A program made the translations under genes and the position numbers. Below the pieces are notes generated by a model, which was given only the letters and a program-made list of their open reading frames with translations, did not search any database and was not told the origin of the DNA. DNA of 64,000 bases from Candidatus Methanosphaera massiliense (GTDB taxonomy: Archaea; Methanobacteriota; Methanobacteria; Methanobacteriales; Methanobacteriaceae). Shown here piece by piece: positions 1 to 64,000 of this stretch (its first letter is position 1; every line of letters begins with the position of its first letter). The stretch is taken from assembly GCF_028890305.1 (NCBI RefSeq), contig NZ_JARBXM010000001.1:684501-748500 (forward strand), in the 5' to 3' direction.

Positions 1-130
1 AAAAATAGTTGGAATTAAATTATTAAGTATTAATTTCTAATAATTCAAAAAGTATTGGTTATTTATAGTTTTTTTGAGAAGAATATTTGCTTTTTCAATA
101 CTATAAAAAAATAGGAAGAAGGAGGTTATT

Positions 131-709
131 TTAATTGTTTAGTTCTACATATACATGGTATACTCTTTGGAATACTGTAATGTAACTGAGTATTGTTAGT
201 AATGCCATTGTTATAAACATTATACTGTGTGATCCACCAAATATGGCTGCTATTATAGAACCTACAACAATTATAAGTAATCTTTCTGCTCTTTCTGCAA
301 TTCCCACTGAACATTTTATTCCTTCACTTTCTGCCCGTGAACGAACATAACTCACTGTTAATGAAGAATGTATTGCTAAAGCTCCTAGTATTGGGTCTAC
401 AAATCCACTATACATTATTCCTATAATTATAGCAGCATCTGCAAAACGATCACAAGTGGAATCTAAAAATCCTCCAAATTTTGTTTTACGATTTTGAGAG
501 CGTGCAATTGCTCCATCTATCATATCACAGACTCCACTAACAAGAATGAATAATGCTCCAGCTGCTAAATTTCCTGAAGCAAATAATACTCCTGCAAAAA
601 TACTAATAAATAATCCAAGCAACGTGATTATGTTTGGATTTATAGGTATGTTTTTACCTATCTTTCCTGTAATTTCATTAGTCTGTGGTCGTAATCTATT
701 ATTTAACAT
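131..709 (-). CDS. CDP-alcohol phosphatidyltransferase family protein (archaetidylinositol-phosphate synthase type)
   Basis: A 192-residue integral membrane enzyme predicted to transfer a polar headgroup onto CDP-archaeol to make an archaeal phospholipid. The family signature D-x2-D-G-x2-A-R-x8-G-x3-D-x3-D is visible as CDMIDGAIAR followed by GGFLDSTCDRFAD (about residues 61-90), giving the metal and CDP-binding aspartates. Hydrophobic segments on both sides fit the usual six-helix fold. Length is normal for the family. The gene is divergent from the Sua5/YrdC gene, with only about 60 bp between the starts. Family membership is clear; the exact headgroup (inositol phosphate, glycerol phosphate or serine) cannot be read from the sequence, and the inositol call is from similarity to archaeal members of this length. 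Confidence 0.85.
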   Translation of the reverse strand: MLNNRLRPQTNEITGKIGKNIPINPNIITLLGLFISIFAGVLFASGNLAAGALFILVSGVCDMIDGAIARSQNRKTKFGGFLDSTCDRFADAAIIIGIMYSGFVDPILGALAIHSSLTVSYVRSRAESEGIKCSVGIAERAERLLIIVVGSIIAAIFGGSHSIMFITMALLTILSYITVFQRVYHVYVELNN

Positions 710-770
710 AGTATTTTATTTATAAATTAGGTTATATATAAGTATATAATTAATTTTAGTGGATGGTAGA
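710..770. promoter_or_regulatory. Divergent promoter region
   Basis: About 60 bp separate two divergent starts. The segment contains TATA-like stretches on both strands (around 721-727 and 733-747). There is room for only short leaders on both sides. Confidence 0.4.
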
Positions 771-1391
771 ATGAATATAGTAGAAAACCCTAATAAAAAA
801 GAGTTAGAATGTGTGATTTCTGATTTAAAAAAGGGTCATTTGATTGTTTATCCTACTGATACAATTTATGGTATAGGAGCAAATATTTATGAAAATGATG
901 CTCTGAAGAAGGTGTATGATGTTAAACATAGGGATATTTCAAAACCAGTATCATTATGTTTACATGATATTAATCAAATGGAGGATGTGGCATATTTAAC
1001 TAAGCCTATAAAAGATATTATAGAAAAGATTCTGCCAGGACCATACACATTATTACTCGAGAAAAGGGATATTGTTCCGGATATTTTAACTTCAAATACC
1101 AGTATTGTTGGTGTTAGAATACCCAATAATAGGCTATGTTATGAATTAACAAAAGAGTTCCCTATTACAAGTACTAGTGCTAATATATCTAACATGGAAA
1201 CTCCTAATAATATTGATGATATTGTTAAGCAATTAGGAAGTAAAATAAACACCTATATTGATTGTGGAGATGTAACAGATAATACTCCTTCTACAATTAT
1301 TGATTTAACTGGTGAATATCCTGAAATTATAAGAAATACTCAGCAGCATACTAAATTATTAGAGAGTATATTGAAAATTAATTTATATTAA
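771..1391 (+). CDS. Sua5/YrdC/TsaC-type threonylcarbamoyl-AMP synthase
   Basis: This 206-residue protein should make L-threonylcarbamoyl-AMP from threonine, bicarbonate and ATP. The product is used by the KEOPS complex to form t6A37 in tRNAs that read ANN codons. The YrdC fold is recognised from the early YPTDTIYGIG segment, the basic KHRDISKP motif and the STSANIS motif that binds substrate. It lacks the extra C-terminal Sua5 domain found in many archaeal members, so it is a YrdC-only form. An in-frame GTG exists at 759, but ATG 771 is preferred because a purine-rich GGATGG lies just upstream of it and nothing similar precedes the GTG. Confidence 0.9.
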   Translation: MNIVENPNKKELECVISDLKKGHLIVYPTDTIYGIGANIYENDALKKVYDVKHRDISKPVSLCLHDINQMEDVAYLTKPIKDIIEKILPGPYTLLLEKRDIVPDILTSNTSIVGVRIPNNRLCYELTKEFPITSTSANISNMETPNNIDDIVKQLGSKINTYIDCGDVTDNTPSTIIDLTGEYPEIIRNTQQHTKLLESILKINLY

Positions 1392-1426
1392 TTATTTTAA
1401 TAACTATTATTATAGGAAGTGTAATC

Positions 1427-1735
1427 ATGGTTGTCACTGATAAATTAGGAAGAGAAATAACTGAAGGTGCACATGTAATATATACAAATGTCGGAACTAT
1501 TGGTAAGGTTCAGGATATTAAAACAGATGAAAATGGATCCTGGGTTCTTATACAAATTGATGAATTAACAAAACTTTGGTATAACACAGAATATGTGGAA
1601 TTAACAGATCAGACATCCAAAGTAACATTCAATGAAGAAAAGGATAAAGAAGTATCCATTGATGATATTAAGGATGAACTTAAAAATAATTTTGAAAACA
1701 CGGAAATGGGTGATGATGGAGTAGGAGGAGGATAA
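1427..1735 (+). CDS. DUF2098 family protein
   Basis: A 102-residue acidic protein of a family found mainly in methanogens, with no established function. The N-terminal 60 residues look like a small beta-barrel (TNVGTIGKVQDI, GSWVLIQIDELTKLWY). The C-terminus is charged and ends in a glycine run. It starts at ATG 1427 after an AGGAAGTG Shine-Dalgarno-like sequence. It lies 35 bp after the Sua5/YrdC gene in the same direction, so the two may be cotranscribed. The family call is from recognition of the pattern. Confidence 0.75.
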   Translation: MVVTDKLGREITEGAHVIYTNVGTIGKVQDIKTDENGSWVLIQIDELTKLWYNTEYVELTDQTSKVTFNEEKDKEVSIDDIKDELKNNFENTEMGDDGVGGG

Positions 1736-1773
1736 CCTCCTAAATCATTATAAACTATTTTTATTTAATTTTT

Positions 1774-2133
1774 TTAATCTAAATCTTCTCTGATTTTTTG
1801 ATAAACATTATTTTTCTTATTATTCATTTCGTATTCAATCATTCTAGCTTTTCTATCAATTTTCTTATTCATTTTATATAATTCAACATCAATCTCATGA
1901 TATTTCTTGTTAAATAATTTTTGATGTTCTGAATTAATTTGATCCTTAGAGTCAATAAGGTCATGATATACTTCACCAATACTACTGTCAGAGATTAAAC
2001 TTTCAACAGTATACTTATCACTTTTTAATTTTTCATCTAAATCCTTTACTCCTTTATCAATTAACTCGTCACGTATTTTTTCACGTTTTTCAAGAGTTTC
2101 GTCAATTAAATCTTTAGTTTTTGACCTAAGCAT
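1774..2133 (-). CDS. Hypothetical charged helical protein
   Basis: A 119-residue protein, almost entirely Lys/Glu/Asp-rich and predicted alpha-helical, probably forming a coiled coil. No catalytic motif is visible and I do not recognise a family. ATG 2133 is chosen over GTG 2142 because GGTGG lies 5 nt upstream of the ATG. It is the last gene of a leftward run hel308 - DUF2115 - this gene with short gaps, so it is probably cotranscribed with the helicase. Confidence 0.6.
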   Translation of the reverse strand: MLRSKTKDLIDETLEKREKIRDELIDKGVKDLDEKLKSDKYTVESLISDSSIGEVYHDLIDSKDQINSEHQKLFNKKYHEIDVELYKMNKKIDRKARMIEYEMNNKKNNVYQKIREDLD

Positions 2134-2157
2134 AATTACCACCTAACCCTTCATTGA

Positions 2158-2643
2158 TTATTCATCTGGAATAACAGCTATACAATATCTACACACTGCT
2201 TTTTCATTATCTATATTGTATTTTTTCACAGGACAATAATATTTTTCACCATCAGTATAGATACTTACCATACCAGGGAATACGGTGCCAGGAAGATGCA
2301 CTGGCCTATGTTTTAGATATGTTGTATATACTACAATTACATTTAATATATGTCCTACTAATTCATCATTATCATCAAGTAGTTCATTAATTTCCTTTGC
2401 TTCTTTTTCTGTTATCTGACCTTCAAAGTTTATCTTTGTATTCTTCAGCATTGCAAATCTACTGATAATTACATTGAGTACGGATTCAGTGTATTTCTTC
2501 TTATACTCTCTTGGCAAGTATCGTGTGTCTTCATTGAATTGAAATGATAACTCATATAACTCTTCTAATGTTACATTTTTTATTTCATTCTGTAACATTT
2601 CTTTTAGTTTATTTTTTTCTAATCCTGCTTTAACTTTTTCCAT
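2158..2643 (-). CDS. DUF2115 / UPF0305 family protein
   Basis: A 161-residue protein of a methanogen family with no assigned biochemical function. The N-terminal half is helical. The C-terminal part has conserved-looking histidines (KHRPVHLPGT) and cysteines (YYCPVKKYN, AVCRYCIA) that could bind a metal; that is inference. It lies 7 bp downstream of hel308 and 24 bp upstream of the next gene, so it is probably part of one transcript. Confidence 0.7.
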   Translation of the reverse strand: MEKVKAGLEKNKLKEMLQNEIKNVTLEELYELSFQFNEDTRYLPREYKKKYTESVLNVIISRFAMLKNTKINFEGQITEKEAKEINELLDDNDELVGHILNVIVVYTTYLKHRPVHLPGTVFPGMVSIYTDGEKYYCPVKKYNIDNEKAVCRYCIAVIPDE

Positions 2644-2650
2644 ACTTTAT

Positions 2651-4735
2651 TCACTCCTTATTTTCATAGAATTTTATAATATTTTCTGCAGTTTTTTCTC
2701 CAATACCATCAATACGTGTTAAATCTTTAATATGAGCATTACCCAGATTATCTCCATATGTATCAACAAGGGTACGTGCACGTTGTCGACCTAAACGTTT
2801 TATACCAACAACTAATGGTATTAATTCTTCTTTTACTCCATAATATAATCTTGATGCTAGTTTATCTATCTCATTAAGGAATTTGTAATTACCGAGGACA
2901 TCACATATATCATAGAAGTATTTGACAAGGTTGGATGCTTCATAACTAGCTCTTCTTGTAGAAGCTGCATAGACCTTTAAGTAATTCTCAATTTCATATT
3001 CTTTTCTTTCATTAATCCATTCTAGTAGACTTGCAGCTGTTGATTCATTATTAGATACAAAGCTTATAAATACTCCATTTTTACTTAAAACTTCCTTGAT
3101 ATTATCCTTGTTTGCCCTAAATTTAGTGTTGATTTTTGGCATGTCATGTGTCTTTGATATTTCATATATAAGTGATCCCGGATTAAAGTTATCACCCATC
3201 ATTGTACTGTAATCTTTAAGTTTTACTGCAGTTTTTACCTCATAATTATTCCTTGAAATCAGTGTTCCAAGAGGCGTTGTTTGTAGTCCTGACGGAGTAA
3301 TTCGTATAATACCATTCTGTACAAGATATTCTAGTGCACTAGATATTTCATATTTTATGGATTCATCTGAAAAGCCTAGACTCATAGTGTTATAGGTATG
3401 TGATATCTGGAATCCATAGAATGTCTTGTTAAAGAAATCTACAAGCTCATCCATGTCTTTTGCAAATCCACTTGATACCTGTGTTATGATTTGTTTTAGT
3501 ACTGCATCTTCGTTATCTATGAGTTTGGAGTTTGTCACCTCTATTTCTCCATGTACATAGTATTCATCAAGATTGAATGCTTCATCATATGTTTTTGCTA
3601 GTAGGTAGGAGTATCCTTCGGTATCAAAGCCGGGTCTTCCAGCTCTTCCTGACATCTGTTCATAGTCAAATACAGGTATATTTGTCTGTCCTTGATCAGT
3701 CCATCGTGTATAATCACGTATAACTACATTTTTTGATGGAAGGTTTACACCATACATAAGACTAGGTGTTGCTGTTATCATTAGAAGATTACCATTAACA
3801 AATTCTTCTTCTATTATTTCCTTTTGTTTATCAAATAATCCTGCATGGTGGAAAGCTATACCATTTTTAACACAATCCGCTAGTTTGTAACAGACTTCCG
3901 TTGGCTGTGTATTGTTTCTTCGAGGAACATCCAGTATATCCTCAGCTATGTTATTGAATATTTCTCTTTTACCATCAGGTATGTATTTTGAAATTTTCTT
4001 GGACATATTCTGAGCTAATGATTCTGTGAATCTTCTAGTAGATACAAATGTTAACATTTGTGAGGATTCATTAAGTGAATCATTAAGTATCTTAAATACC
4101 ATGTTGTTTTTATCTTTTGTTCCGAATTCCTCAGCACATAGTACTTCCTTATGTAAGGGTACTGGTCGGTAGTCATGGGTCACTACTTCTGCTTCTAGCC
4201 AGTGTGCCATTTCGTCCATGTTCTGTAGTGTTGCTGAAAGTGCTATTATTCTTATTCCAGGGTTATGTTCCTTTATTCTTGTTATTGCACATTCTATTGT
4301 TGGTCCCCTTGAATAATCGCCTATCATATGGAATTCGTCTAGTATGAGAAGATCTATTTCATTTAACACATTTCTTGAAAATCTTGTTAATGCATCGAAG
4401 GATTCAAAGACCATTACTGCAATGTCTGCTCTTGACGGATGTTTTCCTACTTTAAATCCAAATTTCTCAAATACTTTGAATTCCTTGTATTTCTCATTTT
4501 GTAGTGAGATTAATGGAACAGCATATACTACTTTACCCCCTTTGAGTAATACTTTAAGCGCTGCTAATACTCCTAGTACTGTCTTTCCACTTGCTGTTGG
4601 AATAGATATAATATAATTCTCATCATTATCTAGATATCCTGATTCTATCACTGCTTTTTGTGCTGGATTATATTCTTCTATATATGGATAACACTCTTTC
4701 ATTATCTTCTGAATATCAGGATCTATATTATTCAA
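2651..4735 (-). CDS. hel308: Ski2-like DNA helicase Hel308
   Basis: A 694-residue superfamily 2 helicase of the Hel308/HelQ type, which unwinds branched DNA at stalled replication forks. Walker A is PTASGKT (K51). Motif II is DEFH (133-136), where DExH helicases often have DELH. Motif III is SATLQN. Motif VI is QMSGRAGRPG. The C-terminus ends in a helix-hairpin-helix (IDGIGEKTAENI). Length matches archaeal Hel308. The start is TTG 4735: GGAGGTGA lies a few bases upstream and no better ATG is present. It heads a leftward operon with DUF2115 and a small helical protein. Confidence 0.92.
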   Translation of the reverse strand: MNNIDPDIQKIMKECYPYIEEYNPAQKAVIESGYLDNDENYIISIPTASGKTVLGVLAALKVLLKGGKVVYAVPLISLQNEKYKEFKVFEKFGFKVGKHPSRADIAVMVFESFDALTRFSRNVLNEIDLLILDEFHMIGDYSRGPTIECAITRIKEHNPGIRIIALSATLQNMDEMAHWLEAEVVTHDYRPVPLHKEVLCAEEFGTKDKNNMVFKILNDSLNESSQMLTFVSTRRFTESLAQNMSKKISKYIPDGKREIFNNIAEDILDVPRRNNTQPTEVCYKLADCVKNGIAFHHAGLFDKQKEIIEEEFVNGNLLMITATPSLMYGVNLPSKNVVIRDYTRWTDQGQTNIPVFDYEQMSGRAGRPGFDTEGYSYLLAKTYDEAFNLDEYYVHGEIEVTNSKLIDNEDAVLKQIITQVSSGFAKDMDELVDFFNKTFYGFQISHTYNTMSLGFSDESIKYEISSALEYLVQNGIIRITPSGLQTTPLGTLISRNNYEVKTAVKLKDYSTMMGDNFNPGSLIYEISKTHDMPKINTKFRANKDNIKEVLSKNGVFISFVSNNESTAASLLEWINERKEYEIENYLKVYAASTRRASYEASNLVKYFYDICDVLGNYKFLNEIDKLASRLYYGVKEELIPLVVGIKRLGRQRARTLVDTYGDNLGNAHIKDLTRIDGIGEKTAENIIKFYENKE

Positions 4736-4786
4736 AAGTTCACCTCCACTTTAGTTTAGCTCCAGTTTTATTCTAATTTTAGTTAT

Positions 4787-5860
4787 TTATTTTATATTAT
4801 TTATGTATGGAATATTCATTTTAGAATATTTTTCTATTATTCGTTTACGTGCATTTTTTCCTATTTCCTCTCTTCTAGTTTTATCCTCTATAAGATTATC
4901 TATAGCGTGGGATAGTTTTGTCGGATTTCTTGTGGGTACTATTATTCCATTTGTATTATTTGTTATGGTTGTTCTTATATTGCCCGTATCTGTTGATATT
5001 AATGGTTTTCCACAGGACATACTTTCAAGTGCTACTATACTAGCGCCCTCTGATACTGATGGTAACACCATTATATCTGATTCGGGTATTATCTTTTCGG
5101 GTTCCATTGTTTTTCCCATTAGGTATGTGTCTTGGATATTATTTTCTCTTATAATATTTGAAAGCTTGTCATGTTCTGGACCGTCACCATAGATTAGAAG
5201 AGTGTACTCTGTTTCTGATATTTTCTTTGCTTCCAAGAGGTATTCTAGTCCTTTTTGTTCTACGAGGTTTCCTATGAACATTACTATTGGCATGTTATAT
5301 TTCTTGTTTAATGTTTTTTTATCAGGGATTATTGGTTTGAATTTCTCTGTATTCACAGTGTTGGGTGTTATACTTGACTTTTCTTTTAATCCAGGTATTC
5401 CAATTTGTAATGCTTTTTCCTCTAATTTTTCACTTACAAAATATACTTCATCCGCCCTTTTCAGGGTTCGTTTTATTAGTTGTTTTGTAATCATGTTTGT
5501 AGATAATATATTTATGTCTGATCCATGTGCAGTTATCACTATCTTTACATGACTATCTTTAATTAATGATGCTACTAATCCAGGAGGAATTATGTAATTT
5601 GCATGAATTACATCTATATTATATTCTTTGACAATTCTTTTTAGAAGCTTATAACTGGATATTGTGAAGCTTATACCTCTTAGCAGAGGAATATTAATAA
5701 CATTTGCCTCAAACACGTTATCTTTTCTTGGACAATTCTGTGCATAAGTTAATATATATACATTATGTCCTCTACTTCTTAATTCATCCTCTAATTGTTT
5801 AGTGTATGTTGCTATTCCACCAACCTGTGGGGGATATTGACCTAATATACATATATTCAT
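4787..5860 (-). CDS. GT4-family glycosyltransferase
   Basis: A 357-residue GT-B fold glycosyltransferase. The N-terminal donor/acceptor half begins with ICILGQYPPQVGGIATY, the glycine-rich loop typical of GT4. The C-terminal half has the nucleotide-sugar signature EGASIVALESMSCGKP, which contains the two glutamates of the E-x7-E motif. It probably acts on a lipid or surface glycan on the cytoplasmic side. The substrate cannot be read from the sequence. ATG 5860 follows AGGTG. It lies 18 bp after cbiD in the same direction. Confidence 0.85.
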   Translation of the reverse strand: MNICILGQYPPQVGGIATYTKQLEDELRSRGHNVYILTYAQNCPRKDNVFEANVINIPLLRGISFTISSYKLLKRIVKEYNIDVIHANYIIPPGLVASLIKDSHVKIVITAHGSDINILSTNMITKQLIKRTLKRADEVYFVSEKLEEKALQIGIPGLKEKSSITPNTVNTEKFKPIIPDKKTLNKKYNMPIVMFIGNLVEQKGLEYLLEAKKISETEYTLLIYGDGPEHDKLSNIIRENNIQDTYLMGKTMEPEKIIPESDIMVLPSVSEGASIVALESMSCGKPLISTDTGNIRTTITNNTNGIIVPTRNPTKLSHAIDNLIEDKTRREEIGKNARKRIIEKYSKMNIPYINNIK

Positions 5861-5878
5861 AATAGCACCTAATGTATT

Positions 5879-6982
5879 CTAATTCTTCCATTCAAATGGT
5901 ATATCTTTCATTTTAGAAGGTGTTAATATTGTTCCATCCATTTTAGCTATTATTGCATGGAATTCTATGTTATATTTTGAGTTACATAATTCTATAATCT
6001 TATCTGCAATTAATTCAAATACTTCTGTTGTAATGCCTTTCTTGTCTAGTATTTTTATAACATCTTCTGTGGTGATACAATCATATACGGCTTGTAATGT
6101 TTCCTTATCTGCCCCTATTAGTGCAGTGTATGCTGTCATTATCTCTCGTCTTGCATCTGCAACACTCTGTTTTGTGTTAAATATTCCTGCTGCAATTTTT
6201 ATTAGTTTACCTGCATGGCCAAAAAGTGTGATAGATTTTATTTTTCCAGTTTTATCAGCTTCATCTAACATGTATCCTACAAAGTTACTCATCTCTATTA
6301 TTGCATCCTCATCTATTACTAATCTCTCATTTGCTATTCTTGTTCCAATATTTCCTGGTACAAATAGTAAATCTTCATATTTATTAGCTATTGCAACATC
6401 TATCTGTATTTTTAATGAGTCTGTGTATGCTTTTGAAGACATTGGACGGGCTATACCTGTTGTTCCTAATATAGATATACCATCTATTATTCCAAGTCGG
6501 CTATTCATTGTTTTAGGTGCTATTTCTTTTCCTTCAGGAATAATAATTTTCACTATAGCTCCCTTATTTTCTGGAAGATATTTTTTAACATTTGCTTTTA
6601 TCATTTTTCTTGGAACAGGATTTATAGCATATTCTCCAACAGGTATTTGGAGTCCAGATTTAGTTACTTTTCCCACTCCTTCTCCGGCAGTTATTTCCAC
6701 GTTACCAGCATCATCAGTTAAGGTCACCTCTGATTTAATAAGGATTCCACGTGTAACATCAGGATCATTATATGTAGGTTTTCTAACGGTTGATATAGCT
6801 TTATTTTTACTTAATAATTTGTTATCTTCTATTTCAACTGTTAGTTCATCATTTGGAGCAGTTATTTCAATTACTTCAGGAGCTTTATCTGTTATGGTGA
6901 GTATTGCTGCTACACTAGCTGCTGTTGCAACACTTCCAGTGGTAATTCCTGATTTTTCATCAGAGTTTTTATGAGCTTCTAT
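5879..6982 (-). CDS. cbiD: Cobalt-precorrin-5B C1-methyltransferase CbiD, apparent ATA start
   Basis: CbiD methylates C1 in anaerobic cobalamin synthesis; the corrinoid is needed by methanogen methyltransferases. The conserved N-terminal motif GITTGSVATAA is encoded at about 6920-6950, well upstream of the first conventional in-frame start (GTG 6727), so the gene cannot begin there. The frame stays open up to a TAA at 7007-7009, and no ATG, GTG or TTG occurs in between. An ATA at 6980-6982 lies 7 nt after a GGGGG tract and would give 367 residues beginning MEAHKNSDEKSGITTG, a normal length. Alternative: ATG 6994-6996 is joined to this frame if one G is missing from the run of five. Enzyme identity is strong; the start is inferred. 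Confidence 0.82.
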   Translation of the reverse strand: MEAHKNSDEKSGITTGSVATAASVAAILTITDKAPEVIEITAPNDELTVEIEDNKLLSKNKAISTVRKPTYNDPDVTRGILIKSEVTLTDDAGNVEITAGEGVGKVTKSGLQIPVGEYAINPVPRKMIKANVKKYLPENKGAIVKIIIPEGKEIAPKTMNSRLGIIDGISILGTTGIARPMSSKAYTDSLKIQIDVAIANKYEDLLFVPGNIGTRIANERLVIDEDAIIEMSNFVGYMLDEADKTGKIKSITLFGHAGKLIKIAAGIFNTKQSVADARREIMTAYTALIGADKETLQAVYDCITTEDVIKILDKKGITTEVFELIADKIIELCNSKYNIEFHAIIAKMDGTILTPSKMKDIPFEWKN

Positions 6983-7197
6983 TTTAATTCCCCCATTTAT
7001 GGATGGTTATATTGTATTTGAATTTTTATTAATTCTTTTTATTAATTAATATATTATGAGTTAATTATTCTAAAATATTTCATATAAAATTTGAATTAAT
7101 TAGCATTATATTATTTAGATGTATTAGAGGATTAAAATGAAAATTTAGATAAATTTTAAATTATTAAAAAAAGTTTAAAAAAAAGAAGGGTATGGGT

Positions 7198-7452
7198 TTA
7201 TATTTTTTCTTTTAGTTTTTCGATTAGTTCATCAGATTCTGGTGCACCAATGAATGCTACTTCACCATCTATAACTACTGTTGGTACAGACATAATCTGG
7301 TATTCTCTTACTTTGTCCATATGTTCATTTACGTCTAGGTGTTCATACTCTATTTTGTCACCTAATTCTTTTACTGCATCTTCTGCAGCTGCTACTGCCA
7401 TTGGGCAGTATGGACATGATTGTGATGTGTAAACTTCTAATTTTACTGCCAT
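7198..7452 (-). CDS. Small glutaredoxin/thioredoxin-like redox protein
   Basis: An 84-residue thioredoxin-fold protein with the active-site motif CPYC near the N-terminus (SCPYCPMAV) and the cis-proline region SVPTVVIDG. It is the type of short archaeal glutaredoxin-like protein found in Methanothermobacter and Methanocaldococcus. It probably reduces protein disulfides with electrons from an unknown donor. Length is typical for this short class. A clear AGGAGG precedes ATG 7452. It stands alone between cbiD and aroK. Confidence 0.88.
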   Translation of the reverse strand: MAVKLEVYTSQSCPYCPMAVAAAEDAVKELGDKIEYEHLDVNEHMDKVREYQIMSVPTVVIDGEVAFIGAPESDELIEKLKEKI

Positions 7453-7705
7453 TGATAGTCCTCCTTAAATTATTATAATTAATATTTTGTCTGTCATTTT
7501 TTTTTATTTATTTTTTTCTTTCTTATGATTTTATAAATACTTCTTGTATATATAAATTTTTTTCTATTATTTTGTTTTAGGAGTGTATTCAGAATGTATT
7601 ATATATTATTATGTATTTTTTTTTATTTTCCATGTAGGGGTTAATGGTTAAATTTATGAATATAGGGGAAGATATATAATATATAAATTAGAGAAGTGTA
7701 TATTT

Positions 7706-8629
7706 ATGGTTATAGTTCGTTCACCAGCATCTGCAACTGTAGTCAATGCTATAAGTATGGGTAAAGGTTCTGCTTTTGGTATAAAATTATATGTTACTGC
7801 AGATGTCACTGTTTTAAATTATGATTCAGATAAAGATATTGAATGTAGATTTAAGAGTCTTGATGATCCAGATATGGACTCTGAACTTGTTGAATTATGT
7901 ATTAGAATGGTTTATGATGAATTAAATAAGTATGATGATTTTAATTTAAAAAATATTTGTTTAAAAGTTGAGACTAAATCGGATATTCCACCAGGTTCTG
8001 GTTTATCTAGCAGTAGTGCTGCTTCAAATTCAGTTGTATATGCTACTTTTTTATTATTACTTGAAGAAGCTGGTATGACAAGGGAAGATGTTGATATATC
8101 TGAGTGGGATCTTCTTAATATTGGTATTGATGCATCATTAGAGGTTGGTGTTACTAAAACTGGTTCTTTTGACGATGCTACTGCATCATTTTATGGTGGT
8201 TGGAAGGTTACTAATAATTATAATAGAGAAATTTTACATGATTATCTAGTTGACTATTCGAAAGTTTTAATATATATACCGAACAAATCGTTATATACTG
8301 CACAGTCTGATGTTAAGGCTATGCAAACCTTAGCACCACTTGTGGAAATAGCATTTTCATATGCTATGAAAAAGAATATTGAGAAAGCTCTTACTCTGAA
8401 TGGCTTCTTATTTTGTGTTGCATTGAATGTAGATTCTCAAGTTTCAATGGATGCACTTAAAGCAGGAGCAAAGGCTGCAGGATTATCTGGAACAGGTTCT
8501 GCATATTCTATATTAGTAGATGATTCAACGGATATTGATGAAATAAAAAGTGCACTTTCAAAGTATCCTGGAAGATTAGTAGAAACTGAGCCTGATAATG
8601 TGGGATCTGTAGTATTAGATAACTTGTGA
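7706..8629 (+). CDS. aroK: Archaeal (GHMP-type) shikimate kinase
   Basis: Phosphorylates shikimate at the 3-hydroxyl in aromatic amino acid synthesis. Archaea use a GHMP-family enzyme unrelated to bacterial AroK. The signature PPGSGLSSSSAAS (about residues 96-108) is the GHMP ATP-binding loop, and the C-terminal GAKAAGLSGTGSAYS segment is the second conserved GHMP motif. The 307-residue length is slightly longer than usual for the family. It is separated by only 4 bp from chorismate mutase, so the two shikimate-pathway steps are coupled in one transcript. Confidence 0.9.
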   Translation: MVIVRSPASATVVNAISMGKGSAFGIKLYVTADVTVLNYDSDKDIECRFKSLDDPDMDSELVELCIRMVYDELNKYDDFNLKNICLKVETKSDIPPGSGLSSSSAASNSVVYATFLLLLEEAGMTREDVDISEWDLLNIGIDASLEVGVTKTGSFDDATASFYGGWKVTNNYNREILHDYLVDYSKVLIYIPNKSLYTAQSDVKAMQTLAPLVEIAFSYAMKKNIEKALTLNGFLFCVALNVDSQVSMDALKAGAKAAGLSGTGSAYSILVDDSTDIDEIKSALSKYPGRLVETEPDNVGSVVLDNL

Positions 8630-8633
8630 TAAT

Positions 8634-8924
8634 ATGAATAAAGAAGAAGCAGAAAATTTATTAAAAGAATCCCGGGATAAAATAGACGTGCTAGATGAAC
8701 AAATAATAAATTTAATTGTTAAACGTACATCTCTGGCATATGATATTGCAATATCTAAGAAAGCTCTTAATAAAGAGTTATTAGATACTTCAAGGGAAAA
8801 TATTATCCATGATAAGATAAATAATTTGTTAGATGGTATAGATATTGATAAAGATAGTGTGATAGAAATCTTTGGCATTCTAGCATCTATGAGTAAAGAA
8901 GAGCAGAAAAAATATTTAGATTAA
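8634..8924 (+). CDS. Chorismate mutase, AroQ class
   Basis: A 96-residue all-helical AroQ-type chorismate mutase that converts chorismate to prephenate. The opening pattern (SRDKIDVLDEQIINLIVKR) carries the conserved R-x2-I-D-x-L-D-x2-I-x2-L-x2-R signature. A second active-site-like stretch (DTSRENIIHDKI) follows. It is a stand-alone domain with no fused prephenate dehydratase or dehydrogenase. It directly follows shikimate kinase. Confidence 0.9.
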   Translation: MNKEEAENLLKESRDKIDVLDEQIINLIVKRTSLAYDIAISKKALNKELLDTSRENIIHDKINNLLDGIDIDKDSVIEIFGILASMSKEEQKKYLD

Positions 8925-8974
8925 CGTTAATTTAAAAAAAGAATTTTTTATACAAAATATATGGAGGCATGATT

Positions 8975-9157
8975 ATGGGAAACATAAGAACAACATTCGT
9001 AAAAAGAACAGCAAAAGAATTATTAGAATTACACGGTGATAAATTCACAAACGATTTCGAAAACAACAAACAAGTAGTTGCCGAATACTCAACAGTATCC
9101 ACAAAACACTTAAGAAATCAAATTGCTGGATATGCAACTCACCTTTTAGAACAATAA
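8975..9157 (+). CDS. rps17e: 30S ribosomal protein S17e (eS17)
   Basis: A 60-residue archaeal/eukaryotic small-subunit ribosomal protein. [16 protein letters not shown] at the N-terminus and the following [13 protein letters not shown] are typical of archaeal eS17. ATG 8975 is favoured over ATG 8969 because GGAGG at 8963-8967 then lies 7 nt upstream. It follows chorismate mutase by about 50 bp. Confidence 0.93.
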
Positions 9158-9421
9158 ATAATTAAATTATTTATTTTTAATCTATTTTTTTTAAATAAAT
9201 TTTATATTCTATTTAATTGGACTATTTTTTAATACTATTACTCAGTCATAGTCACTATTTTTTAATCACATTACCTGAAATTCTACTTTAATGATTTATA
9301 AATATATATAAAAATTTTTAATAGTATAAAATCATATATTTATTTAATAATAACTTTATGGTTAACTTGTTATTAAGAAAAAATATTATTTATAAGAATA
9401 ATTAGAATAAAAGGTGAATTT

Positions 9422-10648
9422 ATGGGAATAATCGTGGCGAAATTTGGTGGTACATCTGTAGGTACAGGAGAAAGGATTCATAAAGCTGCCAATTCCGTTG
9501 TTAATGAATACATGCAGGGAAATCAAATAGTGGTTGTGGTCTCTGCTATTAATAAAACTACTGATGAATCTATAAAATTAGTTGATGAATCAATTGGAGA
9601 AAATATCACTGAAAAACAATTAGCAGGCATCCTCTCCATGGGAGAAATGCAAAGTGTACGTATAATGGCTGCTACAATAGAGTCACTAGGTGTTAAAGCA
9701 GAATATATTGACCCATTCAGTGAAAAATGGCCTGTAATAACAGATAATAATTATCTAAATGCTAAAATAGACAGGAAAGAAACAAAGAAACGAGTAGAAG
9801 AACATATTCAGAAACTATTAAATCAAGGGATTATACCAGTAGTATGTGGCTTCCTAGGAAGAGATGATGAGGGATGTGTAACAACTCTTGGTAGAGGTGG
9901 AAGTGATGTTTCAGCATTTTTAATAGGGCACTGTTTAAATGCTGATGAAGTAATAATAGTTACAGATGTAAAAGGAGTCATGTCCACAGATCCACGTAAA
10001 CTAAACACTGCTCGTAAATTAGATAAAATTACAGTAGAAGAAATGATTGATTTAGCAAATTATGGAGCACAGGTATTACATCCTAATGCATTAAGATTCA
10101 AGGATCCAAATATAAAAGCAAAAATAATTAGTTTTGAATATGGAGATTTGAGAGTACAGGGGACTGATATTATAGGACCAACTTATTCTGAAGAAGATGT
10201 TATAACAATAACAAAATTAGATGAAAAATTATCCTTGGTCGCTGTAGTAGGCGAAAATTTAATGAATAAACAGGGAATAATTGCAAATATTACAGAGAAA
10301 GTATATGAAAATAACATTGGAATCTATGGTATTTCAACTGGCGAAAGTTCTATAACATTATTCTTCAAGGAAAAAGATGCAAGTAAGGCACATGAAGTAT
10401 TACATGATCTTATAATACATGGTGATAGATTAAGTTCTATATCATTAGGTCAAAAGATTGCAATGATTTCTGTTGTAAGTCATGATTTTATTGATACACC
10501 AGGCATAATAACAAGTATAACAAAACCGTTACATGAAAACAATATAAATATAGTTGAATTATCCTCTAGCCAAACAGCAGTAATAGTATTTGTTGATTGG
10601 AGTGATGGTGATAAAGCATATAAGCTAATTAAGGAGAATTTACAATGA
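9422..10648 (+). CDS. lysC: Aspartate kinase
   Basis: Catalyses phosphorylation of aspartate, the first step toward lysine, threonine and methionine. The kinase domain opens with AKFGGTSVG and carries the active-site segment [11 protein letters not shown]. The last 130 residues form two ACT domains ([16 protein letters not shown] and [16 protein letters not shown]), which usually bind amino-acid effectors. The 408-residue length fits a monofunctional enzyme. GGTGA precedes the ATG. Its stop overlaps the dapA start by 4 bp (ATGA), so the two are translationally coupled. Confidence 0.95.
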
Positions 10649-11538
10649 ATTTAGATGGAACACACGTAGCAATGATAACACCTATGGATGCAGATAATAA
10701 TATTGATGAAGAAAAATTCAGAAGTTTAATAGATTTTCTCATAGAAGGAGGAGTATCTGGAGTAGTTGCTGCAGGAACTACTGGTGAATCAGCAACAATG
10801 AGCCATTCTGAACATCAAAAAGTAATAGATATAATGGTTGATGAAGCTAATGGAAAAGTCACAACCATAGCTGGAGCAGGAAGTAATGCAACATCAGAAG
10901 CACAGGATTTAGTAAAATATGCTGAAGATGCAGGGGCAGACACAGCACTAGTAATAACACCATACTATAATAAACCACAGCAAAGTGGATTATATAACCA
11001 CTTTAAACTACTCAATGATTCAAACAACATTCCTATAATAGCATACAACGTACCTTCAAGAACAGGAGTAGATTTAGCAGTAGATACAATAATAGACTTA
11101 GCAAAACTTGATAATATAGTAGCAATAAAAGAAGCAAACCCTGACCTTAATAAACTTGCAAATGTATTCAGCCAATTAACAAAAAACAACTTAACAGATA
11201 ATTTCACAGTACTATCTGGAAATGACTCTCTTACACTACCTATGATATCACAGGGAGCAAGAGGAGTAATAAGTGTAGTAGCAAACATACTACCTGATGA
11301 AATGTCTGACATGGTAAACAGTGCATTAAATGGGGATTATGATAAAGCAAGAGAATTATCAAATGATTTATTTGATTTGATGGATGTTTTATTTATAGAA
11401 GCTAGTCCAGCACCAACTAAAAAAGCATTAAGACTAATGGGACATGATGTTGGTGGACTAAGAATGCCTATAAATGAAATTTGTAAAGAAAATGAAGAAA
11501 TACTAACAGAAGTACTTAAAAACCACAATTTAATATAA
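10645..11538 (+). CDS. dapA: 4-hydroxy-tetrahydrodipicolinate synthase
   Basis: Condenses aspartate semialdehyde with pyruvate in the diaminopimelate route. It is a TIM barrel with the signature [14 protein letters not shown], the YNVPSRTG motif containing the active-site tyrosine, and the Schiff-base lysine in IVAIKEA. The 297-residue length is normal. It is second gene of the lysC-dapA-dapB-asd operon. Confidence 0.96.
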
Positions 11539-11561
11539 AATAATAATGGAGAGATAATCAC

Positions 11562-12383
11562 ATGATAAAAGTAGCAGTAACAGGTTGCGCAGGAAATATG
11601 GGTTCTAGAATAATTAGGACAGTACAAGCACAAGATAATATGGAAGTAGTATTAGGTATAGAAATGCCTAACACACCTTTAGAAGGTAAAGATTTAGGAG
11701 AACAATTAGGATTAGGAACTATGGGCGTTGAAATAATAGGCTCACAAAACCTAAAAGAAGGATTAGAATCAGTTAAACCAGATGTATTAGTAGATTTCAC
11801 AATAGCATCAGCAGCAGTAGAAACAGTAAAAACATGTGCAGAATGTGGAGTAAATGTTGTTGTAGGAACAACTGGATTAACAGATGAACAATTAGATGTT
11901 ATGCATAAGGCAATAAAAGACAATGATGTAAAAGCAGTAATATCTCCTAACATGGCTACCGGTGTAAACGTATTCTTTGAAATCGTAGGACAAGTAGCAA
12001 AAATACTAGGTAATGACTATGATGTAGAAATAATAGAAGCTCACCATCATAACAAACAAGACGCACCATCAGGAACAGCTAAAAGAGCAGCAGAAATTAT
12101 AGCTGAAAACCTTGACTTAAATCTTAAAGAAAATGCTTGTTATGGAAGAGAAGGTATGGTTGGTAAACGTCCTAAAGATGAAATAGGAATTCATGCTGTA
12201 CGTGGTGGAGACATTGTTGGAGATCATACTGTAATGTTTGCAGGTGATGGTGAAAGAATAGAAGTAGTTCACAGAGCATCATCAAGACAAGCATTTGCAA
12301 ATGGTGTGATAAGAGCAATTAACTATCAAAATACTAAACAAGATAAAAATATTGCAGACATGTTTGATGTACTTGGATTATAA
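11562..12383 (+). CDS. dapB: 4-hydroxy-tetrahydrodipicolinate reductase
   Basis: NAD(P)H-dependent reduction step after DapA. An N-terminal Rossmann motif (VTGCAGNMGSR) is followed by the substrate-binding motif EAHHHNKQDAPSGTA, which carries the catalytic histidine and lysine. The 273-residue length is standard. GGAGA precedes ATG 11562, 23 bp after dapA. Confidence 0.96.
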   Translation: MIKVAVTGCAGNMGSRIIRTVQAQDNMEVVLGIEMPNTPLEGKDLGEQLGLGTMGVEIIGSQNLKEGLESVKPDVLVDFTIASAAVETVKTCAECGVNVVVGTTGLTDEQLDVMHKAIKDNDVKAVISPNMATGVNVFFEIVGQVAKILGNDYDVEIIEAHHHNKQDAPSGTAKRAAEIIAENLDLNLKENACYGREGMVGKRPKDEIGIHAVRGGDIVGDHTVMFAGDGERIEVVHRASSRQAFANGVIRAINYQNTKQDKNIADMFDVLGL

Positions 12384-12416
12384 ATAAAGTACTAATGGAA
12401 TTATGGAATGATTAAA

Positions 12417-13469
12417 ATGGTAAAAAATGTATGTGTACTTGGTGCTACTGGAATGGTAGGACAGAGATTTATACAATTACTCTCCAATATACCTGACTTT
12501 AATATTGTAAATGTAGCAGCTTCAGAAAGGTCTGCAGGTAAAAGATATGAAGATGCAGTAACATGGCATCAGACAACACCTATACCTGAAGAAGTAAGGG
12601 ATATGAGAATAGTAAACACTGATCCTAATGAAGTTAGTGATGATGTAGACTTTGTATTTGCTTCATTACCAGCACAGCTTGCTGGACCAGTAGAAGCTGC
12701 ATTTGCAGAAAAATTCATTGTAGCATCAAATGCTAGTGTTAATCGTATGAAAGAAAATATTCCTCTTGTAATTCCAGAGGTTAACCCTGAACATCTTGAA
12801 ATGATGGAATTACAGAAAGATATTAATGGATGGGATGGATGTATAGTAACAAATCCTAACTGTTCAACAATAGCATTAACATTAACTCTTAAACCATTAT
12901 TTGATAAATATACATTCAGAAGAGTAACTGTTACTACAATGCAGGCAATTAGTGGTGCAGGATATAATGGTGTTCCATCAATGGGTATACTTGATAATAT
13001 TATACCATACATTGGCAGTGAAGAGGAAAAGATGCAGTCTGAAACATTACATTTACTAGGTAAAGTAAATGGTGGATTAGTTGAAAAAGCAGATTTCCCA
13101 CTCAGTGCATCATGTAATAGAGTAGCTGTTGTAGACGGTCATACAGAATCTGTTGCAATAGAATTTGAGGAAGATGATGTTACTGTTGAGGATATAGAAA
13201 AAACAATGTCTGAATTCAGAGGATTACCGCAGAAAGAAAAATTATCCTTTGCTCCAGAACAACCGGTTATTGTAAGAAAAGAGGAGGATAGACCACAGCC
13301 TCGTATGGACAGGGATGCTGGTCATGGTATGAGTGTTTCTGTTGGTCGTGTACGTGAAGATGTATTCGATAACAGTTTCAAGTATACACTAGTAGGACAT
13401 AACACTATACGTGGTGCAGCAGGAGCTTCAATATTAAATGCTCAGTTAATTTCTAAATTATATTTATAA
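12417..13469 (+). CDS. asd: Aspartate-semialdehyde dehydrogenase
   Basis: Reduces aspartyl phosphate to aspartate semialdehyde. The NADP-binding motif [11 protein letters not shown] lies at the N-terminus. The catalytic cysteine is in [10 protein letters not shown]. The later [14 protein letters not shown] and [16 protein letters not shown] segments are typical of the archaeal/fungal subclass. Two starts are possible (12408 and 12417); 12417 is preferred because a GGAA tract sits about 8 nt upstream. It is last gene of the lysine operon. The operon order puts asd after dapB although the enzyme acts before DapA. Confidence 0.94.
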
Positions 13470-13523
13470 GTCAGATTTAACCCCACCAATTCTTTTCCTT
13501 TTTTTTCAATTTCTTTTATTTAG

Positions 13524-14066
13524 ATGATTATCATGATTTCATTATATTCTATAGATGTGGCGATACTTGAGTTTGTGAATTTATCGTATCATACACCTTT
13601 TACTAATATGTTAGCTCAGCTTGTTTCATGTATGGGTATACTTTATTTTGGATTAGCTGTAGCAGTGATATTATATCTACTTGGTGGCAAAAAAGAAAAG
13701 CATGTTGCTAAAAGGTTATTTGTTATACTATTAGTGACTTATGTTTTAGTTCAGATAGTGAAAATTTGTGTCATGCGTCCAAGACCTTATACTGTGTTAT
13801 CTACATTGATTGTTGTGAGTCTGGAACCAGATTTTTCATTTCCATCAGGACATACTGCATTAAGTACTGCATGGGCATATGTATTAGGAAAGAATTATGG
13901 ACATCGTAGATATTTTATGATAATACCTATACTTGTAGGACTTTCTAGATTATATTTAGGGGTACACTATCCATCAGATGTAATTGGTGGTTTTTTATTT
14001 GGTATTTTCACCGTTTATCTATGTGAATATTTGTTCATGAATAAAACAATAAGAAAATACTTATAA
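13524..14066 (+). CDS. PAP2-family membrane phosphatase
   Basis: A 180-residue integral membrane phosphatase of the PAP2 superfamily. All three active-site motifs are present: K-x6-R-P (KICVMRPRP), PSGH (SFPSGHTAL) and S-R-x5-H-x3-D (SRLYLGVHYPSD). Several hydrophobic helices surround them. It may dephosphorylate polyprenyl pyrophosphate carrier lipid or another lipid phosphate. The substrate is not shown by the sequence. No clear ribosome binding site precedes either ATG 13524 or ATG 13533, so the message may be leaderless. Confidence 0.85.
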   Translation: MIIMISLYSIDVAILEFVNLSYHTPFTNMLAQLVSCMGILYFGLAVAVILYLLGGKKEKHVAKRLFVILLVTYVLVQIVKICVMRPRPYTVLSTLIVVSLEPDFSFPSGHTALSTAWAYVLGKNYGHRRYFMIIPILVGLSRLYLGVHYPSDVIGGFLFGIFTVYLCEYLFMNKTIRKYL

Positions 14067-14118
14067 TAAAGAAAAACTTTTAAACTTTAAAATTAATATA
14101 TATAAATTAGTGATGAAT

Positions 14119-17100
14119 ATGGCGTTTTTAAAGGATGTAGAATCAGAGGAATTGAGAGAACTAGTAAAATCTTGTTTTAAAGAAATAAATAGCCTTAAAG
14201 AGCAATTAAATGAAGAAAACAAGGATATCAAGACAAACGAAGTAGTAAAAAACGTTTTAATACAAAATGAGAGTAATAAATCAGATTTACATAAAAGAAT
14301 AAATGAATTATCAGACGAATTAGAAAAGCAAGAAAATGCTCTCAAAGAAAATGAACTTAAAATACAGGAAAAAGACACACAATTAAAGGAAAAAGATTTA
14401 CAAATAAGTGAAATACAATCCAAACTAGAGACTTCCCTATCTTCTTTAAATTCAACAGAAGATGTAGATGAATATAAAAAACAAATAAACGACCTTCAAG
14501 ATAAAATAAGAACACAGAATGTAGAAATATCAGAACTAAAGGAATCTGAAAAAATATCAGATGATGATGCAGAAAAAGATTTAAAAGATGAAATTTCAAG
14601 ACTAAAATCTGAAAATGAACAACTTAAGGGAGCATCATCACAGACAGAAATTCATCAACTAAAAACTGTAATAGATAGACAAAATGAAGAATTAAAAGAG
14701 ATTCCTGAACTAAAAAATCAACTAACAAGAGAAGTTGGACTGAGAGATCAGAAGATAAAAAAATACGAAGAAGAAATAGAATCCTTAAAAAATAATAATA
14801 CTAATGCAGATAATGCTGAGAGTGAACAAAGGATAGCTGAATTAGAACAAGAATTAGCAGAAATACAGGATGCAGCAACGACAGAAAATCAAGAAACAGT
14901 AACAGAACTAAATAATAAAATAGAACAATTAGAACAAGAAAATAACTTGTTAAAAGAACAATCAACATCTGATGAATCATTAACATCAAGCAGTATACTG
15001 GAAGATTACACCAAGAAATCAGAAGAACTAATTTCACTAAGAGCAGATTATCAAAGACTAGAAGATTCAAATAAGATAACAGGATTTAAGATGGAAGAGT
15101 TACAAAAAGAAAACGCCAAATTAAAAAACTCTGTAAATCTTAATGATTCATCTGAAATAGAAGCTCTCAAAGAATCAGTTATAGACAAAGAACAACAACT
15201 CAAAATAGCAAATGACAAGATAGAACAACTAAACAATAAAATAAAAGAAACAGAATCACAAGTAGAAGAAATTAAAAACGTACCAGACACAGAATACAAC
15301 ACAATAAAACAAGAACTAGTTGATAAAAATAATGATTATGATGTTCTAAAGAAAGAATATGATACCTTACAACAACAATACATAAACATCGAAACAGACA
15401 ACAAAGAATTAAGTGATAAATTAACAGAAATATCACAAGAATCAGAAAACAACAATTTCAAAGAAGAATTAGATGATAAAATTTCACAACTAGAAGAATT
15501 ACAACAACAATACTCTGACCTAGAAGAGAAGAACGAGAAATTATCAAATGAATTAACAGAAACAAGAGAAAAGACTGGTGAACAACAAGATCTTAAAAAA
15601 GATTTCAACGAGAAAACAATAGAATTAAACACATTACAGCAAAGATACGATGATCTTAAAGACAGTAATCAAAAATTAGCAGAAGAACTATCAGAACTCA
15701 AAGGAAAAAATAATGAACAAGATGCAGCAATAAGATCATTAACTCAAGATAATGATGCAAACGAATCAAAAGTAAAAGATTTAGAGAATCTATTATCTAA
15801 AAAAGATGATGAACTAGCAGAACTAAAAGTAAAATTAGACTCAGTTGACATAGAATCACAATCACGGGAAGAATCATCTGATTTAAATAATCAACTTAAA
15901 GAAACTAAAAAACAATTATATGATAAAGATGCAGAATATGACAAATTAAAACTAGATTACAATCAACTACGCAGAAATACTTCAGCACAAATAAGAGAAC
16001 TCAATGAAGGACTAGAACAAGTAAGTAATGATAATGAAAAAATAAAATCAGAGAAAGAATATCTTGAAAAAGCATTAAATGAGAAAAATACATCAATTAA
16101 CAAGTTAGAACAAGAGAAAAACTCATTAGATATACTAATAAAAGAAAAAGATTCCGATTACCAGAACTTAAGAAATAATTACCTGGAAACTAGAAAAAAC
16201 TCTGAAGATCAAATAAGCAAATTAAAACAAGATGTTCAAGATAAAAATGATAAAATAGCAGCATTACCTCAAAAATTAGAATTAAAGGACATTGAAATAT
16301 CACAGCTAAATAAATTACTCAAATCAAGTGAAGTAGAAACCACTAGTAAAAACAAGGAAATCAAAGATTTAAGAAATAATTTACAGCTTGCACAGGAAAA
16401 AATCAAGAACTTAACAGATAAATTATCAGAAAGTTCCAACGCTGTAGAAGAAAAATTATCCTCAAAAGAAGATGAAATATTCAAATTAAAAGAGAACTTT
16501 AACGCTGATAAGAAAGAAAAAGACCAGGAAATAACCAAACTTACTTCCTTACTTAACCAGAGAAAATATAAGATTGATGAATTAACTGAAAGTATTGAAT
16601 CATTAAATAATGATATTGATTCCTTGAAATCTAATCTTAAAGATGAATCTGATAGAAATTCACAATCTGCAGAAATTATTCAATTAAAAGATAAACAAAT
16701 AAGAGATAGAGAAGAATCAGTAGAGGATTTAAACAGACAACTTGAAAGATTAGAAAACAAATTAAAACTTAAAGATGATGATTTAACTGACTTAAATAAT
16801 GTCATTTCAGATAAAGATGGTGTAATTAATAATCTTAAAACAGAGATTGACGATGCTAATAGGAAACTTGTAGAGATGGATAATTTATCTGAAGAGATAA
16901 CTAGAAAAGATGGAGTTATTGAGGATAAAGAAAAACTTATACAAGAAAACTCACGAGCTCTTGAAGTTGAGAATACCCGTATAGCTGAGCTTAAAGACAT
17001 TGTTGAACGTAAAAATCAAGATATAGAAAATCATAAAAAACTTATCTCTGACAAGAATGAGGAATTAGATAAACTTAAAGATTTAAAACCTCGTGTACGT

Positions 17101-17529
17101 GAATTAGAATCTGAAAAAGCAACTTTAAAAACAGATTATGAGAAAGAAATAGCTTCATTAAAATCTGATCTTTCAAAGATTGATCTCTTACATGAAGAGA
17201 ATGAGAAAAATTCACAGGAAATCAATAGGTTAAATGAGGAACTTGATGACAAAGATGCTCAACTTACAGATTATGAAAGGTATAAGGATTTCTTCACAGT
17301 GATGATTGCTAAACCATTACCTGGTCTAACAAGTTTCCAATCACAAATTTATCAATTATTACCTGATGCTAAGAGTGCTACAGAATTATATGATTACTTA
17401 TTAGAGTTAGGTTTCACAGATCTTGAGAAAGAGAACTTTGCTAAAACACTTAAAGCATTAGAAAAACGTGAATATTATCAGAGAGCACGTGATGGAGATA
17501 GAGTTATTTGGGTAAAATCAGGTAAATAA
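14119..17529 (+). CDS. Giant coiled-coil protein with C-terminal winged-helix-like domain
   Basis: About 1136 residues, nearly all Glu/Lys/Gln/Asn/Leu-rich heptad sequence from residue 10 to about 1060, without transmembrane segments or a signal peptide. There is no Walker A or ABC signature, so it is not an SMC or Rad50 protein. The last 70 residues are different: KPLPGLTSFQSQIYQLLP through EKREYYQRARDGDRVIWV resembles a small winged-helix fold. It is probably a cytoplasmic rod with a terminal binding domain, for example structural or chromosome/cell-organisation related; that is inference. The start is ambiguous between 14113 and 14119. A GTGAT tract favours 14119. Confidence 0.75.
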   Translation: MAFLKDVESEELRELVKSCFKEINSLKEQLNEENKDIKTNEVVKNVLIQNESNKSDLHKRINELSDELEKQENALKENELKIQEKDTQLKEKDLQISEIQSKLETSLSSLNSTEDVDEYKKQINDLQDKIRTQNVEISELKESEKISDDDAEKDLKDEISRLKSENEQLKGASSQTEIHQLKTVIDRQNEELKEIPELKNQLTREVGLRDQKIKKYEEEIESLKNNNTNADNAESEQRIAELEQELAEIQDAATTENQETVTELNNKIEQLEQENNLLKEQSTSDESLTSSSILEDYTKKSEELISLRADYQRLEDSNKITGFKMEELQKENAKLKNSVNLNDSSEIEALKESVIDKEQQLKIANDKIEQLNNKIKETESQVEEIKNVPDTEYNTIKQELVDKNNDYDVLKKEYDTLQQQYINIETDNKELSDKLTEISQESENNNFKEELDDKISQLEELQQQYSDLEEKNEKLSNELTETREKTGEQQDLKKDFNEKTIELNTLQQRYDDLKDSNQKLAEELSELKGKNNEQDAAIRSLTQDNDANESKVKDLENLLSKKDDELAELKVKLDSVDIESQSREESSDLNNQLKETKKQLYDKDAEYDKLKLDYNQLRRNTSAQIRELNEGLEQVSNDNEKIKSEKEYLEKALNEKNTSINKLEQEKNSLDILIKEKDSDYQNLRNNYLETRKNSEDQISKLKQDVQDKNDKIAALPQKLELKDIEISQLNKLLKSSEVETTSKNKEIKDLRNNLQLAQEKIKNLTDKLSESSNAVEEKLSSKEDEIFKLKENFNADKKEKDQEITKLTSLLNQRKYKIDELTESIESLNNDIDSLKSNLKDESDRNSQSAEIIQLKDKQIRDREESVEDLNRQLERLENKLKLKDDDLTDLNNVISDKDGVINNLKTEIDDANRKLVEMDNLSEEITRKDGVIEDKEKLIQENSRALEVENTRIAELKDIVERKNQDIENHKKLISDKNEELDKLKDLKPRVRELESEKATLKTDYEKEIASLKSDLSKIDLLHEENEKNSQEINRLNEELDDKDAQLTDYERYKDFFTVMIAKPLPGLTSFQSQIYQLLPDAKSATELYDYLLELGFTDLEKENFAKTLKALEKREYYQRARDGDRVIWVKSGK

Positions 17530-17634
17530 ACTCCACACTTCTCTTTAATTACTTTTTTTTATATTATTTTTCTGTTTTTATTTGATTATATTTGATTTAA
17601 TCTTTTTCTGTGTTTTGTACAGAAAAATAACCGC

Positions 17635-17679
17635 AAAGTATTTATATAAGGTCAAACCCATTTATGAATATAGACTGAT
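17635..17679 (+). promoter_or_regulatory. thsA promoter: TATA core and ATAGACTGAT element
   Basis: The 16-bp BRE/TATA core AAAGTATTTATATAAG (17635-17650) is repeated identically at 38373-38388 upstream of the second thermosome gene. Just downstream, ATAGACTGAT (17670-17679) is the reverse complement of ATCAGTCTAT, which occurs twice upstream of the second thermosome gene. By analogy with archaeal heat-shock regulators this may be an operator just after the TATA box. The binding protein is unknown. Confidence 0.6.
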
Positions 17680-17752
17680 TATGAAATTTAGATTTTTTAA
17701 TGAAATAATATTAAACTAAAAATATATGATTTAAATTAATAGAGGTAATAAC

Positions 17753-19372
17753 ATGGCACAACAACAACAACAACCATTAATCATCTTACCTGAAGGAACA
17801 TCAAGAAGCATAGGTAGAGATGCACAAAGAAACAATATCTTAGCTGCAAAAGTATTAGCAGAAACAGTAAGAACAACATTAGGTCCAAAAGGAATGGACA
17901 AAATGCTTGTAGACGGACTAGGAGATATTGTAGTAACAAACGACGGTGTAACAATCCTAAAAGAAATGGATATTGAACACCCTGCAGCAAAAATGTTAGT
18001 AGAAGTTGCAAAAACACAAGAAGACGAAGTTGGAGACGGAACAACAACAGCAGTAATTATCGCAGGAGAATTACTCAAAAAATCAGAAGATTTATTAGAC
18101 CAGGAAATCCACCCAACAATCATAGCATTAGGATACAGACAAGCAGCAGCAAAAGCAATCGAATTATTAGACGACATTGCAATTGATGCAAAAGATGAAG
18201 ATACCTTAACCAAAGTTGCAATGACAGCAATGACTGGTAAAGGAACAGAAAAAGCAAGAGAACCATTAGCAGAGCTCATCGTAGGTGCAGTAAACCAAGT
18301 AGTAGAAGATGGAAAAGTAGACACCGAACAAATCAAAATTGAATCAAAAGACGGTGCAGCAATTGATGATTCCGAATTAGTATCAGGAGTAATCATCGAC
18401 AAGGAAAAAGTACACCCAGGTATGCCATCAGAAGTTTCAGATGCAAAAATCGCATTAGTAAACAGTGCAATTGAAGTAAAAGAAACAGAAGTAGATGCAG
18501 AAATAAGAATCACTGATCCAAATCAAATGCAAGCATTCATAGAACAAGAAGAAGCTATGATAAAAGAAATGGTTGATGGATTAGCAGCAGCTGGAGCAAA
18601 CGTATTATTCTGTCAAAAAGGTATTGATGATTTAGCACAACACTACTTAGCTAAAGCAGGAATCTTAGCAGTAAGAAGAGTTAAAAAATCAGATATGGAA
18701 AAATTAGCAAAAGCAACTGGTGCAAAAATCATCACAAACCTCGAAGATTTAACAGCAGATGACTTAGGAGTAGCTGGAAACGTAACAGAAGACAAAGTAG
18801 CTGGCGACGACATGATATTCGTAAAAGAATGTAAAGATCCTAAAGCAGTAACCTTATTATTAAGAGGTTCAACATCACACGTTGTTGACGAAATCGAGAG
18901 AGCAGTTGAAGACGCAATAGGTGTAGTAGCATCCACAGTTGAAGATGGAAAAGTTGTTATCGGTGGAGGAGCTCCAGAAATAGCAATTGCAAAAGGATTA
19001 AAAGACTATGCAGAAACCATCAGTGGAAGAGAACAATTAGCAGTAACTGCATTTGCAGAAGCATTAGAAGTTGTTCCTAGAACACTCGCAGAAAACGCTG
19101 GACTCGACAGTATTGACTCCTTAGTAGATTTAAGAGCAGCTCACGAAGATTCAATATACATGGGATTAAATGTATTTGAAGGTGGAGTAACTGACATGAA
19201 AGAAGCTGGAGTTATCGAACCTCACAGAGTTAAAAAACAAGCTATACAATCTGCAGCAGAAGCAGCTGAAATGATTTTAAGAATTGATGACGTAATCGCT
19301 TCCTCAAGTGAAGGCGACGCTGCAGCAGCAGCAGCTGCTCAAGGCGGTATGGGCGGAATGCCTCCAATGTAA
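17753..19372 (+). CDS. thsA: Thermosome (group II chaperonin) subunit
   Basis: A 539-residue subunit of the ATP-driven archaeal chaperonin. Visible motifs are [26 protein letters not shown], the ATPase loop [16 protein letters not shown], and [13 protein letters not shown]. The C-terminus ends in the glycine/methionine-rich tail GGMGGMPPM that lines the cavity. Length is normal. A second, clearly paralogous subunit lies at 38641-40248, so the particle is probably a hetero-oligomer. GAGGT precedes the ATG. A strong promoter with a shared element lies 100 bp upstream. Confidence 0.96.
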
Positions 19373-19442
19373 ATTGGATAGATCTATTTAGTTAAGAACT
19401 ACTAGACTACTGATAATTTGTAATCATAATATTTAAATGGAA

Positions 19443-19480
19443 AGTTCATGAATTAATTTTTTTCATGAACTCTTTTTTTT
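19443..19480 (+). terminator. Hairpin plus T-tract terminator after thsA
   Basis: AGTTCATGAA (19443-19452) pairs with TTCATGAACT (19462-19471), a perfect 10-bp stem with a 9-nt loop, followed by a run of eight T. It lies about 70 bp after the thsA stop codon, as expected for its 3' end. Confidence 0.65.
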
Positions 19481-19564
19481 TATTAACTATATTATTATAT
19501 CTTATTTTTTACAAACATTTACTTAGACAATAATTATTCTTTTAACATGTTAGGGGTAGCAATT

Positions 19565-20068
19565 ATGAGTAAGATATTAGATTTTAATGAACTTTTTTTC
19601 GGAGATTTAACTGAATATAAAAAATTAATTATAGAATTATTAGAATCTTTAAGAATAGTATCACCCACTACGTTCTGGAGTATGGATGCTTCTACAAAAA
19701 AGGGATTATCTACTGTTGTTACAATGGAAATTATTAATATTATCTTGGATTCTTTCGATGCAGTTTCTGATAACTTATATTCTAATACATTAATGGCTCA
19801 TGAATTTCCTTATTTTGTGGAAACTAAGGAAATGGTTGAATGTTTATTAATGGATCCCATATATGAATCTGACGAGTTTCTTAATTTAGCTATTACATTA
19901 ACCTCAGATTTTTTCACATTATTAGAGGTTAAATTGTTGTTGTTTGATGGATGTCAAACTGAGATTGAAGCGCCTCAAAATGTAATTGAGGAATATGATA
20001 GAGAGCTTGATAATTATTTCAAACGTTTTAATAATTATCGTGATGAATTTATGGAGTTACATAAGTAA
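19565..20068 (+). CDS. Hypothetical acidic protein
   Basis: A 167-residue, Glu/Asp/Leu-rich, mostly helical soluble protein. I do not recognise a family and see no catalytic motif or membrane segment. ATG 19565 is chosen over ATG 19547 because AGGGGT lies 8 nt upstream. It sits alone between the thsA terminator and a convergent gene. Codon use matches the flanking core genes. Confidence 0.55.
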   Translation: MSKILDFNELFFGDLTEYKKLIIELLESLRIVSPTTFWSMDASTKKGLSTVVTMEIINIILDSFDAVSDNLYSNTLMAHEFPYFVETKEMVECLLMDPIYESDEFLNLAITLTSDFFTLLEVKLLLFDGCQTEIEAPQNVIEEYDRELDNYFKRFNNYRDEFMELHK

Positions 20069-20265
20069 TCTTTTTTTTTACTATTTTTTTTTAAATAGAT
20101 TCCTTTTTTTTAGATTTTCTTTGTTTGAGTTCTCTTTTTTTTCACTTTATTTTATTTATCTGTGCTTTTAGAGAATAATTTCAACTGTAATTTGTTTTTC
20201 AGGTATTCCTGCTATTTTCTAAAATATCTAAAAAAATGAAAAAAAGTAGTTAATTGTATTTTTTT

Positions 20266-20958
20266 TTAGTTAGTAGTTATTATTTCATAACACTTATTTA
20301 TTAAATCATATGTCCTGTTTGTACTGTCTTGTTCTGTTATGTTTTCAGGTATTTCATATACTAGTGTTTTATAACCTGCATCAGCAATAGGTTTTGATGT
20401 TAATTCTATAGATGTACTTTTATAATTTTCTGTTTTCTGTGTACTGTAATAGTTAAAATCAATATTACTGTTATTAATTGAATGAGCAAGATTTACTGAT
20501 GCTGAATCCATAGCGGGTGTTGCAATATAATAACCTTCACCATAGGTAGGTATATGGGAGTGGCTAATTATCACTACATCTGCATCAGTATTATTAATGT
20601 CGGGTACAACATACTGATTTACTAGATGTTCTCCATTATAACGACTTTTTGAATAATCATCAGCATCTTTAGTTACTTTAACATTATAGTTAATTACTTT
20701 AACATTTCTATTATTTGATGCAAATTGATTAGCACTATCTATTTCAGGGTCTATTGCTAGTTTTTCTCTTGGATGAATTCCAGTAACAAGAACTATTGTA
20801 GCATCTGCTCCTGTAGGATTATATACTGTTTTTTCCACATAGCCCATATCATTGGATCCAATAGTATGGGTATTGTTATCTAATACTAGAAAGTATACTG
20901 AGACTATGATTAGTAATAGTATGATGAGTGTAATTCCTATTTTTAATGATTTTCGCAA
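20266..20958 (-). CDS. Membrane-anchored M14-like (zinc carboxypeptidase/deacylase-like) protein
   Basis: A 230-residue protein with one N-terminal membrane anchor (residues 6-26) and an exported domain. The segment VTGIHPREK has a His-x-x-Glu pair (H62, E65), the zinc-binding pattern of M14 carboxypeptidases and succinylglutamate-desuccinylase relatives. A later histidine cluster (ISHSHIP, H133/H135) and a glutamate near the C-terminus (YEIPEN) are candidates for the third ligand and the catalytic base. The start is TTG 20958 after AGGAGATG. A paralogue without the ligands lies at 23675-24565. The M14-like assignment rests on motif spacing only. Confidence 0.55.
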   Translation of the reverse strand: MRKSLKIGITLIILLLIIVSVYFLVLDNNTHTIGSNDMGYVEKTVYNPTGADATIVLVTGIHPREKLAIDPEIDSANQFASNNRNVKVINYNVKVTKDADDYSKSRYNGEHLVNQYVVPDINNTDADVVIISHSHIPTYGEGYYIATPAMDSASVNLAHSINNSNIDFNYYSTQKTENYKSTSIELTSKPIADAGYKTLVYEIPENITEQDSTNRTYDLINKCYEIITTN

Positions 20959-21053
20959 ATCATCATCTCCTATTATTTATATAGGAATATTATCTTTAAT
21001 TAAATTAAGTATAGAAAAAGTATAAATGTGGAGGGGATGAATTATAATTATTC

Positions 21054-22217
<1,164 letters not shown>

Positions 22218-22268
22218 TTATCCTCCTATTTCTTGTTTATTTCTTGGTTTCACGTTTTTATAGTCTTT

Positions 22269-23309
22269 CTAATCCATTCGTATTTTACCTTTGAATTTAG
22301 CATATGTTGCATAGTTTACATAGGTTACATTTTTCTGTATTTCATCGGATGTTTTAGCATTATTACGTACTTCATCTATTCTATCATTTACAGTTATTTT
22401 GAATGCGTCACTTCCTGCACCTGAACCGTATGATACTACGAATATATTATCTCCTGGTTTTGCTATATCAAGTACTGATGCTAATCCAAGTGGTGTTGCT
22501 CCAGAATAAGTGTTTCCTATGGTTGGAGTTAGTAATCCTCGTTTGTATTGTTCTTCTGTGAATCCTAATTTCTTTGCTGCTCTTATGTAGAATTTACCAT
22601 TTGGCTGGTGGAATACACAATAGTCATAATCTTTTGCAGTGGTACCTGTTTCTTCTAGCATCCTATTAGCTGCTCCTAGAACATGTCTGAAGTATGCTGG
22701 TTGTCCTGTGAATCTTCCTCCGTGTGAAGGGTATGTTTGTCCTTCTCTTCTGTAGAAGTCAGGTGTATCAGTAGTGTAACTGCATGTTTTTTCAATGTCT
22801 GCAATTGTGTTATCTTCACCGATGATGTATGCTGCTCCTCCTGCTGCTGCAGTGTATTCTAATGCATCTCCTGGTGCTCCTTGGGATGTGTCAGCTCCTA
22901 TTGCTAATCCGTATTTAATCATTCCTGATTTTACTAATCCCATTGCTGCTTGAATACCTGCTGTTCCTGCTTTACATGCAAATTCTAAATCTGCAGCTGT
23001 GAGGTTTGGTGTTGCTCTTATTGCATCTGCTACTATTGTTGCTGTTGGTTTTACTGCGTATGGATGTGATTCTGATCCTACATATATTGCGCCTATATCT
23101 TGTGGATCTATTTCTGCTCGTTTAAGTGCGCGTCTTGCTGCTTCTACTGCAATTGTTACAGTGTCTTCATCTGGTCCTGGGACTGATTTTTGTTTTACTA
23201 TTAATCCTTTTGAAATAGATTCTGGGTCATCTCCCCATACTTTAGCAATTTCTTCTACTTTTATTCTGTATGAGGGAATATGAGCTCCATATCCGACGAT
23301 TCCTGTCAT
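22269..23309 (-). CDS. Hydroxymethylglutaryl-CoA synthase
   Basis: A 346-residue enzyme that makes HMG-CoA from acetoacetyl-CoA and acetyl-CoA for the mevalonate pathway. Catalytic residues are visible: glutamate in [10 protein letters not shown] (E80), cysteine in EFACKAGT (C112), and histidine in CVFHQPNGK. Length is standard for the archaeal form. The first gene of a leftward pair with thiolase. The start has only a weak GGGTGATA upstream. Confidence 0.95.
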
Positions 23310-23674
23310 TTTATCACCCGCGATGTATAATTAATAATATTTTTTTCTTTTCTAAATATTTTGTATAAATGTATTATACCTAATATATTTTAGAATCAAT
23401 TATCTAGTCTATAATTATATGATTTAGTTAATAATATTAATATATTTATCATATTTTGTCAAATTTTTGTTATCTTTTATATAGAATAACCTAATATAAT
23501 AACTTTCTTATTATGTGAGTAACAAATAATATTAATATAAAAAATATTTATCTTAGGAATTAGTCACGTGTTTTATAATAATATATCTTATTAATAGATA
23601 AGATTTTCATGGACTAATATTCTATTATATGCATATAGTCAGAATGAGACAATTAGGTAATTGGAGGTTAATTT
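23310..23674. other. Divergent intergenic region
   Basis: About 365 bp of AT-rich DNA between the HMG-CoA synthase gene and the rightward pseudo-peptidase gene. It presumably holds promoters for both. TATA-like stretches occur near 23475 and 23620, and GGAGG precedes the rightward start. No RNA gene or open frame was found. Confidence 0.4.
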
Positions 23675-24565
23675 ATGTATGGTGATTCAGGACGTTCTCC
23701 AATCAGTTCTTCTAAGATACTTGTCGTATTGATTATTGCAGTAATTGTTATTATGGGGGCTACTGTCATGTTAAATGGTACACAGCCAACAGCTCCTGTT
23801 GAAAATGATACTGAGAATCAGACTAATAATACGGTTAGTGTTGAACAAACGGTAATTGGTAATAATAGTATGGGTAGTGTTACTAAGTATTCTTCTTATG
23901 GTGATGCTAGTTCCGATATTCATATTGCATTAATTGTTGGTGTGGATCAGAGAAAACAGAGTTCAAATGCTATTATTCCAACAATGGAAAATGCTAAAAA
24001 TTTAAAATATGCCTATGATATATACGTGATTAACACAACAAACAATACTCAAACTAATAACAGTAGCAATAGTTCAAGTAACCTTACAGTAAATAATATG
24101 TCTGAGTCATTAGCTAATGAATATGCAGTACCAGATATAATTAACAATCAATATAATTTCAGTGTAGATATACATGATGCAAATGATTCAAATTCATACA
24201 TGTTTGTACCATCTGAGGATACATTTACTTCAAAAGTAGCTGTTTCAAATATTTCAAATACTACAGGTATAGGAGTATATACTCCAAATAAATATTCATA
24301 TGCAAGTTCAGTGTCAATTCCATTAATTTCAGATAATATTCCATCAATAGTTTATGTAACTAATGAGTATTATGGTAACAGTACTTCACAGGAAATTAGT
24401 AATGTAATCAGTGCTTTAGATAATTTTGATTTTAATCATTTATTAGACAATAGCACTAGTGGTAATAGTACTGGTAATGGTACTACTAATAGTTCAAGTA
24501 GTAATAATTCAAGTAGTAGTGATACTATGGCCTCTGTAGAAAGTGGTAACACAGAGATTAAATAA
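23675..24565 (+). CDS. Membrane-anchored Asn/Ser/Thr-rich paralogue of the M14-like protein
   Basis: A 296-residue protein with a single N-terminal membrane helix (about 14-34), low-complexity N/S/T linkers and a C-terminal N/S tail. It is presumably exported and glycosylated. The core aligns by eye with the protein at 20266-20958: GNNSMGSVTKYSSYGDA matches GSNDMGYVEKTVYNPTGA, and the metal-motif position HPRE becomes DQRK (about residues 91-94). It therefore looks like a non-catalytic relative retained at the surface. GGAGG precedes ATG 23675. Function unknown. Confidence 0.55.
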   Translation: MYGDSGRSPISSSKILVVLIIAVIVIMGATVMLNGTQPTAPVENDTENQTNNTVSVEQTVIGNNSMGSVTKYSSYGDASSDIHIALIVGVDQRKQSSNAIIPTMENAKNLKYAYDIYVINTTNNTQTNNSSNSSSNLTVNNMSESLANEYAVPDIINNQYNFSVDIHDANDSNSYMFVPSEDTFTSKVAVSNISNTTGIGVYTPNKYSYASSVSIPLISDNIPSIVYVTNEYYGNSTSQEISNVISALDNFDFNHLLDNSTSGNSTGNGTTNSSSSNNSSSSDTMASVESGNTEIK

Positions 24566-24696
24566 TTATTTATTCTCTTATCTTAATTTTTCTTTTTTTC
24601 TAATTAATTTTTTGTAGTGTTTATTTTTGTTTTTAGGTTGTTTTTATCTTTTAATATTAATATTTTTTTTAGTAATTTTCAAAAAACTTTATATTA

Positions 24697-24720
24697 ACAT
24701 ATGAATAAATATTCATATGT
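24697..24720. promoter_or_regulatory. ArsR/SmtB-type operator, perfect inverted repeat
   Basis: ACATATGAATA, two bases, then TATTCATATGT: a perfect 11-2-11 inverted repeat containing the TGAA...TTCA core typical of ArsR/SmtB operators. It lies immediately after a TATA-like CTTTATATTA (24687-24696) and ends 12 bp before the start of the ArsR gene. A bound repressor would block transcription start. Autoregulation of the regulator-ATPase operon is inferred. Confidence 0.8.
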
Positions 24721-24732
24721 AAAGTGATTCAA

Positions 24733-25107
24733 ATGAAAGAAGATAAATTATACAATGTCGGAGATGACATGTGCAGCATACCAGTGTTACATCAAGAACC
24801 AATAAAAAGAGCAAAAGAGAATTTATTAAACGAAGAGGCATACATGGAATTATCCGATACGTTTAAAATCTTCGGAAATCCAACAAGACTAAAAATATTA
24901 TCCTTGTTAGCTGTTGAAGACTTATGTGTATGTGATATTTCAGAAGCATTAGATATGAGTCAATCAGCAGTATCACATCAATTAAGAACACTAAGAAGTA
25001 AAAACTTAGTAAAATTTGTTAAAGAAGGAAAACAAGCAAGATACTCTTTAGCAGATAGACACGTAACCGAAATACTTAAAATAGGAATCGAACACGTATT
25101 AGAATAA
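24733..25107 (+). CDS. ArsR/SmtB-family metal-sensing repressor
   Basis: A 124-residue winged-helix repressor. The recognition region is MSQSAVSHQLRTLRS. Two metal-site signatures are present: the alpha3 motif DLCVCDIS, and a full alpha5 set D-x-H-x10-H-x2-E (DRHVTEILKIGIEHVLE), with the same spacing as the zinc site of SmtB. It is therefore predicted to sense Zn, Cd or a similar metal and to release DNA when bound. ATG 24733 is preferred over GTG 24724, which may serve as part of the ribosome-binding site. It is followed 22 bp later by a metal-efflux ATPase and is preceded by its probable operator. Confidence 0.92.
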   Translation: MKEDKLYNVGDDMCSIPVLHQEPIKRAKENLLNEEAYMELSDTFKIFGNPTRLKILSLLAVEDLCVCDISEALDMSQSAVSHQLRTLRSKNLVKFVKEGKQARYSLADRHVTEILKIGIEHVLE

Positions 25108-25129
25108 AACTTATATAAGGTGGAAATAT

Positions 25130-27454
25130 ATGGCAGAAGTTCATAAAAATGTTGAACAAAATAGGTGTTATGATCCATCCTGTGATAAAAAAGAGTGTTT
25201 TAACCCTGAACACTTTAACTATATATGTATGGATCCTAACTGTGAAAACACTCACTGTATGAATCATCAGCATTATAATAAAAAATTACTAAAAGACTTC
25301 CAAGAACACACAGATTTCAGTGTATATCAACACAATACTGAAAAAATCGAAGATATGGAAGATGTTGATGTGAAAATGTGTACATGTGATGATTGTAACG
25401 ACGATGAACATCATCACCATCACGAACATGAACACGAACATCATCACCATCACGAACATGACCATCATGAAGATAACTGCGATTGCTGTGATGACGATGA
25501 TATAAAAATATGCAACTGTGATGATTGTTGTGATGATGATGACGATGAAGAAGAAGTAATAAAAGAAGGTGTACCATTAATTCAGAACAGATCTATACAA
25601 ATTATTGTATCAAGTGGTATACTATTTGTTATAGGTCATATACTAAATTACTTCTCAGTATATAATGGAATACCAGCAACATTAGTATTTGGATTAGGTG
25701 CAGTAATATCTGGTTATGACATTGCAATCATGGCTAAAAATGCATTAAAACGTCACAATATATCACCAGCAGTATTAATGTGTATAGCAGCAGTAGCTTC
25801 TTTCCTAATAGGACATCCAGAAGAAGGTGCCGCAGTAACATTATTATACTTCCTATCAGAATTCCTTGAGGATTACTCAGAACAAAGGGCACAGCATTCA
25901 ATCAAATCATTAGTAGAAATAGCACCAGAAACTGCAAGAGTAAAAATAAATGGTGCTGAAGAAATAAAACCTATTGAAGAAGTACATATAAATGATACTG
26001 TAGTAGTAAGACCTGGAGATAAAGTACCATTAGACGGTACAGTTATTGCAGGAACATCATCAATAGACCAGGCATCAATCACTGGTGAAAGTGTACCAGT
26101 AAATAAAGCTGTAGATGACATAGTATATGCAGGTACAGTAAACCAGGATGGTTATATAGAAGTACAGGTTACAAAAGAATCCAAAGATAGTGTTATATCA
26201 AAAATTGTAACATTAGTAAAAAGATCTCAATTAAACAGATCACATACAGAGACACTCGTAGAAAAAATAGCAAAATACTACACACCAGTAATTGTAGTAA
26301 TCACAGCATGTGTAGCATTCATACCACCACTATTCTTTGGAGGAGACCTAGTAAACTGGGTATACAGGGCATTATCATTAATGGTAATATCATGTCCATG
26401 TGCATTCCTAATATCAACACCAATAGGAATGGTATCAGCAATAACCTCAGCAACTAGAAAAGGAGTACTTATCAAAGGAAGTAGCTACGTAGAAGAAATG
26501 CGTAAAATAAAAGCAGTTATCTTTGATAAAACAGGAACACTCACTGAGGGTAAATTAAAACTTAACAACATAGAAATGATAAATGATAACTACTCTGAAG
26601 AAGACATGATAAAAATTGCTGCTTCACTTGAAACAAAAGCAAGTCACCCTATAGGTAAAGCAATAACTAATTACGCTGAAGAAAAAAATATATCCTTAGA
26701 AGAAATTGATAACTTTAAAAATGTACCAGGTAAAGGTATTGTGGGATATATCGGAGACAAACAATACTACGCAGCAAATGAATGTCTAATAGAAGAAAGT
26801 GACTTTGATATACCATACGATACTGTTGTAAAATATGCAAATAAAGGAGAAACAGTAGTATTTGTAGGAGACAAAGTAGGAGTAATAGGTATATTAACAG
26901 TAACCGATAAAATTAGAGATGAAACGAAAGAAGTAATAGAAAATCTCAAACAATCTGGTATAAAAACAGTTATGCTAACAGGTGATAACAGCATAGCAGC
27001 AAAAGCAGTAGGTGAAGAAATCAACATAGATTACATTTACTCAGACTTATTACCAGAAGATAAATTAAATATACTTGACACAATCAGAAATAAATTTGGT
27101 GATGTTGCAATGGTTGGTGACGGTATTAATGATGCACCAGCACTAGCAAGATCTAATATAGGAGTAGCTATGGGTGCAGCAGGATCTGACGTTGCAATAG
27201 AAACTGCGGATGTTGCTTTAATGCAGGATGATTTAACAAAATTACCATATTTATTTAAATTAAGTATCAAAACGGATAATATTATTAAACAGAATATAGT
27301 TACAGCTTTATCTGTAAAATTCTTATTTGTAATACTTGCAATATTAGGATTAATTACATTAATGATGGCTGTAGGTATAGGAGATCTCGGACTAACCTTG
27401 TTGGTTATCCTTAACTCATTTAGAATAGGAATTGTAAAAGATCCAATATTTTAA
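25130..27454 (+). CDS. P1B-type metal-efflux ATPase (Zn/Cd/Pb type) with His/Cys/Asp-rich N-terminus
   Basis: A 774-residue heavy-metal pump. The membrane metal site is SCPCAF (about residue 422). The phosphorylation motif is DKTGTLTEG (about 464). SHPIG is the P1B nucleotide-domain signature, and GDGINDAPAL is the hinge motif. The N-terminal 145 residues lack a standard HMA fold. Instead they have cysteine/histidine clusters (CYDPSCDKKECFNPEH, CMDPNCENTHCMNHQH) and a long His/Glu tract around residues 93-111, followed by CDCCDDDD and CNCDDCCDDDDD. These look like metal-chelating tails. It is cotranscribed with the ArsR repressor. Confidence 0.93.
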   Translation: MAEVHKNVEQNRCYDPSCDKKECFNPEHFNYICMDPNCENTHCMNHQHYNKKLLKDFQEHTDFSVYQHNTEKIEDMEDVDVKMCTCDDCNDDEHHHHHEHEHEHHHHHEHDHHEDNCDCCDDDDIKICNCDDCCDDDDDEEEVIKEGVPLIQNRSIQIIVSSGILFVIGHILNYFSVYNGIPATLVFGLGAVISGYDIAIMAKNALKRHNISPAVLMCIAAVASFLIGHPEEGAAVTLLYFLSEFLEDYSEQRAQHSIKSLVEIAPETARVKINGAEEIKPIEEVHINDTVVVRPGDKVPLDGTVIAGTSSIDQASITGESVPVNKAVDDIVYAGTVNQDGYIEVQVTKESKDSVISKIVTLVKRSQLNRSHTETLVEKIAKYYTPVIVVITACVAFIPPLFFGGDLVNWVYRALSLMVISCPCAFLISTPIGMVSAITSATRKGVLIKGSSYVEEMRKIKAVIFDKTGTLTEGKLKLNNIEMINDNYSEEDMIKIAASLETKASHPIGKAITNYAEEKNISLEEIDNFKNVPGKGIVGYIGDKQYYAANECLIEESDFDIPYDTVVKYANKGETVVFVGDKVGVIGILTVTDKIRDETKEVIENLKQSGIKTVMLTGDNSIAAKAVGEEINIDYIYSDLLPEDKLNILDTIRNKFGDVAMVGDGINDAPALARSNIGVAMGAAGSDVAIETADVALMQDDLTKLPYLFKLSIKTDNIIKQNIVTALSVKFLFVILAILGLITLMMAVGIGDLGLTLLVILNSFRIGIVKDPIF

Positions 27455-27712
27455 ACATTGTATCTTTTATCTCTTATTTTTTTATGAATCTTTTAAAACT
27501 CTTTTTATTATTATATCATAAACACGGTTAAATTATTTTATTATAATATAGACTTCTTTTTAGTAATGTATTTTATCAATATCTTATAATTAATTCTAAG
27601 TTAACAAATTTATCAATAATTAATTCTTATTTTTAACATAAAAGAGTTTATATATTACAATATCTTTAAATAGTATTATAACCTAATTATAAATATAGAT
27701 GGAGGTGAAAAT

Positions 27713-27919
27713 GTGGCTGAGTTACCAATTGCTCCTGTAGGTAGATTATTAAAAAACGCAGGTGCAGCTAGAATTAGTGATGATGCAAAAGCAGAATTAG
27801 CTGATGTACTAGAATCAATCGGTACAGATATTGCAGAAGATGCAGTAAAACTTGCAAAACACGCAGGAAGAAAAACAGTTAAAGCATCAGATATAGAATT
27901 AGCTTGCAAAGATTTATAA
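27713..27919 (+). CDS. Archaeal histone
   Basis: A 68-residue HMf-type histone fold with three helices: [16 protein letters not shown], the long central helix [22 protein letters not shown], and [14 protein letters not shown]. It forms dimers and oligomers that wrap DNA. The start is GTG 27713 with GGAGGTG 6 nt upstream. Length is exactly typical. It has its own AT-rich promoter region. Confidence 0.96.
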
Positions 27920-28365
27920 TCACATATGAGGTTTATATAAGACTTTTATATTTTTATTTTTTTTTTAAAACTATTTAACTTAATTATTAGAGACTATTTT
28001 TTTAAATGAATTAATTTAATTGAATATTATATATGATGGTAATGTTAAATTTAAAAAACTTATCTTAGCTTATTAAAGTATCTTTTTTACTATCGATTTT
28101 GATTAATTTTGCTTATTTTATTAATTTATATCTAATTTTATTTTAGAAATTTTAATCATTTTTAATTTGTTATTTTTTATAGAAATATTATTTTATTTTT
28201 AAAATATTTATAAATTTATTAAAAAATCATGTTATTTTAATAATTTTCATGTTTTTAATTTTTCATTTATTTTTAATATTTTTTTCCATATTATAATACC
28301 GTAAAGTATAAATATTATTTACTGGATATATAATAATGCTTACTAAATTTTAACTATTTTTATAT
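27920..28365. other. Intergenic region holding the tRNA-Cys promoter
   Basis: About 446 bp of extremely AT-rich DNA. The only recognisable signal is the BRE/TATA GTAAAGTATAAATATT (28301-28316), about 25-30 bp before the expected start of the tRNA-Cys transcript. A second TATA-like TTTATATAAG near 27932 has no gene downstream. No other gene seen. Confidence 0.45.
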
Positions 28366-28436
28366 GCCAAGGTGACCGAGCGGCTAGGTGTGTGGCTGCA
28401 GACCATAATACTAGGGTTCAAATCCCTACCTTGGCT
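28366..28436 (+). tRNA. tRNA-Cys (GCA)
   Basis: Folds as a complete cloverleaf. The acceptor GCCAAGG pairs with CCTTGGC. The D arm is ACC/GGT. The anticodon stem TGTGG/CCATA surrounds the loop CTGCAGA, with anticodon GCA. The T arm TAGGG-TTCAAAT-CCCTA has the TTC motif. The discriminator is T, and CCA is not encoded. No intron. It lies about 150 bp upstream of the cysteinyl-tRNA synthetase gene. Confidence 0.95.
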
Positions 28437-28589
28437 TCAACATAATTAAACTTAATATTTAATAATTTTATCTACAAGAACTGACTATTTTTTTTAATAG
28501 AATATTTTATTTAAATAAAAATTTTATAGTTTTAACAATATACATAATTCTTATATGATTTACAATTATTTTAGGAGTATTTAGAAATC

Positions 28590-29969
28590 ATGATTAATAT
28601 CTACAACACAATGACCCGAGAAAAAGAAGAGTTAAAGGTAAAAAACAATAAAATTAAACTTTTCGTCTGTGGACCAACAGTATATGACTATTCACACATA
28701 GGACATGCAAGAACATATATTTCCTTTGATGTAATAGTAAGATATCTTAAACATGAAGGATATTCAGTATTTTATCTACAAAATATTACAGATATAGATG
28801 ATAAAATAATAAAAAGAGCAAAAGAAAGAGGAGAAGACCCACTGGAATTATCACATAGATTTGAAAAAGAATATCTTAATGATATGAAAAGATTAAATGT
28901 GAATAATGTTAACTTCTATGCACGTGCTACTGAGCATATGGATGAAATAATAAATCAAGTTCAAACACTCATAGATAAGGGATATGCATATGATACAGAA
29001 TCAGGAGTATACTTTGATGTATCAGCATATGAAGACTTTGGTAAATTATCAAACAGAAATCTTGATGATTTACAGGATAATGCAAGAGTTCAGACAGATA
29101 GTAACAAAAGAGATCCTAAAGATTTTGCATTATGGAAAAAACAAGGTGAAGAACCATACTGGGAATCACCATGGGGTAATGGAAGACCGGGATGGCATAT
29201 AGAAGATACAGCAATAACTGAAGCATACTTTGGACCACAATATGATGTACACGGTGGAGGATTAGACTTAATATTCCCTCACCATGATGCTGAAATAGCA
29301 CAGATGGAAGCAGCTTCTGGTAAAAAGCCATTAGTACAATATTGGATGCACACAGGTTTTCTTAATGTACGTGGAGAAAAGATGAGTAAATCATTAGGTA
29401 ACTTCATTACAATTAAGGAATTACTTGAAATGTTCAGTCCAGAAGTATACAGATTCTTTGTATTATCTACTCATTACAGAAGTCCTATTGATTTTAGTGA
29501 GGAAATACTTAAACAGGCAGAAAATAGTTTAAACCGTATACAAAACACTGGTAAAAATGTACTGGAAAAATATGGTGAAGATGATTTACCTGCAGAGGAT
29601 AAAGTAGATGTGTTAAGCATGGTAAATGAATTTAAAAATGAATTTTTTGATGCTATGAATAATGATTTTAACACTCCTATTGCATTATCTAGTTTATTTG
29701 ATTTTACTCATAAATTAAATAAATCATTAAATGATAATGCTATTTCAAAAGATTCTTTAAAGATTATCTTAGATACTTTTGAAGAAGTTGAGGATATTCT
29801 TGGATTTTCTGTTGTACCTGTAAATGATTTAAGTTCTGACTTATCTGATGAATTATTAACATTAATTACTGATGTTAGACAGGAATTAAGGGCTAAAAAA
29901 GAGTGGGATTTAGCTGATAAAATAAGGGATGAATTAGCTAGTTTGGATATTAATCTTGAGGATAAATAA
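28590..29969 (+). CDS. cysS: Cysteinyl-tRNA synthetase
   Basis: A 459-residue class I synthetase. The HIGH motif is SHIGHART in CGPTVYDYSHIGHART and the KMSKS motif is GEKMSKSLGN. The zinc-site region is recognisable (WHIEDTAI, HGGGLDLIFPHHDAE). Length is standard. Presence of CysRS means this lineage charges tRNA-Cys directly, whatever the state of the SepRS/SepCysS route elsewhere in the genome. It lies directly downstream of the tRNA-Cys gene. Confidence 0.96.
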   Translation: MINIYNTMTREKEELKVKNNKIKLFVCGPTVYDYSHIGHARTYISFDVIVRYLKHEGYSVFYLQNITDIDDKIIKRAKERGEDPLELSHRFEKEYLNDMKRLNVNNVNFYARATEHMDEIINQVQTLIDKGYAYDTESGVYFDVSAYEDFGKLSNRNLDDLQDNARVQTDSNKRDPKDFALWKKQGEEPYWESPWGNGRPGWHIEDTAITEAYFGPQYDVHGGGLDLIFPHHDAEIAQMEAASGKKPLVQYWMHTGFLNVRGEKMSKSLGNFITIKELLEMFSPEVYRFFVLSTHYRSPIDFSEEILKQAENSLNRIQNTGKNVLEKYGEDDLPAEDKVDVLSMVNEFKNEFFDAMNNDFNTPIALSSLFDFTHKLNKSLNDNAISKDSLKIILDTFEEVEDILGFSVVPVNDLSSDLSDELLTLITDVRQELRAKKEWDLADKIRDELASLDINLEDK

Positions 29970-30156
29970 TCCTTTTTCTTATTTTTTTAATAAAATATAT
30001 AACGTTGTTAAATTAATCTATTAATTGATAAAAGATATATACTAAATTTATTATTGTTAATGAAATAAATAATAAATTATCAAGGAAATAATGATACATT
30101 AAGTAAAAATGAATGAAAATAATTACATAAAATTTTATTTATAATAGGTGTTAACT

Positions 30157-30765
30157 TTGACAAAAGTTAGAAGACGAGAAATGAAAAAACAAGGAGACGA
30201 AAATGACCTAGCACACAGAGTACTAAAAGACATAAAAGCCTCAAAAGACTTAGGATTACTAAGATGTGTACAATGTGGAATGTGTGCATCAACATGCCCG
30301 GCAGCAAGACACTCAGACTATGACCCAAGAGAAGTAACAAAAAGAGTGCTAGATAATGATAAAACAATCCTTGAAGATAAAGAAATATGGAAATGCTTCT
30401 ACTGCTATAATTGTCACAGTATCTGTCCAGTAGGAAACAGTGTATGCGAAATAAATCAAATACTAAGACAAATGGCAATAGAACAAGATAACGGAAAAAG
30501 AGAAGTAAACTCCTTCATAAGCTTTGCAGATAGCTACATTGAAAAAGGACTGGGAATAATACCTAAAGAATATCATGGACAACTATCAAAAGACTATGGA
30601 AATCACTGGAATAGATTACAAGATCATTTAGAAGAAGTACGAGATGATTTAGGATTAGAAAGCATGTATTTATTACCAGAAGCAGAGGAAGAAATAGGAC
30701 AAACACTAAAAGCCATAGGATTCACAAAACGTACCCAGGAAATTAAAGACGTGGAAAAGAAATAA
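30157..30765 (+). CDS. hdrC: HdrC-like heterodisulfide reductase subunit
   Basis: About 202 residues with two complete [4Fe-4S] ferredoxin motifs, C-x2-C-x2-C-x3-C: CVQCGMCASTCPA and CFYCYNCHSICPVG. It passes electrons to the HdrB subunit. It is longer than minimal HdrC, with extra helical C-terminal sequence. TTG 30157 is the preferred start (AGGTG 6 nt upstream); GTG 30148 lies inside that site. First gene of a tight hdrC-hdrB-hdrA-like operon. Because its partners are atypical, it may belong to a second Hdr-type complex rather than the main CoM-S-S-CoB reductase. Confidence 0.88.
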   Translation: MTKVRRREMKKQGDENDLAHRVLKDIKASKDLGLLRCVQCGMCASTCPAARHSDYDPREVTKRVLDNDKTILEDKEIWKCFYCYNCHSICPVGNSVCEINQILRQMAIEQDNGKREVNSFISFADSYIEKGLGIIPKEYHGQLSKDYGNHWNRLQDHLEEVRDDLGLESMYLLPEAEEEIGQTLKAIGFTKRTQEIKDVEKK

Positions 30766-30784
30766 CAGGTAGGAGGTTAAAGGA

Positions 30785-31762
30785 GTGGAAGAATTGAACA
30801 AATTTATACCTGACAAAGACATCACCCTATTTAGAAGTTGTCTAGTATCTGCAGAATATCCAGGTATAGAAGCCTCAACAAAATATATATTTGATAAATT
30901 AGGAATAGAATACTTAATAGACCGTAATCAGTCATGTTGTACAGGACTAGGACATTATTATGATATATTTGATGAATTATCAACAACAGCATTAGCAGCA
31001 AGAAACTTCAGTCACGCAATCAAAAACAATCACAAACACTACGTACCAATGTGTGCAACATGCTATGCAATATTAAAGAATGCAGCAGTAATACTAAACG
31101 AAAAAGATGATGTAAGAGAGGAAATCAACAAATCATTCCGAGAAAATGGATTAGAAGACTTACAATATCATAAAGGAGATATAGACCCCGTAAATGATAT
31201 AACACACGCAGCAGAAATACTATATGCTCACAGAGACGAACTATCAAAATATAAAAAAGTAGATCTATCCGGAATAAAAATAGCAACACACCACGGATGC
31301 CACTACTGCAAGGTACACTACCATGACACATTAGAAGGAGTAAGAGACCCAGAACTCTTAGATAAAATATGTGAAGCAATAGGTGCACCAACAATAGGAT
31401 GGTATGACCATAAAAAACTCACATGCGGATGTGGATTCAGACAGAGATATGCTAATAGGGATTTATCACTAGAAGTATCAACAGATAAATTTGAAAGTCT
31501 ATACAATGAAGATGTGGACTTATTAATAGTAATGTGTCCAAACTGCCACCTACAATTCGACAGATATGAAAAAGTAATACAAAACCAGACAAATCATAAA
31601 AAACACATGGCAGTATTAAACATAGCACAACTAGTAGCATTATACATGGGAGCAGACCCATATAAAGTACTGGGAATACAAACTCATACAATAAGAGTAG
31701 AACCATTACTAGATAAACTAGGCATAGAGTATGATGACAGGGAGGATAAAATACATGACTGA
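30785..31762 (+). CDS. hdrB: HdrB-like heterodisulfide reductase subunit (atypical)
   Basis: A 325-residue protein with two CCG-type cysteine domains that hold the noncubane iron-sulfur clusters in HdrB. The first domain is complete (FRSCLVSAEYPG, QSCCTG, MCATC). In the second, HGCHYC and VMCPNC are present, but the central CC pair is replaced by C-G-C (LTCGCGFRQ, codons near 31420). Start: GTG 30785 with AGGAGG upstream, or TTG 30794. It overlaps the hdrA-like start by 8 bp. It may use a substrate other than CoM-S-S-CoB; that is inference. Confidence 0.85.
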   Translation: MEELNKFIPDKDITLFRSCLVSAEYPGIEASTKYIFDKLGIEYLIDRNQSCCTGLGHYYDIFDELSTTALAARNFSHAIKNNHKHYVPMCATCYAILKNAAVILNEKDDVREEINKSFRENGLEDLQYHKGDIDPVNDITHAAEILYAHRDELSKYKKVDLSGIKIATHHGCHYCKVHYHDTLEGVRDPELLDKICEAIGAPTIGWYDHKKLTCGCGFRQRYANRDLSLEVSTDKFESLYNEDVDLLIVMCPNCHLQFDRYEKVIQNQTNHKKHMAVLNIAQLVALYMGADPYKVLGIQTHTIRVEPLLDKLGIEYDDREDKIHD

Positions 31763-34070
31763 AAAACATAAAATAGGAGTATTTCTCTGTCACTGTGGTG
31801 GAAACATATCTGATGTATTAGATATGGATAAAATAGAGGAAGAATTATCTAAAAATGATGAAGTAGTATCCATAAAACACCATCAAAATCTATGCTCATT
31901 AGAAGGAAGAAAAATAATAAAAGACCAAATCCTAAGAGAAGGATTAGATAGAGTAGTAATTTCAGCATGTTCAAAGGTAACACATGGAGAAACATTCCAG
32001 AACTACATAAAACCATTAAATCCATACTTATATGAGATGCCAAATATAAGAGAACAATGCTCATGGGTAACAGAAAACCCTGAAAAAGCAACAGTAAAGG
32101 CAATATCTCTAATTAACTCAGGAATAGAATCAGTAAAATATGATGAACCACTACAGAAAATACCAACACAGGTAAAAAATAAGGTACTGGTAATAGGAGC
32201 AGGTATATCTGGTATAACAACAGCAATATCCCTAGCAAAACAGGGAATGAAAGTAACATTAATAGAACAAAAACCTGCAGTAGGCGGAGCAATGGTACAG
32301 GTAGGTAAAGTATTCTCGCCAGAAAAATTAACAGAGGACTGTGCCGCTTGTCTGTTAAATCCAGTTATAAACGAGATGGTACATAATAAGAACATTCAAT
32401 TACTAACTAACACTAAACTAGAACGTTCTGAAAGAAGAGCAGGTAACTTTGATGTAATCCTAAGAAAAAAACCTAAATATGTTGATCCAAACAAGTGTAC
32501 TGGATGCGGCCGATGTACCGAGGCATGTCCTGTAATCACACCAGATGAGTGGAATGAAGGATTAATTAATCGTAAAGCAATATATAAGCCATTTCCGCAG
32601 GCAGTTCCAAGTACATACACACTCGATGATGAACACTGTATAAAATGTGGAGCATGTACAAAGGTATGTCCAACAGATGCAATAAACTTAGATGCTATTG
32701 ATGATATCATATCACTAACAGTAGGATCTGTTGTAATAGCAACTGGACATCAACGTTTTGATACAAGTAAAAGACCAGAGTATGGTCATGAATTATATGA
32801 TGATGTAATTAGTCAAATGGAATTAGCACGTATTATGGGTGTTAATGGTCCTACTCATGGAAAATTACTTGTACCCTCAACAGGTAAGGTGCCAAGACGT
32901 GTTGTAATGATACAATGTGTTGGTTCAAGAGACCAGCTTCCAGGTGGTAATAAATACTGCTCCAAGGTATGCTGTATGGTTGCTCTTAAAAATGCTAATC
33001 TTATCCGTACACATTACCCTGATACAGAGGTTATCATATGCTACACTGATATCCGTACCGTAGGTGTTTATGAGAAATATTACAAGTATGTTCAAGATAA
33101 TGGTGTAGAGCTTATTCGTGGACGTCCTGGAGAAATTGCACAGGAAGATGACCATATGATAGTAAGGATAGAAGATACACTAACCGGTATTAGGGAAGAG
33201 ATTCCAACAGACCTGGTAGTGTTATCAGCTGCACTTGAAGCTAGTGCTGGAACTATTGAAGTTTCAAATACATTGAATGTTCCAAGAACAGAGGATAATT
33301 TCATCAAAGAAAAACATCCTAAGATGAAACCTGTTACAACAGATATTGAAGGTATTTTCGTATGTGGTACAGCTCAGGGACCAAAAGATATTACTGATAG
33401 TATTATTCAAGCTAATGCAGCTGCAACTAAGATTTCCGAGTTAGTTAATGGTGGTTTAGAGGTTGAACCATTTATTGCTACAGTTAATGTTAAAAACTGT
33501 ATCCTATGTGGTACCTGTGTGGATAATTGTATTTATCAGGCGATTACACTTAGCAGGCAGTCTATCCATGTAGATCCTATCTCCTGTACTGGATGTGGTG
33601 ATTGTATACTCACATGTCCACAGGAAGCTATTAGTATACAGGGACAGAGTGATGATAAATTAGAGGCAAGTATTCGTGGAATGTTGAAAGATAAACGTGA
33701 TGATGAACAAATAATCATAGCATTCCTGGATGATATTGGTAATGTTTCAGCAAACAATATGGGTATTAACAGAGTTACTTGTCCTGACTCTGTACGTATT
33801 ATCAATGTTCCATTCATCAACCGTGTAAAGTATAGACATGTTAAATATGCTTTAACTCATGGTGCTGATGGAGTATTCCTAGGAGAGTATCCTGATACTT
33901 CTAAACATAATGAGATTAGAAAAAACGTGAATATCATGAAGAAACAATTAGAAGAGGATGGTATTAATCCTAACAGATTGTTAATTCACAGTGTATTTAT
34001 TCCATACTTTAGAGGATTGGCTAATCAGTTTAAAGAGTTTGATAATAATCTCAAAAATGAATCATATTAA
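31755..34070 (+). CDS. hdrA: HdrA-like flavoprotein fused to a cysteine-less MvhD-like domain
   Basis: About 771 residues. Order: an N-terminal HdrA cluster domain (FLCHCGGN and ISACSKVTH), an FAD-binding Rossmann fold (VLVIGAGISGITTAIS), two [4Fe-4S] motifs (CTGCGRCTEACP, CIKCGACTKVCP), a conserved middle (YCSKVCCMVALKNA), two more ferredoxin motifs (CILCGTCVDNC, CTGCGDCILTCP), then about 120 residues that match the MvhD fold pattern without its [2Fe-2S] cysteines. The start ATG 31755 has GGAGG 9 nt upstream; an earlier GTG is less likely. In Methanosarcina HdrA2 is also fused to MvhD, so this resembles that class. Electron entry probably does not use a [2Fe-2S] cluster here. Confidence 0.88.
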   Translation: MTEKHKIGVFLCHCGGNISDVLDMDKIEEELSKNDEVVSIKHHQNLCSLEGRKIIKDQILREGLDRVVISACSKVTHGETFQNYIKPLNPYLYEMPNIREQCSWVTENPEKATVKAISLINSGIESVKYDEPLQKIPTQVKNKVLVIGAGISGITTAISLAKQGMKVTLIEQKPAVGGAMVQVGKVFSPEKLTEDCAACLLNPVINEMVHNKNIQLLTNTKLERSERRAGNFDVILRKKPKYVDPNKCTGCGRCTEACPVITPDEWNEGLINRKAIYKPFPQAVPSTYTLDDEHCIKCGACTKVCPTDAINLDAIDDIISLTVGSVVIATGHQRFDTSKRPEYGHELYDDVISQMELARIMGVNGPTHGKLLVPSTGKVPRRVVMIQCVGSRDQLPGGNKYCSKVCCMVALKNANLIRTHYPDTEVIICYTDIRTVGVYEKYYKYVQDNGVELIRGRPGEIAQEDDHMIVRIEDTLTGIREEIPTDLVVLSAALEASAGTIEVSNTLNVPRTEDNFIKEKHPKMKPVTTDIEGIFVCGTAQGPKDITDSIIQANAAATKISELVNGGLEVEPFIATVNVKNCILCGTCVDNCIYQAITLSRQSIHVDPISCTGCGDCILTCPQEAISIQGQSDDKLEASIRGMLKDKRDDEQIIIAFLDDIGNVSANNMGINRVTCPDSVRIINVPFINRVKYRHVKYALTHGADGVFLGEYPDTSKHNEIRKNVNIMKKQLEEDGINPNRLLIHSVFIPYFRGLANQFKEFDNNLKNESY

Positions 34071-34077
34071 CATTCAG

Positions 34078-34115
34078 AAGAGTAGTTGAATGTAAATCAC
34101 TTCCATGCTACTCTC
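34078..34115 (+). terminator. Hairpin between the hdr operon and the helicase
   Basis: AGAGTAG pairs with CTACTCT, a 7-bp stem with a long loop, followed within 20 bp by a T-rich stretch. Located just after the hdrA-like stop, where the transcript probably ends. Confidence 0.35.
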
Positions 34116-34157
34116 CCATATTATTTCTTTTTTTAGTAATAGAGGTTTAGATTACAC

Positions 34158-36359
34158 ATGATATCTGAGGATAAATTTATAGAATTAGTAGATACTGTAT
34201 TAGATAGAAATATCAGTGAAAATATTAATCAGAAAGAAGCTATCATGGCAGATATATCTAATAGTCAGTATATTGTAGCGGGCCCTGGTAGTGGAAAGAC
34301 TACTGTTCTTGTTTTAAAGATTTTAAAGTATTTTTTTGTTGATGATGTAAATTTAGATGAAGTTATAGTCACTACTTTCACAAAGAAAGCTGCACGTGAA
34401 TTGAATAATCGAACTATTGAATGGGCTAAGTTATTATGTGGTGCATTAGACATACCTTTACCTAAATCATTTAATTCTCTGATGATAGGCACGCTTGATA
34501 GTATTGCAGAGGATTACGTGTCAAAAGTTCGTGATATTGATGTTATTGATAATTTCACATCTTCTGCTGTGATGATGCAAACATTACTTGATGGAGAACG
34601 TAATACTGATAAACGTTTAAAACAGTTCTTTAAGCAATTAAAGAATAATAGTGGTGGTGTTAATACTGCTGAAATGAATAATCTGGTACAGGATATCAGG
34701 GAAAGATTGGTTTATGACATGGTGGATTATGATGCTATTAAGGCTAGTGCTGGTCGTGAACAGGTAATGTATGAGATTATTGATGATTATAATCAACGCT
34801 TGTATTCACGGGATATTCTTGATTATCCATTACTTGAGAGGATATTCTATGATTTATTAGCTGATAATCTTATTCCTGAGGTTAAAGGTGTACGTGTATT
34901 ATTAATTGATGAATATCAGGATACGAATTATCTTCAGGAACAGATTTATTTTAAATTAGCACGTCATGTGAATGATAATAATGGTAATATTACCGTAGTT
35001 GGTGATGATGACCAGTCATTATATAGATTCCGTGGTGCTAGTGTTGAATTATTTACAGATTACGTGGAAAGAATTGATGAAGCTTTATCTATTAGGCCTA
35101 ATACTATATTCTTACAAAAGAATTACAGGTCTACAAGTAATATTATTGATTTTACAAATGAATTTATTCATATGGATAATAGATATCTTTCTAACCGTAC
35201 TATTAACAAGCCTTTGATTGTTCCATGTGAGAATACTGTGGATGGTTTACCTGTTATTGGTTTATTTAGAAATAATATTGAGGAGTTATCCACTGATTTA
35301 TCTAATTTGATATATAATCTTAAAATGGGTAACAGTTTTAAGGTTACTCGTCACGGTGTTTCTTATGATATTTCTGCAGGAAATAATCCGTCTATTGCAT
35401 TACTTATTAATTCTCCTAAGGAGATTAACGCGTTTAATAAGAAGAGATTACCTTTCTATGTGAGGGAAAGCATATCTTATAAGGATGAGAAGATGGTTGT
35501 ATTTAATCCCCGTGGTCAAAATATTGAATCTACTGATATAGTGTCATTGATTTGTGGTTTGATTTTGTTGTCTATTGACCCTGAAGGTAAAACTCAGGAT
35601 AATCTTGATAATATTCCACCACATACAAAGAATGTATTAAAATCATGGAGAAAATATGCTACAGAGTACATATCTAGCACGGATAAATCAATTATTTTAG
35701 AGGGGGATGTTATTAACCTAGATAACTTACTGGAAGATATAGATAATGAATGTAATTCTTTAGTGGATGAGTCACAGGAGAACGCAATTTATCATGATAT
35801 TATAATGGATACTATTACTCAGACAAAGAATGCTATTACAGTTGATGGTTTATTATCTACAAAGCAGGTCTTTTGGCATATTCTAGTTCCTATTGCCTCT
35901 GGTGCTATTGATATTGATGATGACATGTTTGAAATTAATTATGAGGATAATATTAATATAATGTCTATTCATCAGTCTAAGGGATTGGAGTTTGATGTTG
36001 TCATTGTTGATGTGGGCTCGGATATCTATAATAATTCAAGTTCTACAGCATTTAAGCGTTTCCCTAATCGTGGTGGTAAGACATTTAATATTGAAAGATA
36101 TCTTAGGAAATATTCTAGTTTAGATGATAGTTATGATTCACATACGGGTCTTGATGATGAGTTTAATGATCTTATAAGACGTTATTTTGTTGCTTATACT
36201 CGTGCAAAGTCTGTACTTATTCTTGTTGGATTGAATAGTATGCGTTATGGTTATAAGGGTGATTTCCAGGATAATATTTTAATTCCTAATGTTGCTACTG
36301 GTTGGAGCAGGGATAAGGTTTGGCATTGGGATAATTTGAATAATTTGTTAAATATTTAA
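34158..36359 (+). CDS. UvrD/Rep-family superfamily 1 DNA helicase
   Basis: A 733-residue ATP-dependent 3'-5' helicase of the UvrD/PcrA/Rep type. Walker A is AGPGSGKTT. Motif Ia is TTFTKKAARELNNR. Motif II is LLIDEYQDTN. Motif III is VVGDDDQSLYRFRGA. Motif IV is LQKNYRS. Motif V is SIHQSKGLEFDVVIV and motif VI is YVAYTRAK-like (FVAYTRAKSVLILVG). No nuclease domain is visible at the C-terminus. Such helicases are less common in methanogens and may be of bacterial origin. It probably acts in DNA repair. Confidence 0.93.
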   Translation: MISEDKFIELVDTVLDRNISENINQKEAIMADISNSQYIVAGPGSGKTTVLVLKILKYFFVDDVNLDEVIVTTFTKKAARELNNRTIEWAKLLCGALDIPLPKSFNSLMIGTLDSIAEDYVSKVRDIDVIDNFTSSAVMMQTLLDGERNTDKRLKQFFKQLKNNSGGVNTAEMNNLVQDIRERLVYDMVDYDAIKASAGREQVMYEIIDDYNQRLYSRDILDYPLLERIFYDLLADNLIPEVKGVRVLLIDEYQDTNYLQEQIYFKLARHVNDNNGNITVVGDDDQSLYRFRGASVELFTDYVERIDEALSIRPNTIFLQKNYRSTSNIIDFTNEFIHMDNRYLSNRTINKPLIVPCENTVDGLPVIGLFRNNIEELSTDLSNLIYNLKMGNSFKVTRHGVSYDISAGNNPSIALLINSPKEINAFNKKRLPFYVRESISYKDEKMVVFNPRGQNIESTDIVSLICGLILLSIDPEGKTQDNLDNIPPHTKNVLKSWRKYATEYISSTDKSIILEGDVINLDNLLEDIDNECNSLVDESQENAIYHDIIMDTITQTKNAITVDGLLSTKQVFWHILVPIASGAIDIDDDMFEINYEDNINIMSIHQSKGLEFDVVIVDVGSDIYNNSSSTAFKRFPNRGGKTFNIERYLRKYSSLDDSYDSHTGLDDEFNDLIRRYFVAYTRAKSVLILVGLNSMRYGYKGDFQDNILIPNVATGWSRDKVWHWDNLNNLLNI

Positions 36360-36472
36360 ATGTATACTTATCTTTGTTTAATTTATTTTAAAATGAGTAA
36401 TTAAATAATTGTTTTAAAAATTAGTAGTTTAGAATAAAAAAAAGAGTTTTGATGTGTTATTTATTATAACAC

Positions 36473-36580
36473 TTATCCGTGGTATCTTTTTTCTCTTACT
36501 CCTCTTCCTTTCTTGTTTCCTTGTTTTTTGTATCCAGATTTTGGTCTGGTTCTTCTGTTTGTTCCTTTGACTTTTGCCAT
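36473..36580 (-). CDS. Very small, highly basic protein (35 aa)
   Basis: A 35-residue ORF, MAKVKGTNRRTRPKSGYK followed by KQGNKKGRGVREKRYHG, with about 40% Lys+Arg and a net charge above +12. GGAGGGA lies 5 nt upstream of ATG 36580, one of the better ribosome sites in the window. This supports real translation although the ORF is short. The composition resembles small archaeal ribosomal proteins or nucleic-acid-binding extensions, but I do not recognise the family. It is alone, between two rightward genes and divergent from cpgS. Confidence 0.7.
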   Translation of the reverse strand: MAKVKGTNRRTRPKSGYKKQGNKKGRGVREKRYHG

Positions 36581-36943
36581 GATGTTCCCTCCTGTTAATT
36601 TTCTATGAATCGTTATATTATTCATTATCCATCTTTATTATGATTTTTCAGATAATGTCCGTTTCTTATACTTAATATATTATATTAAGTTTTCATCATG
36701 AAATAGTATATATAATTATATTTAAAAACAATAATATATATTTTTTCATTTGTAATCAGGGTTCCTATTCTTGTTTTCTATTGTGGTAATGTATTTTATT
36801 TTTACTGTTCTTATTCACATCCAGACGTATATTTCAAGTGTAACTTTTCACTATTTATGAATTCTAACTTGACAATTGATAAATTATTTTACAAGTAAAT
36901 GTAATATATCATATATAGAGATAAAAAGTTGGAGACAGTTAAC
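36581..36943. other. Divergent intergenic region
   Basis: 363 bp of AT-rich DNA between the small basic-protein gene and cpgS. It contains a near-palindrome around 36675-36695 (CTTAATATATTATATTAAG) that could be a regulator site or just AT-rich sequence. GGAG at 36931-36934 serves cpgS. No gene found. Confidence 0.35.
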
Positions 36944-38332
36944 ATGGAAAAAGAAAACTCTAAAAAAGTAATATGTCTTGTAGATGGAGAACATTACTTT
37001 CCTGTAACAAAATCAGCAATAAATAAAATAGAATCAAAAGGATATGAAGTAGAATTACTATTATTCATAGGTGGAACAGAAAAACTAAGAGATAGCAATG
37101 TAGATGTGATATCTGAATTCTTCAATAAGCCAGTAATATTTGGAGAAGATCATAAACTAATCCCCTATGATTTAATAAAAAAATCAATAGAAAAATACAA
37201 TCCAGATATTGTAATAGACTTATCAGATGAACCAGTTGTAAATTATGGTAAAAGATTTAAGATAGCAACAGTAGTTCTACAGGAAGGAGTAATATATAAG
37301 GGTCCAGATTTTGAATTCAAGCCACTTAAGGAAGAGGAAGTTCTAAAAAATCCATCATATAAAATAATAGGAACAGGTAAAAGAATAGGAAAAACAGCAG
37401 TATCAGCATACACTGCAAGATTAATCAACAAGGAAGATAAATTCACGCCATGTGTAGTTGCAATGGGTAGAGGTGGACCCGAAATTCCGGAAATAGTACA
37501 TGGTGATAAGATAAAACTAACACCAGAATATCTTATGGAACAATCAGATAAAGGTTTACATGCAGCATCAGATCACTGGGAAGATGCTCTAATGAGCAGA
37601 GTATTAACAGTAGGCTGCCGTAGATGTGCTGGAGGTATGGCAGGAAAGGTATATATCACAAACATGGTTGAAGGTGCAAGGATGACAAATGCATTAGACA
37701 CTAACTTAATAGCCATAGAAGGTAGCGGATCTGCAATTCCACCAATAAAAACCGATAAAGAAATAGTATTAGTTGGTGCTAATCAGCCTATTGACACTAT
37801 CACTGAGTTCTTTGGACCATATAGAATTAAATTAGCTGACCTTGTTATCATAACAATGTGTGATGAAGAAATCTGCTCTCCAGATAAATTAGATTTATTA
37901 CTAAAAGAGATTCACGCTATTAATCCTAGTGCTGATATTGTTCCTACAATATTTAGGCCTCATCCTGTTGATTCAATTGAGGGTAAGAATATATTATTTG
38001 CTACCACAGCTCCAGAATCTGTTCAACATTTATTAAAAGAATATTTAGAGGAAAACTTTAATTGTAACGTGGTTGCTATTTCATCTAACTTATCTAATAG
38101 ACCACTACTTCAGAAAGATATTGAAGACAATATTGACAAAGTAGATATCATGTTAACAGAACTTAAAGCTGCAGCTGTAGATGTTGCCACTAAAGATGCT
38201 CTTCAAAAAGGTTTAAAAGTAGTTTACTGTGATAATATTCCTATTCCAATTGATTCAAGTTATAATCTTGATAAATCTATTATGAATTTAGTTCATGATG
38301 CTGTTGAATACTTTAATGATAAGAATAATTAA
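36944..38332 (+). CDS. cpgS: Cyclic 2,3-diphosphoglycerate synthetase
   Basis: A 462-residue ATP-dependent enzyme that closes 2,3-diphosphoglycerate to the cyclic anhydride cDPG, a major intracellular solute of Methanobacteriales and relatives. The P-loop-like [14 protein letters not shown] and the cysteine-containing [16 protein letters not shown] are typical of this family, and length matches the Methanothermus enzyme. ATG 36944 is preferred over TTG 36929: GGAG lies 9 nt upstream of the ATG. It stands alone with its own promoter. Confidence 0.88.
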
Positions 38333-38372
38333 TTATTTGATTATTTTTATTTTTTTTTTAATAGAAAACCAT

Positions 38373-38587
38373 AAAGTATTTATATAAGTTCAAACACCGT
38401 TATAATCATTAACTATATATATAGATAAATATATATTATAATAACAGTTGGAAAGAATAATATTTAAGAAAAATTATTTTCATGAATATTTTATTAATTA
38501 TCAAAAATTTTATATCAGTCTATGAAACACGGTTTTTTTAGGATATTATTCATCTAAAAATTCATAAAAAATAAATAATCAGTCTAT
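38373..38587 (+). promoter_or_regulatory. thsB promoter and two ATCAGTCTAT elements
   Basis: AAAGTATTTATATAAG at 38373-38388 is identical to the core upstream of thsA. ATCAGTCTAT occurs at 38514-38523 and 38578-38587, in the same orientation as each other and as the reverse complement of the thsA element. The distance from TATA to the start codon is about 250 bp, implying a long leader or a second promoter. Shared control of the two thermosome subunits, probably by a heat-shock regulator, is inferred. Confidence 0.6.
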
Positions 38588-38640
38588 AAAATAAATTTAA
38601 TGAATTTATCAGTAATATCTAAAATTGGAGGATAATTAAT

Positions 38641-40248
38641 ATGGCAAGACAAAACCAACAACCATTAATCATTCTAGCTGATGGATCCACAAGAAAAAGC
38701 GGAAGCCAGGCAACTAGAAACAATATAATGGCAGCTAAAATATTATCCAACGCACTAAAAACAACATTAGGTCCAAGAGGAATGGACAAAATGTTAGTAA
38801 ACACTATTGGTGATGTTAAAATAACCAATGATGGTTATACAATACTAAAAGAAACAGAACCAGATCATCCAGCAGCAAAAATGATTGTAGATTTAGCAAA
38901 ATCACAAGAAGAAGATTTTGGGGATGGAACAACAACAGCAGTAGTATTAGTTGGAGAAATATTAAAACAAGCTGAAGAATTAATAGAACAAGGAATACCA
39001 ATATCAACAATAGAAAAAGGATTCCACGAAGCAAGAAACAAAACACTAGAAGTATTCAATGACATCGCAATCACAACAGACAAAGAAGAACTAATAAACA
39101 TAGCAAGAACATCAATGACTGGAAAAGGCTCATTTAGAAATATCGACAAAATGGCAACAGAACTAGTAGAAGCACTATTAGATGTAGAAAAAGACGGTGA
39201 AATAGATCAAGACATGATTAAAATAAGAAAAATCCACGGTGAAGCAACAGAAGATACCGAGATTTCTGAATCAATCACAGTAGATAAAAACGTCGTAGAA
39301 TCAGAAATGCCAAAAGATGTTAAAAACGCTAAAATAGCATTACTACAATACCCAATAGATGCAAGAGAACTACAAAACGATGCAAAAATAAAACTAACAA
39401 CACCGGGAGAATACCAATCCTACCTTGATAAAGAAGCAGAAATGCTAAAAGAAGAAGTACAAAAAATAGTAGACTCTGGTGCAAACGTTTTATTCAACAA
39501 CAAAAAAATCAGTGACCTCGGACAACACTACCTAACAAAAGCTGGAATATTAACAGCTAAAAGAGTAAAAGCAGGAGACCTCAGAAGATTATCCAAAGCA
39601 ACAGGAGCAAACATTGTAAATAATGTACGTGAACTAACTCCTGATGATATCGGAGAAGCGGAACACGTATATGAAAGAGAAGTATTTGAAGACAGAGAAT
39701 ACATTTTCATAGAAGGTTGTAAATACCCTGGTGTTTTAAACATAATCGTAAGAGGAAGTACAAAACACGTCACTGACCAACTAGAACAAGCAATTAACGA
39801 TGCAATTGGTGCAGTAATAAAAGCAAGAAAAGAAAACAAAGCACTTCCAGGTGGAGGAGCAGCAGCTATTGCAGCATCCAAAGCATTAAAGAAATATGCA
39901 AACCAATTTGAAGATAAAAAACAACTAGTAGTAGCAGCATACGCAAAAGCACTAGAACAACTACCAGTAGCACTAGCTAAAAATGCTGGAATGGATACAA
40001 TCGATGTAACAACAGAATTACTAGCAGCACAAGAAAAATCAACAAACATGGGTATAAACGTCATAAAAAGAGAAGTATCCAACATGAAAGATGATGGAGT
40101 ACTTGACTCTAAAAACTCTGAAGACGAAATAGTATCAGGTGCAACAGAAATAGCATGTGAAATACTACGTATTGATGATGTAGTAGCTACAAAACCAGAA
40201 ACTCCAGTAGGAGGAGACATGCCTGGAACACCAAACCCATACATGTAG
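38641..40248 (+). CDS. thsB: Thermosome (group II chaperonin) subunit
   Basis: A 535-residue second chaperonin subunit, clearly paralogous to the gene at 17753. Motifs: TTLGPRGMDKMLVN, the ATPase loop [16 protein letters not shown], and PGGGAAAIAASKAL. The tail ends TPNPYM and lacks the Gly-Met repeats of the first subunit. The apical domain is more diverged. The first catalytic segment VTNDG of the paralogue becomes ITNDGYTIL, still functional-looking. GGAGG precedes ATG 38641. Confidence 0.95.
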   Translation: MARQNQQPLIILADGSTRKSGSQATRNNIMAAKILSNALKTTLGPRGMDKMLVNTIGDVKITNDGYTILKETEPDHPAAKMIVDLAKSQEEDFGDGTTTAVVLVGEILKQAEELIEQGIPISTIEKGFHEARNKTLEVFNDIAITTDKEELINIARTSMTGKGSFRNIDKMATELVEALLDVEKDGEIDQDMIKIRKIHGEATEDTEISESITVDKNVVESEMPKDVKNAKIALLQYPIDARELQNDAKIKLTTPGEYQSYLDKEAEMLKEEVQKIVDSGANVLFNNKKISDLGQHYLTKAGILTAKRVKAGDLRRLSKATGANIVNNVRELTPDDIGEAEHVYEREVFEDREYIFIEGCKYPGVLNIIVRGSTKHVTDQLEQAINDAIGAVIKARKENKALPGGGAAAIAASKALKKYANQFEDKKQLVVAAYAKALEQLPVALAKNAGMDTIDVTTELLAAQEKSTNMGINVIKREVSNMKDDGVLDSKNSEDEIVSGATEIACEILRIDDVVATKPETPVGGDMPGTPNPYM

Positions 40249-40260
40249 AGATGGAAACAC

Positions 40261-40295
40261 TTAAGAATGAAGGATAATTCATCCCTTCTTCTTAA
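40261..40295 (+). terminator. Imperfect hairpin after thsB
   Basis: TTAAGAA (40261-40267) pairs with TTCTTAA (40289-40295), and the inner GAAGGAT pairs with ATCCCTTC with one bulge. It lies 12 bp after the thsB stop. No long T-tract follows directly, so terminator function is tentative; it may protect the mRNA end. Confidence 0.4.
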
Positions 40296-40500
40296 ATAAA
40301 CCTTATTCTATTTATCCAATACACATAATCGCCCTATTATAAATAATATTTAATTTTTATATTAACAATTTAAATATAGAGTTATCTAGGCTTTTTTTAA
40401 GATAAATTACATAATTAGTCATATTATAGCATATTTTTAATAGTATTAAAAAAGATATATTTAATTATAATATTTTATTAATGTATTCTGGAGGATTAAA

Positions 40501-41784
40501 TTGCTAGAAATAATAGATTTAAAAAGAGAGGACTTCTCAAAATATACACAAAGAATTCAAATGAATTCAAACGAAGTAATACAACCAGTACAAGAAATAA
40601 TAGCCAATGTACAAGAAAATAAAGACAAAGCACTACATGACTACACTCTTAAATTTGATAAAGCAGATATAACCGACTTAATGGTACCTGTTGAAACAAT
40701 AAAAGATAGTGTTAATCATATTAGTCCAAAACTAAGACAAGCATTAGAAGACGCTGCAGAAAATATTAGTAAATTCCATAAAGCACAAATACCATCAGAC
40801 TGGACAATGACAGTAAAAGATGGTGTTAAAGCAGGACAAATAATAAGACCATTAGAACGTGTCGGATGTTATATTCCAGGCGGACGGGCAGCATACCCAT
40901 CATCAATATTAATGACAGTAATACCAGCAAAGATAGCTGGAGTAAAGGAAATAATATGTTGCACACCTCCTGATAAAGATGGAAACATAAGTAATGAAAT
41001 ACTAGCAGCAGCATACATTGCAGGAGCAGATAAAATCTACAAAGTAGGAGGAGCACAGGCAATTGCAGCAATGGCATACTCCACTGAAACAATACCATCA
41101 GTAGATAAAATAGTAGGTCCAGGAAATATATTCGTAGCAACAGCAAAAAAACTAGTCTATGGTGATGTAGACATAGAATTCCCAGCAGGACCATCAGAAA
41201 TGTTAGCACTAGTTGACCATACAGCTAATCCATCATACATGGCAACAGAATTACTATCACAGGCAGAACACGATCCTAATGCAGCAACAATAATGGTGTC
41301 AACATCACGTGAAGTAGCAGAAGAAACTGTTAAATATGTGAAACAGTACCTGGAAGAACAAGAAAGAAAGGAAATAATAGAAGAATCACTAACAAAATAC
41401 AGTCACATACTAGTAGCAGATAACATGCAAGATGCAATTGACTTTACTAATGCATATGCTCCAGAACACTTAGTAATAGTAACTGAAGACTACTATAAAA
41501 CATTAGAATCCATTAATAATGCTGGATCAATATTTCTAGGTAATCTTACACCAGTAGCTGGTGGAGATTATGGTTCAGGTACAAACCACGTATTACCAAC
41601 AAGTGGTGGTGCAAGAATGTACTCCGGACTATCAGCTGATTCATTCATCAAAAAACCAACCATACAGGAACTATCACCAGAGGGCGTTATGAACATAAAA
41701 GATATGGTAGTAAACCTAGCTGAAGCAGAAGGATTATACGCACATGCATTATCCATAAAGAAACGTGCTGAGGATATAGAATAA
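40501..41784 (+). CDS. hisD: Histidinol dehydrogenase
   Basis: A 427-residue enzyme that performs the last two oxidations of histidine synthesis with NAD and zinc. Recognised from [36 protein letters not shown], the zinc-ligand region [12 protein letters not shown], and the C-terminal [12 protein letters not shown]. The start is TTG 40501 with GGAGG 6 nt upstream. Single gene, not in a his operon here. Confidence 0.95.
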
Positions 41785-41955
41785 AACTTTTCATATTCTC
41801 ATTAATTACTATTTTTTTTAATAATAATAACAGGAATCAAATAATCCTATTATGAAATAACATAAATAAATTATATCAATCAAGAAAAACAAATATAAAT
41901 ATTAATACTTTATTATTTTTATTTAAATCATATAAAATATAAATTAGGTGAAAAC

Positions 41956-43275
41956 TTGACAGACATATTCGATAAATGTAAAAGAACACACTACTCAAAC
42001 CAGATAAGCCCAGAAAACGAGGGAGAAACAGTAAAAGTAACTGGATGGGTACACGAGATAAGAGACCTTGGTGGAATAGTATTCCTATTACTAAGAGATA
42101 AAAATGGAATAACACAGATAACAGCTCCAAGTAAAAAAGTATCAGCTGAAATGATGGAAGATATCAGAGCTGCAAGAAAAGAAACAATCATCACAGTAAC
42201 AGGAACAGTACAAAAATCACCAAAAGCACCAAATGGAATTGAAATAATTCCTTCAAACATAGATATAATCAACGTAGCACAGCTACCCCTACCATTAGAT
42301 ACAACAGAAAAAGTAGATGCAGAACTAGACACAAGATTAGATTCAAGATTCATAGATATAAGAAAACATGATGTAAGTGCAATCTTCAAAATAAAAAGTC
42401 AAATGTTACACACAGCACGTAACTACTTCTATGACCATGATTTCACAGAAATAACAACACCAAAACTAGTAGCATCAGCAACAGAGGGTGGAACAGAATT
42501 ATTCCCAATCACCTACTTTGAAAAAGAAGCATTCCTAGGACAAAGCCCACAATTATACAAACAAATGATGATGGCAACAGGACTGGACAATGTATTTGAA
42601 ATAGGTCAAATCTTCAGAGCAGAGGAACATGATACACTAAGACACTTAAACGAAGCATTATCCATAGATGCAGAAATGTCCTTCAGAAGCCAGGAAGATG
42701 CAATGAACACACTAGAAAGTTTAATAAAAACAATTCTAGCTAACATACAAGAAAACTGTGCTAAAGAACTAGAAGATTTAGGTCATGAATTAGACATACC
42801 AACAGAACCATTCCCAGTAGTATCCTATGATAAAGTACTTGATATTGTAAACAGTCATGATGTTGAAATGAACTATGGTGATGACTTAAGCAGAGCAGCA
42901 GAAAAAGTATTAGGAGAAGAAATGGGTAGTTACTATTTCATCACAGAATGGCCAATGTCTATTAAACCATTTTATGTAATGCCAAGTACAAAAGACCCTG
43001 AAATAAGTACATCATTCGATTTAATGTACAGAGACCTAGAGTTATCAAGTGGATCACAACGTATACATGATTATGATTTATTATACTCTAGATTAGAAGC
43101 TAAAGATTTAAATCCTGATTCATTCGAGAAATACCTTGAAGCATTCAAGTATGGTATGCCACCACACTCTGGATGGGGGATGGGTGCAGATAGACTTACA
43201 ATGGTTCTTACAGGTTCTAAAAACATAAGAGAAACAGTATTATTCCCAAGAGACAGAAGACGACTCACACCTTAA
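41956..43275 (+). CDS. aspS: Aspartyl-tRNA synthetase (archaeal type)
   Basis: A 439-residue class IIb synthetase. An N-terminal OB-fold anticodon-binding domain ([19 protein letters not shown]) is followed by motif 2 ([20 protein letters not shown]) and motif 3 ([13 protein letters not shown]). Histidine in the WVHEIRD segment is the residue linked to non-discriminating archaeal AspRS, which also charge tRNA-Asn, so Asn-tRNA may be made by transamidation; that is inference. The start is TTG 41956 after AGGTGA. The stop lies inside a short hairpin (43267-43283). Confidence 0.93.
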
Positions 43276-43459
43276 GCAGGTGTAGGGTTTACACTTCTAA
43301 AACTAACCACCATTTTCTAATTTAATTATTTTTTTTCCAGAATTAAACCTTAAATAAAAAAAATCAGCACTTGTTTTAAAAAAAGAGGATATTATAACTA
43401 TTATTCCTATAAAAAATTAGTATTTATTCCTTGTTAGGTAAAAGAAGATGAATGGGTGA

Positions 43460-43792
43460 TTATTCATCGAGTATCTTTTTAGATTCTATATATAAGTATA
43501 TTCTTTCTTCCTTGAAGAAATAACTCTGATCTACTTCTAAGTCATATGCAATCTCGTAGAGTAATCCTGTATCTCTTAATTTATAGATTCTTTCCAGGAA
43601 TTCATCATAATCATACTGACTGTTTCTATTAGTATATACTCTGTTAAAACCTTTAACACTCCATTCAAAGCCATCCCACGCATATAATTCAGGTGTTTTA
43701 GGGGGCTGTGTAACTATTTTTGCATTGATTTCAAAATCATCATCTTCATATTTATCATCTAATATGATACATTCAATCTCCTTAACAGACAA
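43460..43792 (-). CDS. Hypothetical protein, paralogue of the next upstream gene
   Basis: A 110-residue soluble acidic protein. Its layout follows that of the protein at 43804-44127: an N-terminal strand rich in acidic residues, a D-G-x-x-W segment (AWDGFEWSVKGF versus FFDGDKWLKDF), then a helix with E-F-x-x-R/F-V. The start is TTG 43792 with GAGGTTG upstream, 11 bp after the neighbour's stop, so the pair is probably cotranscribed. I do not recognise a family. Confidence 0.55.
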   Translation of the reverse strand: MSVKEIECIILDDKYEDDDFEINAKIVTQPPKTPELYAWDGFEWSVKGFNRVYTNRNSQYDYDEFLERIYKLRDTGLLYEIAYDLEVDQSYFFKEERIYLYIESKKILDE

Positions 43793-43803
43793 GACTACAA
43801 CCT

Positions 43804-44127
43804 CTATAATTTATTTGCGATAATATGTAACTTATATTGTTCTTTATCAGTTGTTTGTTTGTCGTTCATTGCTTTTAAATCCTTCCATATGTTTCCATGA
43901 ACCATATAATCATGTACTCTTGTTACAAAATCCTCAAATTCATCTCGACTAGCCTTGTCGTTTGGTGATAACTTATTGAGGTCTATGAAATCTTTAAGCC
44001 ATTTATCACCATCAAAAAAGTAATAGTTGGTGTTATAATCATTGTTAGTGTCATATTCTACCTTACATTTTAAAAAAAAGGAATCATTATCCATGTCTGT
44101 AAGATTATATTCATATGTTTCTATCAT
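43804..44127 (-). CDS. Hypothetical protein, first of a paralogous pair
   Basis: A 107-residue soluble acidic protein with no membrane segment and no known motif. GGTGA precedes ATG 44127. The internal FFDGDKWLKDF and DEFEDFVTRV segments match the partner gene. Function unknown. The pair opens the lineage-specific part of the window. Confidence 0.55.
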   Translation of the reverse strand: MIETYEYNLTDMDNDSFFLKCKVEYDTNNDYNTNYYFFDGDKWLKDFIDLNKLSPNDKASRDEFEDFVTRVHDYMVHGNIWKDLKAMNDKQTTDKEQYKLHIIANKL

Positions 44128-44255
44128 TAAATTTCACCTTTATTTTATTAATCTAATTATACATTATAGATTTTGTTTAATGATATTAATAAAGATAATA
44201 CGCTTTAAATATAATTTTTAAAATACAGTATGTACTAAAAAGAATATTTATGTTG

Positions 44256-44705
44256 TTATTCATGATATTTAGCTGTAATATCCTTCAGAATAATTTTATA
44301 AACAATAGCTGGACACTCTGCTATTTTGTTGATTTCGTTATATTCTAATTTACAATGCTTTAACATTAATTTATACGCATGAGTTTTATCTTCAATATCT
44401 TCAACTAATTCGGCATGACCATGAGCCATGACAGAGTTATATTTACAGGTAATGTCATAAAATCTGATGATATTATCAAATTCAACGAAAACATTTGAAT
44501 TTCTGTTAATCAAATCTATTTTATGACCTTCACTAGCTGAATGAATATATATAATAATTTCATTATTCACTACTTCATATCCAAAAGCTAATGGAACAAC
44601 ATATGCATAATCATCATCTTTAAGGCCTAATCTAACAACCTCTGATGAATCAATAAAATTTACTATCTCGTTAAAATCTGTAACTTCTAGATCTTTTCTT
44701 CTTAT
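44256..44705 (-). CDS. PNPOx-like flavin-binding protein (NimA-type), downstream copy, apparent ATA start
   Basis: A 149-residue split-barrel protein of the pyridoxamine-phosphate-oxidase-like superfamily, similar to nitroimidazole-resistance proteins. The N-terminus RRKDLEVTDFNEIV, then VVRLGLKDDDYAYVVPLAFGY and IYIHSASEGHKIDLI, follow the family pattern. The first conventional start is GTG 44570, which would delete the conserved first 45 residues. In-frame upstream there is only ATT-ATA. ATA 44703-44705 is 7 nt after GGAGG and directly precedes the RRKD, which in this family follows the initiator Met. Identical to the second copy. Confidence 0.75.
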   Translation of the reverse strand: MRRKDLEVTDFNEIVNFIDSSEVVRLGLKDDDYAYVVPLAFGYEVVNNEIIIYIHSASEGHKIDLINRNSNVFVEFDNIIRFYDITCKYNSVMAHGHAELVEDIEDKTHAYKLMLKHCKLEYNEINKIAECPAIVYKIILKDITAKYHE

Positions 44706-44833
44706 AATAATTCCTCCCTTAATACTAATTTTTATTATACATTATAGATTTTGTTTAATGATATTAATAAAGATAATACGCTTTAAATATAATTTTTAAA
44801 ATACAGTATGTACTAAAAAGAATATTTATGTTG

Positions 44834-45283
44834 TTATTCATGATATTTAGCTGTAATATCCTTCAGAATAATTTTATAAACAATAGCTGGACACTCTGCT
44901 ATTTTGTTGATTTCGTTATATTCTAATTTACAATGCTTTAACATTAATTTATACGCATGAGTTTTATCTTCAATATCTTCAACTAATTCGGCATGACCAT
45001 GAGCCATGACAGAGTTATATTTACAGGTAATGTCATAAAATCTGATGATATTATCAAATTCAACGAAAACATTTGAATTTCTGTTAATCAAATCTATTTT
45101 ATGACCTTCACTAGCTGAATGAATATATATAATAATTTCATTATTCACTACTTCATATCCAAAAGCTAATGGAACAACATATGCATAATCATCATCTTTA
45201 AGGCCTAATCTAACAACCTCTGATGAATCAATAAAATTTACTATCTCGTTAAAATCTGTAACTTCTAGATCTTTTCTTCTTAT
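44834..45283 (-). CDS. PNPOx-like flavin-binding protein (NimA-type), upstream copy, apparent ATA start
   Basis: Exact duplicate of the gene at 44256-44705, including ribosome-binding site and the ATA at 45281-45283. The first conventional start would be GTG 45148. It is preceded by the 159-residue orphan gene's stop region. A duplicated gene with the same non-standard start doubles dosage. Substrate unknown; the fold binds FMN or F420-type cofactors in relatives. Confidence 0.75.
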   Translation of the reverse strand: MRRKDLEVTDFNEIVNFIDSSEVVRLGLKDDDYAYVVPLAFGYEVVNNEIIIYIHSASEGHKIDLINRNSNVFVEFDNIIRFYDITCKYNSVMAHGHAELVEDIEDKTHAYKLMLKHCKLEYNEINKIAECPAIVYKIILKDITAKYHE

Positions 45284-45317
45284 AATAATTCCTCCCTTAA
45301 TACTAATTTTTAGAATT

Positions 45318-45797
45318 CTATTCTCTTTCTTTTAAGTATACTTCTAATGTGTATATAGTTTCATGGCTTAATTTATCTGTACTTACTTGTAATTTATAGG
45401 ATACTTGTTCTTCATGGAAGGGCATTCTACTTCTTTTATATTCTTCTTCATGCTTTTTCTTATATTTTTCTATGAGGTCTTTATTAATACCTATGTAATA
45501 TTGATCCTCATTTTCATCAATTATGTTGATTTTATTATTCTCTTTAGTGTTGTTGGTTATATACCATGTAGTACTATCTTTTTTTATAGCATATAGGTCA
45601 TTTATCACGTCATAATACTTTGCAAAATCAAATATGTATCTTGGAATAATAATGTATCCAAAAGGCGTAATTTTAGAACATGAACGGAACACATATCTTA
45701 GTTTACCTTCATCTAATAGATTAAATGATAACTTTTTACAATTAGAATTAACATCTAAATCTAAATCACCATTTAGTGAATCTAAATTAATTTCCAT
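45318..45797 (-). CDS. Hypothetical protein
   Basis: A 159-residue soluble protein. The N-terminal half has beta-strand character (SFNLLDEGKLRYVFRSCSKITPFGYIIIPRY). The middle resembles a transcription-factor-like strand pair but without a clear AbrB motif. The C-terminal half is charged and helical. ATG 45797 is chosen over GTG 45806, whose GTGAT may be part of the ribosome site. It is the first gene upstream of the duplicated PNPOx-like genes and reads in the same direction. No family recognised. Confidence 0.5.
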   Translation of the reverse strand: MEINLDSLNGDLDLDVNSNCKKLSFNLLDEGKLRYVFRSCSKITPFGYIIIPRYIFDFAKYYDVINDLYAIKKDSTTWYITNNTKENNKINIIDENEDQYYIGINKDLIEKYKKKHEEEYKRSRMPFHEEQVSYKLQVSTDKLSHETIYTLEVYLKERE

Positions 45798-46016
45798 ATT
45801 TATCACTTTAATCTATTTTATGTAAATTTAAGTAAAAAATATTTTTTATTATTTTTTCTCTCATAATAAGGGAGACTATTAATTCAATAAATGAAATTAA
45901 AGACTATTTAATAATTGAATAAAGTACTTGGTTGTTTATACTAAGTTAATTATTCAGTAATTCCCAAAAAAAGAGTAAAAATAGGATGGAAAGTATTTGA
46001 GATTCCTTCCACCTAT

Positions 46017-48077
46017 TTAGTATTCTGCATTTACTATTCCTGCATCAATAAGTTTTTCATTAGAATTCAATGAATCATCAGATAATCCTTCAGGATTATT
46101 TAAATCCACATTATCACTAGTTGGATGAATAACTACTGATGAATTAGTACCTTCCACAGTTATACTACCTGGTATATCTGTAATATCATTATATTCAAGC
46201 ATTATTGTACCATTTGAATCAAATAAATGTTGTGCTGTGGATGTTCCTAAAATTGCTACAAGTTGGTCATATGTTAAGTTACCATTTAAATATAATAGAT
46301 AAATGTATAAAACATAACTTGATGTTGTATATGGATGATTTTCTTTTCTTATTTCTTCCCTATATTTTGTTACAACATGTGTATGTGCTACTTGCATTGT
46401 TTTATTTGCATAATAGGTTATAGTTCTATTATTTGCTACCTGCACTGTTTTATTTTGGTAAGATAATATTGTTCTGTTATGTGCTACTTGTCGTGTTTCA
46501 TTTTTGTATGTAGTTATGGTTCTATTGTGCGGTACTTCTACGGTTATTGTTTTAAATTTAGTTACTGTTCTGTTATTAGCAACTTGTACAATTTTTGTCC
46601 TATAAAGAGTTATTGTCTGATTATGTGCTACCTGTATTGTTTTGGTTATATATTTAGTATTATTTTTATTTATTATAGTTATATTATGTTGTCTTGGTTT
46701 TAGATTTGATTTTATAAATTGTGTTGAATTAGTTGGTTTTGTGATTATTTTTGTATTAATACCCTTATTTCTGTTTATATTGTTAGGCATGTTATTGATA
46801 GTTCTTATATTTTTGTGTTCTATCGGCTGTTTTGTTGTATTTGTGGTATTATAATGTTTAATTGTGTTATTATATGGTATCTGTATAGTCTTATTTGTAT
46901 AATACGTCTTTGTTATATTGTATGGTTCTTGTATTGTCTTATTTGTATAATATATTTCTGTTGTATTGTATGGTTCTTGTATTGTCTTATTTGTATAATA
47001 TGTCTCTGTTGTATTATATGGTACTTGTACTGTCTTATTTGTATAATATGTCTCTGTTGTATTATAGGGTTCTTGTATTGTCTTATTTGTATAATATGTC
47101 TCTGTTGTATTATATGGTACTTGTACTGTTTCATTTGTATAGTATGTCTCTGTTGTATTATATGGTATGGATACAGTTATTTCTGTAATGTTATCATGGG
47201 TTATTGTTTTGTTGAGTACTTTCCATGCCCATGATAATGAGTTTTTTTCTACTACTTTGTAGTTGATAGTTATGTAGTTTTGAAATACATTAGAATCTGG
47301 TTTATAGATTAGGAATTGATATGCTATTGTTGTACCATTAGGTTGAACGTAGATACCATAGTTTGCTATATCCTTATTTAGTGTTTTATACATGTTTATA
47401 GTTTCATTTATATAATAACCTACAACCTTGTCACTTATTTCTCTGTCAAACCATTCTTGATCTACTTCATCATTTAATGTACCGTTATTGTATTGTAAAA
47501 TATCGTATGCTGTAAATCCTTCAATAACTTCTCTGTTTGATTGATGGACATTTACTGAATTTATGAAATCAGGGTCATTACAATGATTTACCATGAATAA
47601 TTTAATATACGGTAGAACATTGACATTTGGAGTATATAATTCATTTATACTAGTTTCATTTGTTAACTTATATCTAGTATATGATTCATTTACTCGTGCA
47701 GCATCTTTTGATTCATCAATACAATAAGCCCAATAACCATCACTAAATTGCGTGTATGCGCCCTTAATATTGGCTGTTACAGGTACTGGTGTCTCTATGT
47801 CCCATGGTTCACTTGTTGATTGGTTGTGATTAGTATAATTTTTTTCTGAAGTGTTAGAAGGCACTACACTTTTATTATGGTATATATTGTAATTATTATT
47901 CTCTGTTTTTACTTGTTTATATGTATTGCTGAGGTTATTGGGATGATGATTTGTATGAGTAATTTCTGTATTATTTGAGTTTGTTGTGTTACTGTCTGTA
48001 GCATATATTGCTCCACAGCATAAGAGGATTATTAAACTGAACAGAACTATTTGCTGTATTAATTTTATTTTTTTTAT
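46017..48077 (-). CDS. Secreted repeat-rich adhesin-like protein, apparent ATA start
   Basis: A 686-residue extracellular protein. From ATA 48075-48077 it reads KKIKLIQQIVLFSLIILL then CCGAIYATD, a textbook signal peptide. ATG, GTG and TTG are absent from this N-terminus; the first conventional start, GTG 47864, would delete it. GGAG lies 8 nt upstream of the ATA. The mature protein has an N-terminal domain of about 250 residues. It continues with two sets of 16-residue repeats rich in N-x-T/S sequons, and ends with a domain of about 100 residues carrying VVIHPTSDNV. It is likely heavily N-glycosylated at the cell surface. Function unknown. Confidence 0.72.
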   Translation of the reverse strand: MKKIKLIQQIVLFSLIILLCCGAIYATDSNTTNSNNTEITHTNHHPNNLSNTYKQVKTENNNYNIYHNKSVVPSNTSEKNYTNHNQSTSEPWDIETPVPVTANIKGAYTQFSDGYWAYCIDESKDAARVNESYTRYKLTNETSINELYTPNVNVLPYIKLFMVNHCNDPDFINSVNVHQSNREVIEGFTAYDILQYNNGTLNDEVDQEWFDREISDKVVGYYINETINMYKTLNKDIANYGIYVQPNGTTIAYQFLIYKPDSNVFQNYITINYKVVEKNSLSWAWKVLNKTITHDNITEITVSIPYNTTETYYTNETVQVPYNTTETYYTNKTIQEPYNTTETYYTNKTVQVPYNTTETYYTNKTIQEPYNTTEIYYTNKTIQEPYNITKTYYTNKTIQIPYNNTIKHYNTTNTTKQPIEHKNIRTINNMPNNINRNKGINTKIITKPTNSTQFIKSNLKPRQHNITIINKNNTKYITKTIQVAHNQTITLYRTKIVQVANNRTVTKFKTITVEVPHNRTITTYKNETRQVAHNRTILSYQNKTVQVANNRTITYYANKTMQVAHTHVVTKYREEIRKENHPYTTSSYVLYIYLLYLNGNLTYDQLVAILGTSTAQHLFDSNGTIMLEYNDITDIPGSITVEGTNSSVVIHPTSDNVDLNNPEGLSDDSLNSNEKLIDAGIVNAEY
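46365..47170 (-). repeat. 16-residue (48-bp) coding repeats in the adhesin-like gene
   Basis: One block (about 46860-47170) repeats PYNTTETYYTNKTIQE and variants six to seven times. A second block (about 46365-46640) repeats the related VAHNRTITxYxNKTVQ pattern. The period is 48 bp in both. The repeats are in-frame and coding, with no unique spacers. Confidence 0.85.
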
Positions 48078-48436
48078 ATTTTTATCTCCTTTTTTTTATT
48101 GTGAGTGTGCATGATTCCTATTTAAAGAATATATTCTAGAATATATCCTCTTTAAATATTTAATTCATTTATACAGGTCTAAATATCTATAATTTAAATA
48201 TTTGAATAATTTAAAGCGTAATTAGATTATTGCACATGAATTCCTTTATTATTAAATATATATAATCTTTATGTCTAATGTAGGAGTTATTAATTTTATT
48301 ATACTCTACTTAAAACGGTTTATTTCCTATTTATTGACCTAATTTTATCTTTCTGTAGTCTTTTCTTAATGAAAAGTATTATTTTAGTTTACTGTTATAT
48401 ATAATAATAGACTATTTGTTTTTTATGTTGATAATT
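48078..48436. other. Intergenic region, divergent, with palindrome
   Basis: 359 bp between the adhesin-like gene and the rightward hypothetical gene. It holds the GGAG ribosome site of the adhesin gene (about 48086-48089), a 36-bp near-palindrome (48121-48156) and AT-rich promoter-like DNA. No gene found. Confidence 0.45.
48121..48156. promoter_or_regulatory. 36-bp near-perfect palindrome
   Basis: The central ATATATTCTAGAATATAT is an 18-bp perfect palindrome, flanked by TTTAAAGA on the left and CCTCTTTAAA on the right, which also pair apart from two extra C. It lies about 45 bp upstream of the adhesin start and is a candidate operator for a dimeric regulator. Confidence 0.5.
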
Positions 48437-48865
48437 ATGAAAGTTCATAGACATCATGTATATACTGATAATGATTTTAGACATCTTGTTCAGACATATC
48501 TTGATAATAATTACCGTATTATTGCTCATGAGAATAATATGTTTTGTTTGGAAAGGCCAATCTATGGTAATTTATTAATCCATGTAGTCTTGTTTATTCT
48601 AACATTTTGGTTTTCATTTGGACTTCTGAATATAGTATATTATTTTATAAACCGTTATTTTAATCAGGAACGTATTGTTATCACATTAAATCTTGATGAA
48701 AGTGGTTTTAATTATCTTTCGTATAGTGCTGATTATGATGTGATGTTTAATGATTTATCGGAAATTATTAATTATTTGAATGCACCCGTTAGTGCTTCAG
48801 ATGATGATGAATCAATTGTATGGGATTCTTCTACGTCTATTCTTGATTATCTTGAACATAAATAA
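48437..48865 (+). CDS. Hypothetical membrane protein
   Basis: A 142-residue protein starting MKVHRHHVYTD, with one clear hydrophobic stretch (about residues 47-72, LLIHVVLFILTFWFSFGLLN) that could form a membrane hairpin. The soluble C-terminus is acidic (ASDDDESIVW). An earlier in-frame ATG (48425) and TTG (48416) exist; none has a good ribosome site, so the start is uncertain. Family not recognised. Confidence 0.5.
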   Translation: MKVHRHHVYTDNDFRHLVQTYLDNNYRIIAHENNMFCLERPIYGNLLIHVVLFILTFWFSFGLLNIVYYFINRYFNQERIVITLNLDESGFNYLSYSADYDVMFNDLSEIINYLNAPVSASDDDESIVWDSSTSILDYLEHK

Positions 48866-48999
48866 TAATACTTTTAAATATATTTGTATTAATAATGGGA
48901 TATTTTATATACAATTTTTAACATAGTAGTATATAACAGAAATATAGTATAACATAATTTTTCTATACTCAAAGCTATATTATAATAAAGGCGATTTAA

Positions 49000-49296
49000 A
49001 TGAATTCAAGACTATCTAATATTTTAAAAGGTCTTAGTAATCCAGGTACTTCTTCGGTACATAATACAGCATCAGATAATAACTCAGGAGAAACTAGTAA
49101 AGTTTACAGTTTGGAAGAAGCTGGGGATTATATTGAAACAACCTATAATGGTATTACGGTTTATGTAAGAGAAAATTATCCTTACTATAATCCACAGAAC
49201 GATAAAATTTATTATTCAAAAGAAGAAGAAGCAGAAGAGTTGTATCAATTATCTAAGGATATGACTAAGTCATCATTGAAGAGTTTAGATATCTAA
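49000..49296 (+). CDS. Hypothetical small soluble protein
   Basis: A 98-residue protein with Ser/Asn/Thr-rich N-terminal 35 residues and a C-terminal part rich in Tyr and Glu (YPYYNPQNDKIYYSKEEE). No membrane segment or signal peptide. A weak AGGCGAT precedes ATG 49000. Function unknown. Confidence 0.5.
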   Translation: MNSRLSNILKGLSNPGTSSVHNTASDNNSGETSKVYSLEEAGDYIETTYNGITVYVRENYPYYNPQNDKIYYSKEEEAEELYQLSKDMTKSSLKSLDI

Positions 49297-49744
49297 ATTT
49301 TAACTTTTTTTATATACAGGATTTAACTATTTTTTTATTATTTCTATGTTATGGTGTATATACTTAATTTTTATTTAATAAAGGGATGATTTTTTAGGGA
49401 ATTAATTTATAATCTTTAATATTCCAGATTACAAAGAGTTTTAAACTATTAAATAATGAGATTAAAATCATCGCAAAAAAATATACATACTTTATTCAAT
49501 CTATTAATGATTATATAATGATATATCTTAATATTAAAGTATACTAAGTAATTATAAGTATTTTTGGATATTATTATTAGTTTTTAAAATTCATTTTATT
49601 TATTTTAGAGAATATTATTTCTCATAATATGAACTAAGTAAAAATATTAAAAAAATACCAAATCATATATATGTAAACATATAAAAATAGTACATTATAA
49701 GAAAATCATATTTATGACATAAACATTATTAAGGAACAGCAAAT
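49297..49744. other. Intergenic region
   Basis: 448 bp of very AT-rich DNA. A promoter for the secreted protein downstream is expected near 49665-49690. No open frame with a ribosome-binding site and no RNA gene were seen. Confidence 0.35.
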
Positions 49745-50161
49745 ATGAAAAATAAATCTAAAATCATGTTTTTATTTACATTACTTGTAACAAGTCTATT
49801 AGCAATAAGTACAGTTTCTGCTGCAGGTAACAGTTACTCAGGATTTCAAAATGTTTCAAATAGTGGATTGCAAATTCCGGATGAAAATGAAACAATCAGC
49901 CAGCAGATTAACATTTTAGAAGAACTAAGAAATGATTCAGACAATGAAACATATAAAGAATATGTATATAATGAAATAAAACGTCTAAAGTTAGAACAAA
50001 TTATTTACAATAATCTGTCTGATGGTCAGGACTTCTTTAAAAATCCAAATAATCCATTTAACAGGGCTTTTAACTTAAATAATAGTTTTTCTCATATAGT
50101 TAGAGATAATAATTTTAATTATACTGGCTCTGATAATTTAAGAATCGATTCATCATATTGA
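49745..50161 (+). CDS. Small secreted protein
   Basis: A 138-residue protein with a clear signal peptide (KSKIMFLFTLLVTSLLAIS, cleavage after VSAA). The mature part of about 110 residues has N-x-S/T sequons and an acidic helical segment (SQQINILEELRNDSDNETY). AAGGA lies upstream of ATG 49745. Family not recognised. Probably a surface or secreted component. Confidence 0.6.
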   Translation: MKNKSKIMFLFTLLVTSLLAISTVSAAGNSYSGFQNVSNSGLQIPDENETISQQINILEELRNDSDNETYKEYVYNEIKRLKLEQIIYNNLSDGQDFFKNPNNPFNRAFNLNNSFSHIVRDNNFNYTGSDNLRIDSSY

Positions 50162-50335
50162 TTATTTCATAATCTTTTTTCCATATATTTTTTTATTATT
50201 TTTCTCCATTGAATATATTAAACATTTGTTAATCTTTTTTATTTTTAGTTGTAAATAATAATTCAACGTCTGTTATTATTAAACATAATTTTATATATTC
50301 TAATTTACAATATAATCATTAAGGAGGAATTAATC

Positions 50336-50551
50336 ATGAAATGTTATGTATGTGCTCAAGAAGGAAAGGACACAGAAGCAGTAGCAATATGTATAGTGTG
50401 TGGTATGGGATTATGTGAAGATCACATAGTACGCGAAGAAATTGAAATGTGGACTGGAGGATACCCATTCCCAGCAGAGAAATTAGATGTAACTTTACCT
50501 AGGATCTTATGTAAAAGATGCTACGAAGCTTTACAAGCAAGTGAAAAGTAA
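50336..50551 (+). CDS. DUF2180 family zinc-ribbon-like protein
   Basis: A 71-residue methanogen protein with four Cys pairs and a His typical of a small zinc-binding domain: MKCYVCAQEG, CIVCGMGLCEDH, and LCKRCYEAL. The family has no assigned function. AAGGAGG lies 8 nt upstream of ATG 50336. Codon use is more A-ending and core-like than the surrounding orphan genes. Confidence 0.8.
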   Translation: MKCYVCAQEGKDTEAVAICIVCGMGLCEDHIVREEIEMWTGGYPFPAEKLDVTLPRILCKRCYEALQASEK

Positions 50552-51030
50552 TCTTTTTTATCCATATATTAAAAAATTTCTATTTTTCTTTTTTAATTTT
50601 ATTTTTTTCCATTTAACCAGTATTTTATCATCAATATTGAAAATAATGTTATTTTTTTGATATAATACTAGTTAAATTAATTTTAATAATTATAAAAAAT
50701 GAACAGGGCTTGTTTTGTAATTTTTTATGTTAATCCATTGAAGTAGGTATCTGCTTCAAAGAATAAATATAATGTTATACTAATTATCCATTTATAATGA
50801 ACATTGAAACCTATTATTATATATTTCTATAACTATTTCTAATTTTTTTAAAGACTTTAGAATATTTTTATTATTTTATATTTTTACATATATTACATAT
50901 ATATCAAGTGATTAATATTTTATGTTTTAGGAAGCTAGACTAGGTGGTATTATTTTTTATTAAAATTAGTTGTGTGTTTGAAATTTGTATAAAAAAAGAA
51001 ATAAAATGGAAGAATTAGTTTTTTAGATTA
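50552..51030. other. Intergenic region
   Basis: 479 bp, AT-rich. It contains a short hairpin TTGAAG...CTTCAA (around 50737-50758) and a TATA-rich stretch at 50880-50905. No gene could be supported. A small RNA around the hairpin cannot be excluded. Confidence 0.3.
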
Positions 51031-51249
51031 TTATATATTTATCCATCCACAATATGCATCAAGTGCAAATATAATTCCGATGAGTCCTGCTATGTATGTT
51101 CCTGCTCCTCCTAGAAGCGCTGCGAGTATAATATCGATGATTAGTATAACTACAAATAGGATTATCCAGTTATTTCCTTTACCTAATAGATATTGACCTA
51201 TTCCTGGAAGGAATAATGAAATTATTGCTGCTAATATTTTGTTTTCCAT
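51031..51249 (-). CDS. Small membrane protein (TM2-like)
   Basis: A 72-residue protein, largely hydrophobic. It carries the pattern LAAIISLFLPGIGQYLLGKG followed by two membrane helices, typical of TM2-like small membrane proteins in which the first helix ends in G-x-x-Q-x-Y-L/F-G. ATG 51249 is preferred (AAGGTGA upstream) over TTG 51270. Role unknown. Confidence 0.65.
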   Translation of the reverse strand: MENKILAAIISLFLPGIGQYLLGKGNNWIILFVVILIIDIILAALLGGAGTYIAGLIGIIFALDAYCGWINI

Positions 51250-51270
51250 ATCTTTCACCTTTTTCAACAT

Positions 51271-51829
51271 TGTTTATTTAATAGGGAGTTTATCTAATAC
51301 AAGTTAATAATAATACAATATTACTAACTATTGTATATTATCATTCTTATTTTGTATGAGGTAATATATATATATGTATCTTTGTTATTTTTTTACTTTT
51401 TATAGTAAAAAGGAGTTTTTTGCTTTTCTGATGTTCTTGTTTTTTTGTTGTATTTTCTTGAAAAAAAAGCATTTTTGATTCGTTATACATAGATATTACG
51501 AAGCAAAAATACAAATAAAACCAAAAACAAAAAATCTCACCGCAAAAATACACTACTTCAACCTAAAAATCAAACACGCCATATACCCCAAACAACAACA
51601 AAAGATAATACTAGAAAACAATTTCAAGTGTAAATATGAAAAACCATACCCACACCTCAATACATGAAAAACAAAACTAATAAAAAAAATTACCTGTCCT
51701 AATCTTAACAAAATAAATCAAAAATTAATTTAATAAAAGTAGTTATTTAAATATATAAAAAATTAGATTTAAACCTAATTAAATAAAAAAAAGATTATGT
51801 AGTCAAAAGAACTACATATTCTTTATTTA
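51271..51829. other. Intergenic region with a decayed reading frame
   Basis: About 560 bp without an intact gene. The left 100 bp probably hold the promoter of the small membrane protein. The middle contains a possible transposase fragment (51494-51667). An A-rich tract follows. Confidence 0.4.
51494..51667 (+). pseudogene. Possible TnpB/IS605-type transposase N-terminal remnant
   Basis: An open stretch of 57 codons without a start, reading KIHYFNLKIKHAIYPKQQ then QKIILENNFKCKYEKPYP before TGA. The Y-P-x3-Q-x3-I/L-x3-F-x-C pattern resembles the N-terminus of TnpB-like proteins. It is A-rich on the plus strand, unlike its surroundings. Too short for a confident call. Confidence 0.3.
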
Positions 51830-53311
51830 TCATCCAGAATAATTATCACTATAATTGTTAGAGTAGTTATTATTGTTTATCTCTTGATAGTTGTTGTTTG
51901 TTTTATTTTCAATAGTACTCTGGTCTGGTACTACTTCATCCATAGAGTAACCTCCCATTAGCTCACCATTTGGACTAACTTCAATATAAGTGTTATTACG
52001 GGAGTCGGTTACTACAATTTCTGGGATTTTTGAATAGTATGTTACACTAACATATGTCCAATCAGTATTAGGATACATTTTCCGTACTAGTTGTAATGCC
52101 TGACCTGCAGTAATATTGTATTTAAAGTCTCCAGTACTATTATGTGTGATTATTGTTTTATTATAATCTGTTGATGGTATGGTTGGATCGCCACCTTTTT
52201 GGTAATCATATTTGTATTCTTTATTTGTTTTCTGGTCTGGTACTACTTCATCCACAGAGTAACCTCCCATTAGCTCACCATTTGGACTAACTTCAATATA
52301 GGTGTTATTACGGGAGTCGGTTACTACAATTTCTGGGATTTTTGAATAGTATGTTACACTAACATATGTCCAATCAGTATTAGGATACTTTTTCTGTACT
52401 AGTTGTAATGCTTGACCTGCAGTAATATTGTATTTAAAGTCTCCAGTACTATTATGTGTGATTATTGTTTTATTATAATCTGTTGATGGTATGGTTGGGT
52501 CACCGCCTTTTTGGTAATCATATTTGTATTCTTTATTTGTTTTCTGGTCTGGTACTACTTCATCCACAGAGTAACCTCCCATTAGCTCACCATTTGGACT
52601 AACTTCAATATAGGTGTTATTACGGGAGTCGGTTACTACAATTTCTGGGATTTTTGAATAGTATGTTACACTAACATATGTCCAATCAGTATTAGGATAC
52701 TTTTTCTGTACTAGTTGTAATGCTTGACCTGCAGTAATATTGTATTTAAAGTCTCCAGTACTGTTATGTGTGATTATTGTTTTATTATAATCTGTTGATG
52801 GTATGGTTGGGTCACCGCCTTTTTGGTAATCATATTTATATATATTGTTTGGTTCCTGTACATTATGTATTGATCCATTTAATACTGTTTTAACTATATT
52901 CTTATTGCCAGTTAAATTATTTGGATTTTGGTTATTTGTATTTGCAGGTAAATTGTTTGGGTTTGTGGTTATATTTTGATAGATTGTTCCTGTTTGGTTA
53001 GATTCTGCTGTGTTAATAATATTGTCGATTATATTCTGACTTTCCGATGTTATGTCTTTGTTTGAATTTTCATATTCCTTTTTTATTGGATTGTTTTGTG
53101 TTGTAGTTGTAATGATATTGTTCATAGTATTATGAGGTTTTGAAGTTATATTATTTTGATCATGTGTTATCATGCTACTTGCAGTATTTAATATGTCGCT
53201 AGGGCTATTACTACCGGGATTAGTAGTTGTTTTATTATTTTCAAAATAATATGCTGATGTAGCGCCTATAATAGCTATAATTATTAAAATTGGTATTATT
53301 TTTTTCCACAT
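51830..53311 (-). CDS. Membrane-anchored surface protein with three near-identical 104-residue PepSY-like repeats
   Basis: A 493-residue protein with one N-terminal membrane helix (KIIPILIIIAIIGATSAYYF), a low-complexity Asn/Thr linker up to about residue 157, then three tandem 104-residue units beginning YKYDYQKGGDPTIPSTDY and containing ITAGQALQLVQKKYP and IEVSPNGELMGGY. That layout (helix, then strands ending in x-G-E-L-x-G-G) resembles a PepSY domain. The third copy carries small changes (LVRKMYP, YSMDE). The C-terminus is Asn/Tyr-rich. It probably faces outside. It lies 15 bp after the transglutaminase-like gene in the same direction. Confidence 0.7.
   Translation of the reverse strand: MWKKIIPILIIIAIIGATSAYYFENNKTTTNPGSNSPSDILNTASSMITHDQNNITSKPHNTMNNIITTTTQNNPIKKEYENSNKDITSESQNIIDNIINTAESNQTGTIYQNITTNPNNLPANTNNQNPNNLTGNKNIVKTVLNGSIHNVQEPNNIYKYDYQKGGDPTIPSTDYNKTIITHNSTGDFKYNITAGQALQLVQKKYPNTDWTYVSVTYYSKIPEIVVTDSRNNTYIEVSPNGELMGGYSVDEVVPDQKTNKEYKYDYQKGGDPTIPSTDYNKTIITHNSTGDFKYNITAGQALQLVQKKYPNTDWTYVSVTYYSKIPEIVVTDSRNNTYIEVSPNGELMGGYSVDEVVPDQKTNKEYKYDYQKGGDPTIPSTDYNKTIITHNSTGDFKYNITAGQALQLVRKMYPNTDWTYVSVTYYSKIPEIVVTDSRNNTYIEVSPNGELMGGYSMDEVVPDQSTIENKTNNNYQEINNNNYSNNYSDNYSG
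51915..52840 (-). repeat. Three tandem 312-bp coding repeats
   Basis: The same 312-bp unit appears three times in frame (landmark YKYDYQKGG near 52210, 52520 and 52835). The first two in the protein are almost identical at DNA level; the third differs at several positions. Recent duplication or gene conversion is indicated. Confidence 0.9.
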
Positions 53312-53326
53312 ATTAAATCACACTCC

Positions 53327-55117
53327 TTAAAATGGTAATTCTGATAATAATTTTTGATTCCATGTTCTTATTTCATTACTAGATGTATGTCCAATAGTGT
53401 TACTATTACTTGTTGGATCTGCATCTACCCATGTATTGTTTAGGTATATTTTACACCAAACATGTCCTGTTACTTTTTTAGAATTATAGAAGTAACATTG
53501 TGCATGAGCATATCCCGCTTTTATGCCACTAGCTCTTAGTAGTGCTATTAATAAATGTGCTTGGTCACAACAATTGCCTAATTTAGTAGATAATGTTTCC
53601 AATGCACCTTTTCTTGTATTACCATAATTCTCGTAACTTATATTATTTCGTACAAAGAGGAATAATGCGTTGGCTTTAGAATATAATGAAGTGCAATTAT
53701 TTGTTAGTTTTCTTGCTAAATTAATTATTATTGAACTATTGGACTGACAATTTTTTGAAGGTAATAAGTAGGGGTCTGTGGTGTTTACTTGAGGTTTTGA
53801 ATATGTACTTTCATTGTATGCAGTGTAATTTGGTAATCTGTTGTTATTATATTCAAAAGCTAATGCTCTTGAATACCCATCTATTGTTGAATTTAAACTT
53901 AGCTGTCCTAATGATGTGTTAATATAACCAGGTACAACACCATTATTTGCAATAGATTGAGTGATTGTTTTTGCTAATTTTAGGTATTCCTCTTTATATA
54001 TTTTTCCAGCAGTTATATTTTCTTTTATGATACTTTCTGGTTGAAAGTTTCCCTCAGATAAAGAACTGTTGGATATTAATGATTGACACATTAAGTATAA
54101 AAAGTCATACATTGTAACGTCATTATTATTTATCACTACATATTTTGGCAGTGTTTTAAATTTATCATGATATTTTTTCACACGATTAGCTGCTTCTATT
54201 ATCTGTGCTGTTGTATAATTATGAACTGTTGTATTAATTATTCTTATTTTAACATTGCTTTCATTATAATTGAAGAACGTGTTTTCTCCATAGATTATAG
54301 TTACGTTATGTGTACCTATACTTTGAGTAGGCGTAAAATTATAATTAATGATTCCTGTTGTAGTATTAAGATTGGCTATGGTTTTTCCATCAATTTTTAA
54401 TGCTAATTTACCCGTATATACTTTTTGATTATTTTGGTCACATATAGTGGCATTAATATAACTCATTGTATTTCTTTGAGCAAAGGTTAAATAACTTGTT
54501 TTTATTGTTGTGTTCAATCGATATAATGTTAATGTACTATTTTTGGATAATGAGTTAGTATTACTTGTTTCCCCCACTACTAGTGTTAAATTATATTTTT
54601 TCGCACTCCATTGAGGTACTTTAAAATTATATAGCACTGTTCCATTAGTCACGTTTAAATGTGCCTGTGTTTTTCCATTAACTTTAAATGCTACTTTTGC
54701 TGATGTTACTGGGGTATTATTTGTTGTTTTAACAGTTGCATTAATAATTATTGTTTTACCCGCGTATGCAGTATAATCCTTTAAATTTATAGTAATATTT
54801 GATTTGTTATTATTATTTTGATTACTTACTTTTCTTGGATAATCTGTTATACTTTTGTTTTCATCAATATCCGTAATATTATCTATAACATCTATAGAAT
54901 CATCATAAAAGTAATTATTGTCTATTTCTGTATTATTCTGTATTTCTTTAGAGTTACTTGTATATTCTTCATTAAATCCGTTTTCAAGTGAATTATGCGG
55001 TTCTATGTAATTATTATTAGCAGTAATTGTTGAATTATTATTTATGTCAGTTGCATTAACTGATACTATTGTTAATATAATTACTATGAAGAATAGAAGT
55101 ATTTTATTATATTTCAT
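53327..55117 (-). CDS. Surface transglutaminase-like protein with Ig-like and pseudomurein-binding-like segments
   Basis: A 596-residue secreted protein. The signal peptide is ILLFFIVIILTIVSVNA. Residues about 110-290 form two Ig-like repeats (ITINLKDYTAYAGKTI and matching strands). Residues about 300-440 contain segments like pseudomurein-binding repeats (AANRVKKYHDKFKTLPKYV ... MYDFLYLM). The C-terminus is a transglutaminase-like domain with a Cys-His-Asp triad: LGNCCDQAH, GHVWCKIY, WVDADPTS. This is the architecture of pseudomurein-acting or cell-wall-remodelling cysteine proteases of Methanobacteriales; the precise reaction is inferred. It starts at ATG 55117 and heads a pair with the PepSY-repeat protein. 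Confidence 0.75.
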   Translation of the reverse strand: MKYNKILLFFIVIILTIVSVNATDINNNSTITANNNYIEPHNSLENGFNEEYTSNSKEIQNNTEIDNNYFYDDSIDVIDNITDIDENKSITDYPRKVSNQNNNNKSNITINLKDYTAYAGKTIIINATVKTTNNTPVTSAKVAFKVNGKTQAHLNVTNGTVLYNFKVPQWSAKKYNLTLVVGETSNTNSLSKNSTLTLYRLNTTIKTSYLTFAQRNTMSYINATICDQNNQKVYTGKLALKIDGKTIANLNTTTGIINYNFTPTQSIGTHNVTIIYGENTFFNYNESNVKIRIINTTVHNYTTAQIIEAANRVKKYHDKFKTLPKYVVINNNDVTMYDFLYLMCQSLISNSSLSEGNFQPESIIKENITAGKIYKEEYLKLAKTITQSIANNGVVPGYINTSLGQLSLNSTIDGYSRALAFEYNNNRLPNYTAYNESTYSKPQVNTTDPYLLPSKNCQSNSSIIINLARKLTNNCTSLYSKANALFLFVRNNISYENYGNTRKGALETLSTKLGNCCDQAHLLIALLRASGIKAGYAHAQCYFYNSKKVTGHVWCKIYLNNTWVDADPTSNSNTIGHTSSNEIRTWNQKLLSELPF

Positions 55118-56172
55118 CTTAATTCCTCATATAATATATTTTAAGTAATAATAAATTAAAATAATATCAAGTTGTGTTAATTAAAGTCTCTGATATTGAT
55201 TTTATGGATATTTTAGTGTTTTTAACTAAAATATCTATGTAATAATATGTTTTTCTTTTATATATACTCTTTTATATAAGTTATACTTTAAATCAATATT
55301 TTTTTCTGGATTAAAGACATATTAAAATATAAGAGTGTTATATTTTTGAATTTTAATCTATTATATGTATTTTTATAAAAATAGTTATTTAATAAAATAA
55401 GGGTATTTTGGGTTGGAGGAAAATTTACTGAATTATTTTAGGTAACTGTCTTCTTTTTTGATTTTTAGTTTCTTTGAATATTTCTGTTATGTATATTATT
55501 TTTGTGAATGTCATGAATACTGTTGTTCTAATTTCTAGGATTTTTGAGAAGACAAGTAAATTCTCATCTTTTAATAAATTTTATAGGCTTTAGACTTGGA
55601 TAATTGGTATTACATGGATATTTTTTAATGTATTTCTCTTTGTATATCATTAACTTTCTTATAATGGTGTTACCTCTAGTTTTTGTTCATGTTTTCAAAG
55701 GAGCTATTAGTCAGAAATTAATAAATAGGACGATGATAAAATTTTTAATACCAATAATATGTGGACATGATGATTTATAATTACAGGATTTTATCTGATA
55801 AGTTCCACAAAAACATCAACAAAAAAAACATTCACTAATCTAAAACGACCAATAATTTTTCATGGCTTTTAGACCAATTAAACTTATATAAAAAAATAGA
55901 CTTCATATAAAGTCAATTTTTATCAATCCTCAATAAAGTATATCAATAAAGTATAAAAAAAGGGATGGTTAACTGGTTTTTAAGGTTTATTTTATTTATT
56001 TAATAGAAATCTCGTGTTTATTGTTTTATTTGTTTATTAAATATTTATTTTTTAGATATTTATATATATATAACTTTAAATAAAATATTAAGTAAGTTTT
56101 AGTTTAATTTAATTTTTTTTAATTAATTTAATTTAAAACGTTATATTTAAAGGAATATGAGGCGATTTTTTC
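55118..56172. other. Gene-poor region with degenerate gene remnants
   Basis: About 1050 bp without an intact gene. It has an AT-rich promoter-like left end, a hairpin at about 55215-55235 (TTTTAGTGTTTTTAACTAAAA), the remnant of a membrane-protein gene at 55472-55575, and unrecognised low-complexity DNA up to the truncated adhesin gene. Confidence 0.5.
55472..55575 (-). pseudogene. Internally deleted remnant of a copy of the 59089-60042 membrane-protein gene
   Basis: Bases 55472-55536 closely match the 3' end of the gene at 59089-60042 (for example TGTATATTATTTTTGTGAAT is shared). Bases 55538-55570 match the sequence just upstream of that gene's start (ACAAGTAAATTCTC shared). About 900 bp between are missing. 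The simplest reading is a duplicated gene that lost nearly all its coding sequence. Confidence 0.75.
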
Positions 56173-56502
56173 ATGAAATATCAGTGGAAATTATTTTGTT
56201 TTCTTTTGATTTTAATATTAACTATCACTGCTGTATCTGCTGTAAATACAGATGATTTATCAGAACATAATTGAACTGATTCCAATATAAATCACATAAA
56301 AAGCACAGATACAAATGTTAATATATCTATTAAACAACAAAACAATCAAAAAACAGATTACAAACAATCTGTAAAAAAAGTATCAAACAAAAAACATACT
56401 GAAACTAGAACAAGAGGAAATAAATCAGTTAAAACAACATCTCAGAATAATACTATTCAAATAAAGGATTATTTCTGTAAACAGAAGGATAAAAGGAGTT
56501 AA
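56173..56502 (+). pseudogene. Truncated adhesin-like protein with internal TGA
   Basis: A frame of 109 codons begins with a signal peptide (MKYQWKLFCFLLILILTI) and N/D-rich sequence, is broken by TGA at 56272-56274 (codon 34), and continues in frame with Lys/Asn/Thr-rich sequence to TAA. The N-terminal layout matches the adhesin-like gene at 61841, but the beta-helix part is absent. It is most likely a decayed adhesin. A GAGGCGAT lies upstream of the ATG. Confidence 0.65.
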
Positions 56503-56507
56503 ATATT

Positions 56508-57116
56508 ATGATATCTGAAAGAAAAAGTGAATTTATTGTATTTACTTTAACACTTTTTCCTCTTATTTTCTATACTTTTTTAGTATATTATGTAGAGGAC
56601 ATGTTAAATATTGGTATTAATCTGTTAATGTTTTCTGTCGTATGGATGTCTTCATGTTATATTTTAAGGGATAAAATTCCTATAGTTAAAAAAACAGTGG
56701 AAATTAACAAGTTATATTCTGATAAGCTAAAACCATTGAAATCATATAAAATATTTATAATTGTAATGGCAGTAGTATTTGCAGTTTATTATAATCTCTT
56801 AAATAAAGATATTTTTTGGATTCCTCTGTGTGGTTTGGGATTGATTTATTTGGAAGATTATAAAAAAGGGTTGAAAATTTTCTTTATTGATGTTTTTTTC
56901 AAAATAGTTGAATATATAGTATATGTTATAATTATCTTTTATAATTATAATACCCTATTAGAAATATTACTTTTTATTTTATTTGGTATTGAATGCATAT
57001 ATTTAGCTTTATGGTTTAATGAAACAGCATTATTATATTATACAAGATTTAATTCAGAATCATCAGGGGATAAAACTAATATCAAGGAGAGAGAAGATAA
57101 ATTAGGAAACATGTAA
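56508..57116 (+). CDS. Hypothetical multi-pass membrane protein
   Basis: A 202-residue protein with about six hydrophobic segments and the charged opening MISERKSEFIVF. There is a recognisable motif GLIYLEDYKKGLKIFFIDV between helices. No known family. It sits directly after the truncated adhesin, with AGGAG upstream of ATG 56508. Two broken relatives follow immediately (57355-57450 and 57447-58052). Confidence 0.55.
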   Translation: MISERKSEFIVFTLTLFPLIFYTFLVYYVEDMLNIGINLLMFSVVWMSSCYILRDKIPIVKKTVEINKLYSDKLKPLKSYKIFIIVMAVVFAVYYNLLNKDIFWIPLCGLGLIYLEDYKKGLKIFFIDVFFKIVEYIVYVIIIFYNYNTLLEILLFILFGIECIYLALWFNETALLYYTRFNSESSGDKTNIKEREDKLGNM

Positions 57117-57354
57117 CTGGTATAGAATAGAAGGTATAATCTAGGTTGAAAATATGTAATTACAAAAGATGATGGTATAAAAGGAGTTATAACTGTCAAA
57201 GTCAGGAATAATTTTTCTTTTGATAAATCGAATGTAACATTTGAGGAATATAATGGTGAGGGTTATTTAATGCCAGAAGATGAAGTTAATAAATATCTTC
57301 CTGATAATGATTTAACAGGATATTGGTTGAATTTATTTAAATTGGAGTTATATT
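57117..57354. other. Region of broken frames
   Basis: No intact gene. An open stretch of 71 codons without a start (57150-57365) reads KGVITVKVRNNFSFDKSNV and DLTGYWLNLF; I do not recognise it. It may be the tail of a decayed gene or part of the neighbouring relics. Confidence 0.35.
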
Positions 57355-57450
57355 ATGACATTTGAAAGGAAAAGTAGTTTTATAATGTTTAATTTATTAT
57401 ATGTGAATTCTACTTCCTATTGGGATTATTATTTAGGTGGTATATTATGA
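57355..57450 (+). pseudogene. Truncated N-terminus of a 56508-type membrane protein
   Basis: A 31-residue frame MTFERKSSFIMFNLLY ends at TGA. It matches the first 20 residues of the gene at 56508 (ERKSEFIVFTL versus ERKSSFIMFNL), with GGAG upstream. The stop overlaps the start of the next broken gene (ATGA). Confidence 0.5.
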
Positions 57451-58052
57451 AATTTAATTATAATTATAGAATTCATATGGGTATTTTTTTTAGTTTATTA
57501 TCTTTATTTCAATTTGTGTATTTTATAAAATATTTAGATAACTCTTTATTTTATTTGAATAATAGTATTGAATCTTTAATAATTGTGGGTGTAATTTGTT
57601 TAATATGGTTATATCTCTCATATGATGTGTTATTATTGATTTAGAAATCGTTTATAATATTAGATGATGAGGAAATAAATTCTAATAAATATAATGATAC
57701 TATAGGAGTAATTTTATTTATTATAACTCCTTTTGTATTATTTTTAGTTGCATTATCTTTATTGTATTATATTTTAACTATATATCATGCATTTTATATT
57801 TTATTATTACCTTTCTCAGGTCTTTATTTATTATGTTATAAAAAGTATAAATTAGGTTTAAAAGTAGTATTTATCGGATGGATTATTAGATTATTTGAAT
57901 ATTTCTTAATTCTTTATATTGGTACGGTATCTCAAAATGTAATTGTTTGTTTAAATTATCTTTTTATATTGTTAATATTGATTTTAGGCGTATTGTTTAA
58001 TTTCATCAATAACATTAGGATATATAAGAGAAATTATAATTTTAATAAATAA
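57447..58052 (+). pseudogene. Membrane protein gene interrupted by an in-frame TAG
   Basis: From ATG 57447 (GGTGG 7 nt upstream) a frame of 201 codons runs to TAA at the end, broken only by TAG at 57642-57644. The second half carries GLYLLCYKKYKLGLKVVF, which matches GLIYLEDYKKGLKIFFID of the gene at 56508. It is therefore a paralogue. Two fragments would each be too small to replace it. Likely a pseudogene; readthrough cannot be excluded. Confidence 0.6.
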
Positions 58053-58126
58053 TAAATAACCCGAGAAAAGAAAATAACGGATATACTATTGAAATATTAA
58101 CCTTTACCTTATTTTTGATTTTTTAA

Positions 58127-58825
58127 CTACCAGTACCATTTTTTCATAAACATTACGAATATTGTTAAGTAAATCAATGAGTAATAGATAACTATTTTTT
58201 CATAATCTTTTAGTTTTCTAAGATCAAGGCCTGTAATTTTGTATATCATGTTACCTGTTGACTTGGGAAATAAAACTATTGTCACTATCACTAATAAGAT
58301 AAGATTTATTAAAGTTAATGATGAGTTAAATATCATAGTATAGTTTAAAGTATATTGATATGGATAGGAGTAATGTAAATAGTAGAATATTACTAATGGA
58401 ATTATAAGTATTAGATTATTATCAGTGATTGCAACGTAATAATCATAATTATTTAATTGTGGTGTGTTGTTTTCTACTATTTTCTTATTTAATGATGATG
58501 ATCTTAGAATTAGCATTATGCTGGTATATCCAAGTACTATAAATGTTTTACTAAATACTTCTGGATTAATAATTAATAGGTATATCATGACTAATATTGT
58601 TATTAAGCTCATTACTTCTGCACGTGGACGTCCATTTAATAAAATTTTTTTACCAGTAATTCTATAGAAGATATCTATTCCTTCGTGTTTAGCTTTATTA
58701 TCTACATATTTTAGAGGACGAAATGGTATTCTTAAGAATGCTATATAACAGCAATACGTAATAAAGTAAGCAATTATAATAAATTCTAAAGCATAATTTT
58801 GCAGGTTTAATATTTCAGGATCCAT
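58127..58825 (-). CDS. Hypothetical multi-pass membrane protein
   Basis: A 232-residue protein with about six transmembrane helices and an intracellular loop FRPLKYVDNKAKHEGIDIF. No recognised motif or family. GGGGAGAG lies 8 nt upstream of ATG 58825. It is convergent with the decayed gene region to its left. Confidence 0.55.
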   Translation of the reverse strand: MDPEILNLQNYALEFIIIAYFITYCCYIAFLRIPFRPLKYVDNKAKHEGIDIFYRITGKKILLNGRPRAEVMSLITILVMIYLLIINPEVFSKTFIVLGYTSIMLILRSSSLNKKIVENNTPQLNNYDYYVAITDNNLILIIPLVIFYYLHYSYPYQYTLNYTMIFNSSLTLINLILLVIVTIVLFPKSTGNMIYKITGLDLRKLKDYEKIVIYYSLIYLTIFVMFMKKWYW

Positions 58826-58970
58826 TATTTTTCTCTCCCCTTTTTAAGTTAATTTTATTCTCGTGTTCTAGTTTAAAAAATGTTATTATAGTTAAATTTA
58901 TCTTTATTATTATTTATATATTTAAACTAAAACTAGTTAATAAAAAAACAAACAAAAGGAGGAGGTAGAA

Positions 58971-59009
58971 TTGAAGCTATTCAATAATATAATGTTACAA
59001 GGGGCTTGA
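58971..59009 (+). CDS. Micro-ORF with a very strong ribosome-binding site (or decayed gene start)
   Basis: AAAGGAGGAGG lies 5 nt before TTG 58971, which opens a 12-codon frame (KLFNNIMLQGA) ending at TGA. A TATA-like TATTTATATATTTAAA lies about 45 bp upstream. The strong signal suggests translation, but the peptide is tiny. It may be a leader peptide or the remains of a longer gene. Confidence 0.3.
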   Translation: MKLFNNIMLQGA

Positions 59010-59088
59010 CATGAAACAAGTATAATACAATGTAGTGTAAATGTATCATAAATTAGAATAAATTTACTAACACCAACGGTGTGAATGA

Positions 59089-60042
59089 TTATTTCTGATG
59101 ATAGTATTCTTTGAATGTTTCAGTTCTGTATATTATTTTTGTGAATGTCATGAATATTGTTGTTCCTATAACTATTTCTAGTGGAAATAGTGTTAGAATA
59201 TCTTCTGGTACAATTAATGCTAATAGACATATAGCTCCTATTGGTGGAAGATATGTTTCTGTCCTATATATTAGAAGTATTGTAATAGTTATTGCTACTA
59301 TACTTGTAACTGTTATAGGTATATTGTAAGTTATTGTGAATATATATCTACACAGGCATCCTATGATTGCACTTATTGTTAGTAGTATGATTGGTTTCAA
59401 TGGTTTTTCTCGTAATTTACCACTTTTTTTACTAAATTCGATGAATGCTACAATAAGTGGTGGTGCAATTATGAATTTTAAGTCAACTGCACATGCCATG
59501 TATGTTACTACTACAACTATCATCACACGTAGTGTTATAAGAAGGTATTCCTTTTTATTTGGCTTGTTTAATGCTTTGAATACTTCTTTTGTTCTTAATT
59601 GTTTTTTAACTTCTATTTCATTAAATAGTATAACTAGTATTGTTAGGATGATTGTTGACAGGGGATAAATATATCCTCTTGATTGTAGAAGTACTGGTAA
59701 TACGATAGCTGATACCATGGGTGCAAGATCTGTTCCGGAGTATGCTAATAGTAATTGACCAATAACAAATGCTAGGCAGAGTTGTTGCCATAAGAGTAGT
59801 GGAACATATTCTACTATGATAACTCCTAGAATAGCACATGTGGATATGCATGTTAGCATTCTTTTATGATTAACAGTCCATGCATGTTTATGATATAATA
59901 GGTAACCAATACATAATGCAGAGATTTCTGGAAATATGACTTCTGTGTTATGTATTATTTCAGAGGAAGCAAACATTACACATACTACTACTAGTGTCAT
60001 GCAAAATGATATCATGAACTGTTTATTATTGAGCATATTCAT
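59089..60042 (-). CDS. Integral membrane protein (HPP-like)
   Basis: A 317-residue protein with eight or more hydrophobic helices. It appears to contain two related halves; the second ends PPIGAICLLALIVPEDILTL, reminiscent of the HPP family of small membrane proteins (P-P-x-G-A motif), as does APPLIVAFIEF in the middle. Function unknown. No good ribosome site; ATG 60036 is an alternative start. A deleted remnant of a second copy lies at 55472-55575. Confidence 0.55.
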   Translation of the reverse strand: MNMLNNKQFMISFCMTLVVVCVMFASSEIIHNTEVIFPEISALCIGYLLYHKHAWTVNHKRMLTCISTCAILGVIIVEYVPLLLWQQLCLAFVIGQLLLAYSGTDLAPMVSAIVLPVLLQSRGYIYPLSTIILTILVILFNEIEVKKQLRTKEVFKALNKPNKKEYLLITLRVMIVVVVTYMACAVDLKFIIAPPLIVAFIEFSKKSGKLREKPLKPIILLTISAIIGCLCRYIFTITYNIPITVTSIVAITITILLIYRTETYLPPIGAICLLALIVPEDILTLFPLEIVIGTTIFMTFTKIIYRTETFKEYYHQK

Positions 60043-60383
60043 TATATTAAACCCTTTTTTCCCAGAATCCTTGAGAACAAGTAAATTCTCTTTTTTAATA
60101 TATACTTTGTACGTTATAATTATTATAAACTATGGATGAGGATATTGAAAAGAATAATGTAGAACTATCAATTAATAATTTATATTTAGCCAGTATAATT
60201 ATAGAAAACATTAAAAATAGAAAATAATAAGGGTATATTAGGTGAAATTAGGGTTTGTTGTTTAAGTTTAAGTGGAAAAAACATTAAATATATTAAAAAA
60301 TTTAATCAATCGTTGTATAAGTCTTCATTACTATAAAAATGTAAATTGGTAGGAGTGTTTAAGTTTACTAGATATTAAAGGGA
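60043..60383. other. Intergenic region
   Basis: 341 bp, AT-rich. The left end (60060-60092) is the segment shared with the remnant at 55538-55570. A 31-codon ATG frame (from 60132) lacks a ribosome site and is not called. No RNA gene seen. Confidence 0.35.
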
Positions 60384-61370
60384 CTACTTATTTATTTTTA
60401 GTAGTTTTTCTAGTTTTTCCTGTGGTATGTTTAGAACTTCACTAACCTCATCTATTTTTTCAGAGTTACTTAGATTTTCATGGTTCTCTGATAGTTGTCC
60501 CAATGTGTTTTCTTTTAAGTTTTCAGAGATTTTCATACTATTTATGATTTTATTTTTATAGTTGTCAGTGATTTTCTGTTGTTCTTCTTCATATGATGTG
60601 TCTTGGCTGACTTTCATCTTCTTCATATTATCAAGTGATTGCTGGTAGTTATTTATTAAGTCAATAATATCGTACATCTCTGTAAATTCAACTACTTTTT
60701 CTAATGGGTAATGGTTATGTATTTCTGATAATACCTCTAATAGAAATATGATATGATCCTTATTGAATGGTTTTACTCTATCCTTGTATGAGGTTAGGCC
60801 AATACCTGCATCAAGTTTATAGTTTAATTTTTTTAAATCTATATCATCCTCAGGATATTCTTCTTCAAGTATTGCTGGTGCTCTTTTTGATATTTTTTCT
60901 TCAATACTTGTCTTGTGATGCTGTATTGCTAATTCTTCAAAACTATTATAATGTAGTAATGTAATCTGTGTTATATTATCTTTTACTGTGATATCTATAA
61001 CTTTAAAGCAGTTAAGGATACCTGAAACTGCTACTTGTTTATTTCTGTAATGTAACTGTAGTTGTTTGCCGGGTAATTCCTGAAATTCCTTGGAATAGAT
61101 CAGATATCTTACATTTTTTCCGGGTTTTGTTATTCTTGATGTAGTGTACAGGTTAGTCGGCTGGTATAGTAATTGTCCGACATGGTAATGGTTAATAACT
61201 TCCTCTTCCAGGTCTACATCATATACATATGGATGATATAGTGTAGGGTTTAACTGTTCTTTAAGTTCCTTCTGCTGACCCTTTGATAACGTGGTATAAT
61301 CAATCTCATAGGTTAGTTTAAAGAGGTTTTCCTCCTCTAGAAATATATTTTCTCTGTCTATAGAATCCAT
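60384..61370 (-). CDS. Hypothetical soluble protein
   Basis: A 328-residue protein. The N-terminal half is of mixed alpha/beta character (YHVGQLLYQPTNLYTTSR, LHYRNKQVAVSGILN). The C-terminal third is highly charged and helical, with a probable coiled coil (DNMKKMKVSQDTSYEEEQQK). No signal peptide or membrane helix. I do not recognise a family. It starts at ATG 61370 with a weak GGGAAGTG further upstream. Confidence 0.5.
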   Translation of the reverse strand: MDSIDRENIFLEEENLFKLTYEIDYTTLSKGQQKELKEQLNPTLYHPYVYDVDLEEEVINHYHVGQLLYQPTNLYTTSRITKPGKNVRYLIYSKEFQELPGKQLQLHYRNKQVAVSGILNCFKVIDITVKDNITQITLLHYNSFEELAIQHHKTSIEEKISKRAPAILEEEYPEDDIDLKKLNYKLDAGIGLTSYKDRVKPFNKDHIIFLLEVLSEIHNHYPLEKVVEFTEMYDIIDLINNYQQSLDNMKKMKVSQDTSYEEEQQKITDNYKNKIINSMKISENLKENTLGQLSENHENLSNSEKIDEVSEVLNIPQEKLEKLLKINK

Positions 61371-61840
61371 ACTAATAAAACACTTCCCATCTACTTTATT
61401 ATACTATGATATGTTTGACATTATACATTAATATAAATACAGCCGTTCATGTTTCATACTATTCTTTTTTAATATAATCTTTCTTTGAACTATTATATTT
61501 TTTTAGTATTTATTTAGTGTTATATTCTATCTTAACCTGATTTATAATATTAATTACAATTCTCTGAAAAAATAATGTCTTTTATTGTTTTTTATTATTA
61601 ACCAGGGATTATTTACTTAATTTGGTTGATCTTTTTTATAGTAACTTATTTATATTATTGTTTTGTTATATATAATTGATTAAGTTTAAATTGAATTTTA
61701 ATAAGAATATTAGAATTAATTCAATTAATTATCAACTTAATATTTCATTAATTACTTAGAATTACACCCATTTTTAATTCTAGAACGTTTAATGAATAGC
61801 AAATTTATAACTAATAATTCAAAGGGAGGAAAATGTTTCG
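61371..61840. other. Divergent intergenic region
   Basis: 470 bp, AT-rich, between the hypothetical gene and the large adhesin-like gene. The right end holds GGGAGG (61824-61829) and a three-codon ATG frame (61833-61844) that overlaps the adhesin start. No other gene found. Confidence 0.4.
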
Positions 61841-64000
61841 ATGAAACATAATACTAAACTAGTATTATTCACAGTAACACTTATCATTCTACTAACAGGA
61901 CTAACAGCACTATCCGCAGCAGACACTAATGATACACAAACAGTAACAACAACTAATCACGTACAGACAACAACACAGGACACAATAGAACACACAGCAA
62001 GCCAAATACAAACAACCGATAATAAAGCAACTATTAAAGAAGATAAGAAAGTACGTAGTAATACTAAAAATCTTAAAAAAACAAAAGATATCACTGTAAA
62101 TAACAGTAACTATAACACTTACTTTAAAAACAGTGGATTAAATAATGTTAATGATGGAGATACTATCTATGTTAATGGTACTATACAAGCTAATCAACCA
62201 GTTGTTATTGATAAAGCAGTAACAATAACCTCAGCTAGTGGTAGTACTGGTAAAATATATTTAAACACTACATCAGGAAGTTATTTCGGTAACGAAACTG
62301 GTAATTCATTCACAGTTACTAACACAGGATCTTACACTAACATATCCAATATTAACTTCTACAATACACAGATATTTGTTAAAAATGCTACCAAAGTAAC
62401 ATTTGACAATGTGAACGTTACAGTAGAAAACCAGAGAATTGGATCAGGAGTTGGAGTAGTTTCCATAAGAGACAATTCCAGCTTTGTAACAGTAAAAAAC
62501 AGTAACATCACAGTTAATAATAATAGTGGTAGTAGTTGTATAGTTCTTGCATGGGCAAATAACTGTACATTACAAAACAATGTGATAACAGGAAAAAATA
62601 CTGTTGGAAACTTAATATACCTCACAACATATAATGTAGCAGGCAAAGATTATACTAATGTTACATTAAACAGAGGAAATAGAATAGTTAACAACACTAT
62701 TAATGGACCATCAACAAGCTCAATAATATGCTACGGTATCACATTAAGTGGTGGAGATAACTTTGTTGAAAATAATATTATTAATTATGCAGGTCAAGGT
62801 ATAACCACACAATGGATGAGTACCAGCTCAATTAACTGGAGCATTGGTGATAACTATCAAAGATATGTTGGAAACACATACAAAAACAACATATTAAACA
62901 ATGGTTCATCATTCACAGCATCACTAAACAGTACCATAACAAACAACACATGCAGTGGAACAGTAAATAGTGGTGAAAACAGTACATTAGAAAATAATAC
63001 ATTCAGTGGAACAGTAAAACTACAATCAGGATCTAATGCAACTAAAGATAATGTAAGTATTATTTATCTTTATGGTAAGAATGTAGTTGATAATGTATAT
63101 GTAAGCGATACAATGAATATCGTTGGGTCTAATTGCGTGTTAAAAAATAATTATATAAGTTATTTATATGTTAAACCTGGAGTAACTAATATTACTTCAA
63201 CTAATAATACTATAAATGAAAAAAATAACAAAACTATCTCTAGTAATGTTAATAATTTAAGAAAGGTTAAATTTTCATCTCTTAAAAGTACGCCTATTGA
63301 TTTTAATGAGAGTGAATACCAAAATGTCTATGTAATTAATGATGATAATTATAATACATATATTAGATCAACAGGTACAATAAGAACTCCTAAGGTACGT
63401 GGTAATACATTATTTATTGTTGAGTCACTTCCTGATAGTATACCAGGTATTCAATGTGGAACAGCAGCTAGTGATTTCGCAAATTATAAAATGACATTTG
63501 TTGGTAAAGATAATTTAGTATTAAAAAATAAGTTCTTAAGTGCAATTGCAATATGTAATGTAACTTTTATTAATTTTACAATTGATATAACTGATACTTC
63601 AATTTATGATTATTATCCTTATGCTCTATATAGTGATGCAGATGATTCAAAAACAAATCTATTCCATAACATAACAATTCATCAAGTATATGATAGTGAA
63701 AATCTGATGGATGAGTTAAATTGTGTATCATTAGAAAAAAATACAATTATAGAAGATTGTACATTTAATGCTACTTTACCATCAAATTATATCAACTGGG
63801 ATACCACAAATCATCCAATGTCCATTGCTGTTAAAATAAATGGTAATAACAATATCCTTAGAAATAATAACATATTCGTTAATGGAACTGATACTCTAAA
63901 TGCTTCATACAATACAATATATTCATGTTTAGTAACTGGATCAAATAATACAATTATTAACAATAATATTTCAGGCATAGCAGAAAATTATTTATATCAC
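61841..64000 (+). CDS. Adhesin-like protein with right-handed beta-helix repeats (partial, runs off the window)
   Basis: More than 720 codons are present and the frame is open to the last base. The signal peptide is KLVLFTVTLIILLTGLTALSA. The rest is rich in Asn, Thr and Ser, with many N-x-S/T sequons and beta-helix coils (NNTINGPSTSSIICYGITLSG, ENNIINYAGQG). Methanobacteriales carry many such adhesin-like proteins for host or partner contact; that is knowledge of the group. A C-terminal anchor cannot be seen here. GGGAGG lies 11 nt upstream of ATG 61841, with a micro-ORF between. Confidence 0.88.
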   Translation, partial: MKHNTKLVLFTVTLIILLTGLTALSAADTNDTQTVTTTNHVQTTTQDTIEHTASQIQTTDNKATIKEDKKVRSNTKNLKKTKDITVNNSNYNTYFKNSGLNNVNDGDTIYVNGTIQANQPVVIDKAVTITSASGSTGKIYLNTTSGSYFGNETGNSFTVTNTGSYTNISNINFYNTQIFVKNATKVTFDNVNVTVENQRIGSGVGVVSIRDNSSFVTVKNSNITVNNNSGSSCIVLAWANNCTLQNNVITGKNTVGNLIYLTTYNVAGKDYTNVTLNRGNRIVNNTINGPSTSSIICYGITLSGGDNFVENNIINYAGQGITTQWMSTSSINWSIGDNYQRYVGNTYKNNILNNGSSFTASLNSTITNNTCSGTVNSGENSTLENNTFSGTVKLQSGSNATKDNVSIIYLYGKNVVDNVYVSDTMNIVGSNCVLKNNYISYLYVKPGVTNITSTNNTINEKNNKTISSNVNNLRKVKFSSLKSTPIDFNESEYQNVYVINDDNYNTYIRSTGTIRTPKVRGNTLFIVESLPDSIPGIQCGTAASDFANYKMTFVGKDNLVLKNKFLSAIAICNVTFINFTIDITDTSIYDYYPYALYSDADDSKTNLFHNITIHQVYDSENLMDELNCVSLEKNTIIEDCTFNATLPSNYINWDTTNHPMSIAVKINGNNNILRNNNIFVNGTDTLNASYNTIYSCLVTGSNNTIINNNISGIAENYLYH

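Follow-up and report, generated by a model that had tools for sequence, protein, structure and literature searches.

The adhesin-like gene considered here raises a simple question: at which codon does its translation begin? The gene lies in a stretch of 64,000 nucleotides (the window) from Candidatus Methanosphaera massiliense, whose genome of 1,785,773 bases in 2 contigs we refer to as G000. On the minus strand, its frame is open from the stop codon at 46017 up to 48095, but the first in-frame conventional start (ATG, GTG or TTG; NTG below) is a GTG at 47862..47864, within the mature protein and without a Shine-Dalgarno (SD) sequence ahead of it by eye. Exactly 71 codons 5' of this GTG (which is thus codon 72) is an ATA (48075..48077), and the best reading is that this ATA is the start codon. 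The encoded protein would be a secreted protein of 686 amino acids (46017..48077, minus strand), as judged from the open frame and its stop.

The sequence-only reading of this locus had drawn attention to a GGAG, 8 nt, an ATA, a signal-peptide-like start, and a first NTG 71 codons further on, and all of these were confirmed in the sequence. The SD sequence is AGGAG (48086..48090, minus strand); the spacer ATAAAAAT places 8 nt between GGAG and ATA, and IKKIKLIQQIVLFSLIILLCCGAIYATDS follows the ATA. This spacing is usual, because 8 nt is the most common distance from GGAG to the first ATG (12 of 60 GGAG occurrences among 183 ORFs sampled from G000). The translation from the ATA opens with a lysine-rich and hydrophobic N-terminus that, by eye, resembles a signal peptide (IKKIKLIQQIVLFSLIILLCCGAIYA, 48000..48077, minus strand). 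It includes one CTG codon, again without an SD by eye.

The name "adhesin" is a label by likeness; a scan of the protein against Pfam and NCBIfam gave no family over the cut-off. The coding region contains 48-nt tandem repeats at 46382-46537 (3.2 copies) and 46868-47168 (6.3 copies). Folding of the leader RNA is unremarkable (z = −1.07), and upstream of the leader there is a 40-bp near-palindrome (48119..48158, self-match of 90% over 40 bp), which is possibly a regulator site or a hairpin. Finally, a 12-codon, out-of-frame ORF that begins with ATG (48074..48112, minus strand) overlaps the ATA and contains a run of eight A's (A8, 48090-48097).

A second strain of the same species, G002, keeps both the AGGAG and the ATA, so the ATA is not a sequencing error. 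The leaders of the two strains differ at one of 200 aligned bases, an A to G change within the spacer that creates an out-of-frame ATG AAA ATA TAA in G002. The protein is 100% identical in the two strains, although an ungapped comparison of 5058-bp stretches gave mismatches at 140 positions. We did not find a close orthologue outside the species, so the case for the adhesin itself rests on its anatomy and on analogy with other genes. G014 has a more distant homologue (identity of 36-46%, depending on the segment), in which GGAGG-TAATA-ATG precedes a hydrophobic N-terminus.

ATA and ATT starts in other genes

Two other genes in the window had also been proposed to start with ATA, and both cases are real. 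The cbiD gene (5879..6982, minus strand) has an ATA at 6980-6982 with GGGGGA upstream. When we compared this gene across 20 Methanosphaera genomes, the start column was ATA in 11 genomes and ATG in 8, and the remaining genome had ATG one codon earlier. In nine of the 11 genomes with ATA, the interval from the upstream stop to the conserved ITTGS motif contains no NTG; the other two (G016 and G018) have an in-frame NTG upstream. Outside the genus, all ten loci that we read have an ATG shortly upstream of ITTGS. A tree of cbiD (24 rows) requires 4 changes between ATA and ATG, of which at least 2 are forced by starred branches.

The PNPOx-like gene is present as a tandem pair, with ORFs from ATA at 45281-45283 (44834..45283, minus strand) and from ATA at 44703-44705 (44256..44705, minus strand). 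In both copies, GGAGG is followed by 7 nt, the ATA, and then RRKDLEV. The copies are identical in 465 of 477 aligned columns (the remaining 12 are gaps) and encode identical proteins of 149 amino acids, so that this is apparently a recent duplication with the ATA start in both members. PF12900 spans residues 12-144 of the protein, and an NTG first occurs 45 codons 3' of the ATA. (The HMM scan of the first copy used a translation that begins 4 codons 3' of the proposed start; the protein of the second copy is identical.)

Beyond the window, we compared 400 kb of G000 to samples from eight other Methanosphaera genomes. Of the 232 ORFs in G000 that have reciprocal best hits, at least 5 (about 2%) show starts other than NTG. 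By family, this is 5 of the 165 families with at least four members: cbiD, cca, nucS, a glycosyltransferase gene (GT2), and a secreted protein with Ig-like domains.

The curated HMMs of cca and nucS begin at the proposed ATA or ATT codon: positions 2-407 of TIGR03671 match residues 2-407 of the ATT-started cca protein, and positions 2-244 of NF003270 match residues 2-242 of the nucS protein. In cca, the codon ahead of the motif Y-N/D/K-x-IL is ATA or ATT in all nine samples and is preceded by an SD-like GGTGAT, GGAG, or GAGG. Seven of the nine have an in-frame NTG upstream, which in five of these seven is the GTG within GGTGAT; G001 and G016 have none. In nucS, the codon is ATA in G000 and ATT in the five other genomes, with five of the six in one alignment column and that of G001 one codon earlier. 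The ATT of nucS in G016 is directly 3' of the upstream stop, and an upstream in-frame NTG is present in G007 and G010.

The gene for the secreted protein has ATT in 8/8 genomes, with SD scores of 11-16 and a normalised spacing of 7-8 (an upstream in-frame NTG is present in G001 and G012). GT2 has ATT in 6/6 genomes, with a position that shifts by one codon between genomes and runs of ATT in three of them (an upstream in-frame NTG is present in G007).

The upstream NTGs noted above in members of cca, cbiD, GT2, nucS, and the secreted family might conceivably be used instead. The absence of a usable NTG is clearest for the adhesin, both PNPOx-like copies, cbiD (nine genomes), nucS (G000, G001, G012, and G016), cca (G001 and G016), GT2 (G000, G016, and G019), and the secreted protein (G000 and G010). 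A strong and well-spaced SD precedes the adhesin, PNPOx-like, nucS, secreted, and cca starts, while in most members of cbiD and GT2 the SD is weaker and G-rich. The non-AUG codon is conserved in every cca, secreted, GT2, and nucS member that was compared, is mixed in cbiD, and for the adhesin is seen in two strains only. As cca, nucS, GT2, and the secreted protein use ATT or ATA, the feature comprises AUU as well as AUA. In sum, judging from these alignments, several Methanosphaera genes appear to start at AUA or AUU, at matching places across sister species.

Two further genes have unusual codons at or near the expected start. A DHPS-like gene of G000 (TIGR00284; L073:12773-14356, minus strand) has CTG at position 1 of the profile, with AGGAGG upstream, and positions 1-497 of the profile match residues 1-527 of the CTG-started protein. 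Also, G010_154 (UppP-like by eye; ILDIISAIILGAVQG) has GAGGTGAT-TATT-ATT where 80% of its family have NTG.

Frequency of AT[ACT] starts and a control genus

The sequence-only reading had suggested that AUA initiation might be a regular but unrecognised feature of this organism, and that the number of ATA starts in the genome should be compared to chance. This count has been run in part, for 400 kb of the 1.786 Mb of G000 (22%). A scan that does not use alignments covered 1,559 ORFs from eight Methanosphaera samples. In it, we considered in-frame SD sites of at least 5 nt that had no NTG near and for which the next in-frame NTG was 12 or more codons further on. The codon at the best spacing was AT[ACT] for 11 of 28 sites, versus 15.2% of nearby in-frame codons (34/224; P = 0.0017, binomial test), though not every site is independent: nucS is counted three times and PNPOx twice among the 11, which also include one putative site in G016 and two sites in G001 that do not resemble gene starts. 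The cross-species evidence carries more weight than this statistic.

As a control, we analysed four genomes from another genus of the same family (200 kb each) in the same way. In the alignment-free scan, AT[ACT] was found at 1 of 9 control sites, which is at background. Raw candidates (genes with homology that extends at least 12 residues before the first NTG) were not rarer in the control genus (19 of 637 genes) than in Methanosphaera (22 of 1,311 genes). On inspection by eye, we retained 17 from Methanosphaera and 3 from the control, where fewer were accepted because the genomes are closely related. The five Methanosphaera candidates that we dropped (G000_266, G001_105, G010_175, G012_128, and G019_111) and the 16 from the control had upstream DNA that is common to close genomes, antisense-looking ORFs, or a nearby NTG. 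This left 5 clear families of 165 (with at least four members) in Methanosphaera versus 1 of 145 (with at least three members) in the control, a difference that is too small to argue for genus-specificity, and any excess of AUU or AUA starts in Methanosphaera over the control genus is tentative. In the control genus, a large adhesin-like protein (family G037_2, L155-L194) has AGAGGTGGAAAA-ATT in 4/4 genomes. From these alignments, AUU initiation is probably not confined to Methanosphaera.

Two other counts weigh against a preference for ATA or ATT. Within alignment columns that are mostly NTG, the lone deviants are not mainly ATA or ATT: ATA accounts for 1 of the 10 deviants without an NTG within 15 codons, and 4 of these 10 belong to cca or GT2, where the proposed start is in a different column. 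A start picker that is blind to the codon (upstream weight of 1.0) chose AT[ACT] in 6 of 17 Methanosphaera members that lack NTG and in 4 of 12 control members, and its choices are noisy. It recovered the starts of the secreted protein and cca but not that of GT2, and for nucS and cbiD it chose a position other than the proposed codon.

So, the suggestion of a regular feature holds in that, across the genus, ATA or ATT is found at the starts of cbiD, cca, nucS, GT2, and the secreted protein. It does not hold for AUA in particular, because AUU is at least as common. The feature may also not be peculiar to this organism, given the ATT in one adhesin family of another genus.

Alternative explanations and a proposed mechanism

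Could the adhesin be translated without initiation at the ATA? Translation might instead begin at the ATG at 48112 and enter the main frame through −1 slippage or a variable A8 run (phase variation), with the ATA as a mere codon of the leader. The heptamer A_AAA_AAG is indeed in frame with this ATG, and one added A would join its frame to the main frame. However, no suitably spaced SD precedes the ATG, the A8 run is equally long in both strains, slippage would leave the GGAG idle despite its position 8 nt before the ATA, and the ATA and ATT starts of other genes have no visible run of A's. We therefore consider this explanation to be very improbable. We give equally little credence to the idea that the gene is a pseudogene or that it starts at the GTG at 47864 and lacks a signal peptide. 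Although this GTG is the first conventional start of the ORF, it has no evident SD (see above), the signal peptide is intact, and the frame of 686 codons has kept an identical protein in G002 while the DNA has diverged. It is still harder to believe that AUA has been reassigned to methionine: nothing beyond the ATA starts themselves points to this, ATA is the most common isoleucine codon (5.3% of codons in the G000 sample), and AUU also serves as a start. We rejected reassignment on codon usage.

A broader question is whether the ATA and ATT starts have any regulatory role or are drift that is tolerated in an AT-rich genome. The low G+C content (about 30%) and the fact that cbiD has ATA in some genomes of the genus and ATG in others favour drift, and we view it as a serious possibility. 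But a single change would restore ATG, and cca (9/9), the secreted protein (8/8), GT2 (6/6), and nucS (6/6) have no NTG at the start as we read it. These four families lead us to disfavour drift somewhat, even though cbiD does switch.

Returning to initiation at the ATA, we think it very likely, from the layout of the leader and from the ATA and ATT starts of other genes, that the adhesin is translated from the AUA at 48077 by a 30S subunit that is placed by the AGGAG and by ordinary initiator Met-tRNA. The AGGAG would set the 30S subunit at the usual distance from the AUA, and the initiator Met-tRNA, with its CAU anticodon, would pair with the first two bases while a mismatch at the third position is tolerated. 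Thus, the ribosome would start with methionine at AUA, and the same tolerance would account for AUU in other genes of this genome. A weak AUA or AUU codon would presumably keep output low, and the initiation factor aIF1 is the obvious, if conjectural, candidate for setting the efficiency.

We looked for signs of unusual machinery. The initiator tRNA gene has the anticodon CAT and an intact GGG/CCC stem and is normal by eye, so we rejected an unusual initiator tRNA as the cause. In an alignment of 23 aIF1 sequences (10 from Methanosphaera and 13 others), the differences particular to the genus are all small (T to K, for example), and we rejected an obvious defect in aIF1, as no change was striking. 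In all ten Methanosphaera aIF1 genes that we read, ATG precedes KICE (NICE in G003), so aIF1 does not itself have the non-AUG start that would be expected of a fidelity-factor gene with IF3-type autoregulation.

Overall, the best reading is SD-guided initiation with Met-tRNAi at AUA or AUU, perhaps with expression limited by it, as for infC, pcnB, and ccpN in bacteria. The product of pcnB is a nucleotidyltransferase that is akin to CCA-adding enzymes. In E. coli, a weak AUU start limits or autoregulates the expression of infC and pcnB, according to PMC1780047 and the studies cited there (Butler 1987; Binns and Masters 2002); pcnB appears as "pncB" in that paper. These are single genes with a weak AUU start, but they are bacterial and controlled by IF3, whereas in Methanosphaera, an archaeon, the starts are AUA as well as AUU and occur in a number of unrelated genes. 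In S. aureus, as described in PMC13009471, infC, ccpN, and citZ start with AUA and cvfC1 starts with AUU, three of them behind extended SDs, and reporters for ccpN, cvfC1, and citZ gave about 10% of the output with AUG (for ccpN, as much as 30% in rich medium). The resemblance is in AUA and AUU starts behind SDs; however, those starts come from initiation profiling in a bacterium, while ours come from comparative genomics in an archaeon and involve enzyme and envelope genes.

In Sulfolobus, complexes that form on non-AUG mRNA are reportedly destabilised by aIF1 (PMC6237735), whereas aIF1 of Methanosphaera looks ordinary, and any tie to these genes is conjectural. More generally, the bacterial starts named in a review include AUU, AUC, and AUA (PMC4611024), and annotated AUA, AUU, and AUC starts were accepted across 260 species (PMC5397173). 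As 25 of these species are archaea, annotated archaeal examples may exist. Among the titles and opening lines of abstracts that searches of open-licence PMC papers listed, none reports AUA or AUU starts in Methanosphaera.

A more ambitious idea, and one that we hold only tentatively because we doubt it more than we believe it, is that the starts of cca, nucS, cbiD, the glycosyltransferase, secreted adhesins, and the CUG-started DHPS-like gene are under selection and are jointly throttled via aIF1, in Methanosphaera and perhaps in other Methanobacteriaceae. If so, common throttling by aIF1 would parallel, in archaea, the gating of AUU genes by IF3.

A search for starts that considers only NTG would clip N-termini, including signal peptides and the first residues of domains, and may report false GTG starts that are really parts of SD sequences, as in cca. 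Conserved AUU and AUA starts also offer a direct route to how archaeal initiation (aIF1 and local scanning) discriminates at the third position of the codon, and allow one to ask whether weak codons are a fixed brake on expression outside of bacteria. In Methanosphaera, these starts may be a built-in means of low output.
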